64,000 nucleotides of DNA, taken from the NCBI GenBank assembly GCA_016182805.1, contig JACPFV010000023.1, positions 1,422 through 65,421 of the forward strand, in the 5' to 3' direction. The DNA comes from Gammaproteobacteria bacterium (lineage in GTDB: Bacteria; Pseudomonadota; Gammaproteobacteria; Nevskiales; Nevskiaceae). The first letter of the stretch is position 1, and every line of letters begins with the position of its first letter. The notes under the pieces are model-generated. The model ran no database searches. It was not told the DNA's origin and was given only the letters and a program-made list of their open reading frames with translations. This document shows positions 1 through 64,000 of the stretch, piece by piece. The translations under genes were made by a program, and so were the position numbers.

Positions 1-427
1 CCTGGACGAAGGAGTGGTCGCGGGTCAGCAGGCGCAGGCGCCCGTCGCGCCACAGGTAGGCGCGGCTGTCGCCGATCCAGGCGATCTGGGCGCGGGCGCC
101 GGCGAGACGCACGGCGACGGCGGTGGCACCCATCGCCGTCGTGCCGGCGGCGCGGCGGCGGATCAGGCCGTCGGCGGCGCTCAGGCACTGCGCCAGGTCG
201 CTGCCGCCGCGGCAGCCGTCGAGCACGCCCTCCACCGCGATGCGGCTGGCGACTTCGCCGGCGTCCAGCCCGCCCATCCCGTCGGACACCACCGCCACGC
301 CGAGGGCGGCGTCGATGCCGTAGGCATCCTCGTTGTGGCCGCGTGTCTTGCCGGCGTGGCTGGCGCCGTCGAAGCCGGCGTCCGGTCGGCGCTCCCGGAT
401 GAACCCCGGCGTCGCTGTCGCTGTCAT
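1..427 (-). CDS. PP2C-family Ser/Thr protein phosphatase, N-terminal part (runs off window start)
   Basis: Reverse complement from ATG at 427 reads MTATATPGFIRERRPDAGFDGASHAGKTRGHNEDAYGIDAALGVAVVSDGMGGLDAGEVAS; the RxxNEDA and SDGMGG motifs are typical of PP2C. Open at window edge, so absent from the ORF track. Confidence 0.85.
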   Translation of the reverse strand, partial: MTATATPGFIRERRPDAGFDGASHAGKTRGHNEDAYGIDAALGVAVVSDGMGGLDAGEVASRIAVEGVLDGCRGGSDLAQCLSAADGLIRRRAAGTTAMGATAVAVRLAGARAQIAWIGDSRAYLWRDGRLRLLTRDHSFVQ

Positions 428-554
428 TTTTCTCCCCGATCGCGCTGGGCGCCGCAATTCTCTCACCCTGCCTGTGCCGTGTCTGCGCCAGGCTGGCGCG
501 AACGGGGCGAAGCGGCCACAATGACCGGGCCGCATTGGACCTGCTGGGGACTTC

Positions 555-2009
555 ATGAAACAGCTTAGCGGCCTGGATGCGATCTTCCTGAATCTGGAGA
601 CCAACGCCGTGCCGATGCACGTCGGCGGCCTGGCGATTCTGGATCCATCCACGGCGCCAACGGATTTTGGCATTCATTCGGTCAAGCGCCTGATCGAGCA
701 GCGGCTGCACCTGCTGCCGAGCTTCCGGCGCCGGCTGGTGGCGAGCCCGCTCAACCTGGATCAGCCGTACTGGATCGAGGATCCGGAGTTCGACCTGGAA
801 AGCCACGTGCGCCACCGCGCGCTGCCGCGGCCCGGCACCGACCGCCAGCTCGCGGACTTCGTCTGCGACGTGATGAGTACGCGGCTGGACCGCTCCATGC
901 CGCTGTGGCGCTTCTATTACATCGAGGGCCTGCAGGGCGGGCGCGTGGCGGTGCTGGCCAAGATCCACCACGCCTGCATCGACGGCGTATCCGGCGCCGA
1001 GATCATGAGCACGCTGCTGGACCTGACGCCGGAGCCGCGCCCGAACCCGCCGCCGGAACGGCCCTGGGTTCCCGATCCCGTGCCGACGCCGCTGCAACTG
1101 GTGCAGCAGACCCTGAAGAACCTGGCGACGCGGCCGGGCGACGCCTGGCGGCTGCTGCGCGAGTCGGCGCCGGTCCTGGTCTCGGCCGGCCGCGCCGCCC
1201 TGGCCCAGCGCCGCGCCGCGCGCCAGGCCCGCGATGCGCGCCCCGGGAAGGCCGACGGCCTGAAGGGCGCCGCCGCGCCGCGCATGCTGTTCAACACGAC
1301 CATCACGGCGCGGCGCGCGTACGCCTTCCGCTCGGTGCCGCTGGCCGACGTCAAGCAGGTCAAGAACAGCTTCGGCGTCACCGTCAACGACGTGGTGCTG
1401 GCCGTTTCCGGCCAGGCGCTGCGCGACTACCTGCTGGAAAAGCGCGCCTTGCCCGACCGCTCGCTGATTGCCGCGATCCCGGTGTCGGTGCGCGCCGAGT
1501 CCGACAAGGGCACGCACGGCAACAAGATCGCCATGGCGCGCGCGCCGCTGGGCACGCACATCGCCGACCCGGCCGAGCGCCTGCGCGCGATCAGCCAGCG
1601 CATGGGCAGCTTCAAGCGCAGCTTCAAGGCCTCGCCGGCGCGCCTGCTGATGGACTGGGCCAACGTACCGGCGCCGGCGGTGTTCGCGCAGGCCGCGCGG
1701 CTGTTCGAGAACTTCAGCATCCAGGACTACGTCTACCCGCCGTTCAATCTGGTGGTGTCGAACGTCCCCGGACCGCCCCAGCCCCTGTATCTGGCGGGCG
1801 CGCGCGTTCTGGCGCATTATCCGGTGAGCATTCCGTACCATGGGTTGGCGTTCAACATCACGGTGATGAGCTATCAGGACAACCTCGACATCGGGCTGAC
1901 CGCGCACCGCGGCACCGTGCCGGACGTCGAGCGGGTCATGGAACTGATGGTCGCGTCACTCGAACGGCTCAAGGAAATCGCGGCTGCGGCGCTCAAGAAA
2001 GCGGGTTGA
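555..2009 (+). CDS. Wax ester synthase/diacylglycerol acyltransferase (WS/DGAT family)
   Basis: 484 aa; starts MKQLSGLDAIFLNLET, HHxxxDG catalytic motif (KIHHACIDGVSG), C-terminal NLVVSNVPGP. Confidence 0.95.
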   Translation: MKQLSGLDAIFLNLETNAVPMHVGGLAILDPSTAPTDFGIHSVKRLIEQRLHLLPSFRRRLVASPLNLDQPYWIEDPEFDLESHVRHRALPRPGTDRQLADFVCDVMSTRLDRSMPLWRFYYIEGLQGGRVAVLAKIHHACIDGVSGAEIMSTLLDLTPEPRPNPPPERPWVPDPVPTPLQLVQQTLKNLATRPGDAWRLLRESAPVLVSAGRAALAQRRAARQARDARPGKADGLKGAAAPRMLFNTTITARRAYAFRSVPLADVKQVKNSFGVTVNDVVLAVSGQALRDYLLEKRALPDRSLIAAIPVSVRAESDKGTHGNKIAMARAPLGTHIADPAERLRAISQRMGSFKRSFKASPARLLMDWANVPAPAVFAQAARLFENFSIQDYVYPPFNLVVSNVPGPPQPLYLAGARVLAHYPVSIPYHGLAFNITVMSYQDNLDIGLTAHRGTVPDVERVMELMVASLERLKEIAAAALKKAG

Positions 2010-2010
2010 C

Positions 2011-2919
2011 ATGAACGACACAGACAGACTGATCCGGTCGTTGTACGCCCACGTCTCGATCGAGGACTGGGAGCACTTCCGGCCGCGCGCCCTGGACGAG
2101 GTGGCGCGTGCGTTCGGCGCTTCCGCCGCGGCGTGGGTGACGCACAGCGGCTCGGCCTGGGGGGAGCTCACGGCCTGGCCGGCGAACGTCACGGTGGCGC
2201 CGCAGAAGCTCATGACGCTGCCGTTCCGCGGCGCGCGCGACCTGCCGTTGCCGCCGGACATGGCGCTCAACGGCCTGCGCCAGGGCGTGGCGCTCGCGTA
2301 CCCGCACCAGGACGGCGGCCTGTCGAGCGTGGTGGTTCTGTGGTTCGGCGCCAAGGACAAGCAGCCGGCGGCGTCGGCGATCGAGGCGCTGCACCGCGTC
2401 GCCGAGCACATGTCGGAGGCGTCGGCGCTGTCGCTCAGCCTGTACATCCAGCGCGACGCATGGCTGTCCTCGCTGGGCCGTCCGAACCGCGGCACCTCCG
2501 CGCTGGTGGACTCGTCGGGCACGATTTACGCGGCCAGCAGGCGCTTCCGCGAGCTGATCCGCGATTCCTTCGGCAACGGCGACGCCACCGCGTTGCCGTT
2601 CCGCCTCCCGGAAGAGGCGTTCACCGATCACGGGCTGTTCGGCGAGGGCAACCTGCGCTTCCGCATGTCGCGCATCGGCGACCTGTACCTCGTCAATGCG
2701 CGCAAGCCGCTGCCGCTGGACGGCCTGTCGCCGCGCGAGCAGCAGATCGCGCGCGCGCTGGGCAACGGCAAGACCTTCAAGACCGTCGCGCGCCAGTGCG
2801 GCATCGCCGTGTCCACGGTCGCCAACCACGCCTCGCGCATTTACCGCAAGCTCGGCATCTACCGGCGCGAGGACCTGGTGGAGCTGATCCGGGCGCCGCG
2901 GGAGACCATGCGGCACTGA
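2011..2919 (+). CDS. LuxR-type HTH transcriptional regulator
   Basis: C-terminal LSPREQQIARALGNGKTFKTVARQCGIAVSTVANHASRIYRKLGIYRREDLVELI is a LuxR HTH; begins 1 bp after the WS/DGAT stop. Confidence 0.88.
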   Translation: MNDTDRLIRSLYAHVSIEDWEHFRPRALDEVARAFGASAAAWVTHSGSAWGELTAWPANVTVAPQKLMTLPFRGARDLPLPPDMALNGLRQGVALAYPHQDGGLSSVVVLWFGAKDKQPAASAIEALHRVAEHMSEASALSLSLYIQRDAWLSSLGRPNRGTSALVDSSGTIYAASRRFRELIRDSFGNGDATALPFRLPEEAFTDHGLFGEGNLRFRMSRIGDLYLVNARKPLPLDGLSPREQQIARALGNGKTFKTVARQCGIAVSTVANHASRIYRKLGIYRREDLVELIRAPRETMRH

Positions 2920-2949
2920 TCCGGCACTGATCCGGCGGGCCGATCGGAG

Positions 2950-5004
2950 TCAGTCGGCGTCTTCCCTGCGGCGCTTGGCGTACGCCGTCATCAGTTCGTT
3001 TTGCAGCTTCGGCGGCACCGGCTCGTAGTGGCTGAACTCCATCGTGTAGACCCCTTCGCCGGCGGTCTGCGCCTTGAGCCGGTGGTGATAGTCGCCCAGC
3101 TCCGACATCGGCGCCTGCGCCTCGATCAGGGCGTGGTTGCCCGGCAGCACGGTCTGGTTCGAGATGCGCCCGCGCATGCCGGACAGGTCGCCGGCGATGG
3201 CGCCGATCGCCTGTGCCGGCGCGGTGATGGTCAGGTTCACGATCGGTTCGAGCACGATCGCGTGCGCGTTGGCGATGGCGTCCATGAACGCCTTGCGGCC
3301 GGCGGTCGAGAAGGCCACCTCCTTGCCGTCCACCGGGTGGGTCTTGCCGTCGTAGACGATCACGCGCACGTCCTGCAGCGGGTAGCCGGCGACCGCGCCG
3401 TTGTCCAGCACCTGGCGCACGCCCTTTTCCACCGCGGGGATGAACTGCGAGGGGATCGCGCCGCCCACGACCTCGTCCACGAACTCGAAGCCGCCGCCGC
3501 GCGGCAGCGGCTCGATGCGCAGGAACACCTCGCCGAACTGGCCGGCGCCGCCGGTCTGCTTCTTGTGGCGGTGGTGGCCGTCGGCGTTGCGCGTCACCGT
3601 TTCGCGGAACGGGATACCCGGCGGCCGCGTCTTGATCTCCACGTGGTAGTTGGACTTCATGCGCTCCAGCACCACGCGCAGGTGCTGCTCGCCGTTGCCG
3701 TAGAGCACGGTCTCGTTCAGCGAGGGGCTGTGCTCGATGCGCAGGCTGGGGTCCTCGGCCTGGCACTTGTGCAGCGCGTCGGCCAGCTTCTGCTCGTCGC
3801 CGTGCCGGGCGGGCGCGATCGCCACGCCCAGCATCGGCGGCGGTGCCGCGGCCGGCCGCAGGTGGAAGTGGTCCTCGTCGTGCGAGTCGTGCAGCACGGC
3901 GTCGAAGTGCACTTCGTCCACCTTGCCGACCGCGCCGATGTCGCCGGGAATGCAGGACGCGACCTCGATCGTGTTCCGGCCCTGCATCTTGTACAGGTGC
4001 GCGACCTTGAACGCCTTGCGCGCGTCGCCGACGAACAGGCCGTGCCCGGCGCGCACCGTGCCCTGGTGGACGCGGAACACGCCGAGGCGGCCGACGTAGG
4101 GGTCGATGCCGACCTTGAACACGTGCGCGACGGCATGGCGCGCCGGGTCCGGGGCAACCGGCACCGGCTCGGCGGCAGAGCCCGCGCCCTTCACGAACGG
4201 CGGCGGGTTGGCCTCCATCGGATTGGGCATGAGCTTGACGATCAGGTCGAGCAGTTCCGGGATGCCCACGCCGGCCGCGGCCGAGGTGAAGCACACCGGG
4301 ACCAGATGGCCCTCGCGCAGCGCCTTCTCGAAAGCATCGTGGAGCTGCTGCGGCGTCAGGTTTTCCTCGCCGGCGAGATACGGCTCGAGCAGGGCCTCGT
4401 CCACCTCCACGACCTGCTCGACGATACGGCGGTGCGCCTCCTCCACGCTGGAGAAATCCGTCGGCGGTCCGCTGCGCGAGAAGAAACAGTCGACCACCTT
4501 GCGGCCGCCCTCGGCCGGCAGGTTGATCGGCAGGCATTCGGCGCCGAAGCTCTCGCGGATCTGTTCCAGCAGCAGCGGCAGGTCGGTGCCCGCGACGTCC
4601 AGCTTGTTGACGACGATGATGCGGTCCATGCCGCGCCGGGCGGCGGCGTCCATCATGCGCCGCGTGGCGATCTCGATGCCCGCCGGGGCGCTGACGACCA
4701 CCGCGGCGGTTTCCACCGCGGGCAGGGCGGCGACGGCGCGGCCCAGCAGGTCCGGATAGCCGGGCGTCACCAGCAGGTTGACGTGGCGGCCCGCATGGTC
4801 GAAGTGGCACAGCGTTGTATCCACCGAGTGCTGCAACTCGCGCTCCAGCGGGTCGGCGTCGCAGACGGTGGTGCCGCGCGCCAGCTCGCCCATGGCGGGA
4901 ATCGCGCCGGCGCGGAACAGCAGCGCCTCGGCCAGCAGAGTCTTGCCGGCGGCCGCGTGACCCACCAGGGCGAGATTGCGGATGTCGGCGGTGCTGTAAG
5001 CCAT
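2950..5004 (-). CDS. Elongation factor G-like protein (EF-G2/FusA2 type)
   Basis: MAYSTADIRNLALVGHAAAGKTLLAEALL...VVNKLD...; EF-G domain IV/V motifs (KQTGGAGQFGEVFLRIEP, MRGRISNQTVLPGNHALIEAQAPMSELGDYHHRLKAQTAGEGVYTMEFSHYEPVP). Confidence 0.92.
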   Translation of the reverse strand: MAYSTADIRNLALVGHAAAGKTLLAEALLFRAGAIPAMGELARGTTVCDADPLERELQHSVDTTLCHFDHAGRHVNLLVTPGYPDLLGRAVAALPAVETAAVVVSAPAGIEIATRRMMDAAARRGMDRIIVVNKLDVAGTDLPLLLEQIRESFGAECLPINLPAEGGRKVVDCFFSRSGPPTDFSSVEEAHRRIVEQVVEVDEALLEPYLAGEENLTPQQLHDAFEKALREGHLVPVCFTSAAAGVGIPELLDLIVKLMPNPMEANPPPFVKGAGSAAEPVPVAPDPARHAVAHVFKVGIDPYVGRLGVFRVHQGTVRAGHGLFVGDARKAFKVAHLYKMQGRNTIEVASCIPGDIGAVGKVDEVHFDAVLHDSHDEDHFHLRPAAAPPPMLGVAIAPARHGDEQKLADALHKCQAEDPSLRIEHSPSLNETVLYGNGEQHLRVVLERMKSNYHVEIKTRPPGIPFRETVTRNADGHHRHKKQTGGAGQFGEVFLRIEPLPRGGGFEFVDEVVGGAIPSQFIPAVEKGVRQVLDNGAVAGYPLQDVRVIVYDGKTHPVDGKEVAFSTAGRKAFMDAIANAHAIVLEPIVNLTITAPAQAIGAIAGDLSGMRGRISNQTVLPGNHALIEAQAPMSELGDYHHRLKAQTAGEGVYTMEFSHYEPVPPKLQNELMTAYAKRRREDAD

Positions 5005-5081
5005 TACTGCCCCCTTGTCCGAATCCAATTTGCCGCCACCATACCAAGATCGGGGTGGGCCCTGCCAAGGGCCGCGCCCCG

Positions 5082-5297
5082 CTACGCGCAGCTCAACTCC
5101 AGCTCGTACGCTTCCAGCATCCCGGCTCCGAAGCAGGCGAATATCACGCGCCGCAAGGTACCGGGAAGGCCCAGGAAGCTCCGCACTTCTCGGACTGCGA
5201 TCCGCACCGCTCGTTCAATCGGGTAGCCGTTGACGATGGCGTCGACGGCAAGGCGGGCGATGTCCGCCTGGATGGCCTCCACCTGAGCTGTTTTCAC
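5082..5297 (-). pseudogene. Internally deleted macrodomain protein (71-aa remnant ORF)
   Basis: N-terminus VEAIQADIARLAVDAIVN matches the macrodomain start (IxxIxGDIxxxxVDAIVNAAN); it jumps directly to GYPIERAVRIAVREVRSFLGLPGTLRRVIFACFGAGMLEAYELEL, the typical macrodomain C-terminus. The central ADP-ribose-binding part is absent. Confidence 0.7.
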
Positions 5298-5379
5298 CGC
5301 TGGACTCCGGGCCGACGGCGCTTGAAAATACGCGGGTTGTCCCCATTTTGCGCCAAGGCGCCGATTTGTCGAGATTCCG

Positions 5380-5658
5380 ATGCCGATCTACGAGTACCAC
5401 TGCCAGTCCTGCGGCCATGAAACCGAAATCATGCATCGCATGTCGGACCCCAGCCCGACCGAGTGCCCGCAGTGCAAGGCGCAGTCCCTGACCAAGGTGG
5501 TGTCCGCCGCCGGCTTCCGCCTCGGCGGCGGCGGCTGGTACGAGACCGACTTCAAGTCCGGCAAAAAGAAGAACATCGCCGCCTCCGACAGTTCCGGCGG
5601 CGGCGCCTGCACGCCGGGCGGCTGCGGCAAGGCCGGCTGCGCGGCCAACGCCGCCTGA
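5380..5658 (+). CDS. FmdB family zinc-ribbon protein
   Basis: MPIYEYHCQSCGHETEIMHRMSDPSPTECPQCKAQSLTKVVSAAGFRLGGGGWYETDFKSG. Confidence 0.92.
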   Translation: MPIYEYHCQSCGHETEIMHRMSDPSPTECPQCKAQSLTKVVSAAGFRLGGGGWYETDFKSGKKKNIAASDSSGGGACTPGGCGKAGCAANAA

Positions 5659-5680
5659 CCCGATCCCGCTGCATTTTCCG

Positions 5681-5720
5681 CGGCCCGCGCCGACAGCGCG
5701 GGCCGTTTGCTTTGTCGGCT
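5681..5720 (+). terminator. Probable intrinsic terminator after fmdB-type gene
   Basis: Perfect 10-bp stem CGGCCCGCGC-cgaca-GCGCGGGCCG followed by tttgctttg. Confidence 0.55.
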
Positions 5721-5754
5721 ACAATTCGCGCCTTGTTTCATCCCTAGAACCACA

Positions 5755-7542
5755 ATGATGCGTTCCCATTACTGCGGCCAGGTCGCGGAAAACCTGGTCG
5801 GCCAGACCGTCCACGTCTGCGGCTGGGTGCACCGCCGCCGCGACCACGGCGGGGTGATCTTCATCGACCTGCGCGACCGCGAGGGCCTGCTGCAGTGCGT
5901 GTTCGACCCGGACACGAAGGCCGCCTTCGAGGCCGCCGACCGCCTGCGCTCGGAGTACGTGGTGCGCGTCAGCGGCAAGGTGCGTCCGCGCCCGGCCGGC
6001 ACCGAGAACCCGAACCTGACGACCGGCAAGGTCGAGCTGCTGGCGCAGTCGATCGAGCTGCTGAACAAGGCGGAAACGCCGCCGTTCCACCCGGACGACG
6101 AGACGGTGGGCGAGGACACGCGCCTGAAGTTCCGCTACATCGACCTGCGCCGCCCGCTGTTGCAGAAGAACCTGCGCCTGCGCCACGACGTCATCAAGCG
6201 CATCCGCGACTTCATGGACGCGCAGGGCTTCGTGGACGTCGAGACGCCGATCCTGACCAAAGCCACGCCCGAGGGCGCGCGCGACTACCTGGTGCCCTCG
6301 CGCACGCATCCCGGCCACTTCTTCGCGTTGCCGCAGTCGCCGCAGCTGTTCAAGCAGCTCCTGATGATGGGCGGCCTGGACCGCTACTACCAGATCGCGC
6401 GCTGCTTCCGCGACGAGGACCTGCGCGCCGACCGCCAGCCCGAATTCACCCAGCTCGACGTCGAGACCTCGTTCCTGACGCAGGACGAGATCATGGCGCT
6501 GATCGAGCGGCTCGTGCGCGAGCTGTTCCAGAGCGTGCTCAAGGTCGACCTGGGCACGTTCCCGCACATGAGCTACGCGGAGGCGATGGACCGTTACGGC
6601 TCCGACAAGCCGGACCTGCGCAACCCGCTGACGCTGGTGGAGATCAAGGACCTGGTCAAGGACGTGGACTTCAAGGTCTTCGCCGGTCCGGCCAACGACC
6701 CCAAGTGCCGCGTGGCCGCGCTGCGCGTGCCGGGCGGGCGCGAGAAGCTGTCGCGCGGCCAGATCGACTCGTACACCGAGTTCGTCAAGCACTACGGCGC
6801 CCGCGGCCTGGCCTACATCGTGGTCAACGACAAGGCCAAGGGCCGCGACGGCCTGCAATCGCCGATCGTCAAGAACCTGCACGACCGCGCGCTGGCGGCC
6901 ATCCTGGACGCGACGCAGGCCGAGAGCGGCGACGTGATCTTCTTCGGCGCCGACAAGTGGAAAGTGGTGTGCGACGCCCTGGGCGCGCTGCGCCTGAAGA
7001 TCGGCAACGACCTGGGCCTGACCGCCGGCGGCTGGCGTGCGCTCTGGGTGGTGGACTGGCCGATGTTCGAGTGGGACGAGAAGGAAGGGCGCTGGGCCTC
7101 GCTGCATCACCCTTTCACCGCGCCCAAGGTGCTGTCGGCGGACGAGATCCGGAACCATCCGGGCACGGTACTGTCGCAAGGTTACGACGTCGTCCTGAAC
7201 GGCGTCGAAATCGGGGGCGGCAGCGTGCGTATCCATCGCTCGGACGTCCAGCAGGCGGTGTTCGACCTGCTCGGGATCGGTCCGGAGGAACAGACGGAGA
7301 AGTTCGGCTTCCTGTTGGAGGCGCTGTCGTACGGCGCGCCGCCGCACGGCGGCCTGGCGCTGGGCCTCGACCGTCTGGTCATGCTGATGGCCGGCGGCCA
7401 GTCGATCCGCGAGGTGATCGCGTTCCCCAAGACGCAGACCGCGCACTGCCCGCTGACCAATGCGCCGAGCCACGTGGACGCGCGCCAGTTGCGCGAGCTG
7501 AACATCCGCAGCACTGTCGCCCCGCAGGTCTCCGCTTCCTAA
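5755..7542 (+). CDS. aspS: Aspartyl-tRNA synthetase
   Basis: [50 protein letters not shown]...; class II motifs and C-terminal [16 protein letters not shown]. Confidence 0.98.
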
Positions 7543-7573
7543 AACGAAACTGAGTTCCGTTTAGACGAGCCCG

Positions 7574-9940
7574 ATGAAATCGACCTTTACGATACGGCGC
7601 GCGCCGGCGCGGCTGCTGCTTTTGGTTGGCGCCTTGGCGCTTGTGGCCGGCTGCGAGAGCATCGGCAAGGGCAACAAGCTCGAAAAGATCGAGATCGTGC
7701 CCTTTTCGGGACGGGTCAACGCGGACGGCAGCTATCGGGTATACCAGTGCTTTCGCGACGGCCTGTCCTTGCGCGGCACCTTTACCGACGGCACGGTCGG
7801 GTTCTTCACCAGCCGGGCGACGTGGACTTCGAGCGATTCCGGCGTCGTCCGCGTCACGAACGCCGACGAGCCGCTGATCGCCGTTTTCAAGCCGAATGAC
7901 CGCAAGTTCGGCTTCAATCCGATGAACGGCGCGTTCTACTCGCGCGGAACGCTGATCCCGGTCGCGGCCAGCGACGACGTGGTGACGATCACGGCCGAAT
8001 TCGCCGGCCTCAAGGACGAGATCAAGGTCCGGGTGCGTACGCCGGGCATCAAGATTTCCCCGAGCCCGATCTCGGCCCTGACCGGCCGCGACCCCGGGAC
8101 GGAATTCGTCCTGGGCGTCGGCAGCCGCCAGGACTTCACCGTGCTGGCCGACCTCGACGGCGAAATCGTCGAAGCGGCGGCCGCCGGCAGCTTCGACCCG
8201 GTGTTCAACTCGGTGATGAACCCGGTGCAGTGGTCGTTCGTCGGTGGCACGGCGACCGATCCGAAACTGGTGATCCTCGAGGACGGCGCCGACAACAAGC
8301 AGGGCACGGAAGACGACATCGACGCTTACCGCGCGTTCTCGGCCGATGACGGCAACGACAGCGACGACGACGACTCCGCGATGCTCGATCCGCTGTCCGG
8401 GCTGGTGACGGCCCAGTCCGCGGGCGGCGCCATCACGCTGCGCGCGAGCCTGTCGGCCTGCGACGCGGAGATCGTCGCCGATGCCGAGGCGCTGGCGATT
8501 CCCGACGTAACGGTGCAGGTCGCGGGCTTCGCGGACGCCGATCCGCTGACGATCGCGCGCGAGGCGGGATTCGAGAACCGGCCCCTGGTGATCGGGACCA
8601 ACGAGGTCATCCCGGTGACGGGCAAGCTGGATGTCGGCGGCAAGACGCAGGATTTGGGCAGCCAGGTCCGCTTCGACGTCAACGACAAGACGCAATGCGG
8701 CGACACGAAGGCGGGCGAGGTGTGCGTCAACCCGACCTTCCGGTTCGACATTTCTCCGCCGAATGCCCTGGAAACGGCGCCGGGCGCGCAGGATGGCGGA
8801 GCAGCCAGCATCGATGCCTGCTTCCCGATCTACCGGCCGGTCGCCACCCTCAGCGCCGACGGCGCCGGCAGCGCCATTTCGGCGACTGCGCCGCTCACTG
8901 TGACCTTGGACGCGTCCGGGTCCCTGCATCCCGATCCGAGCGTGGAGCTGGCGACGTACGCCTTCGATTTCGGCGACGGCGAGGACGGCGTCATGCAGAA
9001 GACGCCGACGGTATCGCACACCTACTCCAAGACCGGCACCTTCACCGCGACCGTGCGCGTCACCGATGCCTGCGGCCAGCAGAGCATCAACACCGGCGCG
9101 GTGCAGATCGTGGTTGGCTCCACCCCGACCAACGCGGTGCCGCTGGCGGCGCTGTCGGTGGTCCAGAACGCTCCGCCGGCGCCCCTGACTGCGACGCTGG
9201 AAGCGGTCGACTCCAGCGCCCCGGACTCCGATTCCGGCGACAAGATCGCCGTCTATGAATTCAGGCCCGGGGACGACACCGTCATCCGGCAGAAGGAATC
9301 CACGCTCCGTTACGTGTATCGGACGGCGGGCGCGTATTCGCCCAGCTTGAAGGTATTCGACAGCCGCGGCATCGGCAGCGGCGATCCGGCCGCCGACCCT
9401 GATACGGCGGCCGTGACTGTCGCCGGTGCCATCGTGCCGACGCCCCGTTCGAACTCGCTTTCGGTCTGGGCGAAGACCGGTACGCTGGAAAGCATCACCC
9501 TGTGCCCGCGCTCAAATCTGAATGCCGACCTGACGTGCGCCAAGCGGAGCGTGACGGAGGCGGCGTTCACGTTCCCCGGCGCGCAGTTCGAGGCGATCGG
9601 CTCGTTCGACATCGGCCTGCAGAAGGTCACGCGCTACGTGACCTGGTACGCCCAGCCGCGCGACGAGGCCGACGGCGAGGAACCCTGCGACACCGAGGAC
9701 GACGGGTCCGACATCGCCGGTTTGAGCAACGCGTTCCTGACGCGGGGCCTCCTCAGCTACTTCCGCAACGTCGCGGAGCCGGTGGCGCCGCTGGAGGGGG
9801 AAACCCTCGACATCTGCGCGCTGCCCGGCGCTCCTTTCGACAGCGCCGACACGCCCAGCCCCGCGACGCTGGTGGTCGCTCCCTGCGACCCCGACGCGGC
9901 GGGGGTCTGCCCGGAAGTCCCGCCGGACGACGAAAACTGA
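7574..9940 (+). CDS. PKD-domain-containing putative lipoprotein
   Basis: 788 aa; signal peptide with lipobox LVAGC; PKD-type repeats (YAFDFGDGEDGVMQKTPTVSHTYSKTGTFTATVRVTDACG; YRTAGAYSPSLKVFD). Confidence 0.85.
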   Translation: MKSTFTIRRAPARLLLLVGALALVAGCESIGKGNKLEKIEIVPFSGRVNADGSYRVYQCFRDGLSLRGTFTDGTVGFFTSRATWTSSDSGVVRVTNADEPLIAVFKPNDRKFGFNPMNGAFYSRGTLIPVAASDDVVTITAEFAGLKDEIKVRVRTPGIKISPSPISALTGRDPGTEFVLGVGSRQDFTVLADLDGEIVEAAAAGSFDPVFNSVMNPVQWSFVGGTATDPKLVILEDGADNKQGTEDDIDAYRAFSADDGNDSDDDDSAMLDPLSGLVTAQSAGGAITLRASLSACDAEIVADAEALAIPDVTVQVAGFADADPLTIAREAGFENRPLVIGTNEVIPVTGKLDVGGKTQDLGSQVRFDVNDKTQCGDTKAGEVCVNPTFRFDISPPNALETAPGAQDGGAASIDACFPIYRPVATLSADGAGSAISATAPLTVTLDASGSLHPDPSVELATYAFDFGDGEDGVMQKTPTVSHTYSKTGTFTATVRVTDACGQQSINTGAVQIVVGSTPTNAVPLAALSVVQNAPPAPLTATLEAVDSSAPDSDSGDKIAVYEFRPGDDTVIRQKESTLRYVYRTAGAYSPSLKVFDSRGIGSGDPAADPDTAAVTVAGAIVPTPRSNSLSVWAKTGTLESITLCPRSNLNADLTCAKRSVTEAAFTFPGAQFEAIGSFDIGLQKVTRYVTWYAQPRDEADGEEPCDTEDDGSDIAGLSNAFLTRGLLSYFRNVAEPVAPLEGETLDICALPGAPFDSADTPSPATLVVAPCDPDAAGVCPEVPPDDEN

Positions 9941-9995
9941 TCTTGCGGTAAAATCCGCTCAGTCTGAGCCGGCGCCGCCTGCGCCGGGAGACCTC

Positions 9996-11093
9996 ATGGC
10001 AGCCGCCCTGCAAATTCAAGAATTTAACCTGCTCGACGACGGCGAGTGCGACGCCCGCATCGCGGCCGCCAAGCGCCTGCTCGGCAAGCGCATGGTCATC
10101 CTCGGCCATCACTACCAGCGCAGCGAGGTCTACAAGCACGCCGGGCTGACCGGCGATTCGCTCAAGCTGTCGCAGCTCGCGTCGCAGACCGAGGCCGAGT
10201 TCATCGTGTTTTGCGGCGTGCACTTCATGGCCGAGGTCGCGGACATCGTGACCGACGGCCGGCGCACGGTGATCCTGCCGGATCTCGCCGCGGGCTGCTC
10301 CATGGCCGATATGGCCAACCTGATGAAGGTGCGCAAGTGCTGGGCCGAGCTGGCGCAGGTGCTGAACCCGGACGAGCTTGTCACCCCGGTCACTTACATC
10401 AATTCCGCCGCCGACCTGAAAGCCTTCTGCGGCAGCCACGGCGGCGTGGTCTGCACCTCGACCAACGCGCGCACGGTGCTGGAGTGGGCGTTCAAGCAGC
10501 GCGAGAAAGTCCTGTTCTTCCCCGACCAGCACCTTGGCCGCTGGACCGCCTGGAAGATGGGCCTGCCGCTGGACGAGATGGCGGTGTGGGACTTCGCCAA
10601 GCCCATGGGCGGCCTGACGGTCGAGCAGATCCGCAAGGCCAAGGTGCTGCTGTGGAAGGGCCATTGCTCGGTGCACCAGATGTTCAAGCCGGAGCACGTC
10701 GACCGCTTCCGCAAGGACGTGCCGAACGGCCGCGTCATCTGTCACCCGGAGTGCGACCTCGAAGTGTGCAGGCGCTCCGACCTGGTCGGCTCCACCGAGT
10801 TCATCCTGAAGACGGTCAAGGCCTCCGAGCCGGGTACGCACTGGCTGGTCGGCACCGAGCTGAACCTGGTCAACCGCCTGGCCGAGGAGATGAAGCCGCA
10901 GGGCGTCACCGTGCAGTTCATGTCGCCCATGGTCTGCATGTGCTCGACCATGTTCCGCATCGACCCGCAGCACCTCGCCTGGTCGCTGGACAACCTGGTG
11001 GCGGGCAAGGTGGTGAACCGGATCCGGGTCCCGGCGGAAATCGCCCGGCCGGCGCGCACCGCCCTGGACCGGATGCTGAGCCTCGCCACGTAA
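9996..11093 (+). CDS. nadA: Quinolinate synthase
   Basis: Motifs [87 protein letters not shown]. Confidence 0.97.
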
Positions 11094-11194
11094 TACGAAT
11101 CGCGCGTCGCGAGCCGGGTCGCGTGAGACCCCGGCTTGCGGACAGTCACCGACGTTTCGTCTCACCTCGCAACCAATCTTCCGCTCCGACCGCC

Positions 11195-12481
11195 ATGTGG
11201 ACCCACGCCAAGACTCTTGCACAAGCCGACCCGGAGCTGTGGGCGGCCATTGAAGCCGAGCGCGCGCGCCAGGAGGCGCACATCGAGCTGATCGCCTCGG
11301 AAAACTACGCCAGCCCCGCGGTCATGGAGGCGCAGGGAACGGCGCTGACCAACAAGTACGCCGAGGGCTACCCCGGCAAGCGTTACTACGGCGGCTGCGA
11401 GCACGTTGACGTGGCGGAGCAGCTCGCCATCGACCGCGTCAAGAAGGTCTTCGACTGCGACTACGCCAACGTGCAGCCGCATTCCGGCGCGCAGGCCAAC
11501 GCCGCGGTGTTCATGGCGCTGGTGCAGCCCGGCGACACCGTGATGGGCATGAACCTGGCGCAGGGCGGGCACCTGACGCACGGCAACCCGGCGAATTTCT
11601 CCGGCAAGCACTACAAGATCGTGCCCTACGGGCTCGATACCGCGACCGGCGTCATCAACTACGACGAGATGGAGCGCATCGCGCTGGAAACCAGGCCCAG
11701 GATGATCATCGGCGGCTTCTCCGCCTACTCGCGCGTCAAGGACTGGAAGCGCATGCGCGAGATCGCCGACAAGATCGGCGCCTGGTTCTGGGTCGACATG
11801 GCGCACATCGCCGGCCTCGTGGCCGCGGGCGAGTACCCGTCGCCGCTGCCGCATGCGCACGTCGTCACCAGCACCACGCACAAGACGCTGCGCGGCCCGC
11901 GCGGCGGCATCATCCTGTCCAAGGGCCAGGGCGAGGAGTTCTACAAGAAGCTGAACTCCGCCGTATTCCCGGGCATCCAGGGCGGTCCGCTGATGCACGT
12001 GATCGCCGCCAAGGCGGTGGCCTTCAAGGAGGCGCTGGCGCCGGAGTTCAAGGCCTACCAGAAGCAGGTCGTGGTCAACGCCCGTGCCATGGCCAAGGTG
12101 TTCCTGGAACGCGGCTACAAGGTCGTATCCGGCGGCACCGACAACCATCTGTTCCTGCTGGACCTGATCGCCAAGAACCTGACCGGCAAGGACGCCGAGG
12201 CCGCGCTGGGCAAGGCGCACATCACGGTCAACAAGAACTCGGTGCCCAACGACCCGAAGTCGCCGTTCGTCACCTCCGGCCTGCGCCTGGGCTCGCCGGC
12301 GTCGACCACGCGCGGCTTCGGCGAGAAGGAGATGGCCGAGGTCGCCGGCTGGATCGCCGACATCCTCGACGCCATGAGCAAGCAGGCGGACGTGGAGGCG
12401 ACCGTCGCCCGCGTGCGCGGCGAAGTCGAGCGGCTGTGCGGCCGATTCCCGGTGTATCGCGCGGCGAAGAAGGCGGCATGA
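11195..12481 (+). CDS. glyA: Serine hydroxymethyltransferase
   Basis: [58 protein letters not shown]. Start ATG 11195 lies inside the longer 10046 track ORF. Confidence 0.98.
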
Positions 12482-12516
12482 CGCCGCGTTCCGCCGTCGG
12501 CGCCTAGCGCAGTCCG

Positions 12517-13071
12517 ATGCACTGCCCCTTCTGCAAGGCCGAGGACACGCGCGTCATCGATTCGCGCATGGCCGAGGATGGGACGCAGGTGCGCCGGCGG
12601 CGGGAATGCGAAAGCTGCGGGCAGCGCTTCACCACCTTCGAGAAGGCGCAGCTCACCATGCCGCACGTGGTCAAGCGCGACGGCAATCCGGAGCCGTTCA
12701 ACGAGGACAAGCTGCGCCGCGGCATGGAGAACGCGCTGTACAAGCGTCCGGTGACGGCCGAGCAGCTCGAGCACGCGATCGACAACGTCGAGCGCAAGCT
12801 GCGCGCCAGCGGCAAGACCGAAATCCCCTCGCGCCAGATCGGCGAATGGGTGATGGAGGAGCTGCGCGACCTCGATCAGGTCGCGTACGTGCGCTTCGCC
12901 TCGATCTACCGCCAGTTCCAGGACGTGAACGCCTTCCGCGACGAGATCGAGCGCCTGCAGACCATGCCCAGCGCCGAGGAGCGCCGCAGCCAGCTGCCGC
13001 TGATCGAGGCGGGGAACGGGGGCCGGGAGCCGGGGGCCGGGGACAGCGCAGGCCATAAAGCGCGCGGTTGA
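12517..13071 (+). CDS. nrdR: Transcriptional repressor NrdR
   Basis: [42 protein letters not shown] zinc ribbon plus ATP-cone; C-terminal [19 protein letters not shown] comes from a G-tract element. Confidence 0.96.
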
Positions 13072-13120
13072 CAGGATTTCCGCCTTTGCCCCGTCCCCCG
13101 TCCCCCGTACCCAGTACCCC
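13011..13120. repeat. G-tract palindromic element across the nrdR/ribD overlap
   Basis: Plus strand GGGGaacGGGGGccGGGagccGGGGGccGGGG (13011-13042) faces CCCCgtCCCCCgtCCCCCgtaCCCagtaCCCC (13089-13120). Confidence 0.7.
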
Positions 13121-14228
13121 GCCGGCCGCGCAAGCGGCCGCCAGCATGGCCCGCGCGCTGCGCCTGGCCGAGCTGGGGTGTCGCACCACGCACCCGAATC
13201 CGCGCGTGGGCTGCGTGATCGTGAAAGACGGCGAGACGGTCGGCGAGGGCTACCACGAGCGCGCCGGCGGCCCGCACGCGGAGGTTGTCGCGCTGCGCCA
13301 GGCCGGCGCCAGGGCCAAGGGCGCCGAGGTCTACGTGACCCTCGAGCCGTGCTGCCACCATGGCCGCACGCCGCCCTGCACCGACGCCCTGATCGCGGCC
13401 GGCATCGGGCGCGTGGTCGCGGCGATGCAAGACCCCAATCCCAAGGTGGCGGGGCAGGGCGCCGCGCGGCTGCGCGCGGCCGGCATCGAGGTCGAGGTCG
13501 GTCTGATGGAAGCCGAGGCGCGGCGCCTCAACCGCGGCTTCGTCTCGCGCATGGCGCGCGGCCGGCCATTCGTGGTGCTCAAGCTGGCGATGAGCATGGA
13601 CGGCCGCACCGCGCTGGCCTCGGGCGAAAGCAAGTGGATCACCAGCGAGGACGCCCGCGCCGACGTGCACCGCCTGCGCGCGGAGGCGGGCGCGGTGCTG
13701 ACCGGCGTGAATACCGTGCTGGCGGACGACCCGGAGCTGACGGTCCGCCTCCCGCCCGAACGCCTTGCGCAAGCGCCGCAACCTGCACGCATCGTCCTCG
13801 ACACGCGGTTGCGCACGCCGGCGCACGCACGCGTGTGGGCCGAGGGCGCCCGGCGCATCCTGCTGACCGTGAGTCCGCGCGCCGACCAGATGGAGCTGCT
13901 CGAGGCGCGCGGGGTGGAAGTGGCGCTAGTGGGCGTGGACCGCCAGGGGCGCGTCGCGCTGGATTCGGCCCTGTCGGCACTCGGCCGGATGGAGATCAAC
14001 GAGGCGCTGGTCGAGTGCGGGCCGAAGCTGGCCGGCGCGTTTCTGCAGGCCGGCCTGGTCGACGAGCTGCTGCTCTACGTCGCGCCCACCCTGCTGGGCC
14101 ACGACGCGCGCGGCTTGGCCGAGCTGGCCGGCATCACGGCGCTGGACCGCCGCGTGCGCCTGCGTTTCACCGACGTTCGGCAGATCGGCGCCGACCTCAG
14201 GATCACCGCCCAACCGGAAGCCCAGTAA
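13068..14228 (+). CDS. ribD: Bifunctional diaminohydroxyphosphoribosylaminopyrimidine deaminase / 5-amino-6-(5-phosphoribosylamino)uracil reductase
   Basis: [37 protein letters not shown] ... [23 protein letters not shown]. True start may be nearer 13146 ([11 protein letters not shown]). Confidence 0.96.
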
Positions 14229-14230
14229 AT

Positions 14231-14823
14231 ATGTTCACCGGAATCATCGAAAAAGTCGGCCGCATCGTCGCCACCGAGGACCGCGGCGGCGACCGGCGCA
14301 TCGTGGTCGAGGCCGGCGCGCTGCTCGACGCGGCGCGGCCCGGCGACAGCATCGCGGTCAACGGCGTGTGCCTGACCGCGGTCGAGCTGCGCGGCGGCTG
14401 CTTCGTCGCCGACATGTCGCGCGAAACCCTGTCCGCGACCACCGCCGGCCGCTGGCAGGCCGGCACCGCGGTCAATCTCGAACCGGCGCTGACGCCGGCC
14501 AAGCCGCTGGGCGGGCACCTGGTATCCGGCCACGTCGACGGCGTCGGCACGCTGCTCGACCGGCAGGAGGACGCGCGGAGCTGGCGGCTGCGCTTCGGGC
14601 TGCCGGCGGAGCTGGCGCGCTACGTGGCGCGCAAGGGCTCGGTCGCGGTGGACGGCGTCAGCCTCACCGTCAACGACGTCGAAGGCTCGCGCTCGTTTGG
14701 CGTTAACATTGTCCCGCACACGCTCCAGCACACCACGCTGGGGCTCCTGAACCCCGGCGACCCGGTCAACCTCGAGGTGGACCTGATCGCCCGCTACCTG
14801 GAACGGCTGATCGCCGAACGCGC

Positions 14824-14827
<4 letters not shown>
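14231..14827 (+). CDS. ribE: Riboflavin synthase, alpha chain
   Basis: MFTGIIEKVGRIVATEDRGGDRRIVVEAG ... GDSIAVNGVCLTAVEL ... GSVAVDGVSLTVNDVEG: duplicated lumazine-binding domains. Confidence 0.97.
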
Positions 14828-15962
<1,135 letters not shown>

Positions 15963-15966
<4 letters not shown>

Positions 15967-16460
15967 TCGACAACAAGACCGGATACAAGGCTCCGCCGGC
16001 GCCCAGGCCCGGCGAGTTCGCGGGCACGCGCATCGCGCTGATCGCCACCCGCTGGAACACCGAGATCGTCGACGCGCTGCTGGCCGGCGCGCGCCGCCAG
16101 CTCGCCGCCTGGGGCGTGGCCGAGTCCCATGTGGCCGAACTGCGCGCACCCGGCTCGTACGAGATGCCGCTGGCCTGCGAGCTGGCGGCGGCCAGCGGGC
16201 GCTATGACGGCATCGTCGCGCTGGGTGCCGTGATCCGCGGCGAGACGCCGCACTTCGACTACGTCGCCGGCGAGTGCGCGCGCGGCCTGCAGGACGTGAT
16301 GCTCAAGCGTCGCGTGCCGGTCGGCTTCGGCGTGCTGACCGTGAACACGGTGGAGCAGGCCGTGGCGCGCGCCGGCACCGGGGCCGACAACAAGGGCGGC
16401 GAAGCCGCCGCCGCCGTCCTGGAAATGATCCGCCTGGCGCGAGAGCTTGAATCGCAATGA
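15963..16460 (+). CDS. ribH: 6,7-dimethyl-8-ribityllumazine synthase
   Basis: RIALIATRWNTEIVDALLAGAR ... APGSYEMPLACELAA ... GIVALGAVIRGETPHFDYVAGE. Confidence 0.97.
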
Positions 16461-16900
16461 GCGAAAACCTACCCCTCAGCCGCCGCGGACTGGCCCGACG
16501 CCTCACGGTGCAGGCCCTTTATCAGTGGCTGGTCAACGAGACCCCGCCCGAGCGGCTGCTGAATCAGTTCAGCGAAGACCCCGGCCTGGGCCGTGCCGAC
16601 GGCGAGTACTTCGGCAACCTGCTCAGGGGCACGGTCGAGGTCGCCGCGACGGTCACGGAAACCTTCAAGCCCTTCCTGGACCGGCCGCTGGAGCAGCTCG
16701 ACCCGGTCGAGCGCGCCATCCTCATGCTCGGCGCGTACGAGCTGCTGCACCGCCCGGAGGTGCCGTGGCGCGTGGTGGTCAACGAGGCCGTCAACCTGGC
16801 CAAGCTGTTCGGCGCCGAGGACAGCTACAAGTACGTCAACGGCGTGCTCGACCGCCTCGCGCGCGACGCCCGTCGGGCGGAAGTCGAAGTCGGTCCGTAA
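16457..16900 (+). CDS. nusB: Transcription antitermination factor NusB
   Basis: SRRGLARRLTVQALYQWLVNETPPERLL ... LDPVERAILMLGAYELLHRPEVPWRVVVNEAVNLAKLFGAEDSYKYVNGVLD. Confidence 0.97.
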   Translation: MSENLPLSRRGLARRLTVQALYQWLVNETPPERLLNQFSEDPGLGRADGEYFGNLLRGTVEVAATVTETFKPFLDRPLEQLDPVERAILMLGAYELLHRPEVPWRVVVNEAVNLAKLFGAEDSYKYVNGVLDRLARDARRAEVEVGP

Positions 16901-16987
16901 GGCCGCGCAAAACCACCGCCGGCGCGGTCTGACGTAAACTTGCGTGTCAGAAGAACACGTCCGCCATGCGGATAAGTGACTGCTTTT

Positions 16988-17926
16988 ATGGATGAATTCG
17001 AACTCATCGGGCGCTACTTCAAGACCCTGACGCCGGAGCGGCGCGACGTGCGCCTGGGCATCGGCGACGACGCCGCCCTGCTCAAGCTGCCGGACGGCCA
17101 CGAGCTTGCCGTGACCACCGACACCCTGGTCGCCGGCCGCCACTACCCGGAGGACACGGCGCCGTACGACGTCGGCTGGAAGTCGCTGGCCGCCAACCTG
17201 TCCGACCTCGCCGCGATGGGGGCGGAGCCGCGCTGGTTCACGCTGGCGCTGACCCTGCGCTTCGCCGACCCGGAGTGGCTCAGCGGCTTCGCCACCGGGC
17301 TGCGCGACATGGCGGTGCAGGCCGGCGTCGCGCTGGTCGGCGGCGACACCACGCAGGGGCCGCCCTCGATCACGATCACCGCGATGGGCACGGTGCCGGT
17401 GGGCGAGGCGATCCGCCGCTCCGGCGCCAAGCCCGGCGACGTCGTCTGCGTCACCGGCACGCTCGGCGACGCCGCGCTGGCGCTGAGCCGGCTGGAGAAC
17501 AAGGAACTGCCGCAGTTCCTGCGCCGGCGGCTGGAGCGGCCGACGCCGCGCATCAAGAGCGGCGCCGCGCTGCGCGGCGTCGCGCACGCGGCGATCGACA
17601 TCTCCGACGGCCTGGCCGGAGATCTGAGCCACATCCTCGAAGCCAGCGGCGTCGGCGCCGAGATTCAGGCCGCCGCACTGCCGATGTCGGAGGAATTCCG
17701 CAGCCTGACCGAGCCCAGCGAACGCCTGCAATTCCAGGCCGCCGGCGGCGACGATTACGAGCTGTGCCTGTGCATCCCGCCGGACAAGCTCAGGGCCATG
17801 CGGCGCAAGCTCGACGTGCCGCTGACGGAGATCGGCCGCATCACCAGGGAGCCGGAGCTGCGCATCCTCGACGCCGACGGCGCCGTCGTGCCGTTCGAGC
17901 CGTTCGGCTACCGCCACTTCAGCTGA
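16988..17926 (+). CDS. thiL: Thiamine-monophosphate kinase
   Basis: MDEFELIGRYFKTL ... RLGIGDDAALLKLPDGHELAVTTDTLVAGRHY ... AAIDISDGLAGDLSHIL. Confidence 0.96.
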   Translation: MDEFELIGRYFKTLTPERRDVRLGIGDDAALLKLPDGHELAVTTDTLVAGRHYPEDTAPYDVGWKSLAANLSDLAAMGAEPRWFTLALTLRFADPEWLSGFATGLRDMAVQAGVALVGGDTTQGPPSITITAMGTVPVGEAIRRSGAKPGDVVCVTGTLGDAALALSRLENKELPQFLRRRLERPTPRIKSGAALRGVAHAAIDISDGLAGDLSHILEASGVGAEIQAAALPMSEEFRSLTEPSERLQFQAAGGDDYELCLCIPPDKLRAMRRKLDVPLTEIGRITREPELRILDADGAVVPFEPFGYRHFS

Positions 17927-17928
17927 CG

Positions 17929-18459
17929 ATGGACCTCGGCCGACCGCAGGACCGCGCACCCAAGCCGCCGGCCGAGCTGGTGCTCACCACGCCCGAGCAC
18001 CTGATCGCGTTCGGCTTCGGCGCCGGGCTCGCGCCGGTGGCGCCGGGCACCTTCGGCACGCTGGTCGGCGTGCCGGTCTGGCTCGCCATCGCGTTCCTGT
18101 CGCTGCCGTACTACGCCGCGGCTCTGGCGCTGCTGATCCTGTTCGGCATCTGGGTCTGCGGCGAAAGCGCGCGGCTGCTCGGCATCCACGACTGCCCCGG
18201 CATCGTGTTCGACGAGATCGCCGGCTTCTGCGTGGCGGCGACGCCGCTATTGCCGGCGCTGGCGCTGGCCACGATCCCGCCGCTATGGGGCCTGGTGTCC
18301 GCGTTCGTCCTGTTCCGGCTGTTCGACATCGCCAAGCCATGGCCGATCCGCAAGCTGGACCAAACGCTGCACGGCGGCTTCGGCATCATGGCCGACGACC
18401 TGCTGGCCGGCGCCTACGCCGCCGCCGTGTTGGCCGGCGGACTCTGGGTGTTGCGGTAA
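17929..18459 (+). CDS. pgpA: Phosphatidylglycerophosphatase A
   Basis: AFGFGAGLAPVAPGTFGTLVGVPVW ... CPGIVFDEIAGFCVA ... RLFDIAKPWPIRKLDQTLHGGFGIMADDLLAG. Confidence 0.95.
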   Translation: MDLGRPQDRAPKPPAELVLTTPEHLIAFGFGAGLAPVAPGTFGTLVGVPVWLAIAFLSLPYYAAALALLILFGIWVCGESARLLGIHDCPGIVFDEIAGFCVAATPLLPALALATIPPLWGLVSAFVLFRLFDIAKPWPIRKLDQTLHGGFGIMADDLLAGAYAAAVLAGGLWVLR

Positions 18460-18567
18460 CGTCTATTTCACCTTGCGTCCGACGCCGTCGCAGGGCATGG
18501 TAGGTGTCGGCGCGCGGCCGGCAGGCTGCGCTGGAATCTAGTTCCTAAGCTGGTTTCAGAGGTATTC

Positions 18568-20439
18568 ATGAAGACGATCCGGATTGGCTGCGCCTCCGCG
18601 TTCTGGGGCGACACGAACACCGCCGCAGCGCAACTTGCGCAAAAAGGTAACATCAATTACCTCGTCTTCGACTACCTCGCCGAGATCACCATGTCGATCC
18701 TGGCGGCCAAGCGCATGAAGGACCCGAACGAGGGTTACGCGACCGACTTCGTCGAGCACGTCATGGCGCCGCTGATGCCGGAGCTGAAGGCGCGCGGCAT
18801 CCGCGTCGTCGCCAACGCCGGCGGCGTCAACCCGCTGGCCTGCAAGAAGGCGCTGGAAGATGCCGCCGCGAAGGCCGGCGTGCAGTTCCGCGTCGCGGTG
18901 GTGCTGGGCGACGACCTGCTGCCGCGCAAGAAGGAGTTCGCCGGCTGCGCCGAGCTGGACAGCGGCAAGCCGATGCCGCCGACGCTGGTGTCGATGAACG
19001 CCTACCTGGGCGCGTTTCCCATCGCCAAGGCGCTGGATGCCGGCGCCGAGATCGTCATCACCGGCCGCTGCGTCGATTCCGCCGTCGTGCTGGGGCCGAT
19101 GATCCACGAGTTCGGCTGGAAGGAGGACGAGTACGACCGGCTGGCGGCCGGCTCCATCGCCGGTCACATCATCGAGTGCGGCGCGCAGTGCACCGGCGGC
19201 AACTTCACCGACTGGGAGCTGGTCAAGGGCGGTTATGCCGACATGGGCTTTCCCATCGTCGAGGCGCAGGCCGACGGCACGTTCTGGGCTACCAAGCCGG
19301 AAGGCACCGGCGGACTGGTCTCGGTGCACACCGTGCTGGAGCAGATGTTGTACGAGATCGGCGATCCGCGCGCCTACCTGCTGCCGGACGTGGTCTGCGA
19401 CTTTACCCAGGTGCGGCTGGAACAGGACGGTACCAACCGCGTGAAAGTCGCCGGCGGCCGCGGCTACGCGCCGAGCGCGCAGTACAAGGTCAGCGCCACT
19501 TATCCCGCCGGCATGCGCTGCGCCGCGCTGTTCATGATCGGCGGCATCGACGCCGCGCGTAAGGGCCACGCCTCGGCGACGGCCGTGGTGGAAAAGGTCC
19601 GGCGCCAGTTGCTGGAGCAGAAGCTCGGCGACTTCACCGGCGTGGACATCCATTGCATCGGCGCCGAGGAAACCTACGGCCCGCATGCGCGCGAGGCCGC
19701 GCGGGCCACGCGCGAGGTGGTGGTCAAGATCGCGGTCCAGCACCCCAATCCCAAGGCGCTCAAGCTGTTCGCGCGCGAGATCGCGCAGGCCGCCACCGGC
19801 ATGGCGCCGGGCTTCACCGGCTATTTCGGTGGCGGGCGGCCGGAGCCGCACATGATTCCAAGGCTGTTCTCGACCCTGGTGCCCAAGGATCAAGTGCCGG
19901 TCGAGGTTGTCGTGGGAGAGGAGCGTTTTTCGGTTTCCGTGCCGACCGGCGCCCCCTCCCCTCAGTCCCCTCCCGGCGGCTCCGGCATCGATGCCTCTCG
20001 CCGCACTTCCGCCACCCTGGCGGTCGCAAGGGGAGAGGGAACGACTCCCCCTCCCCCTGTGGGAGGGGGCGGCGAGGAGGGGTGGGGCACCACCGTGCCC
20101 CTGATAAAGCTCGCCCTCGCCCGCTCCGGCGACAAGGGCGACCACGCCAACATCGGCGTCATCGCGCGCCGGCCGGAGTTCCTGCCGTACATCCGCGCCG
20201 CGCTGACGCCGGCGGCGGTCGCGCGCCACTTCGCCCACGTGCTGGCAGCAGGCGAGAACGGCCGCGTCGAGCGCTGGGATCTGCCCGGCACCGACAGCCT
20301 CAATTTCCTGCTGTACCACGCGCTGGGCGGCGGCGGGGCGTGCAGCCTGCGCACCGATCCGCAGGGCAAGTGCTTCGCCCAGATGCTGCTCGACTACCCG
20401 GTGCCGGTTCCCGCGCAATTGGCCGCCGAATTCGCCTAG
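18568..20439 (+). CDS. atuA: AtuA-like acyclic terpene utilisation protein (DUF1446)
   Basis: IRIGCASAFWGDTNTAAAQLAQKGNINYLVFDYLAEITMSILA; GRCVDSAVVLGPMIHEFGW; C-terminal LALARSGDKGDHANIGVIARRPEFLPYIRAALT ferredoxin-fold domain. The interdomain region contains an unusual insert. Confidence 0.92.
   Translation: MKTIRIGCASAFWGDTNTAAAQLAQKGNINYLVFDYLAEITMSILAAKRMKDPNEGYATDFVEHVMAPLMPELKARGIRVVANAGGVNPLACKKALEDAAAKAGVQFRVAVVLGDDLLPRKKEFAGCAELDSGKPMPPTLVSMNAYLGAFPIAKALDAGAEIVITGRCVDSAVVLGPMIHEFGWKEDEYDRLAAGSIAGHIIECGAQCTGGNFTDWELVKGGYADMGFPIVEAQADGTFWATKPEGTGGLVSVHTVLEQMLYEIGDPRAYLLPDVVCDFTQVRLEQDGTNRVKVAGGRGYAPSAQYKVSATYPAGMRCAALFMIGGIDAARKGHASATAVVEKVRRQLLEQKLGDFTGVDIHCIGAEETYGPHAREAARATREVVVKIAVQHPNPKALKLFAREIAQAATGMAPGFTGYFGGGRPEPHMIPRLFSTLVPKDQVPVEVVVGEERFSVSVPTGAPSPQSPPGGSGIDASRRTSATLAVARGEGTTPPPPVGGGGEEGWGTTVPLIKLALARSGDKGDHANIGVIARRPEFLPYIRAALTPAAVARHFAHVLAAGENGRVERWDLPGTDSLNFLLYHALGGGGACSLRTDPQGKCFAQMLLDYPVPVPAQLAAEFA
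19951..20090. repeat. Palindromic C/G-tract element inserted in frame in atuA
   Basis: gccccctcccctcag... at left and ...cgaggaggggtggggc at right are near-inverted copies; internal 9-bp stem CCCCCTCCC-cctgt-GGGAGGGGG (20047-20069). Encodes APSPQSPPGGSGIDASRRTSATLAVARGEGTTPPPPVGGGGEEGWGT. Confidence 0.7.
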
Positions 20440-20551
20440 TCGTACATTCGGCCAACGCACGCGCTATTCTTTTGGGATAATGTCGCGCCGCAGCATCCTG
20501 CGCATGCGCGGGGGGGCGGGGGGCGGCTTTCCAATCCTGAGGTAGCTACGA

Positions 20552-22207
20552 ATGTCCGTACAGCGGGACGTAATGGAGTACGACGTCGTCATCGTCGGCG
20601 GCGGGCCGGCCGGCCTGTCCGCCGCCTGCCGCCTGAAACAGAAGGCGGCGGAAGCCGGCAAGGAGATCGGCGTCTGCCTGGTCGAGAAGGGCTCGGAAGT
20701 CGGCGCGCATATCCTCTCGGGCGCGGTGTTCGAGACGCGCGCGCTCGACGAGCTGTTCCCGGACTGGAAGGAAAAGGGCGCACCGCTCAAGACGCCGGTC
20801 AAGCGCGACGACGTGTATTTCTTCCTCGGTGAGCAGTCGGCGTTCAAGATGCCGAATCTGTTCGTGCCCAAGACCATGCACAACGAGGGCAATTACATCA
20901 TCTCCCTCGGCAATCTGTGCCGCTGGCTCGGCACGCAGGCCGAGACGCTGGGCGTGGAGATCTACCCCGGTTTCGCGGCGCAGGAAGCGATCATTGACGA
21001 GCAGGGCGTGGTGCGCGGCGTGGTCATCGGCGACATGGGCGTGGACCGCGAGGGCAAGCCCAAGGACGGCTACACGCCGGGCATGGAGCTGCGCGCCAAG
21101 TACACGCTGTTCGCCGAGGGTTGCCGCGGCCATCTGGGCAAGCGCCTGATCGCGCGCTACAAGCTCGCCGAGGGCGCGGATCCGCAGCATTATGGCATCG
21201 GCATCAAGGAAATCTGGCGCGTGGATCCGGCCAAGCACCAGCCCGGCCTCGTCGTGCACGGCGCCGGCTGGCCGCTGGACAACGCCAATCCCGGAGGCTC
21301 GTTCCTGTATCACCTGGAGGACAACCAGGTGGTGGTCGGCCTGATCGTGGACCTGTCGTACAGCAACCCGTACCTGTCGCCGTTCGACGAGTTCCAGCGC
21401 TTCAAGCATCACCCGGTCGTCAAGCAGTACCTGGAAGGCGGCCAGCGCGTCAGCTACGGCGCGCGCGCGATCACCAAGGGCGGCTTCAATTCACTGCCCA
21501 AGATGGTGTTCCCCGGCGGTGCGCTGATCGGCTGCGACGCCGGCACGCTCAATTTCGCCAAGATCAAGGGCAGCCACACCGCGATGAAGTCCGGCATGCT
21601 CGCGGCCGACGCGGTGGTGGAGAAGCTGTTCGCCGGCGCCGAAGGCGGCGACGTGCTGGAAAACTATCCGGCGGCATTCAAGGCGAGTTGGCTCTACGAC
21701 GAGCTGTATCGCAGCCGCAACTTCGGCGCCTGGCTGCACAAGCTTGGCGCGATCGTCGGCGGCGCGATCAACTACATCGAGCAGAACTGGTTCAAGGGCA
21801 GGGCGCCGTGGACCGTGCACGACCGCAAGCCCGACCACCTGTGCTTGAAGCCGGCGGCGGAGTCCCGGAGCATCGAGTATCCGAAGCCGGACGGCAAGCT
21901 GTCGTTCGACAAGCTGTCCTCGGTGTTCCTGTCGAGCACCAACCACGAGGAGGACCAGCCGGTCCATCTCAAGCTCGCCGACCCGAGCGTCCCGATCGGC
22001 AAGAACCTGCCCCTGTACGACGAGCCGGCGCAGCGCTACTGTCCGGCCGGCGTCTACGAGGTGGTGGGCGAGGCCGGCGCCAGGCGCTTCCAGATCAACG
22101 CGCAGAACTGCGTGCACTGCAAGACCTGCGACATCAAGGATCCGGCGCAGAACATCACCTGGGTCGCCCCGGAGGGCGGCGGTGGCCCCAACTACGCCAA
22201 CATGTAG
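20552..22207 (+). CDS. Electron transfer flavoprotein-ubiquinone oxidoreductase
   Basis: YDVVIVGGGPAGLSAACRLKQKA; C-terminal 4Fe-4S motif NCVHCKTCDIKDPAQNITWVAPEGGGGPNYANM. Confidence 0.97.
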   Translation: MSVQRDVMEYDVVIVGGGPAGLSAACRLKQKAAEAGKEIGVCLVEKGSEVGAHILSGAVFETRALDELFPDWKEKGAPLKTPVKRDDVYFFLGEQSAFKMPNLFVPKTMHNEGNYIISLGNLCRWLGTQAETLGVEIYPGFAAQEAIIDEQGVVRGVVIGDMGVDREGKPKDGYTPGMELRAKYTLFAEGCRGHLGKRLIARYKLAEGADPQHYGIGIKEIWRVDPAKHQPGLVVHGAGWPLDNANPGGSFLYHLEDNQVVVGLIVDLSYSNPYLSPFDEFQRFKHHPVVKQYLEGGQRVSYGARAITKGGFNSLPKMVFPGGALIGCDAGTLNFAKIKGSHTAMKSGMLAADAVVEKLFAGAEGGDVLENYPAAFKASWLYDELYRSRNFGAWLHKLGAIVGGAINYIEQNWFKGRAPWTVHDRKPDHLCLKPAAESRSIEYPKPDGKLSFDKLSSVFLSSTNHEEDQPVHLKLADPSVPIGKNLPLYDEPAQRYCPAGVYEVVGEAGARRFQINAQNCVHCKTCDIKDPAQNITWVAPEGGGGPNYANM

Positions 22208-22246
22208 CTCCCGCAGTACCCCTTCTTTTCTTGACGAGAAGCGAGA

Positions 22247-22993
22247 ATGAAAGCCCTAGTCAGCGTCAAACGCGTCGTAGATTTCAACGTCCGCATCCAG
22301 TTGAAGCCGGATGGCTCCGGCGTCATCACGGACGGCGTCAAGCACTCCATGAACCCCTTCGACGAGATCGCCATGGAAGAGGCGGTGCGCCTGAAGGAGA
22401 AAGGCAAGGTGACCGAGATCGTCGCCGTGACGATCGGCGGCGCCAAGTGCGAGGAAACGCTGCGCACCGCGCTGGCGTTCGGTGCGGACCGCGCGATCCA
22501 CGTCAAGGAAGAGGGCGAGGTGCAGCCGCTGACTTCGGCGCGCGTGCTCGCGGCCCTGTTCAAGAAGGAAACACCGGGCCTGTTCCTGTTCGGCAAGCAG
22601 GCGATCGACGACGACGCCAACCAGACCGGCCAGATGGTCGCCGCCCTGCTGGACCTGCCGCAGGCGACCTTCGCCTCCAAGGTCGAGCTGGACGGCAACA
22701 AGGCCCAGGTTACGCGCGAAATCGACGCCGGCCTGGAGACGCTGGAGGTGGACCTGCCGGCGGTCGTGACCACCGACCTGCGCCTGAACGAGCCGCGCTA
22801 CCTCAAGCTGCCGGACATCATGAAGGCCAAGAAGAAACCGGTCGAGAGCGTCACCATCGCCCAGCTCGGCGTGCAGGCCGCGCCGGCGATCAAGACCGTG
22901 AAAACCTCCGCGCCGCCGACTCGTTCCAAGGGCGTGATGGTCAAGACGGTGGATGAACTGATTGCGGCGCTGAAACAGAAGGGGTTGGTCTAA
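22247..22993 (+). CDS. etfB: Electron transfer flavoprotein beta subunit
   Basis: [53 protein letters not shown]. Confidence 0.97.
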
Positions 22994-23928
22994 TGAGCAA
23001 GATTCTCGTTATTGCCGAGCACGCGAACGGCAAGCTGAATGTCAGCACGGCCAAGGTCGTGTCCTGCGCGCAGAAGATCGGTGGCCAGATCGAGGTCGCG
23101 GTGCTGGCCGCGGACGGCAGCGCCGTCGCCGCCGAGGCGGCCAAGCTGGCCGGCGTCGCGCGCGCGCTGCAAGTGGACAACGCGGCCAACGCCAACGCGA
23201 TCGCCGCGGTGCTGGCACCGCAGATCGTGGAGCTGGCCAAGGCCCGCGCCGCCACCCACGTGCTGGTCGCCGGCAGCACCTTCGGCAAGGACCTGATGCC
23301 GCGCGTCGCCGCGCTGCTGGGCGTGCCGCAGGTTTCCGACGCGATGGCCGTGCATGGCCCGAATTCCTTCGACCGGCCGACCTACGCCGGCAACGCCATC
23401 ACGACGGTCGAGGTGCCGGGGCTGGTGGTCGCAACGGTGCGCCTGGCTTCGTTCGCCGCGGTGGCGCACGGCACCGCCGGCACGGTCGAGAAGGTGGCCG
23501 TCGCCGCCAAGCTGCCGGGCCACACCCGCTTCGTCGGCATCGAGTCGCACAAGAGCGAGCGCCCGGACCTGCAATCCGCCGGCCGCGTCGTGTCGGGCGG
23601 CCGCGCCTTCGGCAGCGCCGAGAACTTCAACATCCTGTACGCGCTGGCCGACAAGCTCGGCGCCGGCGTCGGCGCCTCGCGCGCCGCGGTGGACTCCGGC
23701 TACGTGCCCAACGACATGCAGGTCGGCCAGACCGGCAAGATCATCGCGCCGGAGCTGTACATGGCCATCGGCATTTCGGGCGCGATCCAGCATCTGGCCG
23801 GCATCAAGGACGCGCGCACCATCGTGGCCATCAACAAGGATCCCGAGGCGCCGATCTTCGAGGTGGCGGACATCGGCCTGGTCGGCGATCTGTTCCAGGT
23901 GCTGCCGGAGCTGACCGCCAAGCTGTAA
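22993..23928 (+). CDS. etfA: Electron transfer flavoprotein alpha subunit
   Basis: [26 protein letters not shown] ... [57 protein letters not shown]. Confidence 0.97.
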
Positions 23929-23992
23929 TGATCCTGTGGTGATTTCAACGGGGGCCGGGCGACCGGCCCTCGCTGTTTGCGCGAGGGAAAAC

Positions 23993-24856
23993 ATGCCTTA
24001 CCAATCCGTATTCAAACCCGGCCTGTTCGACGGCCAGACGGTCGTCGTCACCGGCGGCGGCTCCGGCATCGGCCGCTGCACCGCGCATGAGCTGGCGAGT
24101 CTCGGCGCGAAGGTGCTCATCACCGGCCGCAAGGCGGAGAAGCTGGAAAAGGTCGTCGCCGAGATCGCGGAGGACGGCGGGCAGGCGGCGAGCTACGCCT
24201 TCGACATCCGCGACGAAGAGGCGGTGAAGAACGCGGTCAAGCGGATGCTGGCCGAGCGCGGCCCGATCCACGGGCTGGTCAACAACGCCGGCGGGCAGTT
24301 CCCGTCGCCGCTGGCGCTGATCTCCAAGAAGGGCTGGGAGGCGGTCGTCTCCAACAACCTCACCGGCGGCTTCCTGATGGCGCGCGAGGTCTACACGCAG
24401 TGCATGAAGAAGCAAGGCGGCGCCATCGTCAACATGCTGGCCGACATGTGGGGCGGCATGCCCGGCATGGGGCACAGCGGCGCGGCGCGCGCCGGCATGC
24501 TCAATTTCACCGAGACCGCGGCGGTCGAGTGGGCCGCCTCCGGCGTGCGCGTCAATGCGGTCGCGCCCGGTTGGGTGGCCTCGTCGGGCATGGACCAGTA
24601 CGACCCGGTGTTCGCGACCGAGGTGATTCCCAAGCTCAAGCATGCCGTTCCGCTCAAGCGCTTGGCCGAGGAGGCGGAAGTCGGCGCCGCCATCGTGTTC
24701 CTGCTGTCGCCGGCGGCGGCCTACATCAGCGGCGCCTGCATCAACATCGACGGCGCATCCTCGCGCAACTCGCGCATCTTCCCGCTGCTGGACCACGACA
24801 AGTCCAAACCCTTCCAGGGTTTTCATCGCGCGGTCAGGCCCAAGGCCGTGAAGTAA
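23993..24856 (+). CDS. Short-chain dehydrogenase/reductase (AtuB/AtuG-like, citronellol/citronellal-type)
   Basis: [30 protein letters not shown] Rossmann motif; position between etfA and atuC. Confidence 0.85.
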
Positions 24857-25013
24857 CCGGTCGACCCTATCCGGAGTAGAATGCGCTGCCCCGAAATGGG
24901 GCAGTTCTATTTGGGCCGAAGAACGATAAGGCGGTAATCGCGATACTTCGTGAAAAGCCGCTATGACGCTGGCACCATACCGCGAGAATGCGGCCGATGT
25001 GAGGAAGTCGGAA

Positions 25014-26639
25014 ATGCCGATTATCGAATCGAAGGTGGACGTCAGCTCTTCCCAGTTCAAGCAGAACCGGGAGGACATGCTCAAGCTGATCGGCGAGTTC
25101 CGCGCCGTCGAGGCCAAGGGCCGCGCCGAGGAGGAAAGCAAGCGCGAACGTTTCCACAAGCGCGGCCAGTTGCTGCCGCGCGAGCGCGTGCACCTGATGC
25201 TGGATCGCGGCTCGCCCTGGCTGGAGTTGCAGACCCTGTGCGGGTACAAGCACCACGACGACAAGGACGGCTCGCTGGCCGGCGGCAACACGATCTGCGG
25301 CGTCGGCTACGTGTCCGGCACGCGCTGCCTGGTCAACGCGAGCAACTTCGCAATCAAGGGCGGCACGATGACGCCCTGGGGTGTGCAGAAGGGCCTGCGC
25401 ATCCAGGAGATCGCGCTCCAGCAGAAGCTGCCGCTGGTCAACATGATCGAGTCCGGCGGCGCTAACCTGCTGTACCAGGCCGAAGTGTTCATTCCCGGCG
25501 GCCGCACGTTTGCGAACCAGGCGCGCCTGTCGGCCGCCGGCATTCCGCAGGTCACGGTCGTGCATGGCTCGTCCACCGCCGGCGGCGCCTACATGCCGGG
25601 CCTGTCGGACTACGTCATCATGGTGCGCAAGCGCGCCAAGGTGTTCCTGGCCGGCCCGCCGCTGCTGCGTGCCGCCACCGGTGAAGTCGCCAACGACGAG
25701 GACCTGGGCGGCGCCGAGATGCATTCCCAGGTTTCCGGCGTCAGCGAGTTCCTCGCCGAGAGCGACGCCGACGGCATCCGCATCGCGCGCGAAGTGGTCA
25801 AGAGCATCGACTGGAACGCGCAGCGGCCCAAGCTGGAGCTGCTGCCGGTGCGCGCGCCGCTGTACGACATCGAGGAACTGTGCGGCGTGGTGCCGCCGGA
25901 CTACCGCAAGCCGTACGACTGCCGCGAGGTGATTGCGCGCCTGGTGGACGGCTCGGAATTCCTCGACTTCAAGTACGAGTACGACCGGCAGACCATCTGC
26001 GGCCGTGCCGTGATCCACGGCCACACCGTCGGCATCATCGGCAACAACGGCCCGATCACGGTGCGCGGCGCGACCAAGGCCGGCCAGTTCATCCAGCTCT
26101 GCTGCCAGGCCAACATCCCGATCGTGTATTTGATGAATACGACCGGCTACATGGTCGGCTCGGAAAGCGAGCAGGGCGGCATCGTCAAGCACGGCTCCAA
26201 GATGATCCAGGCGGTCGCGAACGCGACCGTGCCGCAGATCACCATCGTCATCGGCGCGAGCTTCGGCGCCGGCAACTACGGCATGTGCGGTCGCGGCTTC
26301 GGACCCAACTTCATCTTCGCCTGGCCCAACTCGCGCACGGCGGTCATGGGCGGCGAGCAGGCTGCCAAGGTCATGAGCATCGTCACGCGCGACAAGTGGG
26401 CGCGCGACGGCAAGACCATGGGGCCGAACGACGAGAAGATGCTGGCGATGATGGAGCAGAACATCGTTCAGCAGTTCGACAAGGAATCGCACGCCTTTGC
26501 CGCCAGCGCGCGCCTGTTCGACGACGGCCTGATCGACCCGCGCGACACGCGCAAGGTCCTGGGCCTAACCCTGTCCGTCTGCCGCGAGGCGCGCGTGCGC
26601 GACGTGTTCTCCAGCACCTACGGCGTCGCCCGTCTCTAA
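25014..26639 (+). CDS. atuC: Geranyl-CoA/methylcrotonyl-CoA carboxylase-type carboxyltransferase subunit (AtuC-like)
   Basis: SKVDVSSSQFKQNREDMLKLIGEFRAVEAKGRAEEE ... SGGANLLYQAEVFIPGG ... GASFGAGNYGMCGRGFGPNFIFAWPNSRTAVMGGEQAAKVM. Confidence 0.9.
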   Translation: MPIIESKVDVSSSQFKQNREDMLKLIGEFRAVEAKGRAEEESKRERFHKRGQLLPRERVHLMLDRGSPWLELQTLCGYKHHDDKDGSLAGGNTICGVGYVSGTRCLVNASNFAIKGGTMTPWGVQKGLRIQEIALQQKLPLVNMIESGGANLLYQAEVFIPGGRTFANQARLSAAGIPQVTVVHGSSTAGGAYMPGLSDYVIMVRKRAKVFLAGPPLLRAATGEVANDEDLGGAEMHSQVSGVSEFLAESDADGIRIAREVVKSIDWNAQRPKLELLPVRAPLYDIEELCGVVPPDYRKPYDCREVIARLVDGSEFLDFKYEYDRQTICGRAVIHGHTVGIIGNNGPITVRGATKAGQFIQLCCQANIPIVYLMNTTGYMVGSESEQGGIVKHGSKMIQAVANATVPQITIVIGASFGAGNYGMCGRGFGPNFIFAWPNSRTAVMGGEQAAKVMSIVTRDKWARDGKTMGPNDEKMLAMMEQNIVQQFDKESHAFAASARLFDDGLIDPRDTRKVLGLTLSVCREARVRDVFSSTYGVARL

Positions 26640-26654
26640 CCCGGAATCGTCACG

Positions 26655-27848
26655 ATGCAATTCACGCACGAGCACCAGCAGCTTTACGACACCACCAAGC
26701 GTTTCGTCGAGGAGGAGATCAACCCGCACGCCGACCGGTGGGAACGCGAGGGCCTGTGGCCGGCGCGCGAGGTGCTCAAGAAGATGGGCGGCTTGGGCCT
26801 GCTGGGCATCAACAAGCCGGAGGCCGTCGGCGGCCTGGGCCTGGACTACAGCTACCAAGTGGCGTTCGCGGAGGCCCTGGGCCACTGCAAGGTCGGCGGC
26901 ATTCCGATGGCCATCGGCGTGCAGACCGACATGGCCACCCCGGCGCTGACGCGCTTCGGCTCGGATTACCTCAAGGACAACTACCTGAAGCCGGCGGTGG
27001 CCGGCGACATGGTCGCCTGCATCGGCGTGTCCGAGCCGGGCGCCGGCTCCGACGTGGCCGGCATCAAGACCACGGCGCGCCGCGAGGGCGGCGATTACGT
27101 GATCGACGGCCAGAAGATGTGGATCACCAACGGCACGCAGGGCGACTGGGTCTGCCTGCTGGCGAATACTCATGGCGGTGCCGCAAGCGGCCCCGGGGCG
27201 GGCGGAAGCGAAGGCGGGCGGCACGGGAACAAGTCGCTGATTGTGGTGCCGCTGGATGCCAAGGGCATCGATCGCAAGACCAAGCTCGACAAACTCGGCC
27301 AGCGTTCCTCCGACACCGCCATCATCTTCTTCGACAACGTGCGTGTCCCCGCCAAGAACTTGATCGGCGAGGAGGGCAAGGGCTTCGTCTACCAGATGCT
27401 GCAATTCCAGGAGGAGCGGCTGTTCCTGTCGGCCAGCATCCTGGCGGCGATGGACCGCTGCATCGCCGACACCGCGACCTATTCCGGCCAGCGCAACGCC
27501 TTCGGCCAGCCGATCCTGGCCAACCAGTACGTGCACTTCCGCCTGGCCGAGCTGAAGACCGAGATCGAGGCCTGCCGCTCGCTGCTGTACCGCGCCACCG
27601 CCGAGCTGATCGCCGGCCGCGACGTGACGCTGCTCGCCTCCATGAGCAAGCTCAAGGCCGCCCGCGTCGCGCGCGAAGTGACCGACGGCTGCCTCCAGTT
27701 CTGGGGCGGCCAGGGCTATATGTGGGAGAACCAGATCGCCCAGTTCTACCGCGACCTGCGCCTGCATTCGATCGGCGGCGGCGCGGACGAGATCATGCTG
27801 GGGATCATCGCCAAGAACCTCGGATTCCGCGGCGGAAAATCGAAATAA
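26655..27848 (+). CDS. atuD: Acyl-CoA dehydrogenase (AtuD/citronellyl-CoA dehydrogenase-like)
   Basis: IGVSEPGAGSDVAGIKTTARREGGDYVIDGQKMWITNGTQGDWVCLLANT; located between the AtuC- and AtuE-like genes. Confidence 0.88.
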   Translation: MQFTHEHQQLYDTTKRFVEEEINPHADRWEREGLWPAREVLKKMGGLGLLGINKPEAVGGLGLDYSYQVAFAEALGHCKVGGIPMAIGVQTDMATPALTRFGSDYLKDNYLKPAVAGDMVACIGVSEPGAGSDVAGIKTTARREGGDYVIDGQKMWITNGTQGDWVCLLANTHGGAASGPGAGGSEGGRHGNKSLIVVPLDAKGIDRKTKLDKLGQRSSDTAIIFFDNVRVPAKNLIGEEGKGFVYQMLQFQEERLFLSASILAAMDRCIADTATYSGQRNAFGQPILANQYVHFRLAELKTEIEACRSLLYRATAELIAGRDVTLLASMSKLKAARVAREVTDGCLQFWGGQGYMWENQIAQFYRDLRLHSIGGGADEIMLGIIAKNLGFRGGKSK

Positions 27849-27864
27849 GCCTGGTGAGGTCGCA

Positions 27865-28683
27865 ATGAACCTGCCCGAAGTCAAAACGCTGCTGCTGAAG
27901 CCGGACGGCGGCATCCTCTACGTCACGCTGAACCGCCCCGAAAGCCGCAATGCGCTGAACCAGGCCATGGTCGGCGAGCTGAACGCGGTGTTCGACGCGG
28001 TGGCGCAGGCGCCGACCGGAGAGGTCCGGGCGGTGGTGTTGCGCGGCGCCGGCGGCCACTTCTGCGCCGGTGCGGACCTGAAGGAAATGATGGCCGGCGG
28101 CCTCAAGCCGGCGCAGCCGGGCGAGCCGGATCCCATCGTGGTCTTCAACCGCGGCTTCGGCGCCATGCTGCGCAAGGTCACGAACCTGCCTTGCGTCGTC
28201 GTCGCGGTGTGCGAGGGCGCGGTGCTGGCCGGCGGCTTCGGCTTTGCCTGCGTCTCCGACGTCGCGCTGGCGCACGCGGATGCGAAGTTCGGCGTGCCGG
28301 AAACCACGCGCGGCCTGCCGCCGGCGCAGATCGCGCCCTTCATCGTCGAGCGCATCGGCCTGACGCAAGCGCGGCGCCTGTGCCTGACCGGCGCCCAGTT
28401 CAACGGCCTGCGCGCCAGGGAGCTGGGCATCGTCCACGACACGTTCGCCGACGAGGACGAGTTGCAGGCCAAGCTGGGCGAGACGCTCAAGCAGGTGCTG
28501 AATTGCGCGCCGGTCGCCAATGCCGTGACCAAGGCGATCGTCCTTAACGTCGCGCGCCAGGACATGGACTTCGTGCTGGACGACGCCGCGCGGAAATTCG
28601 CGGCCTGCGTGCGCGGGCCGGAGGCGCCGGAGGGCATTTCCGCCTTCATGCAGAAGCGCGCCCCGAGCTGGGCGCGCAACTAG
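27865..28683 (+). CDS. atuE: Enoyl-CoA hydratase/isomerase family protein (AtuE-like)
   Basis: VTLNRPESRNALNQAMVGELNAVFDAV ... GHFCAGADLKEMMAGG ... VVAVCEGAVLAGGFGFACVSDVALAH. Confidence 0.87.
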   Translation: MNLPEVKTLLLKPDGGILYVTLNRPESRNALNQAMVGELNAVFDAVAQAPTGEVRAVVLRGAGGHFCAGADLKEMMAGGLKPAQPGEPDPIVVFNRGFGAMLRKVTNLPCVVVAVCEGAVLAGGFGFACVSDVALAHADAKFGVPETTRGLPPAQIAPFIVERIGLTQARRLCLTGAQFNGLRARELGIVHDTFADEDELQAKLGETLKQVLNCAPVANAVTKAIVLNVARQDMDFVLDDAARKFAACVRGPEAPEGISAFMQKRAPSWARN

Positions 28684-28705
28684 AGACGGTTTTGCGGGGA
28701 AGACA

Positions 28706-30697
<1,992 letters not shown>

Positions 30698-30801
30698 CTC
30701 GCATTTCTCGCCGCCGCTCGTCGCGCGGGCGCAAGAAATTCATGCCGGCCATTTGACGCAGGTCACTGCGGGCGGGTCCGAGTCGTTCTAGGGTTGGCGT
30801 A

Positions 30802-31632
30802 TTGGCCATGCGTCCCGAAGACCTGTTGCAGAAAGCCAGCCGGCTGCCGAGCGTTCCCAAGGTGGCGGCGCAGTTGCTTGCCTCCCTGGAGAGCGAGGAC
30901 ACCACGGCCGCGGACATCGTGCGCATCGTCATGGCCGACCAGGCGCTGTCCGCCAAGATCCTGCAACTGGCCAATTCCGCCTTCTACAAGAAGGCGCGCA
31001 CCATTGCCACGGTGCAGGACGCGGCGGTGCTGCTGGGGACGACCGCGCTGCGCACCCTGGTCATCGGCGTCGGCGTGGCGGCCAACCTGCCGTTCCCGCC
31101 GGGCTTCGACGAGCGCCTGTTCTGGCGCTACAACCTGCATGCCGCGGTGGCGGCCAAGTTCCTGGCGCCGGCGGTGCACCTGGACCCGGACGTCGCGTTC
31201 TCGGCGGGCCTGCTGCACACCATCGGCGAGCCGATCATCGGCTTGGCGCTGCCCGACGCAGCCAGGCAGCTCGACCGCCAGTGGGCCTTCTTCGAGCGCG
31301 GGCGCGCCCAGGCTGAGCGCCGCCTGCTGGGGCTCGACTACGCGGAGATCGGCGGGTACCTGGCGGAGTCCTGGAACCTGCCGCCGGACCTGGTGGGCGC
31401 GCTGCGCCACTGCGCGGAGCCGGAGGCGGTGCAGCCGTTTCCGGCGCTGGCCGGGCTGGTGCGGCTGGCGGCGGACCTCGCCGTCTGCCACGAACTGGAC
31501 CTTCCGGTCGGCGAGGCGCTGGCCGGCCCGACCGGCCGGCTGCTCGCGCAGCTGCGCCTGACGCCGCAGACGGTGCAGGGCATGCCGCCCGTGCGCAAGC
31601 TCGCCGAGGGGCTTGAGCTGTTCGTGCGCTAA
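30802..31632 (+). CDS. HDOD-domain protein (copy 1)
   Basis: LLQKASRLPSVPKVAAQLLASLESEDTTAADIVRIVMADQALSAKILQLANSAFY ... AGLLHTIGEPIIGLAL. Confidence 0.88.
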   Translation: MAMRPEDLLQKASRLPSVPKVAAQLLASLESEDTTAADIVRIVMADQALSAKILQLANSAFYKKARTIATVQDAAVLLGTTALRTLVIGVGVAANLPFPPGFDERLFWRYNLHAAVAAKFLAPAVHLDPDVAFSAGLLHTIGEPIIGLALPDAARQLDRQWAFFERGRAQAERRLLGLDYAEIGGYLAESWNLPPDLVGALRHCAEPEAVQPFPALAGLVRLAADLAVCHELDLPVGEALAGPTGRLLAQLRLTPQTVQGMPPVRKLAEGLELFVR

Positions 31633-32714
31633 GCGAGCAGCGCGTCCAGCTTGCCCGTCACCGCGTCCACCGCGATGCGTTCCATCACCTCCGGGTCGCG
31701 CACGCGCTGGCCCCAGCGCACTTCCTCCACCGGCTTGCCGAATTCCGCGCGCACCGCTTCGGGATAGACGTCGACCGTCCAGCGCGGGTCGATCGGCCCG
31801 GTGCGTGCCGGATTGGAGGACGCGTACAGGCCGATCACCGGCGTGCCGACCGTGCCGGCCATGTGCGCCGGCCCGGAGTCCGGGCACAGCACGGCGCGGG
31901 CGCGCTGGATCAGCGCGAGCAGCTGCTTGAGGCTGGTCTGGCCGACCAGGTTGGCGACGCGGTCCTTGCACAGCGCGGAGATCTCGCGGCCGTACTGCGC
32001 CTCCAGCTCGGTGCGCGCGCCGGTGAGGATCACCCTCATCCCATGGCGCTCCATGGCGTGGCGGGCGACCTCGGCGTAGCGTTGCGCGCTCCAGTTGCGG
32101 AAGTTGCGCGCGCGCTGGCTGGAGCAGGGGCTGATGAGCAGCGCGGGCGTGCCGTCGGCGATGTGGCGGCGGGCGAACTCGCGGTGCTCGTCGGCCAGCG
32201 GGATGTCCCAGCGCAGCACGCGCTCCTTCACGCCGCAGGCCTCGGCGAAACCGAACAGGCCTTCCATGACGTGGCAGCGCGGCTTGGGCGCGACATGGCG
32301 GTTGGTGAACAGCCACTGGCCGTCGCGCGCGCGGCGGCGGTCGAAGCCGAGCTTGGCGCGCGCCGGCACCTGCCAGGCCAGCCCGTTGGCGCGCCATGAC
32401 GCCTGCATGTGCAGCAGCAGGTCGAAGCGGCGCCCGCGCATCGCCTCGCGAAAGGTCCAGTCGCCGACCTGCTTGCGCTTCTTGTCGAACACCAGGAATT
32501 CGATCCCGGGGATGTCTCCCAGTAAACTCGCCTCCACCGTGCCGATGATCCAGGTGAAGCGCGTCTGCGGCCACGCGGCCTGCAAGGTGCGCACGACCGG
32601 CAGGGTGTGGCAGCAATCGCCGATCGCCGACAGGCGCAGAATGCAGACCGATTCCGGGGAATGAGAGAGGGCAGCCAAGTGCGCGCGCAATCCGTGCAGG
32701 TGGGGGACGCGCAT
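31629..32714 (-). CDS. Glycosyltransferase family 9 (heptosyltransferase-like)
   Basis: SVCILRLSAIGDCCHTLPVVRTLQAAWPQTRFTWIIG ... CSSQRARNFRNWSAQRYAEVA ... VLCPDSGPAHMAGTVGTPVIGLYASSNPARTGP. Start uncertain. Confidence 0.92.
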   Translation of the reverse strand: MRVPHLHGLRAHLAALSHSPESVCILRLSAIGDCCHTLPVVRTLQAAWPQTRFTWIIGTVEASLLGDIPGIEFLVFDKKRKQVGDWTFREAMRGRRFDLLLHMQASWRANGLAWQVPARAKLGFDRRRARDGQWLFTNRHVAPKPRCHVMEGLFGFAEACGVKERVLRWDIPLADEHREFARRHIADGTPALLISPCSSQRARNFRNWSAQRYAEVARHAMERHGMRVILTGARTELEAQYGREISALCKDRVANLVGQTSLKQLLALIQRARAVLCPDSGPAHMAGTVGTPVIGLYASSNPARTGPIDPRWTVDVYPEAVRAEFGKPVEEVRWGQRVRDPEVMERIAVDAVTGKLDALLA

Positions 32715-33401
32715 ATCCTATATGACGCCGACGCGGCGCCGGACATCGCGTCCCAGCACTTCGATCCGGCCTGGTGGCAGCAGCGGGGCGACGTGGTCGG
32801 CGGCGCCACCGGCCGCGGGGCGGTGTGCTTCGTGCGCGGCGGCGCCGCGGTGTGGGCGCTGCGCCACTACCGGCGCGGCGGCTGGATGGCGCGGCTGTCC
32901 GACGACCGCTACTGGTGGACCGGGCTGGAGCGGACCCGGCCCTGGCGCGAATGGCGCCTGACCGCGGCGCTGCGCGCGCAGGGCCTGCCGGTGCCGGAGC
33001 CGGTCGCGGCGCGGGTCGTGCGAGACGGGCCGTTCTACCGCGGCGACCTCATCACGCGGCGCATCGAGGCGGCCGAGGTGCTGGCCGACCTGCTGCACGA
33101 GCGCGCGCTGCCGCTGGGCGACTGGCACCGCCTGGGCGGCGTGCTCAGGCGCTTCCAGGACGCCGGCGTGCGCCACGACGACATCAACGCGCGCAACGTC
33201 CTGCTCGACGCGCAGGGGCGCTTCCACCTTCTGGACTTCGACAAGGCGCGCATCGTGCCGCCCGGCCCCTGGCGCGAGCGCAACCTGGCGCGCTTCCGCC
33301 GCTCGCTGCACAAGTTCGCGCGCCGGGAGCCCCGTTTCCACTTCGCGCCCGCGGCCTGGGAGGCACTGGCGCAAGGTTACGAGACGAGCGCCCGTTTATG
33401 A
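32661..33401 (+). CDS. kdkA: 3-deoxy-D-manno-octulosonic acid (Kdo) kinase
   Basis: VWALRHYRRGGWMARLSDDRYWWTGLERTRPWREWRL ... AGVRHDDINARNVLLDAQGRFHLLDFDKARI. Confidence 0.9.
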   Translation: MREGSQVRAQSVQVGDAHILYDADAAPDIASQHFDPAWWQQRGDVVGGATGRGAVCFVRGGAAVWALRHYRRGGWMARLSDDRYWWTGLERTRPWREWRLTAALRAQGLPVPEPVAARVVRDGPFYRGDLITRRIEAAEVLADLLHERALPLGDWHRLGGVLRRFQDAGVRHDDINARNVLLDAQGRFHLLDFDKARIVPPGPWRERNLARFRRSLHKFARREPRFHFAPAAWEALAQGYETSARL

Positions 33402-34261
33402 TTCCGTTACGCACTTCGTACGAGAGTTACCTCATGACTCCCCAAGAGATCCTCCAGCTCGCGCCCAAGCTTTCCACGGTGCCGGCCGTGGTCAGCGAGC
33501 TGCTGGAGGCGTTCAAGCGCGAGGAGACCAACGCGGAGAAGCTGGCGCGCATCCTGATGGCGGACCAGGGGCTTTCCGCCAAGACGCTGCGCCTGGCGAA
33601 CTCGGCCTACTACCGCAAGTCGCGCGAGATTTCCAGCATCCGCGATGCCGTGGTGCTGCTGGGCGCGGACACCCTGCGCACGCTGGTGGTCAGCACCGCG
33701 CTGGCCGGCAACATCCCGGCGCCGCTGGGCTTCGACCGCATGCTGTTCTGGCGCTACAGCCTGCACACCGCCGGCGCGGCACGTCACTTGGCGCGGCATG
33801 CGGCGGTGGACCCGGATCTGGCGTTCGCCGTGGGGTTGATGCATGCCGTCGGCGAGCCGCTGGTCTGGCAGGCCCTGCCCAAGGAGAGCGCCTCGCTGGA
33901 CCGGCGCGTGGCCTTCTACCACACGCGCCAGCGCGCCGCCGCGGAGCGCGAGGCGCTGGGCACCGACCATGCGCAGGTGGGGGCGCTGCTGGCCGAGCGC
34001 TGGAGCTTTCCGACGGCGATGGTCGAGGGCATCCGCCTGACGGCCGACCCGTTGGAGGTGGAGCCGTTCCCGGCGCTGGCCGGCGTGGCGCGGCTGGCGG
34101 CGGATGTCGCCGCGGCGCACGAGGCGGCCGAGGACGACGATGCCGTGGTCAAGGGCCTGGATGCGGCGCTGCTGAAGAAGCTTGGCCTGAAGGCCGACCC
34201 GATCCGCGAGATGCTGCCGGTGCCGCAGCTGGTCGAAGACCTGACCTGGCTGGTTCAGTAG
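33398..34261 (+). CDS. HDOD-domain protein (copy 2)
   Basis: ILQLAPKLSTVPAVVSELLEAFKREETNAEKLARILMADQGLSAKTLRLANSAYYRKSREISSIRDAVVLLGADTLRTLVV; same length and layout as copy 1. Confidence 0.88.
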   Translation: MIPLRTSYESYLMTPQEILQLAPKLSTVPAVVSELLEAFKREETNAEKLARILMADQGLSAKTLRLANSAYYRKSREISSIRDAVVLLGADTLRTLVVSTALAGNIPAPLGFDRMLFWRYSLHTAGAARHLARHAAVDPDLAFAVGLMHAVGEPLVWQALPKESASLDRRVAFYHTRQRAAAEREALGTDHAQVGALLAERWSFPTAMVEGIRLTADPLEVEPFPALAGVARLAADVAAAHEAAEDDDAVVKGLDAALLKKLGLKADPIREMLPVPQLVEDLTWLVQ

Positions 34262-35400
34262 CCGAGCTGCCGCGCCGCGAGGTCGTACATGATCTCGCGG
34301 CTGCCGCCGCCGATCGTCAGTACTTTCGTCTCGCGGTAGATGCGCTCGGTCTTGCTGCCGCGCACGTAGCCGGCACCGCCCAGCACCTGCATCGCCTCGC
34401 CGGCGACGCGCTCCAGCGTTTCCGTGGCCAGGTTCTTGAGCAGAGCGAGTTCCGCTACCGGCATCGCGCCCTTGCCCACGCGCCAGGCCAGCACATCGAG
34501 ATGGGACTTGACCGCGTCCAGGCGCATCTTCATCTCCGCCAGCTTGTGGCGGATCACTTGGTTGCGGATCAGCGGCTTGCCGAAGGTCTGGCGCTCGCGC
34601 GCCCAGGCCAGGGCTTCCTCGTAGCAGACCTGGCCGAAGGCCCAGGCCTGGGCGGCGAGCATGATCCGCTCGTTGTTGAAGTTGAGCATGATCGCCATGA
34701 AGCCGGCGTTCTCCGGGCCGATGCGGTTGGCGACCGGCACGCGGCAGTTGTCGAAGTACAGCGTGGCGGTGTCCGAGCACCACCAGCCCATCTTTTTCAG
34801 CGGCGTGCGCGCCAAGCCGGGCGTGTCGCCCTCGATCGCCAGCACCGAGATGCCTTCCATGCCGGGGCCGCCGGTGCGCACCGCGGTGGTGATGTAATCG
34901 GCGCGCATGCCGGAGGTGATGAACGTCTTGGAGCCGTTGACCACGTAGACCTCACCCTCGCGCCGCGCCGTGGTCTTGATCGCCGCCACGTCGGAGCCGC
35001 CGCTGGGTTCGGTCACGGCCAGCGCCGCGATCTTGTCGCCCGCCAGCACCGGCGCCACGAAGCGCTGCTTCTGCTCTTTCGTGCCGGCCTTGGCGATGGG
35101 CGGGGAGCCGATGCCGTGCGACATCAGGCCTGCGATCAGGCCGCCGGAGCCGGCGCGGGCCAGCTCCTCGGTCAGGACGATGGTGTAGAACGGGTCCGGC
35201 ACCGCGATTCCGCCACAATCCTCCGGAAAGCCGACGCCCAGGACGCCGGCTTCCGCCGCCTTCTTGTGCAGCTCGCGCGGCAGCGTTTCCGCCGCCTCCC
35301 AGGCCTCGATGTGGGGTGCGCACTCTTTTTCGACGAAGCGGCGCACCTGGAGGCGGAAGGTTTCGTGGTCTTCGGTGTAGAACGGGCTTTTGGCGCTCAT
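34255..35400 (-). CDS. Acyl-CoA dehydrogenase
   Basis: LAVTEPSGGSDVAAIKTTARREGEVYVVNGSKTFITSGMRADYITTAVRTGG ... QVLGGAGYVRGSKTERIYRETKVLTIGGGSREIM. Confidence 0.95.
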   Translation of the reverse strand: MSAKSPFYTEDHETFRLQVRRFVEKECAPHIEAWEAAETLPRELHKKAAEAGVLGVGFPEDCGGIAVPDPFYTIVLTEELARAGSGGLIAGLMSHGIGSPPIAKAGTKEQKQRFVAPVLAGDKIAALAVTEPSGGSDVAAIKTTARREGEVYVVNGSKTFITSGMRADYITTAVRTGGPGMEGISVLAIEGDTPGLARTPLKKMGWWCSDTATLYFDNCRVPVANRIGPENAGFMAIMLNFNNERIMLAAQAWAFGQVCYEEALAWARERQTFGKPLIRNQVIRHKLAEMKMRLDAVKSHLDVLAWRVGKGAMPVAELALLKNLATETLERVAGEAMQVLGGAGYVRGSKTERIYRETKVLTIGGGSREIMYDLAARQLGY

Positions 35401-35530
35401 GCGGTCGGGCCTTCATGGAAAAGGTGGTGGGGGGCAGCCGAACCTTACCCGCTGCGCTAGGATGCGAACAAGCGCGCGAATCGCGTGTCTACAGCCCGGG
35501 TCATTGCCGACCACAACGAGGATTAGAACC

Positions 35531-37210
35531 ATGGCTGAGGGAACCAGTGCCGTAAGCATCGCCGAGCAGAGCCACCCGCTGGCGCGCATTTACCATTGGG
35601 AGAAGACGCGCGCCCACCACGTCTACCTGACGCAGCCCATGGGCGGCGGCAAGCTGCGCGACTACACCTGGTTGCAGGCGGTGGGCGAGGCGCGCCGGAT
35701 GGCGGCGTACCTGCAATCGCTGGGCATCCCCAAGGGCGCCAACGTCGCGCTGCTGTCCAAGAACTGCGCGCACTGGGTCATGGCCGACTTCGCCATCTGG
35801 ATGGCCGGCTACGTCACCGTGCCGCTGTACCCCACGCTGGCCGCGGACACGGTGCGGCAGATCCTGGAGCATTCCGAGTCCAAGGCGCTGTTCGTCGGCA
35901 AGCTCGACGGGTGGGACCAGATGAAGGCCGGCGTGCCCAAGGGCCTGCCGTGCATCTCGTTCCCGCTGTCCCCGCCCAACGACTTCCCGACCTGGGACGA
36001 CATCGTCGCCCGGACCGCGCCGCTGGAAGGCACGCCGATGCGGCCGATGGACGACCTCGCCACCATCATCTACACCTCCGGCACCACCGGCATGCCCAAG
36101 GGCGTGATGCACGCCTTCAAGTCCTTCGCCGGCGCGCCGGAGGCGATCCGCCAGGGCTTCGGCCTGCGCGAGGACGACCGCATGCTGTCGTACCTGCCGC
36201 TGGCCCACGTCGCCGAGCGCTGGTGCGTGGAGGCCTGCTCGATCAACGCCGGCTTCCGCATCTTCTTCGCCGACTCGCTGGAAAGCTTCGCCGCCGACCT
36301 GCGGCGCGCGCGCCCGACCTTCTTCATCTCGGTGCCGCGCTTGTGGACCAAGTTCCAGCAGGGCGTGTTCGCCAAGTTCCCCAAGCGAAAGCTGGATCTG
36401 CTGTTCAAGATCCCGGTGGTCGACCGGATCGTCAAGAAGAAGATCCTCGAAGGCCTCGGCCTGGACCAGGTGCGCTTCGCCGGCGGCGGCGCCGCGCCGA
36501 TGCCGCCGGCGCTCATCAGCTGGTTTCGCGAGCTGGGCGTGGAGCTGCTGGAAGGCTACGGCATGACCGAGAACTTCGGCTGCTCGCACGGCTCCTTCCC
36601 CGGCCGCAGTCGCGTGGGCTACGTCGGCGGCAACTGGCCGGGCAGCGAGTCGAAGCTGTCCGGGACCGGCGAAGTGCTGACGCGCTCGCCCTGGACCATG
36701 CTCGGTTACTTCAAGGACCCGGAGAAGACGCGCGAGGCCTTCACCGCCGACGGCTGGCTCAAGACTGGCGACCTGGGCGAGTTCGACGAGCAGGGCCGCC
36801 TGCGCATCACGGGCCGCGCCAAGGAGCTGTTCAAGACCTCCAAGGGCAAGTACGTCGCCCCGGCGCCGATCGAGAACAAGCTGTCCACGCATCCCAGGAT
36901 CGAGGCCGTATGCGTTGCCGGTGCCGACCAGGGCCAGCCCTGCGCGCTGGTGATGCTGGCGGCCGACGCGGCGCGCGAGCCGCGCGAGGCGCTGACGCAC
37001 TCGCTGGCCAAGCATCTGGAGCAGATCAACGCCACGCTCGACCCGCACGAGCAGATGGATTTCCTGCTGGTGGTGAAGGACGCCTGGAACGTCGAGAACG
37101 GCTTTCTGACGCCCAGCATGAAGATCAAGCGCAACGCGATCGAAAGCGCCTACGGCAAGTATCTCGACGGCTGGTACGCGAAGCGGCAGCCGGTGATCTG
37201 GCAGAGTTGA
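35531..37210 (+). CDS. AMP-dependent long-chain acyl-CoA ligase/synthetase
   Basis: IIYTSGTTGMPKGVMHAFKS; GYGMTENFGCSHG; GWLKTGDLGEFDEQGRLRITGRAKELFKTSKGKYVAPAPIENKL. Confidence 0.95.
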   Translation: MAEGTSAVSIAEQSHPLARIYHWEKTRAHHVYLTQPMGGGKLRDYTWLQAVGEARRMAAYLQSLGIPKGANVALLSKNCAHWVMADFAIWMAGYVTVPLYPTLAADTVRQILEHSESKALFVGKLDGWDQMKAGVPKGLPCISFPLSPPNDFPTWDDIVARTAPLEGTPMRPMDDLATIIYTSGTTGMPKGVMHAFKSFAGAPEAIRQGFGLREDDRMLSYLPLAHVAERWCVEACSINAGFRIFFADSLESFAADLRRARPTFFISVPRLWTKFQQGVFAKFPKRKLDLLFKIPVVDRIVKKKILEGLGLDQVRFAGGGAAPMPPALISWFRELGVELLEGYGMTENFGCSHGSFPGRSRVGYVGGNWPGSESKLSGTGEVLTRSPWTMLGYFKDPEKTREAFTADGWLKTGDLGEFDEQGRLRITGRAKELFKTSKGKYVAPAPIENKLSTHPRIEAVCVAGADQGQPCALVMLAADAAREPREALTHSLAKHLEQINATLDPHEQMDFLLVVKDAWNVENGFLTPSMKIKRNAIESAYGKYLDGWYAKRQPVIWQS

Positions 37211-37222
37211 GCCGTCGGGAAA

Positions 37223-38101
<879 letters not shown>

Positions 38102-38294
38102 GCGCGATGCTCGGAACTTGCGAAAGGCGTGGATTTTCGCACGCCGGCCCGGACGCCAACAAATATTGGCGCGGCGCATCCCTGCTCCGCGTCCGGACGG
38201 ACTCGCTGCGCTCGCCCAAATTCGTTCCCGACGCATTTGCCGTTGACCGTCGCGGAACGCGCCCCGGATAATGCCGGCCCGCAGCATTCCGGAT

Positions 38295-38332
38295 CGGGGC
38301 GTAGCGCAGCCGGGTGGCGCACCTGCCTTGGG
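38295..38332 (+). pseudogene. 5' half of tRNA-Pro (truncated copy)
   Basis: cggggcgtagcgcagccgggtggcgcacctgccttggg: 36/38 identical to the first 38 nt of the intact tRNA at 38490; 3' half missing. Confidence 0.75.
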
Positions 38333-38385
38333 GTGCGGAATCGCGCTTAGGCGATGACTCGATGTCATCGCCTGCGAATCCGCAC
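38333..38385 (+). other. Long imperfect hairpin directly joined to the tRNA-Pro half
   Basis: GTGCGGA-a-TCGC gctt AGGCGATGAC tcgat GTCATCGCCT GCGA-a-TCCGCAC; stems of 7, 4 and 10 bp. Confidence 0.7.
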
Positions 38386-38489
38386 GCCGCTGACAGGAAG
38401 TGCGCGGCGGGGTCACTTGGCGAGGCAGGAGGCCGAGCCTAGTGACAGACTGCGACCGGGGCAGTCGGTTGGAAGTGCGATTTTCGTGT

Positions 38490-38568
<79 letters not shown>

Positions 38569-38605
38569 CCGCCGTAAAAAAGCGGTCGGCATACATGGGG
38601 ACTCC

Positions 38606-41194
38606 ATGCGTCAACCATTCGGGGGTTCCGCGCCAATCAGGGACGTTTGCGCGAAAAGGCAGCGGCCTCGATGCCGGAGCCGGGGATGGGTTGTGCTGGT
38701 CGCCGTGGTGTCTCTGACTGGCTGCGCCGATCCCAACGGCGGAAGCGCCGATGCTCAGCCGCATGCGGCCGATGGCGCCGCGCTGCGTGCCGAGACCACC
38801 GCCAGCCCCTGGAGCCTGCGCTTCGTCGACGCGCAGGGCGCGGTCGTGTTGACCGAGCATCCGGGCACGGGCGCCGGCCCGTCCGGGCGGCTGGGCTTCC
38901 AGACCCTGGGCAGCGCCTGGTGGCATGCAACCGGGGCGGTCTCGGAGTCGCGGGATGGCGGCATCTATGACGCGACGCTGGCGACCACCGACCCGGCCGG
39001 CCGGCGCATCGCGGTGCGCATCGCGCCGGACGCCGAAGGCGTGGTGCGCCTGAGCGCGCGGGTAGAGGGCGCTTCGACCGCCGACGTGACCGCGCTGGGC
39101 ATCGGCTTCGCCGCGCGCGAGGGCGAGCGCGAGCGCTACCTGGGCTTCGGCGAACGCTCGAACGCGGTGGCGCAGAACGGCAACACGGTCGAGAACTTCG
39201 TCGGCGAGGGACCGTGGCCGCTGGAGCAGCGGCCGTTCGTGTACGGCTTCACGCCCGCCTGCTGCTACCGCCCGCGCGACGACGCGGCGAGCTTCCCGGT
39301 GCCCTGGCTGCTGTCCAGCGCCGGTTACGGCGTGCTGGTGGATAGCCCGGAAACCAGCAACTTCCGCCTCGGCTCCGATGCCGCGGACGCCTGGAGCGTC
39401 GAGGTGTCGGGGGACACCGAGCTGGCGCTGCGCGTGTTCGCCGGGCCGACCCCGGCCGATGCGCTGCGGCGCTTCACGGCCGCCACCGGGCGCCAGCCCG
39501 CGCCGACGGCGCCGTGGTTCCTCGGCGTCTGGATCATGCCCAACAACTTCGACGTCGAGGACCTGCCCGCCGAGCGGGCACGCGTGCGGCTGCTGCGCGA
39601 CGCCGACGTGCCGGTGTCGGCGGCCGAGACCACCATGCAGTACCTGCCCTGCGGCGAGGTGCACGGCCTGCGCGAGGCGAGCCAGGCGCGCGTCGAGAGC
39701 TTCCATGCCGAGGGTCTGGCGATCCTGGCGTACCTGCATTCGCAGATCTGCACCGAGTACGCGGAGGTCTACGATCGCTTCGAGCGGAACGGCTGGTTCA
39801 TCCGGAACGCGCTCGGCCAGCCGTACGTGTATCGCCAGTTCGCCGACCGCCATCCCGCGGGCGTGATCGTGAGCGCGGTGGATTTCAGCGCGCCCGGCGC
39901 GGCCGCGGCCTTCGGCGAGCTGATCGGCGAGGCGGTGCGCGACGGTTACGACGGCTGGATGGAGGACTACGGCGAATACGCGCCGCCCGACGGCGTCTAT
40001 GCCAACGGCGAGCCGGGTGCGCGCATGCACAACCTGTATCCGACCGGTTACCACTGCGGCGCGATCGAGTACTCGCGCGGCATCGACCAGCCGGTCGCCG
40101 GCTTCGTGCGCTCGGGCTGGACCGGCACCGCGGCCTGCGCGCGGCTGGTGTGGTCGGGCGATCCGTCGGCGCGCTGGGACTTCGACGGCCTGGAGTCGGC
40201 GCTGTACAACGGCCTGACCATGGGGCTGTCGGGCGTGGGGCTGTGGGCCTCGGAGCTGGGCGGCCTGTTCGAGAACGGCCTGGACCGGCTGACGCCGGAG
40301 CTGCTGATCCGCTGGACGCAGTTCGGCGCGGTTTCGCCCTGGATCAAGGCGCGCAAGCAGTCGATCAACCTGCCGCCGGACCCGACGCTGAGCCGCCCGC
40401 AGATCTGGGATCCGGACGTCCTGCCGATCTTCCGCCGCTACGCGAAGCTGCACACGCAGCTCTATCCGTACCTCGACGCGGCGGTCGCCGAGTACCGCGC
40501 CAGCGGCCTGCCGCTGATGCGCCACCTGGCGCTGGTATACCCGCAGGACGCCAGCGCCGTCGCCAAGGACGACCAATTCCTGTTCGGTCCCGACCTGCTG
40601 GCGGCGCCGGTCATCCGGCCCGGCCAGACCACGCGGGCGCTGTACCTGCCGCAGGGGACGTGGGTGGACTGGTGGCGCACGCTGCGCTACGACGAGGCCA
40701 GCGGCGGCTTCACGCTCGGCGCCGCGAGCCTGCGCGCGGGCGGCGGCGACGTCGAGCTGCCGGCGCCGCTGGAGGAACTGCCGCTGCTGGTGCGTGCCGG
40801 CGCGGTGTTGCCCCTGCTGCCGCCGGAGGTGGACACGCTGGCCGACTACGGCGCCGGCGTGGACCTCGTGCGCCTGGCCGACCGTCGCGACCGCCTCAAT
40901 TTGCTGGCGTTTCCGCGCGGCGGCTCCGTTTCGCGCTTCTACCGGGACGGCGCGCTGGTCTCGACCGAGGCGCCGGGCCGCTGGACCCTTGCGATCCGCT
41001 CGTCGGTCGAGCGCCGCTACGACCTCCAGGCCTCGCTCGCCACGCTCAATGCGCCGTTCCACGTCTGCCGGGTGCGGCGCGACGGCCGGCCGCTGCCGGC
41101 GGGCGAGTGGAGCTACGACCCGGCCACGCGGGTCCTGAACGCGCGGTTTGCGCTCGCCAGCGGGACGCTGGAGTTCCTGGGCTGCCCGCCGTAG
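38606..41194 (+). CDS. Glycoside hydrolase family 31 protein (putative lipoprotein)
   Basis: Signal/lipobox VSLTGC; GH31 motifs [17 protein letters not shown] and [20 protein letters not shown]. Confidence 0.88.
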
Positions 41195-41246
41195 GGCGAC
41201 AGGGCGGCCGGCGGGCGTGCCGCCAGCGGTAGCCCTCGGCGCGGCT

Positions 41247-42875
41247 CTAGGCCGCCGCCGTCGCGCCGTCGTTCAGCACCCGGTCCGCGCCGATTTCGGC
41301 GATCAGAACGGTCGGCGCGTGGATGTTGCTGCCGGTGATGGTCGGCATCACCGACGAGTCGATCACGCGCAGGCGGTCGACGCCGTGGACCCGCAACCGG
41401 CCGTCGACCACCGCCAGCGCGTCGCTGCCCATCTTGCACGAGCTGGCGGTGTGGTAGACGGTCTCGACCCGGTCGCGGACGAAGGCGCGGATTTCGTCGT
41501 CGGTCCGCACCGCGGGGCCGGGCATCTCCTCGCCGCCGTCGAACGGGCGCAGGGCGGGCTGGGCGAGGATGTCGCGGGCCAGCTTGACGCCCTTGACCAG
41601 CGCCTCCAGCTCCTTGTCCCTGGCGAAGTAGTTGGCTTCGATCCGCGGCGGATCGAACGGGTCGGCGCTGCGCAGCAGCACGCGGCCGCGGCTTTCGGGC
41701 CGCAGGTGGCAGAGGTGCAGCACGTAGCCGGCGCGGGCGGGCATCAGCAGGTCGCGGCCGTGGGGTTCCATGCGCGTCGCCGCGAACTGGAGTTGCAGGT
41801 CGGGGATCGGCTCCGCCGGGTCGGATTTGACGAAGCCGCCGCAGTCCGTGACCGTGTAGACGAAGGGCTGCCCGCGGCCGAGCGCACGCCGCAGGAAGCC
41901 CAGCATGGCGCGCCCCGGCGTGGTCGAGAAGGAGCTGCGGCTGCGGTCGCGGTGGCGGATCAGGATGTCCGGATGGTCCTGCAGGTTCTCGCCCACGCCG
42001 GGCAGGTCGTGGACCACGTCGATGCCCAGCGCGCGCAGCTCGGCCGCCGGGCCGACGCCGGACAGCTTGAGCAACTGCGGCGAGTTGATGACGCCGCCGC
42101 TCAGGATCACCTCCTTGCGTGCGTACACGCGCACCGGCTTGCGCCGTGCGGCGAGGTCGTGAAACGCCACGCCGACCGCGCGCCGCCCGTCGAACAGGAT
42201 GCGCGCGGCGTGGGCGCGGGTGCGCACCGTCAGGTTGGGGCGGGGCAGCGCCGGGTCGAGGAAGGCGTAGGCGGCGTTGCAGCGCCGGCCCTCCGGCGTC
42301 TGTGTGACCTGGAAGAAGCCGCAGCCTTCCTGGCTGGCGCCATTGAAGTCGTCGTTGCGGGCGAAGCCGGCTTCCGCGCAGGCGCGCACGAAGGCCTCGC
42401 TGGGCGGGAACCGGAACGTGGTGTCGACCACGTCCATCTCGCCATCGGCGCCGTGCCAGGCGTCGGCGCCGCGCTGCTGGCGTTCGGAGCGCAGGAACCA
42501 CGGCAGCACCGAGGTGTGGTCCCAGCCCGCGTTGCCCAGCTCGGCCCAGCGGTCGTAGTCGCAGGGATGGCCGCGGGTGTAGATCATCGCGTTGATCGAG
42601 CTGGAGCCGCCCAGCGCCTTGCCGCGCGGCCAGTAGAAGTCGCGGTTGCCGTTGGCCGGCTCGACTTCCGTCCGGTAGCGCCAGTTGTAGCGCCGGCTGT
42701 ACATCAGGTACAGCATGTTCAGCGGGTTGCAGCTGCGGACGAAGTAGCTGCGGTCGCTGGGGCCGGCCTCCAGCAGGCACACCGAGTTGGCGGGGTTTTC
42801 GGACAGGCGGTTGGCGAGCACGCAGCCCGCCGAGCCGCCGCCGACCACGATGTAGTCGAACTGCGCGTCGTGCAT
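41247..42875 (-). CDS. GMC-family oxidoreductase (choline dehydrogenase-like)
   Basis: [63 protein letters not shown]-terminal [24 protein letters not shown]. Confidence 0.94.
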
Positions 42876-42895
42876 GAAAGGTCCAGGAGGGCGAT

Positions 42896-43366
42896 TTACC
42901 ATCGAAACTTGTCCCACAGCTCCGGATGTGCCCAGTGCCGCGGGTTGAGCCAGTCGGGACGGTCCTTGTAGTCGTACAGGTCGAAGCGGAACAGGTCCAG
43001 CCCCGGTGTGTGCGCCACGCGGCGGAAGCCCAGCGCCGCGCATTCCGCCGCTTGCACCGGCGAGCGTTCGTCCAGGATGGCGAGGGTGCGGCCGGCGTGA
43101 CGGTCGCGCAGGGCGGCAAGCAGGGCGCGCCATTCGGCGGCGGTGCGGTCGGCGGTGACATGCGCGACGGCGGCGTCGAAATGGTCCGCCGGCGTCAGGC
43201 CGGACCGGCCCAGGTGACGCGGGTGCAGCGGCGCCAGCGCGGCGCACAGGCGGTCGCGCAGCGGGCCGGCCGGCATCGCCAGCAGCAGCGAGCCGGGCAC
43301 CGGCTGCAACTGCGCGAGCAGGCTGGCCAGGAAGGGATCGTCCATCGGCGCGCAGGATAGGCGCAA
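42896..43366 (-). CDS. Conserved hypothetical protein (ends DRPDWLNPRHWAHPELWDKFRW)
   Basis: Intact 156-aa ORF in the GMC-OmpA gap; no confident domain by eye. Confidence 0.65.
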   Translation of the reverse strand: MRLSCAPMDDPFLASLLAQLQPVPGSLLLAMPAGPLRDRLCAALAPLHPRHLGRSGLTPADHFDAAVAHVTADRTAAEWRALLAALRDRHAGRTLAILDERSPVQAAECAALGFRRVAHTPGLDLFRFDLYDYKDRPDWLNPRHWAHPELWDKFRW

Positions 43367-43368
43367 AG

Positions 43369-43400
43369 AAAAAGCCCCGCCAGCGTGCGCTGGCGGGGCT
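43369..43400 (-). terminator. Intrinsic terminator of the OmpA-family gene
   Basis: On the minus strand AGCCCCGCCAGC-gcac-GCTGGCGGGGCT followed by TTTT; 12-bp perfect stem. Confidence 0.88.
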
Positions 43401-43420
43401 CGATCCGAACGCGACGGCGC

Positions 43421-44779
43421 TTACTCGCCGATCACGCGCATCTCGACGCGGCGGTTCAGCTCGCGGCCGTCCTCGGTCTCGTTGCTGGCGATCGGCTGCG
43501 ACTCACCATAGCCCTTGAAGGTGAGGCGCTTGTTGTCCACGCCGCGCGAGGCCAGGTAGTCGTAGACGGCGATGGCGCGCTTCTCCGACAGCTTCTGGTT
43601 GTAGACGTCGCTGCCGAGCGAGTCGGTATGGCCGCCGATCTCGACGATGATCGCCGGCGCCGCCATCAGCGCGTCGGCGAGCTGGTCGAGGATGACCTTG
43701 GCGTTGGCGGTCAGCTTGTTGCTGTTGAACTCGAAGTTCACGCCGCGCAGCACGATGGCGTCGCCGCTGGCGCAGCCTTCGAGCGTGACCGGCTCGCCGG
43801 GCGCCGGCTCGCGGCAGGCCGGTTCCTCGGCCGCCGGGGCGGGGACGGGTGCCGGCTCAGGCTCGGGCGCGGCTTCGAGCGGGCAGCCTTCCTCGTTCAC
43901 CTGGGTGCCGGCGGCGGTGGCCGGGCACTTGTCGAGGCGGTCGACGACGCCGTCGGCGTCCTCGTCCAGCTCGCAGCCCTTCTCGTCGACAATGGCGCCG
44001 GCCGGCGTGGCCGGGCACTGGTCGAGGTCGTCCGGAACCGCATCGGTGTCGACGTCCGCCGGAGCGGCGGGGACGACGGCCGGCGGTTCCGGCGCCGGCT
44101 CGGCCGGGGGCGGCGGCAGGTTGCCCAGCGGGATCTGCAAGCCGATGTTGAACACGCCGTCGTAGAACTCCTTGTCGCCGCCCGGCGTGCCGATGCCGGT
44201 GCGCCAGTGCGCGTCCATGCGGTAGCGCGCTTCGGCGCGCAACTGCGTGCCCTCGGCCAGGCCGATGCCGGTCAGGTCCACCGGCCACAGGTAGCCGACG
44301 CCGGCGTCGAAAACGGTGGCCTTGTAGTCCACCGGCGTGACGGTGGCGCCGCGCGCGGTGGGCAGGTCCTCGCCGAAGCCCTGGTGCAGGGCGAGCAGGG
44401 CGTACAGGTTCGGGTACTCCGGCTTCGGGAAAACCATCGCCGCGATGCCGAAGCCGTTGAGCTTGGTGGAGCCGTCCGCGCCTTCAACGTCGGCGTCCAT
44501 GCTGCTGAAGTAGCCGGTCAGCTCGAGGTTCAGGCCGGAGGCGAAACGGCGGCCGACCGCGATGGAGGCGCCCAGGCCGTCCTTGGTGCCGCGGTCGCTG
44601 TCGGCCAGCGTGTAGGAGAACAGAGGGGCGAAATACAGGCGCTTGTCCTGGCCGCCGGACGTCGCCGCGGCCGAACCGCCATCGTCGTACGAGCCCTCGT
44701 CGTCCTGTGCGGACGCAGGAATGGACGCGAGCATCGCCGCCGCCGCGAGCGCGCAAAAAAAGCCCGACCGATAAGCCAT
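43421..44779 (-). CDS. OmpA-family outer membrane protein with N-terminal beta-barrel and acidic (TSP3-like) repeats
   Basis: DVDTDAVPDDLDQCPATPAG / DEDADGVVDRLDKCPATAAGTQVNEEGCP repeats; C-terminal IVEIGGHTDSLGSDVYNQKLSEKRAIAVYDYLASRGVDNKRLTFKGYGESQPIASNETEDGRELNRRVEMRV. Confidence 0.95.
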   Translation of the reverse strand: MAYRSGFFCALAAAAMLASIPASAQDDEGSYDDGGSAAATSGGQDKRLYFAPLFSYTLADSDRGTKDGLGASIAVGRRFASGLNLELTGYFSSMDADVEGADGSTKLNGFGIAAMVFPKPEYPNLYALLALHQGFGEDLPTARGATVTPVDYKATVFDAGVGYLWPVDLTGIGLAEGTQLRAEARYRMDAHWRTGIGTPGGDKEFYDGVFNIGLQIPLGNLPPPPAEPAPEPPAVVPAAPADVDTDAVPDDLDQCPATPAGAIVDEKGCELDEDADGVVDRLDKCPATAAGTQVNEEGCPLEAAPEPEPAPVPAPAAEEPACREPAPGEPVTLEGCASGDAIVLRGVNFEFNSNKLTANAKVILDQLADALMAAPAIIVEIGGHTDSLGSDVYNQKLSEKRAIAVYDYLASRGVDNKRLTFKGYGESQPIASNETEDGRELNRRVEMRVIGE

Positions 44780-44982
44780 GTGATCTCCCCTGAAACGCTT
44801 TCCGGGACTCCCGGAACGCCCTGATTGTTCGGATCAAAACAATATAGCAGCCGCCGCCGCCCGGCGCCTGCCGGAAAAACTGTAGCAGACTCCAAACCCT
44901 GTTACATCAATCGATCGTCCGTGGCGCGATGACCGTCGCATGCCGATCCGCTAGACTGCGCCCCCTTCGGAAGTGCGAGCCC

Positions 44983-46078
44983 ATGGAAATCAACCCGATC
45001 AAGAGCGAGATCACAGCCCTGCAGGCGCGTTTCGACGCGCTGCGGGGCTATCTTTGACTACGCCGGCAAGCGCGACCGCCTGGCCGAAGTAGCCGCGGAA
45101 CTGGAAAGCCCCGAGGTCTGGAACAAGCCCGAGCGCGCGCAGAACCTGGGCAAGGAGCGCGCGCGCCTGGAGGAAGTGATCCAGCCGCTGGAAAAGGCCG
45201 AATCCGGCCTCAAGGACGCCGCCGAGCTGCTGGAACTGGCGGCGGCCGAGAACGACGCCGGCACCGTCGCCGAGATCGCGCACGACGTGCAGGCGCTGGC
45301 CAAGCTCGCCGCCGGCATGGAATTCAAGCGCATGTTCAGCGGCGAGATGGACGCGAACAGCGCCTATCTCGACATCCAGTCCGGTACCGGCGGCACCGAG
45401 GCGCAGGACTGGGCCGAGATGCTGCTGCGCATGTACCTGCGCTTCTGCGCCGACAAGGGCTGGAAGACCGAGATCATGGAATGCTCGGCCGGCGAAGTCG
45501 CCGGCATCAAGAGCGCCTCGGTCTACGTGCAGGGGCCGTACGCGTACGGCTGGCTGCGCACCGAGATCGGCGTGCACCGGCTGGTGCGCAAGTCGCCGTT
45601 CGACTCCAATGCGCGGCGCCACACCTCGTTCGCCGCGGTGTTCCTGTCGCCGGAAGTGGACGACGACATCAAGATCGACATCAACCCCGCCGACCTCAAG
45701 GTCGACACCTACCGCTCCAGCGGCGCCGGCGGCCAGCACGTCAACAAGACCGAGTCGGCGATCCGCATCACGCACGCGCCTTCGGGCATCGTGGTGGCCT
45801 GCCAGACCGAGCGCTCGCAGCATGCCAACCGCGACCGCGCGATGAAGATGCTCAAGGCCAAGCTGTACGAGCGCGAGATGGAAAAGCGCGACGCCGAGAA
45901 GCAGAAGCTGGAGGCGTCCAAGACCGACATCGAGTGGGGCTACCAGATCCGCTCGTACGTACTCGATCAGTCGCGTATCAAGGATCTGCGCACCGGCGTG
46001 GAAGTCGCCGATACGCAGCGGGTGCTGGACGGCGACCTGGACCGCTTCATCGAAGCGAGCCTCAAGCAGGGACTTTGA
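44983..46078 (+). CDS. prfB: Peptide chain release factor 2 with programmed +1 frameshift
   Basis: [24 protein letters not shown] then in-frame TGA at 45055-45057 in TATCTTTGAC; +1 frame continues [17 protein letters not shown] ... with [18 protein letters not shown]. Confidence 0.96.
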
Positions 46079-46079
46079 A

Positions 46080-47579
46080 ATGAACGAGCCGCAGAAGCCG
46101 CAAGACGAGAATTTCCTCATCGCCCAGCGCCGCGAAAAGCTGGACAAGCTGCGCGCAGCCGGCAACGCCTATCCCAACGACTTCCGCCGCAACGCCTGCG
46201 CCGCCGACCTCCATGGCATGTACGGCGCGCGCTCGGCCGAGTCGCTGGACGCCGAGACGTCCACGTTCGCGATCGCCGGCCGCATGATGGCCAAGCGCGT
46301 CATGGGCAAGGCCAGCTTCGCGCAGTTGCAGGACCTGTCCGGCCGCATCCAGGCCTTCGTGCAGCAGGACGCGGTCGGCGCCGAGGTCTATACCGACTTC
46401 AAGACCTGGGACGTGGGCGACATCGTCGGCGTCGAAGGCCGCGTGATGAAGACCAAGACCGGCGAGCTGTCGCTGCGCGCGACCAAGGTCCGCCTGCTGG
46501 TCAAGTCGCTGCGGCCGCTGCCGGAGAAGTGGGCCGGCCTGACCGACACCGAAGTGCGCTACCGCCAGCGCTACCTCGACCTGATCGTGAATCCGGACGT
46601 GCGCAAGGCGTTCGAGCGGCGCGCCCAGATCACGCGCTTCGTGCGCGACTTCTTCGACACCCTGGGCTTCATCGAGGTGGAGACGCCGATGATGCAGCCG
46701 CTGGCCGGCGGCGCGGCGGCCAAGCCCTTCGTCACGCACCACAACGCGCTGGACCGCGACCTGTACCTGCGCGTGGCGCCGGAGCTGTACCTCAAGCGCC
46801 TGGTGGTCGGCGGCTTCGAGAAGGTCTACGAGCTGAACCGCAATTTCCGCAACGAGGGACTGTCCACCCGGCACAACCCCGAGTTCACGATGCTGGAGTT
46901 CTACCAGGCGTACGCGGACTTCGAAGACTTCATGGACCTGATCGAGACGCTGGTGCGCGATCTCACGGAGACCGTGACCGGCGGCACCGTCGTGCGCTAC
47001 CAGGACCGTGAGTACGATTTCGGCAAGCCGTTCGCACGCCTGACGCTGGTGGAGGCGGTGCAACGCTACAACCCGCAGATCGACGCCAACCGGCTCTACG
47101 ACCGCGCCTATCTCGCCGAGTACGCGCGCAAGGTCGGCGGCGACGTGAAGCCCGACTACGGCGTCGGCAAGCTGCAACTGGAGATCTTCGAGAAGACCGC
47201 CGAGTCGAGCCTGCACGACCCGACCTTCGTCACCGAGTATCCGACCGAGGTGTCGCCCCTGGCGCGCCGCAACGACGAGAATCCGGAAGTGACGGACCGT
47301 TTCGAGTTCTTTCTCGGCGGCCGCGAGATCGCCAACGGTTTCTCCGAGCTGAACGATGCCGACGACCAGGCCGCGCGCTTCCGCGCCCAGGCCGACAGGA
47401 AGGCGGCCGGCGACGACGAGGCGATGGTCTACGACGCCGACTACATCCGCGCGCTGGAGTACGGCCTGCCGCCGACCGCCGGCGCCGGCATCGGCATGGA
47501 CCGGCTGGTGATGTTTCTCACCGACAGTGCTTCGATCCGGGACGTGTTGCTCTTTCCGCAGATGCGGCCCGAAGCCTAA
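46080..47579 (+). CDS. lysS: Lysyl-tRNA synthetase (class II)
   Basis: [19 protein letters not shown] ... [34 protein letters not shown] ... [29 protein letters not shown]. Confidence 0.98.
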
Positions 47580-47583
47580 ACGC

Positions 47584-48534
47584 TTACTCCGTCAGGAACG
47601 CATGAGCCCCCGCGGTGCTGCCGACGCGCAGTCCGCGCGAGGCGGCGCGTGTGCGCTGCAATACGGCCAGCAGCTCGCGGGCGCCGTCCGGCAAGATCGC
47701 GGCGTCCACCACCTCGCCGACGTTCTGGCCGTCGGCCTCGGCGTCGTATACGGGCATGCCCGGCTCGATTTCGTCGGCTCCGGCGCGCAGGCGGAACAGG
47801 CGGCGCTTGATTTCGCCCAGGTAGTGCACGCGCGCCACGACCTCCTGTCCGGTGTAGCAGCCCTTGTTGAAGCTGATGCCGCCGAGCTGGTCCAGATTGG
47901 CCATCTGCGGCACGAAATGGTCTTGCGTCTCGACGTAGACGGTCGGGACGCCGGCGCGGATGTCGAGCAGCTTCCAGGCGTTGGTTCCGGCCGGCGCGGC
48001 CTGCGCGGCGAGACGCGACCACAGCGCCGCCACGTCGGAAGCGGGGTGCAGCACCGTCCAGCGCGGGACGTGGCCATGCCGGCGCAGGACCGCGGTTTCG
48101 CCGGCCTGCGCGCAGGCCATCGGCGCCTCCGGCGCCGGCAGCCCGGCCGCGGCCAGCGCGCCGGCGGCGGCGGGGCCGGCCAGGCCCAGGACGGCGCAGC
48201 GGCCGCTCAGGTCCTCCAGCGTCACCTGCGCGCGCAGCACGTACATCCGCAGGCGCCGCAGCGTCGCGTCGAGGATGCAGCGCTCCACCAGCAGGTGGAC
48301 GCCGTCGGGCCGGCGCAGCAGGTGCAGCACGGCGAGCATGCGGCCCTTGGGGCTGTTCAGGCTGGCGAGCTGGCCGGTGTCCGGCGTCAGCCCGCGCAGG
48401 TCGTTGCTCAGCTGTCCCTGCAGGAACGTGTCGGCGTCGCGCCCACCGACGCGGATCACGCCCAGGTGGAGCTGCGGGACGACGACCGTGCCGCCGAGCG
48501 CGGCTTCGGCTTCGGCGCCGCGCGATTTTGTCAC
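47584..48534 (-). CDS. ygfZ: YgfZ/GcvT-domain folate-binding protein
   Basis: VIRVGGRDADTFLQGQLSNDLRGL; signature KGCYTGQEVVARVHYLGEIKRRLF. GTG start at 48534 proposed; track ORF is longer. Confidence 0.9.
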   Translation of the reverse strand: MTKSRGAEAEAALGGTVVVPQLHLGVIRVGGRDADTFLQGQLSNDLRGLTPDTGQLASLNSPKGRMLAVLHLLRRPDGVHLLVERCILDATLRRLRMYVLRAQVTLEDLSGRCAVLGLAGPAAAGALAAAGLPAPEAPMACAQAGETAVLRRHGHVPRWTVLHPASDVAALWSRLAAQAAPAGTNAWKLLDIRAGVPTVYVETQDHFVPQMANLDQLGGISFNKGCYTGQEVVARVHYLGEIKRRLFRLRAGADEIEPGMPVYDAEADGQNVGEVVDAAILPDGARELLAVLQRTRAASRGLRVGSTAGAHAFLTE

Positions 48535-48564
48535 ACTATAAAAGTTTTCCAGCCACCGAGCCCC

Positions 48565-48768
48565 GTGTCGTCCTCTGCCCGCGATCCGTTGGTCCGCATC
48601 TACCGGCCGAAGCCGGTCGAGGCGGCGATCCGTCTGGACGAGTTGTTGAGGCAGGAGTCGCAGGCAGAGCGTTCGGCACCCGTGACCGAGATCGGCGGGC
48701 GCAAGGACGGGCCGGAGCCGACGCGCTACGGTGACTGGGAAAAGAACGGCCGCTGCATCGATTTTTAA
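48565..48768 (+). CDS. DUF1674/SDHAF4-like succinate dehydrogenase assembly factor candidate
   Basis: C-terminal EIGGRKDGPEPTRYGDWEKNGRCIDF matches the DUF1674 signature; GTG start at 48565; immediately upstream of sdhC. Confidence 0.78.
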   Translation: MSSSARDPLVRIYRPKPVEAAIRLDELLRQESQAERSAPVTEIGGRKDGPEPTRYGDWEKNGRCIDF

Positions 48769-48824
48769 GCGTCGCGGCAGGCCGCCCGCAGTTCGATATT
48801 TGGGACCCAACCAGGGGAGTTGGA

Positions 48825-49226
48825 ATGAGCACGCCAAGCTCCGCGCCGAACCGGCCGCTTTCGCCTTTCATGCTGGGGCAGTATTACCGCTTCCAGCTCA
48901 CCTCCGTACTGTCCTTCCTGCACCGCTTGACCGGCGTCGGCCTGTCGCTCGGCGCGGCGCTGCTGGCGCTGTGGCTGATCGCGCTGGCCGGCGGTCCGTG
49001 GATGTACGCCGCCGTCGCCCGGCATCTCACCGCCTGGTACGGCCAGGTTCTGCTGTTCGGCTTCACCTGGGCGCTGATGTATCACCTGGGCAACGGCATC
49101 CGCCATCTGGTGTGGGACTTCGGCTACGCCTTTTCGATGAAGGCGGTATATGCCGGCGGCTACATCGTCGCCGCCGCCTCGCTGCTGCTGACCGCGGCGG
49201 TGTGGGCGCTGGCCTACGCAATCTAG
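48825..49226 (+). CDS. sdhC: Succinate dehydrogenase cytochrome b556 subunit
   Basis: NRPLSPFMLGQYYRFQLTSVLSFLHRLTGVGLSLG ... YHLGNGIRHLVWDFGY. Confidence 0.95.
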   Translation: MSTPSSAPNRPLSPFMLGQYYRFQLTSVLSFLHRLTGVGLSLGAALLALWLIALAGGPWMYAAVARHLTAWYGQVLLFGFTWALMYHLGNGIRHLVWDFGYAFSMKAVYAGGYIVAAASLLLTAAVWALAYAI

Positions 49227-49236
49227 GGAGACCGAC

Positions 49237-49614
49237 ATGAGCCTGCGTTCCCCCCTCGGCCGCGCGCGCGGCCTGGGTTCCGCCAAGCAGGGTGTGCATC
49301 ACTTCTGGGTGCAGCGCGTTTCGTCCGCCGCCCTGGTCCCGCTGTCGCTGTGGTTCGTGTTCTCGGTCGCCCGGCTGCACGGGGCCGACTACGCCGCGGT
49401 CAAGCACTGGGTGTCGGCGCCCTCGGTGGCGGTCGCCCTGGTGCTGTTCCTGGCCACGCTGTTCTACCACTCGATGCTGGGCGTGCAGGTGGTCATCGAA
49501 GACTACGTGGGGCACGAGGGCGCGCGGCTGGCGAGCCTGGTGCTGTCCAAGTTCGTTCACGCGATCCTGGCCGCGGCGAGCATCTTCGCCGTCCTCAAGG
49601 TCGCCCTGGGATAA
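49237..49614 (+). CDS. sdhD: Succinate dehydrogenase hydrophobic membrane anchor
   Basis: [38 protein letters not shown] ... [18 protein letters not shown]. Confidence 0.95.
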
Positions 49615-49619
49615 CAACA

Positions 49620-51413
49620 ATGTCCGCTTACGAGATCGTCCATCATGAATACGACGCGGTCGTCGTCGGAGCCGGTGGCGCGGGCCTGCGCGCCACGCTG
49701 GGCCTGGCCGAGACCGGCCTGAAGACCGCCAACATCACCAAGGTGTTCCCCACGCGCTCGCACACGGTGGCGGCGCAGGGCGGCATCTCGGCGGCGTTGG
49801 CCAACATGGGCCGCGACGACTGGCGCTGGCACTTCTACGACACCGTCAAGGGCTCCGACTGGCTCGGCGACCAGGACGCGATCCAGTACATGACGCGCGA
49901 GGCGATCCCCGCGATCATCGAGCTGGAGCACTACGGCGTGCCGTTCTCGCGCACGCCGGAAGGCAAGATCTACCAGCGTCCGTTCGGCGGCATGACCACC
50001 GAGTTCGGCAAGGGCCCGCCGGCCCAGCGCACTTGCGCCGCCGCCGACCGCACCGGCCACGCGATGCTGCACACGCTGTATCAGCAGTCGCTCAAGTGCA
50101 AGGCGCAGTTCTTCATCGAGTACTTCGCGCTCGACCTGCTGATGGACGAGGACGGCTCTTGCAAGGGCGTGCTGGCCTGGGACCTGGCGACCGGCCAGCT
50201 TCATCGGTTTCGCGCGCACATGGTGATCCTGGCGACCGGCGGCTACGGCCGCGCATTCTTCTCGGCCACCTCCGCGCACACCTGCACCGGCGACGGCAAC
50301 GCCATGGTGCTGCGCGCCGGCCTGCCGCTGCAGGACCTCGAATTCGTGCAGTTCCACCCGACCGGCATCTACGGCTCCGGCTGCCTCATCACCGAAGGCG
50401 CGCGCGGCGAGGGCGGCTACCTGACCAACGCCAAGGGCGAGCGATTCATGGAGCGTTACGCGCCGTCGGTGAAGGATTTGGCGCCGCGCGACATGGTCAG
50501 CCGCGCGATGTCCACGGAAATCCGCGAGGGCCGCGGCGTCGGGTCGGAGAAGGACCACATCCACCTGCACCTGGAGCACCTGGGCCCGGACGTGCTGCAC
50601 AAGCGCCTGCCCGGCATCACCGAAAGCGCCAAGATCTTCGCCGGCGTGGACGCGACCAAGGAGCCGATCCCGGTCGTGCCGACCGTGCACTACAACATGG
50701 GCGGCATCCCGACGCTCTACACCGGCGAGGCGGTCACGCTCAAGAACGGCAACCCCGACGCGGTCGTGCCCGGCCTGATGGCGGTAGGCGAGGCGGCCTG
50801 CGTGTCGGTGCACGGCGCCAACCGCCTGGGCTCCAACTCGCTGCTCGACCTGGTCGTGTTCGGCCGCGCCGCGGCGCTGCGCACGGCCGAGCTGATCAAG
50901 CCGGCGACGCCGCACAAGAAGATCCCCGGCGCGTCCGAGGAGCAGTCGCTCGCGCGCCTGGACAGGTTGCGCAACGCCAAGGGCAAGGCTCCGACCGCGA
51001 CCATCCGCCTGGCGATGCAGAAGACCATGCAGAAGCACTGCGCGGTGTTCCGCGACGGCCCGCTGATGCAGGAAGGCATCCAGGAGCTGAAGGGCGTGAT
51101 CGACGAGTTCACCAACGACCTCGGCGTGACCGACCGCTCGCTGGTCTGGAACAGCGACCTGGTCGAATCGCTGGAATTGGACAACCTGCTGGGCCAGGCG
51201 CTCATCACGATCGTCTGCGCCGAGAACCGCAAGGAGTCGCGCGGCGCGCACGCGCGCGACGACATCAAGGATCGCGACGACAGGAACTGGCTCAAGCACA
51301 CCATCGCGTGGCGCACGGGCGCCAAGGACGTGAAGATCGATTTCCGTCCCGTGCACATGAACCCGCTCGACGCCGAGGTGGATCACATTCCGCCCGTCGC
51401 CCGCAAGTACTAA
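49620..51413 (+). CDS. sdhA: Succinate dehydrogenase flavoprotein subunit
   Basis: [54 protein letters not shown] ... [21 protein letters not shown]. Confidence 0.98.
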
Positions 51414-51425
51414 GGACGAACCGAC

Positions 51426-52211
51426 ATGGCTCAGTTCACCCTGCCGAAGAATTCGCAGATCGACAAGTCCGCGGGCAAGCATCACCCGGCGCCGGCGGGC
51501 GCCAAGAACGTCCGCACCTTCAAGATCTACCGCTACGACCCGGACTCCGGCGCCAACCCGCGCGTGGACACCTACGAGGTGGACATGGACGCTTGCGGCC
51601 CGATGGTCCTGGACGCGCTGATCAAGATCAAGAACGAGATCGACGCGACGCTCACCTTCCGCCGGTCCTGCCGCGAGGGCATCTGCGGCTCCTGCGCGAT
51701 GAACATCGACGGCACCAACACGCTGGCCTGCACCAAGGCCTGCACCGACGTTTCCGACGAGGTCAAGATCTACCCGCTGCCGCACATGCCGGTGGTCAAG
51801 GACCTGGTGCCGGACCTGACGCACTTCTACGCGCAGCTCGCCTCGGTGGAGCCCTGGCTCAAGACCGATTCGCCCGCGCCGACGCGCGAGCGCCTGCAAT
51901 CCGAGGAGGACCGCGCCAAGCTCGACGGCCTCTACGAGTGCATCCTGTGCGCCTGCTGCACCACCAGCTGCCCCAGCTACTGGTGGAACGGCGACCGCTA
52001 CCTGGGTCCGGCCACGCTGCTGCAAGCGTACCGCTGGATCGCGGACTCGCGCGACGAGGCCACCGGCGAGCGCCTGGACGCGCTGGAAGACCCGTTCAAG
52101 CTGTACCGCTGCCACACCATCATGAACTGCGCCCGGACCTGCCCCAAGGGGCTTAACCCGGCCAAGGCGATTGCCGAAATAAAGAAAATGCTGGTCGAAC
52201 GCACAACCTGA
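51426..52211 (+). CDS. sdhB: Succinate dehydrogenase iron-sulfur subunit
   Basis: [29 protein letters not shown] ... [20 protein letters not shown] ... [23 protein letters not shown]. Confidence 0.98.
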
Positions 52212-52223
52212 GAATCGTCGCCG

Positions 52224-52895
52224 GTGGAGCTGGGTCTACGCATCGGCGACACGCTGCAACTGCAAACGCTGCAGGAGGATCATCCTGCGCGCTACCACGT
52301 CACGCTGATCGGTGGCGCCGAGCGGCGCAGCCTGCTGGTCACGGCGCCGCAGGCCGACGGCAAGATCATCCTGGTGCGCGAGGGCCAGGTGTTCGTGGTG
52401 CGCGCCTTCCTGGGCGACCGCGCGCTCGGCTTCCGCTGCACCGTGCTCAAGCGCGTCGCCGTCCCGTACCCGTACCTGCACCTGAGCTACCCCTATGTGC
52501 TGGAGCAGGTCCGCGTGCGGCGCTCGGCGCGGGTGCTGGTGCAGTTGCCGGGCGAGATGATCTCGCCGGGCCCGCTGGCGGGCGTCGCCAAGGGCACCGT
52601 GATCGACCTCAGCGTCACCGGCGCCATGTTCGAGTGCTCCGCCAGCCCTGGCGACGTCGGCGCCCGTCTGCGGCTGAATTGCAACCTGCCGATCGCCGGC
52701 ATGGCGGTCCACCTGCTGGAGACCGACGTCGTGATCCGCAACATCGAGACCGAAAACGCGCCCGAAGGCACGGCGCATTACGGCGTGCACTTCATGGACG
52801 TGAACCCGGCGGCCGCCCTGGCGTTGCGCGCTTTCGTCTACGAGCGCCTGGCCGGCATGGGCCGCGAGGGCCCGTCCGAGGGCGCGGCGCCGTGA
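52224..52895 (+). CDS. PilZ-domain (YcgR-like) c-di-GMP effector candidate
   Basis: Two-domain layout; RVRRSARVLVQLPGEMI and VIDLSVTGAMFE match the PilZ RxxxR and (D/N)xSxxG motifs. Confidence 0.82.
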   Translation: MELGLRIGDTLQLQTLQEDHPARYHVTLIGGAERRSLLVTAPQADGKIILVREGQVFVVRAFLGDRALGFRCTVLKRVAVPYPYLHLSYPYVLEQVRVRRSARVLVQLPGEMISPGPLAGVAKGTVIDLSVTGAMFECSASPGDVGARLRLNCNLPIAGMAVHLLETDVVIRNIETENAPEGTAHYGVHFMDVNPAAALALRAFVYERLAGMGREGPSEGAAP

Positions 52896-53140
52896 GCGCG
52901 GGCACCACGGGCGAGGCGGGACGCCTGCGCTGGCTCCTGCGCCGCGGCATGAAAGAGCTGGACGTCATCCTCGAGCGCTACTACCAGCGCAATTACGCGG
53001 CCGCGTCCGCGGCGGAGCGCGAAGCCTTCGTGGCGCTGCTCCAGCAGGAAGACCCCGCGATCTGGGCCTGGACCATGGGCTACGAAGTCGCGCCCGCGCC
53101 ATTCGCCGATGTCATCCAGCAGCTTCGCCGCTACGCTTGA
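52892..53140 (+). CDS. sdhE: FAD assembly factor SdhE
   Basis: RLRWLLRRGMKELDVILERYYQRNYAAASAAEREAFVALLQQEDPAIWAWTMGYE; RGMKELD signature; GTG start overlaps the PilZ stop. Confidence 0.92.
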   Translation: MSAGTTGEAGRLRWLLRRGMKELDVILERYYQRNYAAASAAEREAFVALLQQEDPAIWAWTMGYEVAPAPFADVIQQLRRYA

Positions 53141-53561
53141 GCTGGCGCCGAAGGCTTCGGTGCGCGCCCTGATCGTCCTGTTCTGGGTGCACGTGGCCGT
53201 GGTGGCGCTGGCCCTGTTCGCGATGCAGCCGGGCGCCGCGATGGCCGGGCTGGTGCTGGCGGTCGGCGCTTCCTGGCTCGCGCTGCGGCGCCACCCGGCG
53301 CTCGGCTTCGGGCCGCGCGCGCTGGTGCGGCTGATCTGGCACGCGCAGGGCGGGTGGACGTTGCACGACGCCGCCGGCCGGCGCTTCGACGCCGACCTGC
53401 TGGGCCACAGCCACCGCCACCGGCGCCTGATCGTGCTCGATTTCCGCCTGCGCGACGGCACGCGCCGCACGCGCTTGCTGCTCGGCGACGAGCTGGACGC
53501 CGAGATGCTGCGGCGCCTGCGCGCGCGGCTCACCGTACCCGCGGGACAGCCGCTAGGATGA
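53109..53561 (+). CDS. YgfX/CptA-like small membrane protein
   Basis: Overlaps the sdhE end; LIVLFWVHVAVVALALFAM TM segment and GWTLHDAAGRRFDADLLGHSHRHRRLIVLDFRL; same synteny as sdhE-ygfX. Confidence 0.65.
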   Translation: MSSSSFAATLELAPKASVRALIVLFWVHVAVVALALFAMQPGAAMAGLVLAVGASWLALRRHPALGFGPRALVRLIWHAQGGWTLHDAAGRRFDADLLGHSHRHRRLIVLDFRLRDGTRRTRLLLGDELDAEMLRRLRARLTVPAGQPLG

Positions 53562-53623
53562 CGCGAATGGCGGCGGGGGAGCGATCCTCATGAAGCAACG
53601 AATGCCGCGGGGCAGGGGGGAGC

Positions 53624-54073
53624 ATGAATGCACTGGTCGTTGACGACGACGACTTCGTCCGCGGCATCGTGGTCGGGCAGCTCCGCGCGCTGGGCGCCGG
53701 CCCGGTCGAGGAGGCCGCCGACGCCCCGACCGCGCAAAGCCTGCTGCGGCGCGGCACCGCCTTCGACCTGATCGTCTCCGACCTCAAGCTGCCCGGCGTC
53801 GAGTTCCTGCGCGGCCTGGCCGAGGCGCAGCCCGGCGCCGCGGTGATCCTGATGAGCCGCATGGACGAGGGCGTGCTGCGCTCGGTGGCGGTGATGGCGC
53901 GCGAGCGCGGCCTGCGCGTGCTCGGCGCGCTGCGCAAGCCGGTGCGGCTGGAAGCCCTGCGCGAGCTGCTGGTGCGGCGCGAGACCCTGGCGGACGCGCG
54001 CGCCGGCGGGACGCCCGCAGCGGTCGGGCGCGCCGAGCTGGAGCGCGCGCTGGAACGGCGCGCGAGGGCCTGA
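53624..54073 (+). CDS. Response-regulator receiver domain (remnant of a receiver-EAL protein)
   Basis: MNALVVDDDDFVRGIVVGQLRALGAG ... FDLIVSDLKLPGVEFLRGL ... ALRKPVRLEALRELL; ends GRAELERALERRARA*. Confidence 0.8.
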   Translation: MNALVVDDDDFVRGIVVGQLRALGAGPVEEAADAPTAQSLLRRGTAFDLIVSDLKLPGVEFLRGLAEAQPGAAVILMSRMDEGVLRSVAVMARERGLRVLGALRKPVRLEALRELLVRRETLADARAGGTPAAVGRAELERALERRARA

Positions 54074-54240
54074 GTGGCCGCTGGACCCAGTACCTGCTGG
54101 GCACGGCGCTGCGTGCCGCCGCCGGCATGCAGCAGGCCGGCCTGCACGCGCCGGTGGCGGTGGCGCTGCACGACGGCGCGTTCGCGGACCTCGACCTGCC
54201 CGACCTGGTGGAGCGCATGCTCAAGGCCGCCGGCGCCCAG
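54058..54240 (+). pseudogene. EAL-domain fragment, out of frame with the receiver ORF and truncated
   Basis: Frame +1 reads AREGLSGRWTQYLLGTALRAAAGMQQAGLHAPVAVALHDGAFADLDLPDLVERMLKAAGAQ, like the middle of an EAL domain. Confidence 0.6.
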
Positions 54241-54837
54241 CACGTTGATGAGGAAGATGAAGAACAGCTCGTAGCCGAACTGCTTGCCGCCGAGGCCGCC
54301 GAGCGTGCCGCCGACGAGGTAGGTCGCGAAGATGACCGCGGTGGTGACGAGCGCCTGGCGGAACAGCAGGCCGCCGAACACGTAGCAGTGGATGCAGATG
54401 AAGATCAGTCCCTCGTAGCGCCGGTCGATGTTGAAGTGGTGGGCGACGATCTCGATGCCGGTGACGCCGGCGCCAAACACGAAGTAGGTGAACACCGTGA
54501 TCGTCCGCATGTGGCGGCGCAGCGCCGTGTAGCTCGCGGCCAGCGCGGCCGCCATGGCGCCGATGACGAGGGCGCGGATGCCCAGGCCCCACAGCGTGGC
54601 CGGCCCGCTTTCGGCGAGCAGGCGCACCAGCAGGAAGGTGACGTAGAGGCCGATCGCCAGCATCAGGCCGATGCGCAGGCGCGGCAGGCTGCGCCGCGCG
54701 TAATCGGCGCGGAACTCCGCCTCCAGCTCCGGCACGAAGCGCAGGTTGTCGATGCCCTGGCCGAGCTGGAAGGCGTACAGCGGCTTTTCGATGCGCGCTT
54801 CGGCGCCCGCGATCGCGGCGCGAGTCGTGTCGGACAT
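54240..54837 (-). pseudogene. N-terminal membrane-sensor fragment (MASE-like), output domain missing
   Basis: MSDTTRAAIAGAEARIEKPLYAFQLGQGIDNLRFVPELEAEFRADYARRSLPRLRIGLMLAIGLYVTFLLVRLL ... FGYELFFIFLINVLGA; downstream in-frame sequence is antisense to the EAL/receiver gene, not coding-like. Confidence 0.65.
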
Positions 54838-54949
54838 GGCAGCTCCCCCCTTCGGCGGCATGTCGTTCTGTTGTCGCCGCCCAGTCTGACAAGCGCGGGC
54901 GGAAAAGCAAACCGCGCCGGCTGTCGGGGTTTGCCCGACGCCGCCGCGG

Positions 54950-56530
54950 TCAGGCGCGGCCCGGCAGGAGGGTGGGCTGGGTGACGGCGTCGGTCCGCGG
55001 GTAGTCCAGCGTGTAGTGCAGTCCGCGGCTTTCCTTGCGCGCCAGCGCCGAGCGGATGATGAGGTCGGCGACCACGATCAGGTTGCGCAGTTCGACCAGG
55101 TCGGCGCCGATCCTGTAGTTGCCGTAGTACTCCTGGGTCTCGCGCCGCAGCAGGTCCACGCGGTTCTGCGCGCGCTGCAGGCGCTTGTCGGTGCGCACGA
55201 TGCCGACGTAGTCCCACATGAAGCGGCGCAGCTCCTGCCAGTTGTGCGAGACGACGACTTCCTCGTCCGAGTCCGTCACGCGCGATTCGTCCCAGGGCTG
55301 CAGCGGGCCGGGCATCGCGCGCCGCGGCAGCGCCCGGAGCAGGTCCTCGGCCGCCGCCTCGGCGAACACCAGGCACTCCAGCAGCGAGTTGCTGGCCAGG
55401 CGGTTGGCGCCGTGCAGGCCGGTGCAGGCCGCCTCGCCGACGGCGTAAAGGCCGTCGAGATCGGTGCGGGCGGCGAGATCGGTCACGACGCCGCCGCAGG
55501 TGTAATGCGCCGCCGGCACCACCGGGATCGGCTCCTTGGTGATGTCGAGGCCCAGCTCCAGGCAATGCGCGTGGATCGAGGGGAAATGGCGGCGCGTGAA
55601 CTCGGCCGGCTTGTGCGTGATGTCCAGGTAGACGAAGTCCAGGCCCAGGCGCTTCATCTCGTGGTCGATGGCGCGCGCCACGATGTCGCGCGGCGCCAGC
55701 TCGGCGCGCGCGTCGAAGCGCGGCATGAAGCGCTCGCCGCCCGGCAGGCGCAGCACCGCGCCTTCGCCGCGCAAGGCCTCGGTAATCAGGAAGGAGCGCG
55801 ACTTGCCGTGGTACAGGCAGGTCGGGTGGAACTGCATGAACTCCATGTTGGCGACGCGGCAGCCGGCGCGCCAGGCCATGGCGATGCCGTCGCCGGAGGC
55901 GCCGTGCGGGTTGCTGGAATACAGGTACACCATGTTGGCGCCGCCGGTGGCCAGCGCCACCGCCTTGGCGGCCACGGCGTCGACCCTGCCGGTTCCCAGG
56001 TCCAGCAGGTAGGCGCCCAACACGCGGCGCGCGGCGCGGTCGACGATCAGGTCCACCGCGATGGTGTGCTCGCGCACGCGGATGTTGGGATGGGCGGCGG
56101 CCAGCGAGGCCAGCGTGGTCTCGACCGCGCGGCCGGTGGCGTCGGCGGCGTGCACCACGCGGCGGTGGCTGTGGCCGCCCTCGCGCGTCAGGTGCAGGCG
56201 CCCGGCGGCGGGATCGTCCTCGTCCAGGGTGAAGCCCACGCCCTGCTCGATCAGCCAGCGCACGCAGGCCGGGCCGCGCTCCACGGTGAAGCGCACCGCC
56301 TTCTCGTCGCACAGGCCGGCACCGGCGACCAGGGTGTCGCGCACGTGGGCTTCCAGCGAATCGTTCTCGTCCAGCACCGCGGAAATGCCGCCCTGGGCCC
56401 ACAGCGTGGCGCCGCCGGACAGCTCGGCCTTGGACACCACGCACACGGAATGGCCCTGCTGGGCCAGGCGCAAGGCCAGGGAAAGGCCGGCCGCGCCGCT
56501 GCCCAGGATCAAAACTTCCGCATTTTGCAT
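54950..56530 (-). CDS. nadB: L-aspartate oxidase
   Basis: [76 protein letters not shown]. Confidence 0.97.
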
Positions 56531-56645
56531 AACTTGTTGAGAGCGGCTTGCTAGAATGTGCTGCGGCCGCGGGATTTTGCGGCCGTCACAGTTTATCCCG
56601 TTCCCCTTTCAGGCGCGCCGGATTGCGCGCCGACACCCCATCGCG

Positions 56646-57224
56646 ATGAGCGAAGAAATACTTGACGAGCAACTGGTCGTTCGCGCCCAGCAAGGCGATA
56701 AGCGCGCCTTCGATCTGCTCGTACGCAAGTACCAGTTCCGGATCGTCCAGCTGGTCGAGCGCCTGGTCGGCGAGGCCGACGCGCTGGACGTGGCCCAGGA
56801 GACCTTCATCAAGGCGTACCGCGCCCTGAACGGCTTTCGCGGCCAGTCGCAGTTCTACACCTGGCTGTACCGCATCGGCATCAACACGGCGAAGAACCAC
56901 CTGGTGGCGCGCAACCGGCGGCCGGCCAGCCAGGACATCGACGTGTCCGACGCCGAGCTGTTCGGACATACCGACCACATGAGCGATGCGGAGACGCCGG
57001 AGCGCGTCGCGCTGTCCGACGAGATCAAGCACAAGATCATGGAAACCATAGCGAAACTGCCCGCCGATCTGCGCCAGGCGATTACCCTGCGCGAGCTCGA
57101 GGGCCTGTCGTACGAGGAGATCGCCGAGGTCATGGACTGCCCGATCGGCACGGTGCGCTCGCGCATCTTTCGCGCGCGCGAGGCGATCGACGCGGTCATC
57201 AATCCTTTGCTGCAAAGCACATGA
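56646..57224 (+). CDS. rpoE: RNA polymerase sigma factor RpoE/AlgU (ECF)
   Basis: DEQLVVRAQQGDKRAFDLLVRKYQFRIVQLVERLVGEADALDVAQETFIKAYRALNGFRGQSQFYTWLYRIGINTAKNHLV. Confidence 0.98.
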   Translation: MSEEILDEQLVVRAQQGDKRAFDLLVRKYQFRIVQLVERLVGEADALDVAQETFIKAYRALNGFRGQSQFYTWLYRIGINTAKNHLVARNRRPASQDIDVSDAELFGHTDHMSDAETPERVALSDEIKHKIMETIAKLPADLRQAITLRELEGLSYEEIAEVMDCPIGTVRSRIFRAREAIDAVINPLLQST

Positions 57225-57233
57225 CTCCGACCC

Positions 57234-57261
57234 GGAACTTTCCCCCGCTTTTGTGGTTTAA
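57234..57261 (+). promoter_or_regulatory. Sigma-E-type promoter candidate between rpoE and rseA
   Basis: GGAACTT (57234-57240) - 16 nt - TTTAA (57257-57261). Confidence 0.5.
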
Positions 57262-57310
57262 ACGGACAAGCCGGCGAGCGAAAGCCCGCTTCCTGAATTA
57301 GGATTACGGT

Positions 57311-57907
57311 ATGCGTGACGAGTCCCTTTCCGCCTTGCTGGACGGCGAGTGTTCCCCTGAGGAACTCAATCGCCTGTTGGACGATCTGGACCGTTCTCCC
57401 GAGCTGCGCGCGCGCTACAGCCGCATGTGCCTGTCGCGCGAGGTTGCGCGCGGCCTGCGCTGCGGGCGCCGGGACCTGGACCTCGACCTGTCCGGCCGCG
57501 TGATGGCGGCGCTGGACGCCGAGCCGGCACCGGCCGCGCGGGTGCTCGGCTTCCCCGGCCGCATCCGCGCCTGGCAGCCGCTGGCGGGACTGGCCGGCCT
57601 GGCCCTGGCCGCCTCGATGGCGGCGGTCGCCGTGGTCGGCTGGGTGCGCCTGCAGGACGAAACGGTTCCGGCGGCGCCGGCCGTCGCAGTCGCCGTCCCG
57701 GCCGCGCCGGTCGTGGCCGCGGCCAATCCGTCCGTTGCCGGCTTCCAGCCGGTGGCGCAGAAGCAGGCCGAGGAGCAGTACGGTTCCGAGGCCGAACTGC
57801 GCCAGCAGCTCGACCGCTACCTGATCGAGCACAACACGCACAGCCCGATGGGCATGGCGCGCTACGCAGCGCACCACGCCATCTACCGCCCGGACGAACG
57901 GCGCTGA
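57311..57907 (+). CDS. rseA: Anti-sigma factor RseA/MucA
   Basis: MRDESLSALLDGECSPEELNRLLDDLDRSPELRARYSRMCLSREVARG; single TM; downstream of rpoE. Confidence 0.93.
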   Translation: MRDESLSALLDGECSPEELNRLLDDLDRSPELRARYSRMCLSREVARGLRCGRRDLDLDLSGRVMAALDAEPAPAARVLGFPGRIRAWQPLAGLAGLALAASMAAVAVVGWVRLQDETVPAAPAVAVAVPAAPVVAAANPSVAGFQPVAQKQAEEQYGSEAELRQQLDRYLIEHNTHSPMGMARYAAHHAIYRPDERR

Positions 57908-58893
57908 TGCGCGCCGCGGTTTCGGTTCTGCCCGCCGCCTGCGCGGCGGCCGTATGGGCGTCCTCGGCCGTCGCCGGGCCGGCCGAAGGGCTGGTCCGCA
58001 TCAGCGAGGCGGCGCGCACCGGCAACTACCAGGGCATCGTCGTCTACCGCGACGGCGAGATGCTGGAGACGCTGCGCCTGGTGCACCGCTTCCAGGACGG
58101 CGAGGAGCGCGAGCGCATGGTCTCGCTGACCGGCGACGCGCGCGAGATCCTGCGCCGCGGCACCGAAGTGACGACCGTCGTCCCGGCCGCGCGCGTGGTC
58201 ACGGTGGATCAGCGCGAAGGCAAGGGCATCTTCCCGGTCCTGTCGCAGAACGCCGTGCAGGAACTGGTGCAGTACTACGAGTTCAGCGACGTGGGCGTGT
58301 CGCGCGTCGCCGGCCGCAGTTGCCGCAGCCTGCGCGTGCGGCCGCGCGACCGTTACCGCTACGGCTACGAGGTCTGCGCCGACACGCAGAAGAACGTGCC
58401 GCTCAAGGTCAGCCTGCTGGGCCGCGACGGCCGCGTGCTCGAGCAGCTGATGTTCACCGAGGTCGAGTATCCGGCCGCGATCCCCGACCAGGCGTTGGCC
58501 GCGGGCGTGGACACCACCGGCTTCGAGCGTGTCGCCCACCGGGTCGCCATGCCGCCGCTGGATGCGGCCGCGTGGGTGCCGCAAAACCTGCCGCCGGGCT
58601 TCCGCGTCACCATGCGCGACCTGCGCCTGCTGCCGGGCGACCGCGGCGTGGTTGAGCACCTGCTCATCAGCGACGGCCTGTCGGCCGTGTCCATCTTCAG
58701 CGCGCGGGTGCGCGTGCCGGAAAAGCCGCCGGAAAAGCAATTCAACGGCATGTCGCAGGTGGGTGCGACCCACGCCTATGGCCGCGTGGTCGGCGGCGTC
58801 CACGTTACGGTCGTCGGCGAAGTGCCGGAGGAGACCGTGCGCTACATCGGCGACGGCGTGCAGACGCCATCCGCCGCGGGGACGGATGATTGA
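57907..58893 (+). CDS. rseB: Sigma-E regulatory protein RseB/MucB
   Basis: ARTGNYQGIVVYRDGEMLETLRLVHRFQDGEERERMVSLTGDAREILRRG. Confidence 0.95.
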   Translation: MRAAVSVLPAACAAAVWASSAVAGPAEGLVRISEAARTGNYQGIVVYRDGEMLETLRLVHRFQDGEERERMVSLTGDAREILRRGTEVTTVVPAARVVTVDQREGKGIFPVLSQNAVQELVQYYEFSDVGVSRVAGRSCRSLRVRPRDRYRYGYEVCADTQKNVPLKVSLLGRDGRVLEQLMFTEVEYPAAIPDQALAAGVDTTGFERVAHRVAMPPLDAAAWVPQNLPPGFRVTMRDLRLLPGDRGVVEHLLISDGLSAVSIFSARVRVPEKPPEKQFNGMSQVGATHAYGRVVGGVHVTVVGEVPEETVRYIGDGVQTPSAAGTDD

Positions 58894-59353
58894 GGAGCGC
58901 GCCGTGGTCCGCGCGGTGCGCGGCACCGCGGTCCGGGTGCAGGCGTACGGCCCGGGCAACTGCGAGCGTTGCGCCAGCGGCCAGGGTTGCGGCGGCGGCA
59001 TCCTGTCCCGCCTGATCGGGCACCGCCGCCCGGACGTCGAGGCCGACAGCCGCGTCGCCGACCTGCGGGTCGGCGACACCGTGATCGTCGGCATCCCGGA
59101 GGACGCGCTGGTGTCGGCGTCGATCCGCGTCTATCTGCTGCCCCTGGTCGCCATGTTCGGCTTCGGCGCTTTCGCCCACCACATCCTGGAGGCGCACGAG
59201 TTGCTGGTGGCCCTGTTCGCCCTGGCGGGCCTGGCCGCAGCCTTTCTAGCGCTGCGGGTGTTCAACGCCAAGGCCGAGCGCTCCGGCCGCTTCCGCCCGG
59301 TGGTTCTGCGCAAGGACGCGCCCGATGCCGGGCGTTGCGCGCGCATCGGGTGA
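58886..59353 (+). CDS. rseC: RseC/MucC family protein
   Basis: MIEERAVVRAVRGTAVRVQAYGPGNCERCASGQGCGGGILSRLIG; two TM helices; position. Confidence 0.9.
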   Translation: MIEERAVVRAVRGTAVRVQAYGPGNCERCASGQGCGGGILSRLIGHRRPDVEADSRVADLRVGDTVIVGIPEDALVSASIRVYLLPLVAMFGFGAFAHHILEAHELLVALFALAGLAAAFLALRVFNAKAERSGRFRPVVLRKDAPDAGRCARIG

Positions 59354-59420
59354 ATTGCGCGTCAACAGGCCCTAAAATCCCCCACCTCTCCTCAATTTTC
59401 CAGCTTTTTCGGGGTTGGCC

Positions 59421-60863
59421 ATGACGGATGCCGCGCGGCGCCTGCGCCTCTTGCTGTCTAGCTTCGTCGTTGCGGCGGCCGTCGCCGGCTGCGCGCGCGA
59501 GCGCGAGACGGCGTTCCCCGATTTCGCCGACCTGGTGGAGGAAGTCAGCCCGTCGGTGGTCAACATCAGCACGGTGGCGGCGGCGCCGGACCAGCCGGCG
59601 CGGACGGTGCCGGAGAGCGAGCGCGGCCCGTTCGGCGATTTCTTCCGCAAGTTCTTCGACAACCCGCCGGAAGGCGAGGACGGCGGCGAGCAGGACGAGG
59701 ACCAGGGTCCGGACGCGCAGTCGCTGGGCTCCGGCTTCGTGCTGTGGGAGGACGGCTACGTCCTGACCAACGCGCACGTCGTGCGCGAGGCGAGCGAGAT
59801 CATCGTGCGCCTGTCGGATCGGCGCGAGCTGCCGGCGAAGGTCGTCGGCAGCGACGACCGCAGCGACCTGGCGCTGCTCAAGATCGAGGCCGACGACCTG
59901 CCGGCGGTCGCGCTGGGCGACGCCACCCGGCTGCGCGTCGGACAGTGGGTGCTCGCGATCGGTTCGCCCTTCGGCTTCGACCACTCGGTCACGGCCGGCA
60001 TCGTCTCGGCCAAGGGCCGCGCGCTGCCGAGCGAGAACTACGTGCCGTTCATCCAGACCGACGTTGCCATCAACCCCGGCAACTCCGGCGGTCCGCTGTT
60101 CAACATCCGCGGCGAGGTGATCGGCGTCAACTCGCAGATCTTCTCGCAGACCGGCGGCTACATGGGAGTGTCGTTCGCCATCCCCATCGACGTCGCCGCC
60201 AAGGTCGCCACCCAGCTCAAGGAAAAGGGCCGGGTCACGCGCGGCTGGCTGGGCGTGGTCGTTCAGGAGGTCACGCGCGACCTGGCGCAGTCCTTCGGCA
60301 TGGAGAGGCCGGAGGGCGCTCTGGTGGCGCGCGTGCTGCCCGGCAGTCCGGCTGAGGAAGCCGGCCTGCGCCCCGGCGACGTGATCCTGTCGTACAACGG
60401 CGAGCCGCTGCCCACCTCCAGCGCGCTGCCGCCGCTGGTCGGCAACTCCGATCCGGGCGAGAGCGCGCGGCTGGAAGTGCGCCGCGACGGCCGCACCGTC
60501 ACCATGAAAGTGCAGGTCGGGATGCTGGACAGCGAGGATCAGCGCCCGGCGGCCCCGGAAAAGCGCGGCACCCTGGGCATCGTCGTCGAGGCGCTGAGCC
60601 CCGAGCAGCGCCGGCGCGAGCGGGTCGTGTCCGGCGGCGCCCTCGTCGTCGAACTGGAGGACGGCCCCGGCCGCTCCGCCGGACTGCGCTCGGGCGACAT
60701 CATCCTGACCATCGCCGGCAACGAGATCGACGGGCCGCAGCGCCTGGCCGAGGTCGTGCAGCGCCTGACGCCCGGCATGTCGGTGCCGATGCTGGTGCAG
60801 CGCAACGGCACGCCGTTGTTCCTGGCGCTTGAGATCCCGGCGGCGGGCGATGAGCGGCGGTAA
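59421..60863 (+). CDS. DegP/MucD-type periplasmic serine protease with two PDZ domains
   Basis: GYVLTNAHVVREASEIIV, DRSDLALLKIEA, INPGNSGGPLFNIRGEVIGVNSQIFSQTGGYMGVSFAIPID; two PDZ segments. Confidence 0.95.
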   Translation: MTDAARRLRLLLSSFVVAAAVAGCARERETAFPDFADLVEEVSPSVVNISTVAAAPDQPARTVPESERGPFGDFFRKFFDNPPEGEDGGEQDEDQGPDAQSLGSGFVLWEDGYVLTNAHVVREASEIIVRLSDRRELPAKVVGSDDRSDLALLKIEADDLPAVALGDATRLRVGQWVLAIGSPFGFDHSVTAGIVSAKGRALPSENYVPFIQTDVAINPGNSGGPLFNIRGEVIGVNSQIFSQTGGYMGVSFAIPIDVAAKVATQLKEKGRVTRGWLGVVVQEVTRDLAQSFGMERPEGALVARVLPGSPAEEAGLRPGDVILSYNGEPLPTSSALPPLVGNSDPGESARLEVRRDGRTVTMKVQVGMLDSEDQRPAAPEKRGTLGIVVEALSPEQRRRERVVSGGALVVELEDGPGRSAGLRSGDIILTIAGNEIDGPQRLAEVVQRLTPGMSVPMLVQRNGTPLFLALEIPAAGDERR

Positions 60864-61122
60864 GACGCGGCTGTTGTTGCTGAGCCGGCCGGATTGCCAC
60901 CTGTGCGAGGAGCTGGCGGACGAGCTGCGCGCGGCGTTTTCCGGGGCATACGAACTGGCCGAGGCCTGCGTGGACGAGCGGCTGGAGTGGAAGAAGGCGT
61001 ACGGCCGCGAAATCCCGGTGCTGCTGACGGAGTCCGGAGAGGTTCTGTGCCGCAGCTTCTTCGATCCGGAACCGGTGCGACGCCACTTGCGGGCGGCGAC
61101 GCCGGTCCTCCCCGACTCCTGA
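60850..61122 (+). CDS. Glutaredoxin-like/thioredoxin-fold small protein
   Basis: [23 protein letters not shown] CxxC motif; [15 protein letters not shown]. Confidence 0.85.
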
Positions 61123-61183
61123 CTCCCGACCCCCCGACTCCTGGCCCCTGTATACTTCGCGGCCATTTTGGCGCGGCTTTGCA

Positions 61184-62986
61184 ATGAAGCAGTCCCACAT
61201 CCGCAACTTCTCCATCATCGCCCACATCGACCACGGCAAGTCCACGCTGGCCGACCGGTTCATCCAGTTGTGCGGCGGCCTGGAGGCGCGCGAGATGACC
61301 GAGCAGGTGCTCGACAACAACCCGATCGAGCGCGAGCGCGGCATCACCATCAAGGCGCAGGCGGTTTCGCTCAACTACACCGCGCGCGACGGCGAAATCT
61401 ACCAGCTCAACCTGATGGACACGCCCGGGCACGTGGACTTCTCCTACGAGGTGTCGCGCTCGCTGGCCGCCTGCGAGGGCGCGCTGCTGGTGGTGGACTG
61501 CTCGCAGGGCGTCGAGGCGCAGACCGTCGCCAACTGCTACACCGCGATCGAGCAGGACCTGGAAGTGCTGCCGGTGCTGAACAAGGTGGACCTGCAGAAC
61601 GCCGAGCCGGAGCGCGTGCAGGAGGAGATCGAGGAGATCATCGGCCTGGATGCGTCCGACGCGGTGAAGATTTCCGCCAAGACCGGCCTCAACGTCCCGG
61701 ACGTGCTGGAAGCCGTCGTGCACAAGCTGCCGCCGCCCAAGGGCGATCCGGCGGGCCAGCTCCAGGCGCTGATCGTGGACTCCTGGTTCGACAACTACCT
61801 GGGCGTGGTCTCGCTGGTGCGCGTGGTCAACGGCTCCGTGCGCAAGGGCCAGAAGATCCGCGTGCTGTCCACCGGCAAGGATTACGAGGTCTCCGGCCTG
61901 GGCGTGCACACGCCCAAGCGCCTGTACAAAGACCGGCTCGAAACCGGCGAGGTCGGCTTCCTGATCGCCGGCATCAAGGACATCTTCGGCGCCCCGGTCG
62001 GCGACACCCTGACCGATTCGGCCAACGCTTGCGAAAAGCAGCTCCCCGGTTTCCGCACGATCCAGCCGCGCGTGTTCGCCGGCATGTTCCCAGTGGACGC
62101 CGACGACTTCGAGAACTTCCGCGAGTCGCTGCAAAAGCTGCGCCTGAACGATTCCGCGCTCCAGTTCGAGCCGGAGAACTCCACCGCGCTGGGCTTCGGC
62201 TTCCGCATCGGCTTCCTGGGCATGCTGCACATGGAGATCGTGCAGGAGCGGCTGGAGCGCGAGTACGGCCTGAACCTCATCACCACCGCGCCGAGCGTGG
62301 TCTACGAAGTCGTGCCGACCAACGGTGAGGTCAAGAAGATCGACAACCCGGCGGACCTGCCCGAGGCCGGACATTACGACGAGATCCGCGAGCCGATCAT
62401 CCTGGCGCGCATCCTGATGCCCTCCGACTACGTCGGCCCGGTCATGCAGCTGTGCATGGAAAAGCGCGGCGTGCAGAAGAACCTGCGCTACATGGGCAAG
62501 CAGGTGCAGATGGAAGTCGAGATGCCGCTGGCGGAGGTCGTGCTGGACTTCTTCGACCGCCTGAAGAGCGTGTCGCGCGGCTACGCCTCGTTCGAGTACG
62601 AGTTCGTGCGCTTCCAGGCCGCGGACTTGGTCAAGTTGGATGTGCTGGTCAACGGCGACAAGGTGGACGCGCTGGCGACGATCGTGCACCGCGACACCGC
62701 GTACCCGCGCGGCCGCGACCTGTGCGAGAAGATGCAGGAAGTGATCCACCGCCAGATGTTCGACGTCGCGATCCAGGCCGCGATCGGCTCCAAGATCATC
62801 TCGCGCTCGACGGTCAAGGCGCTGCGCAAGGACGTGCTGGCCAAGTGCTACGGCGGCGATGTGTCGCGCAAGCGCAAGCTGCTGGAGAAGCAGAAGGAAG
62901 GCAAGAAGCGCATGAAACAGGTCGGCACCGTCGAAATCCCGCAGGAGGCGTTCCTGGCGGTCCTGGGCGTCAGCAAAAAGCAATGA
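61184..62986 (+). CDS. lepA: Elongation factor 4 (LepA)
   Basis: [63 protein letters not shown]. Confidence 0.98.
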
Positions 62987-63777
62987 GCGACTTTCACGTT
63001 GATTTCGCGGTCATCCTGACCGCCCTGACGTTGTTCACCGGCCTGATCTGGGCGCTGGACAAATGGTGGTGGGCGCCGGCACGGCAGTTCAAGCTGGCGC
63101 CGGGCGAGGCGGACAAGCCGAACTGGCTGATCGACACCTCGCGCTCGTTCTTCCCGGTGATCCTGATCGTGCTGCTGCTGCGTTCGTTCCTGGTTGAGCC
63201 GTTCCGCATCCCGTCCGGCTCGATGATCCCGACGCTGCTGGTCGGCGATTTCATCCTGGTCAACAAGTTCACCTACGGCCTGCGCGATCCCGTGTTCCAC
63301 ACCAAGTTCGTGGACGGCGGTAAGCCGCAGCGCGGCGACGTGGTCGTGTTCCGCTTTCCGCTCGATCCGAGCAAGGATTTCATCAAGCGCGTGATCGGCC
63401 TGCCGGGCGACCGCATCGCCTACCGCGACAAGACCCTGTACATCAACGGCGAGGTCATGCGGCTCGACGCCGACGGCGTATATACTGCAATCGGCCTGCC
63501 GCCGCCGGGCGTGGTCTACCGCTACAGCGAGGCGCTGGGCGGGGCCAAGCACGCGGTGCTGATCAACCCGGCGCGCCCGGCCGAGGGTTTCGAGTTCGTG
63601 GTACCGCAAGGCGAGTACTTCGTGATGGGCGACAACCGGGACGGCAGCGACGACAGCCGCCGCTGGGGCACGGTGCCGGAGCGCAATCTCGTCGGACGGG
63701 CGTTCTTCATCTGGATGAGTTGGGACGCCTCGCGCTTCCGCCCGGACTGGGGCCGCATCGGCATGAGCATCCGCTGA
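62983..63777 (+). CDS. lepB: Signal peptidase I
   Basis: [33 protein letters not shown] ... [22 protein letters not shown] ... [33 protein letters not shown]. Confidence 0.97.
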
Positions 63778-63794
63778 CCGCCGGGGGAGAGGAT

Positions 63795-64000
63795 ATGCGT
63801 TTGCGCCGTTCGCAACTGGGTCTGGGCATGTGGGGCTGGTTCTACGTGGCCGGCACGATGGGCGTCATCGCGATGGTCGGCATCAAGTCCGTGCCCATCT
63901 ACACCAACCAGATGGCGATCCAGCGCGCGATCCAGCAGGTGGCCGGCCAGGGCGCGCTGGCCAGCGCCAGCGCGCCGGAAGTGCGCAGCGCCTTGCAGCG
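63795..64000 (+). CDS. DUF4845-type small membrane protein, partial (runs off window end)
   Basis: MRLRRSQLGLGMWGWFYVAGTMGVIAMVGIKSVPIYTNQMAIQRAIQQVAGQGALA, directly downstream of lepB. Confidence 0.7.
   Translation, partial: MRLRRSQLGLGMWGWFYVAGTMGVIAMVGIKSVPIYTNQMAIQRAIQQVAGQGALASASAPEVRSALQ

Follow-up and report, generated by a model that had tools for sequence, protein, structure and literature searches.

In the MacroD enzyme of Oceanobacillus, the distal ribose and the pyrophosphate are held by N30, G37, D40, V133 and Y134, among other residues, and H44 assists (PMC5413906). The E. coli macrodomain protein YmdB (NF001664/PRK00431; structures 5CB3, 5CB5 and 1SPV) is reported to bind RNase III (PMC7050489). 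The 64,000-nucleotide stretch of DNA analysed here, referred to as the window, has an open reading frame of 71 codons which is collinear with YmdB at its two ends only. Residues 1-23 of this putative remnant correspond to YmdB 1-22, and residues 24 onwards correspond to YmdB from its GYP motif (residue 127) onwards. The 104 YmdB residues in between (AANPSL...STGVY), among them the catalytic loop and the one covering the pyrophosphate, have no counterpart. The features of the region are as follows.

2950..5001, minus strand: EF-G-like GTPase (NF009891, 925 bits), downstream of the remnant and on the same strand
5082..5297, minus strand: putative macrodomain remnant, 71 aa, start GTG, stop TAG, YmdB/MacroD-type homology of both arms
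5085..5228, minus strand: C-terminal arm, residues 24-71, from GYP to the C-terminus (phmmer, NCBIfam, alignment to relatives)
5220..5237, minus strand: proposed deletion junction, ATCGTCAAC joined to GGCTACCCG, with a common ACG/imperfect repeat across it; 297-318 nt absent relative to relatives
5229..5297, minus strand: N-terminal arm, residues 1-23, first strand and VDAIVN strand, 57% identity to E. coli YmdB 1-22; junction after nt 69
5298..5379, no strand: intergenic region of 82 nt separating the remnant from the divergent fmdB
5380..5658, plus strand: FmdB-type zinc ribbon protein, followed by aspS; marker of the orthologous locus in relatives

The two arms of the reading frame

The ORF (5297..5082, minus strand) contains no internal stop and starts with GTG rather than ATG. 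Its translation is VKTAQVEAIQADIARLAVDAIVN up to the junction and GYPIERAVRIAVREVRSFLGLPGTLRRVIFACFGAGMLEAYELELSCA after it. The sequence-only reading had described the frame as the two ends of a macrodomain joined without a stop, and the homology searches bear this out; the translation quoted there omitted the last three residues (SCA). A GGAG lies 7 nt ahead of the GTG start, and a sigma-70-like site (TCGACA-16-CAAAAT) at 5372-5345 is directed towards the remnant, both being consensus matches only. The stretch separating the remnant from the EF-G-like gene contains a hairpin, but as a fold or terminator it does not go beyond shuffled sequence. Further along the plus strand, a large predicted lipoprotein is encoded at 7574-9940, between aspS and nadA.

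Both arms match macrodomains. The YmdB chains in the PDB (5cb5, 5cb3, 1spv) were matched by phmmer in two stretches with E ~2e-5, and NCBIfam NF001664 (O-acetyl-ADP-ribose deacetylase) was also matched in two stretches (E 3.5e-9), at 36 bits, the cut-off being 200. In a pairwise search the alignment of YmdB 1-22 with remnant residues 1-23 has an E of 2e-9. The Pfam search of the 71-aa product gave no match, and the product does not reach the curated cut-off of the macrodomain family (PF01661, NF001664). As judged from these alignments, the match of both parts is far beyond chance, and the predicted 71-aa protein is confirmed as the start and the end of a YmdB/MacroD-type macrodomain fused in frame.

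Neither arm shows decay. When a profile was built from the corresponding arms of intact relatives, with the tested row left out each time, the joined arms of the remnant scored 96.1 bits, which is mid-range among the 74-107 bits of the intact relatives and supports descent from the MacroD-type/YmdB family. The remnant keeps 16 of the 17 positions that are conserved in at least 85% of relatives; the single loss is a T to A change in the DIT motif. The arms thus resemble those expected of a gene that was intact until recently. In the remnant, third-position GC is 0.79, lower than the 0.93-0.95 of fmdB, the EF-G-like gene and aspS. The intact macrodomain genes of two genomes from the same family (G005 and G016) are also below their fmdB in this measure, by a smaller margin.

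The missing segment and the locus in relatives

In G005 and G016 an intact macrodomain gene and a divergent fmdB are separated by 117 nt, and aspS, nadA and glyA lie beyond, as in the window. On gene order and sequence, this fmdB-aspS locus is orthologous to that of the remnant. The intact MacroD-type gene has the same position and orientation to fmdB and aspS, the same start region and the same C-terminus as the remnant, but is full-length, has every motif and carries 300 nt more between the two points that the remnant joins. Every homologue from the family and order that was studied in detail is full-length, with 99-106 residues (297-318 nt) between these points. In 29 intact homologues the segment that is missing here measures 297 nt in 5, 300 nt in 20 and 318 nt in 4. 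Six extra residues ahead of the CPTGEA motif, shared by four same-family macrodomains of one genus, g3 (L002, L027, L029 and L032, in G014, G052, G054 and G043, respectively), explain the 318-nt spacing. The only congener compared (G001, 76% complete) has no macrodomain, EF-G-like gene or fmdB, and it is uninformative on the deletion because the whole locus is absent there. The EF-G-like gene has no match in G001 at E 1e-30 and is not near a macrodomain in the relatives examined. In G005 and G016, no counterpart of the large lipoprotein was noted in the listed frames of the aspS-nadA interval.

The alignment places the equivalents of N30, G37, D40, H44, V133 and Y134 within the deleted block; the earlier Asn of the VN pair (N27) is retained. 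The block begins directly after VN, so the catalytic loop NAAN...GGGVDGAIH is absent, and only GYP is left of the pyrophosphate loop ISTGVYGYP with its active-site Tyr. Since the residues for the distal ribose and the pyrophosphate are gone, hydrolase activity of the 71-aa product is not expected. The product, if made, would not hydrolyse ADP-ribosyl or O-acetyl-ADP-ribose esters, and the gene would therefore be a null allele heading for loss. The sequence-only reading had stated that the ADP-ribose-binding core was removed, which holds true of the sites for ribose and pyrophosphate. It had also suggested comparing the locus in relatives, and the intact gene beside the divergent fmdB in G005 and G016 is the result.

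Other short forms of the macrodomain were not found among 41 relatives or among 58 family, 85 order and 369 class members, the last drawn evenly from a larger group and searched with a cut at E 1e-9. Strong homologues in relatives sit in full-length frames, including two other class matches. An unrelated conserved family of 71-aa proteins, which would have spoken against the macrodomain origin in the sequence-only reading, is likewise absent from relatives (2 genus, 58 family, 85 order and 369 class genomes). The junction pattern DAIVNGYP, in any codons, occurs in 27 stretches across one genome per species for 84,980 species, a set from which records of the window's own or a very near genome may be left out, and none of the 27 is a macrodomain; many look ClpB- or thioredoxin-like when the translations are judged by eye. 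The exact 31-nt junction is absent from viral contigs and a tblastn search of the remnant in plasmids found nothing, so nothing points to an origin from a phage or plasmid. In the literature, the phrase 'truncated macrodomain' was not found, and among the titles listed none was relevant to macrodomain pseudogenes.

Origin of the probable deletion and competing explanations

The most likely course of events would be one internal in-frame loss of ~300 bp from the local YmdB/MacroD-type gene. In several relatives the left point reads GTCAACGCC (VNA) and the right point reads GTCTACGGC (VYG), with 7 of 9 bases alike and in the same codon phase; the junction in the window reads GTCAACGGC. These relatives include the syntenic G005 and G016, and fewer bases are alike in others. 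In G005 and G016 only about 1% of the in-frame sites located 150-450 nt downstream resemble the left point equally well; over all relatives the median of this background fraction is 0.10, and across that full set the microhomology is a trend only. A likely origin, as far as the breakpoint sequences indicate, is slippage during replication or a microhomology-mediated joining of the two imperfect repeats. Bacterial genes that were disrupted through deletions between short direct repeats offer a parallel, since here too an internal segment is missing and the breakpoints carry a short, imperfect repeat; compared with these genes the remnant has nothing distinctive, and its frame happens to be kept. 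An in-frame outcome is expected for about one third of deletions. Because both arms are undecayed, the event is probably fairly recent and occurred in this lineage.

We consider it quite probable, from the comparison with the intact locus, that the remnant is the local YmdB/MacroD-type gene after one such ~300-bp internal in-frame deletion and is a recent null allele. An artefact of assembly or binning is unlikely, although it is the less improbable of the two alternatives. The genome is a draft of 65 contigs with 79.7% completeness, and an intact gene could be present with its arms joined by the assembler, or the deletion could exist in a minority strain only. A collapse would, however, need reads that bear the junction, and the breakpoint shares only ~3 exact bases (the 7/9 repeat being imperfect), far below any assembly k-mer; the common sequence is thus too short for assembly collapse to be likely. 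The missing segment is also absent from the rest of the assembly, where no second macrodomain was found within its 79.7%.

It is quite improbable that the product is a functional mini-protein with a strand-helix-strand-helix fold, in which VDAIVN replaces the deleted strand before GYP and which perhaps binds a partner such as RNase III, as YmdB is reported to do in E. coli (PMC7050489). The intact ORF and conserved positions are in its favour, as is the AlphaFold2 fold obtained with a homologue alignment. That model has a low-confidence helix followed by E15-19, H27-42, E50-54 and H58-70, with a pLDDT of ~80-90 across most of the C-terminal arm, and overlays macrodomains (Foldseek, TMq ~0.7-0.87). 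Without an alignment, however, AlphaFold2 returns an all-helix model of low confidence with a pLDDT of 67.6, so it is the alignment's intact homologues that supply the macrodomain-like fold; the model leans on them and is no demonstration that the peptide folds. The loss of the catalytic and ribose/pyrophosphate sites, the lack of a mini form in the other genomes searched and the third-position GC, which gives no sign of strong codon selection, also argue against a functional mini-protein.

An undisturbed ORF, a plausible start signal and a promoter-like site would be expected of a functional protein too, and this counts against the null allele. The undecayed arms are compatible with both recent loss and a selected mini-protein and do not separate the two by themselves. 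The sequence-only reading had offered a clean in-frame deletion still preserved as an ORF or a minimal protein serving a new role. The former is upheld by the intact orthologous locus in relatives, the ~300 nt missing and the undecayed arms; the latter gained no positive support, and a second example was not found. That the product is expressed and kept for a novel activity, such as that of a small YmdB-type form which binds a partner or acts as a dominant negative, seems very improbable.

Meaning of the locus

Should the 71-aa product have a function, it would mean that a macrodomain fragment can persist after losing its sites for ribose and pyrophosphate, for which there is no support here. 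The locus is probably a case of ordinary recent gene loss rather than a novel type of protein, and its most likely meaning is a loss-of-function allele in a draft genome. It is a clear example of how a deletion that keeps the frame leaves a short ORF which can be annotated and may be mistaken for a new small protein.
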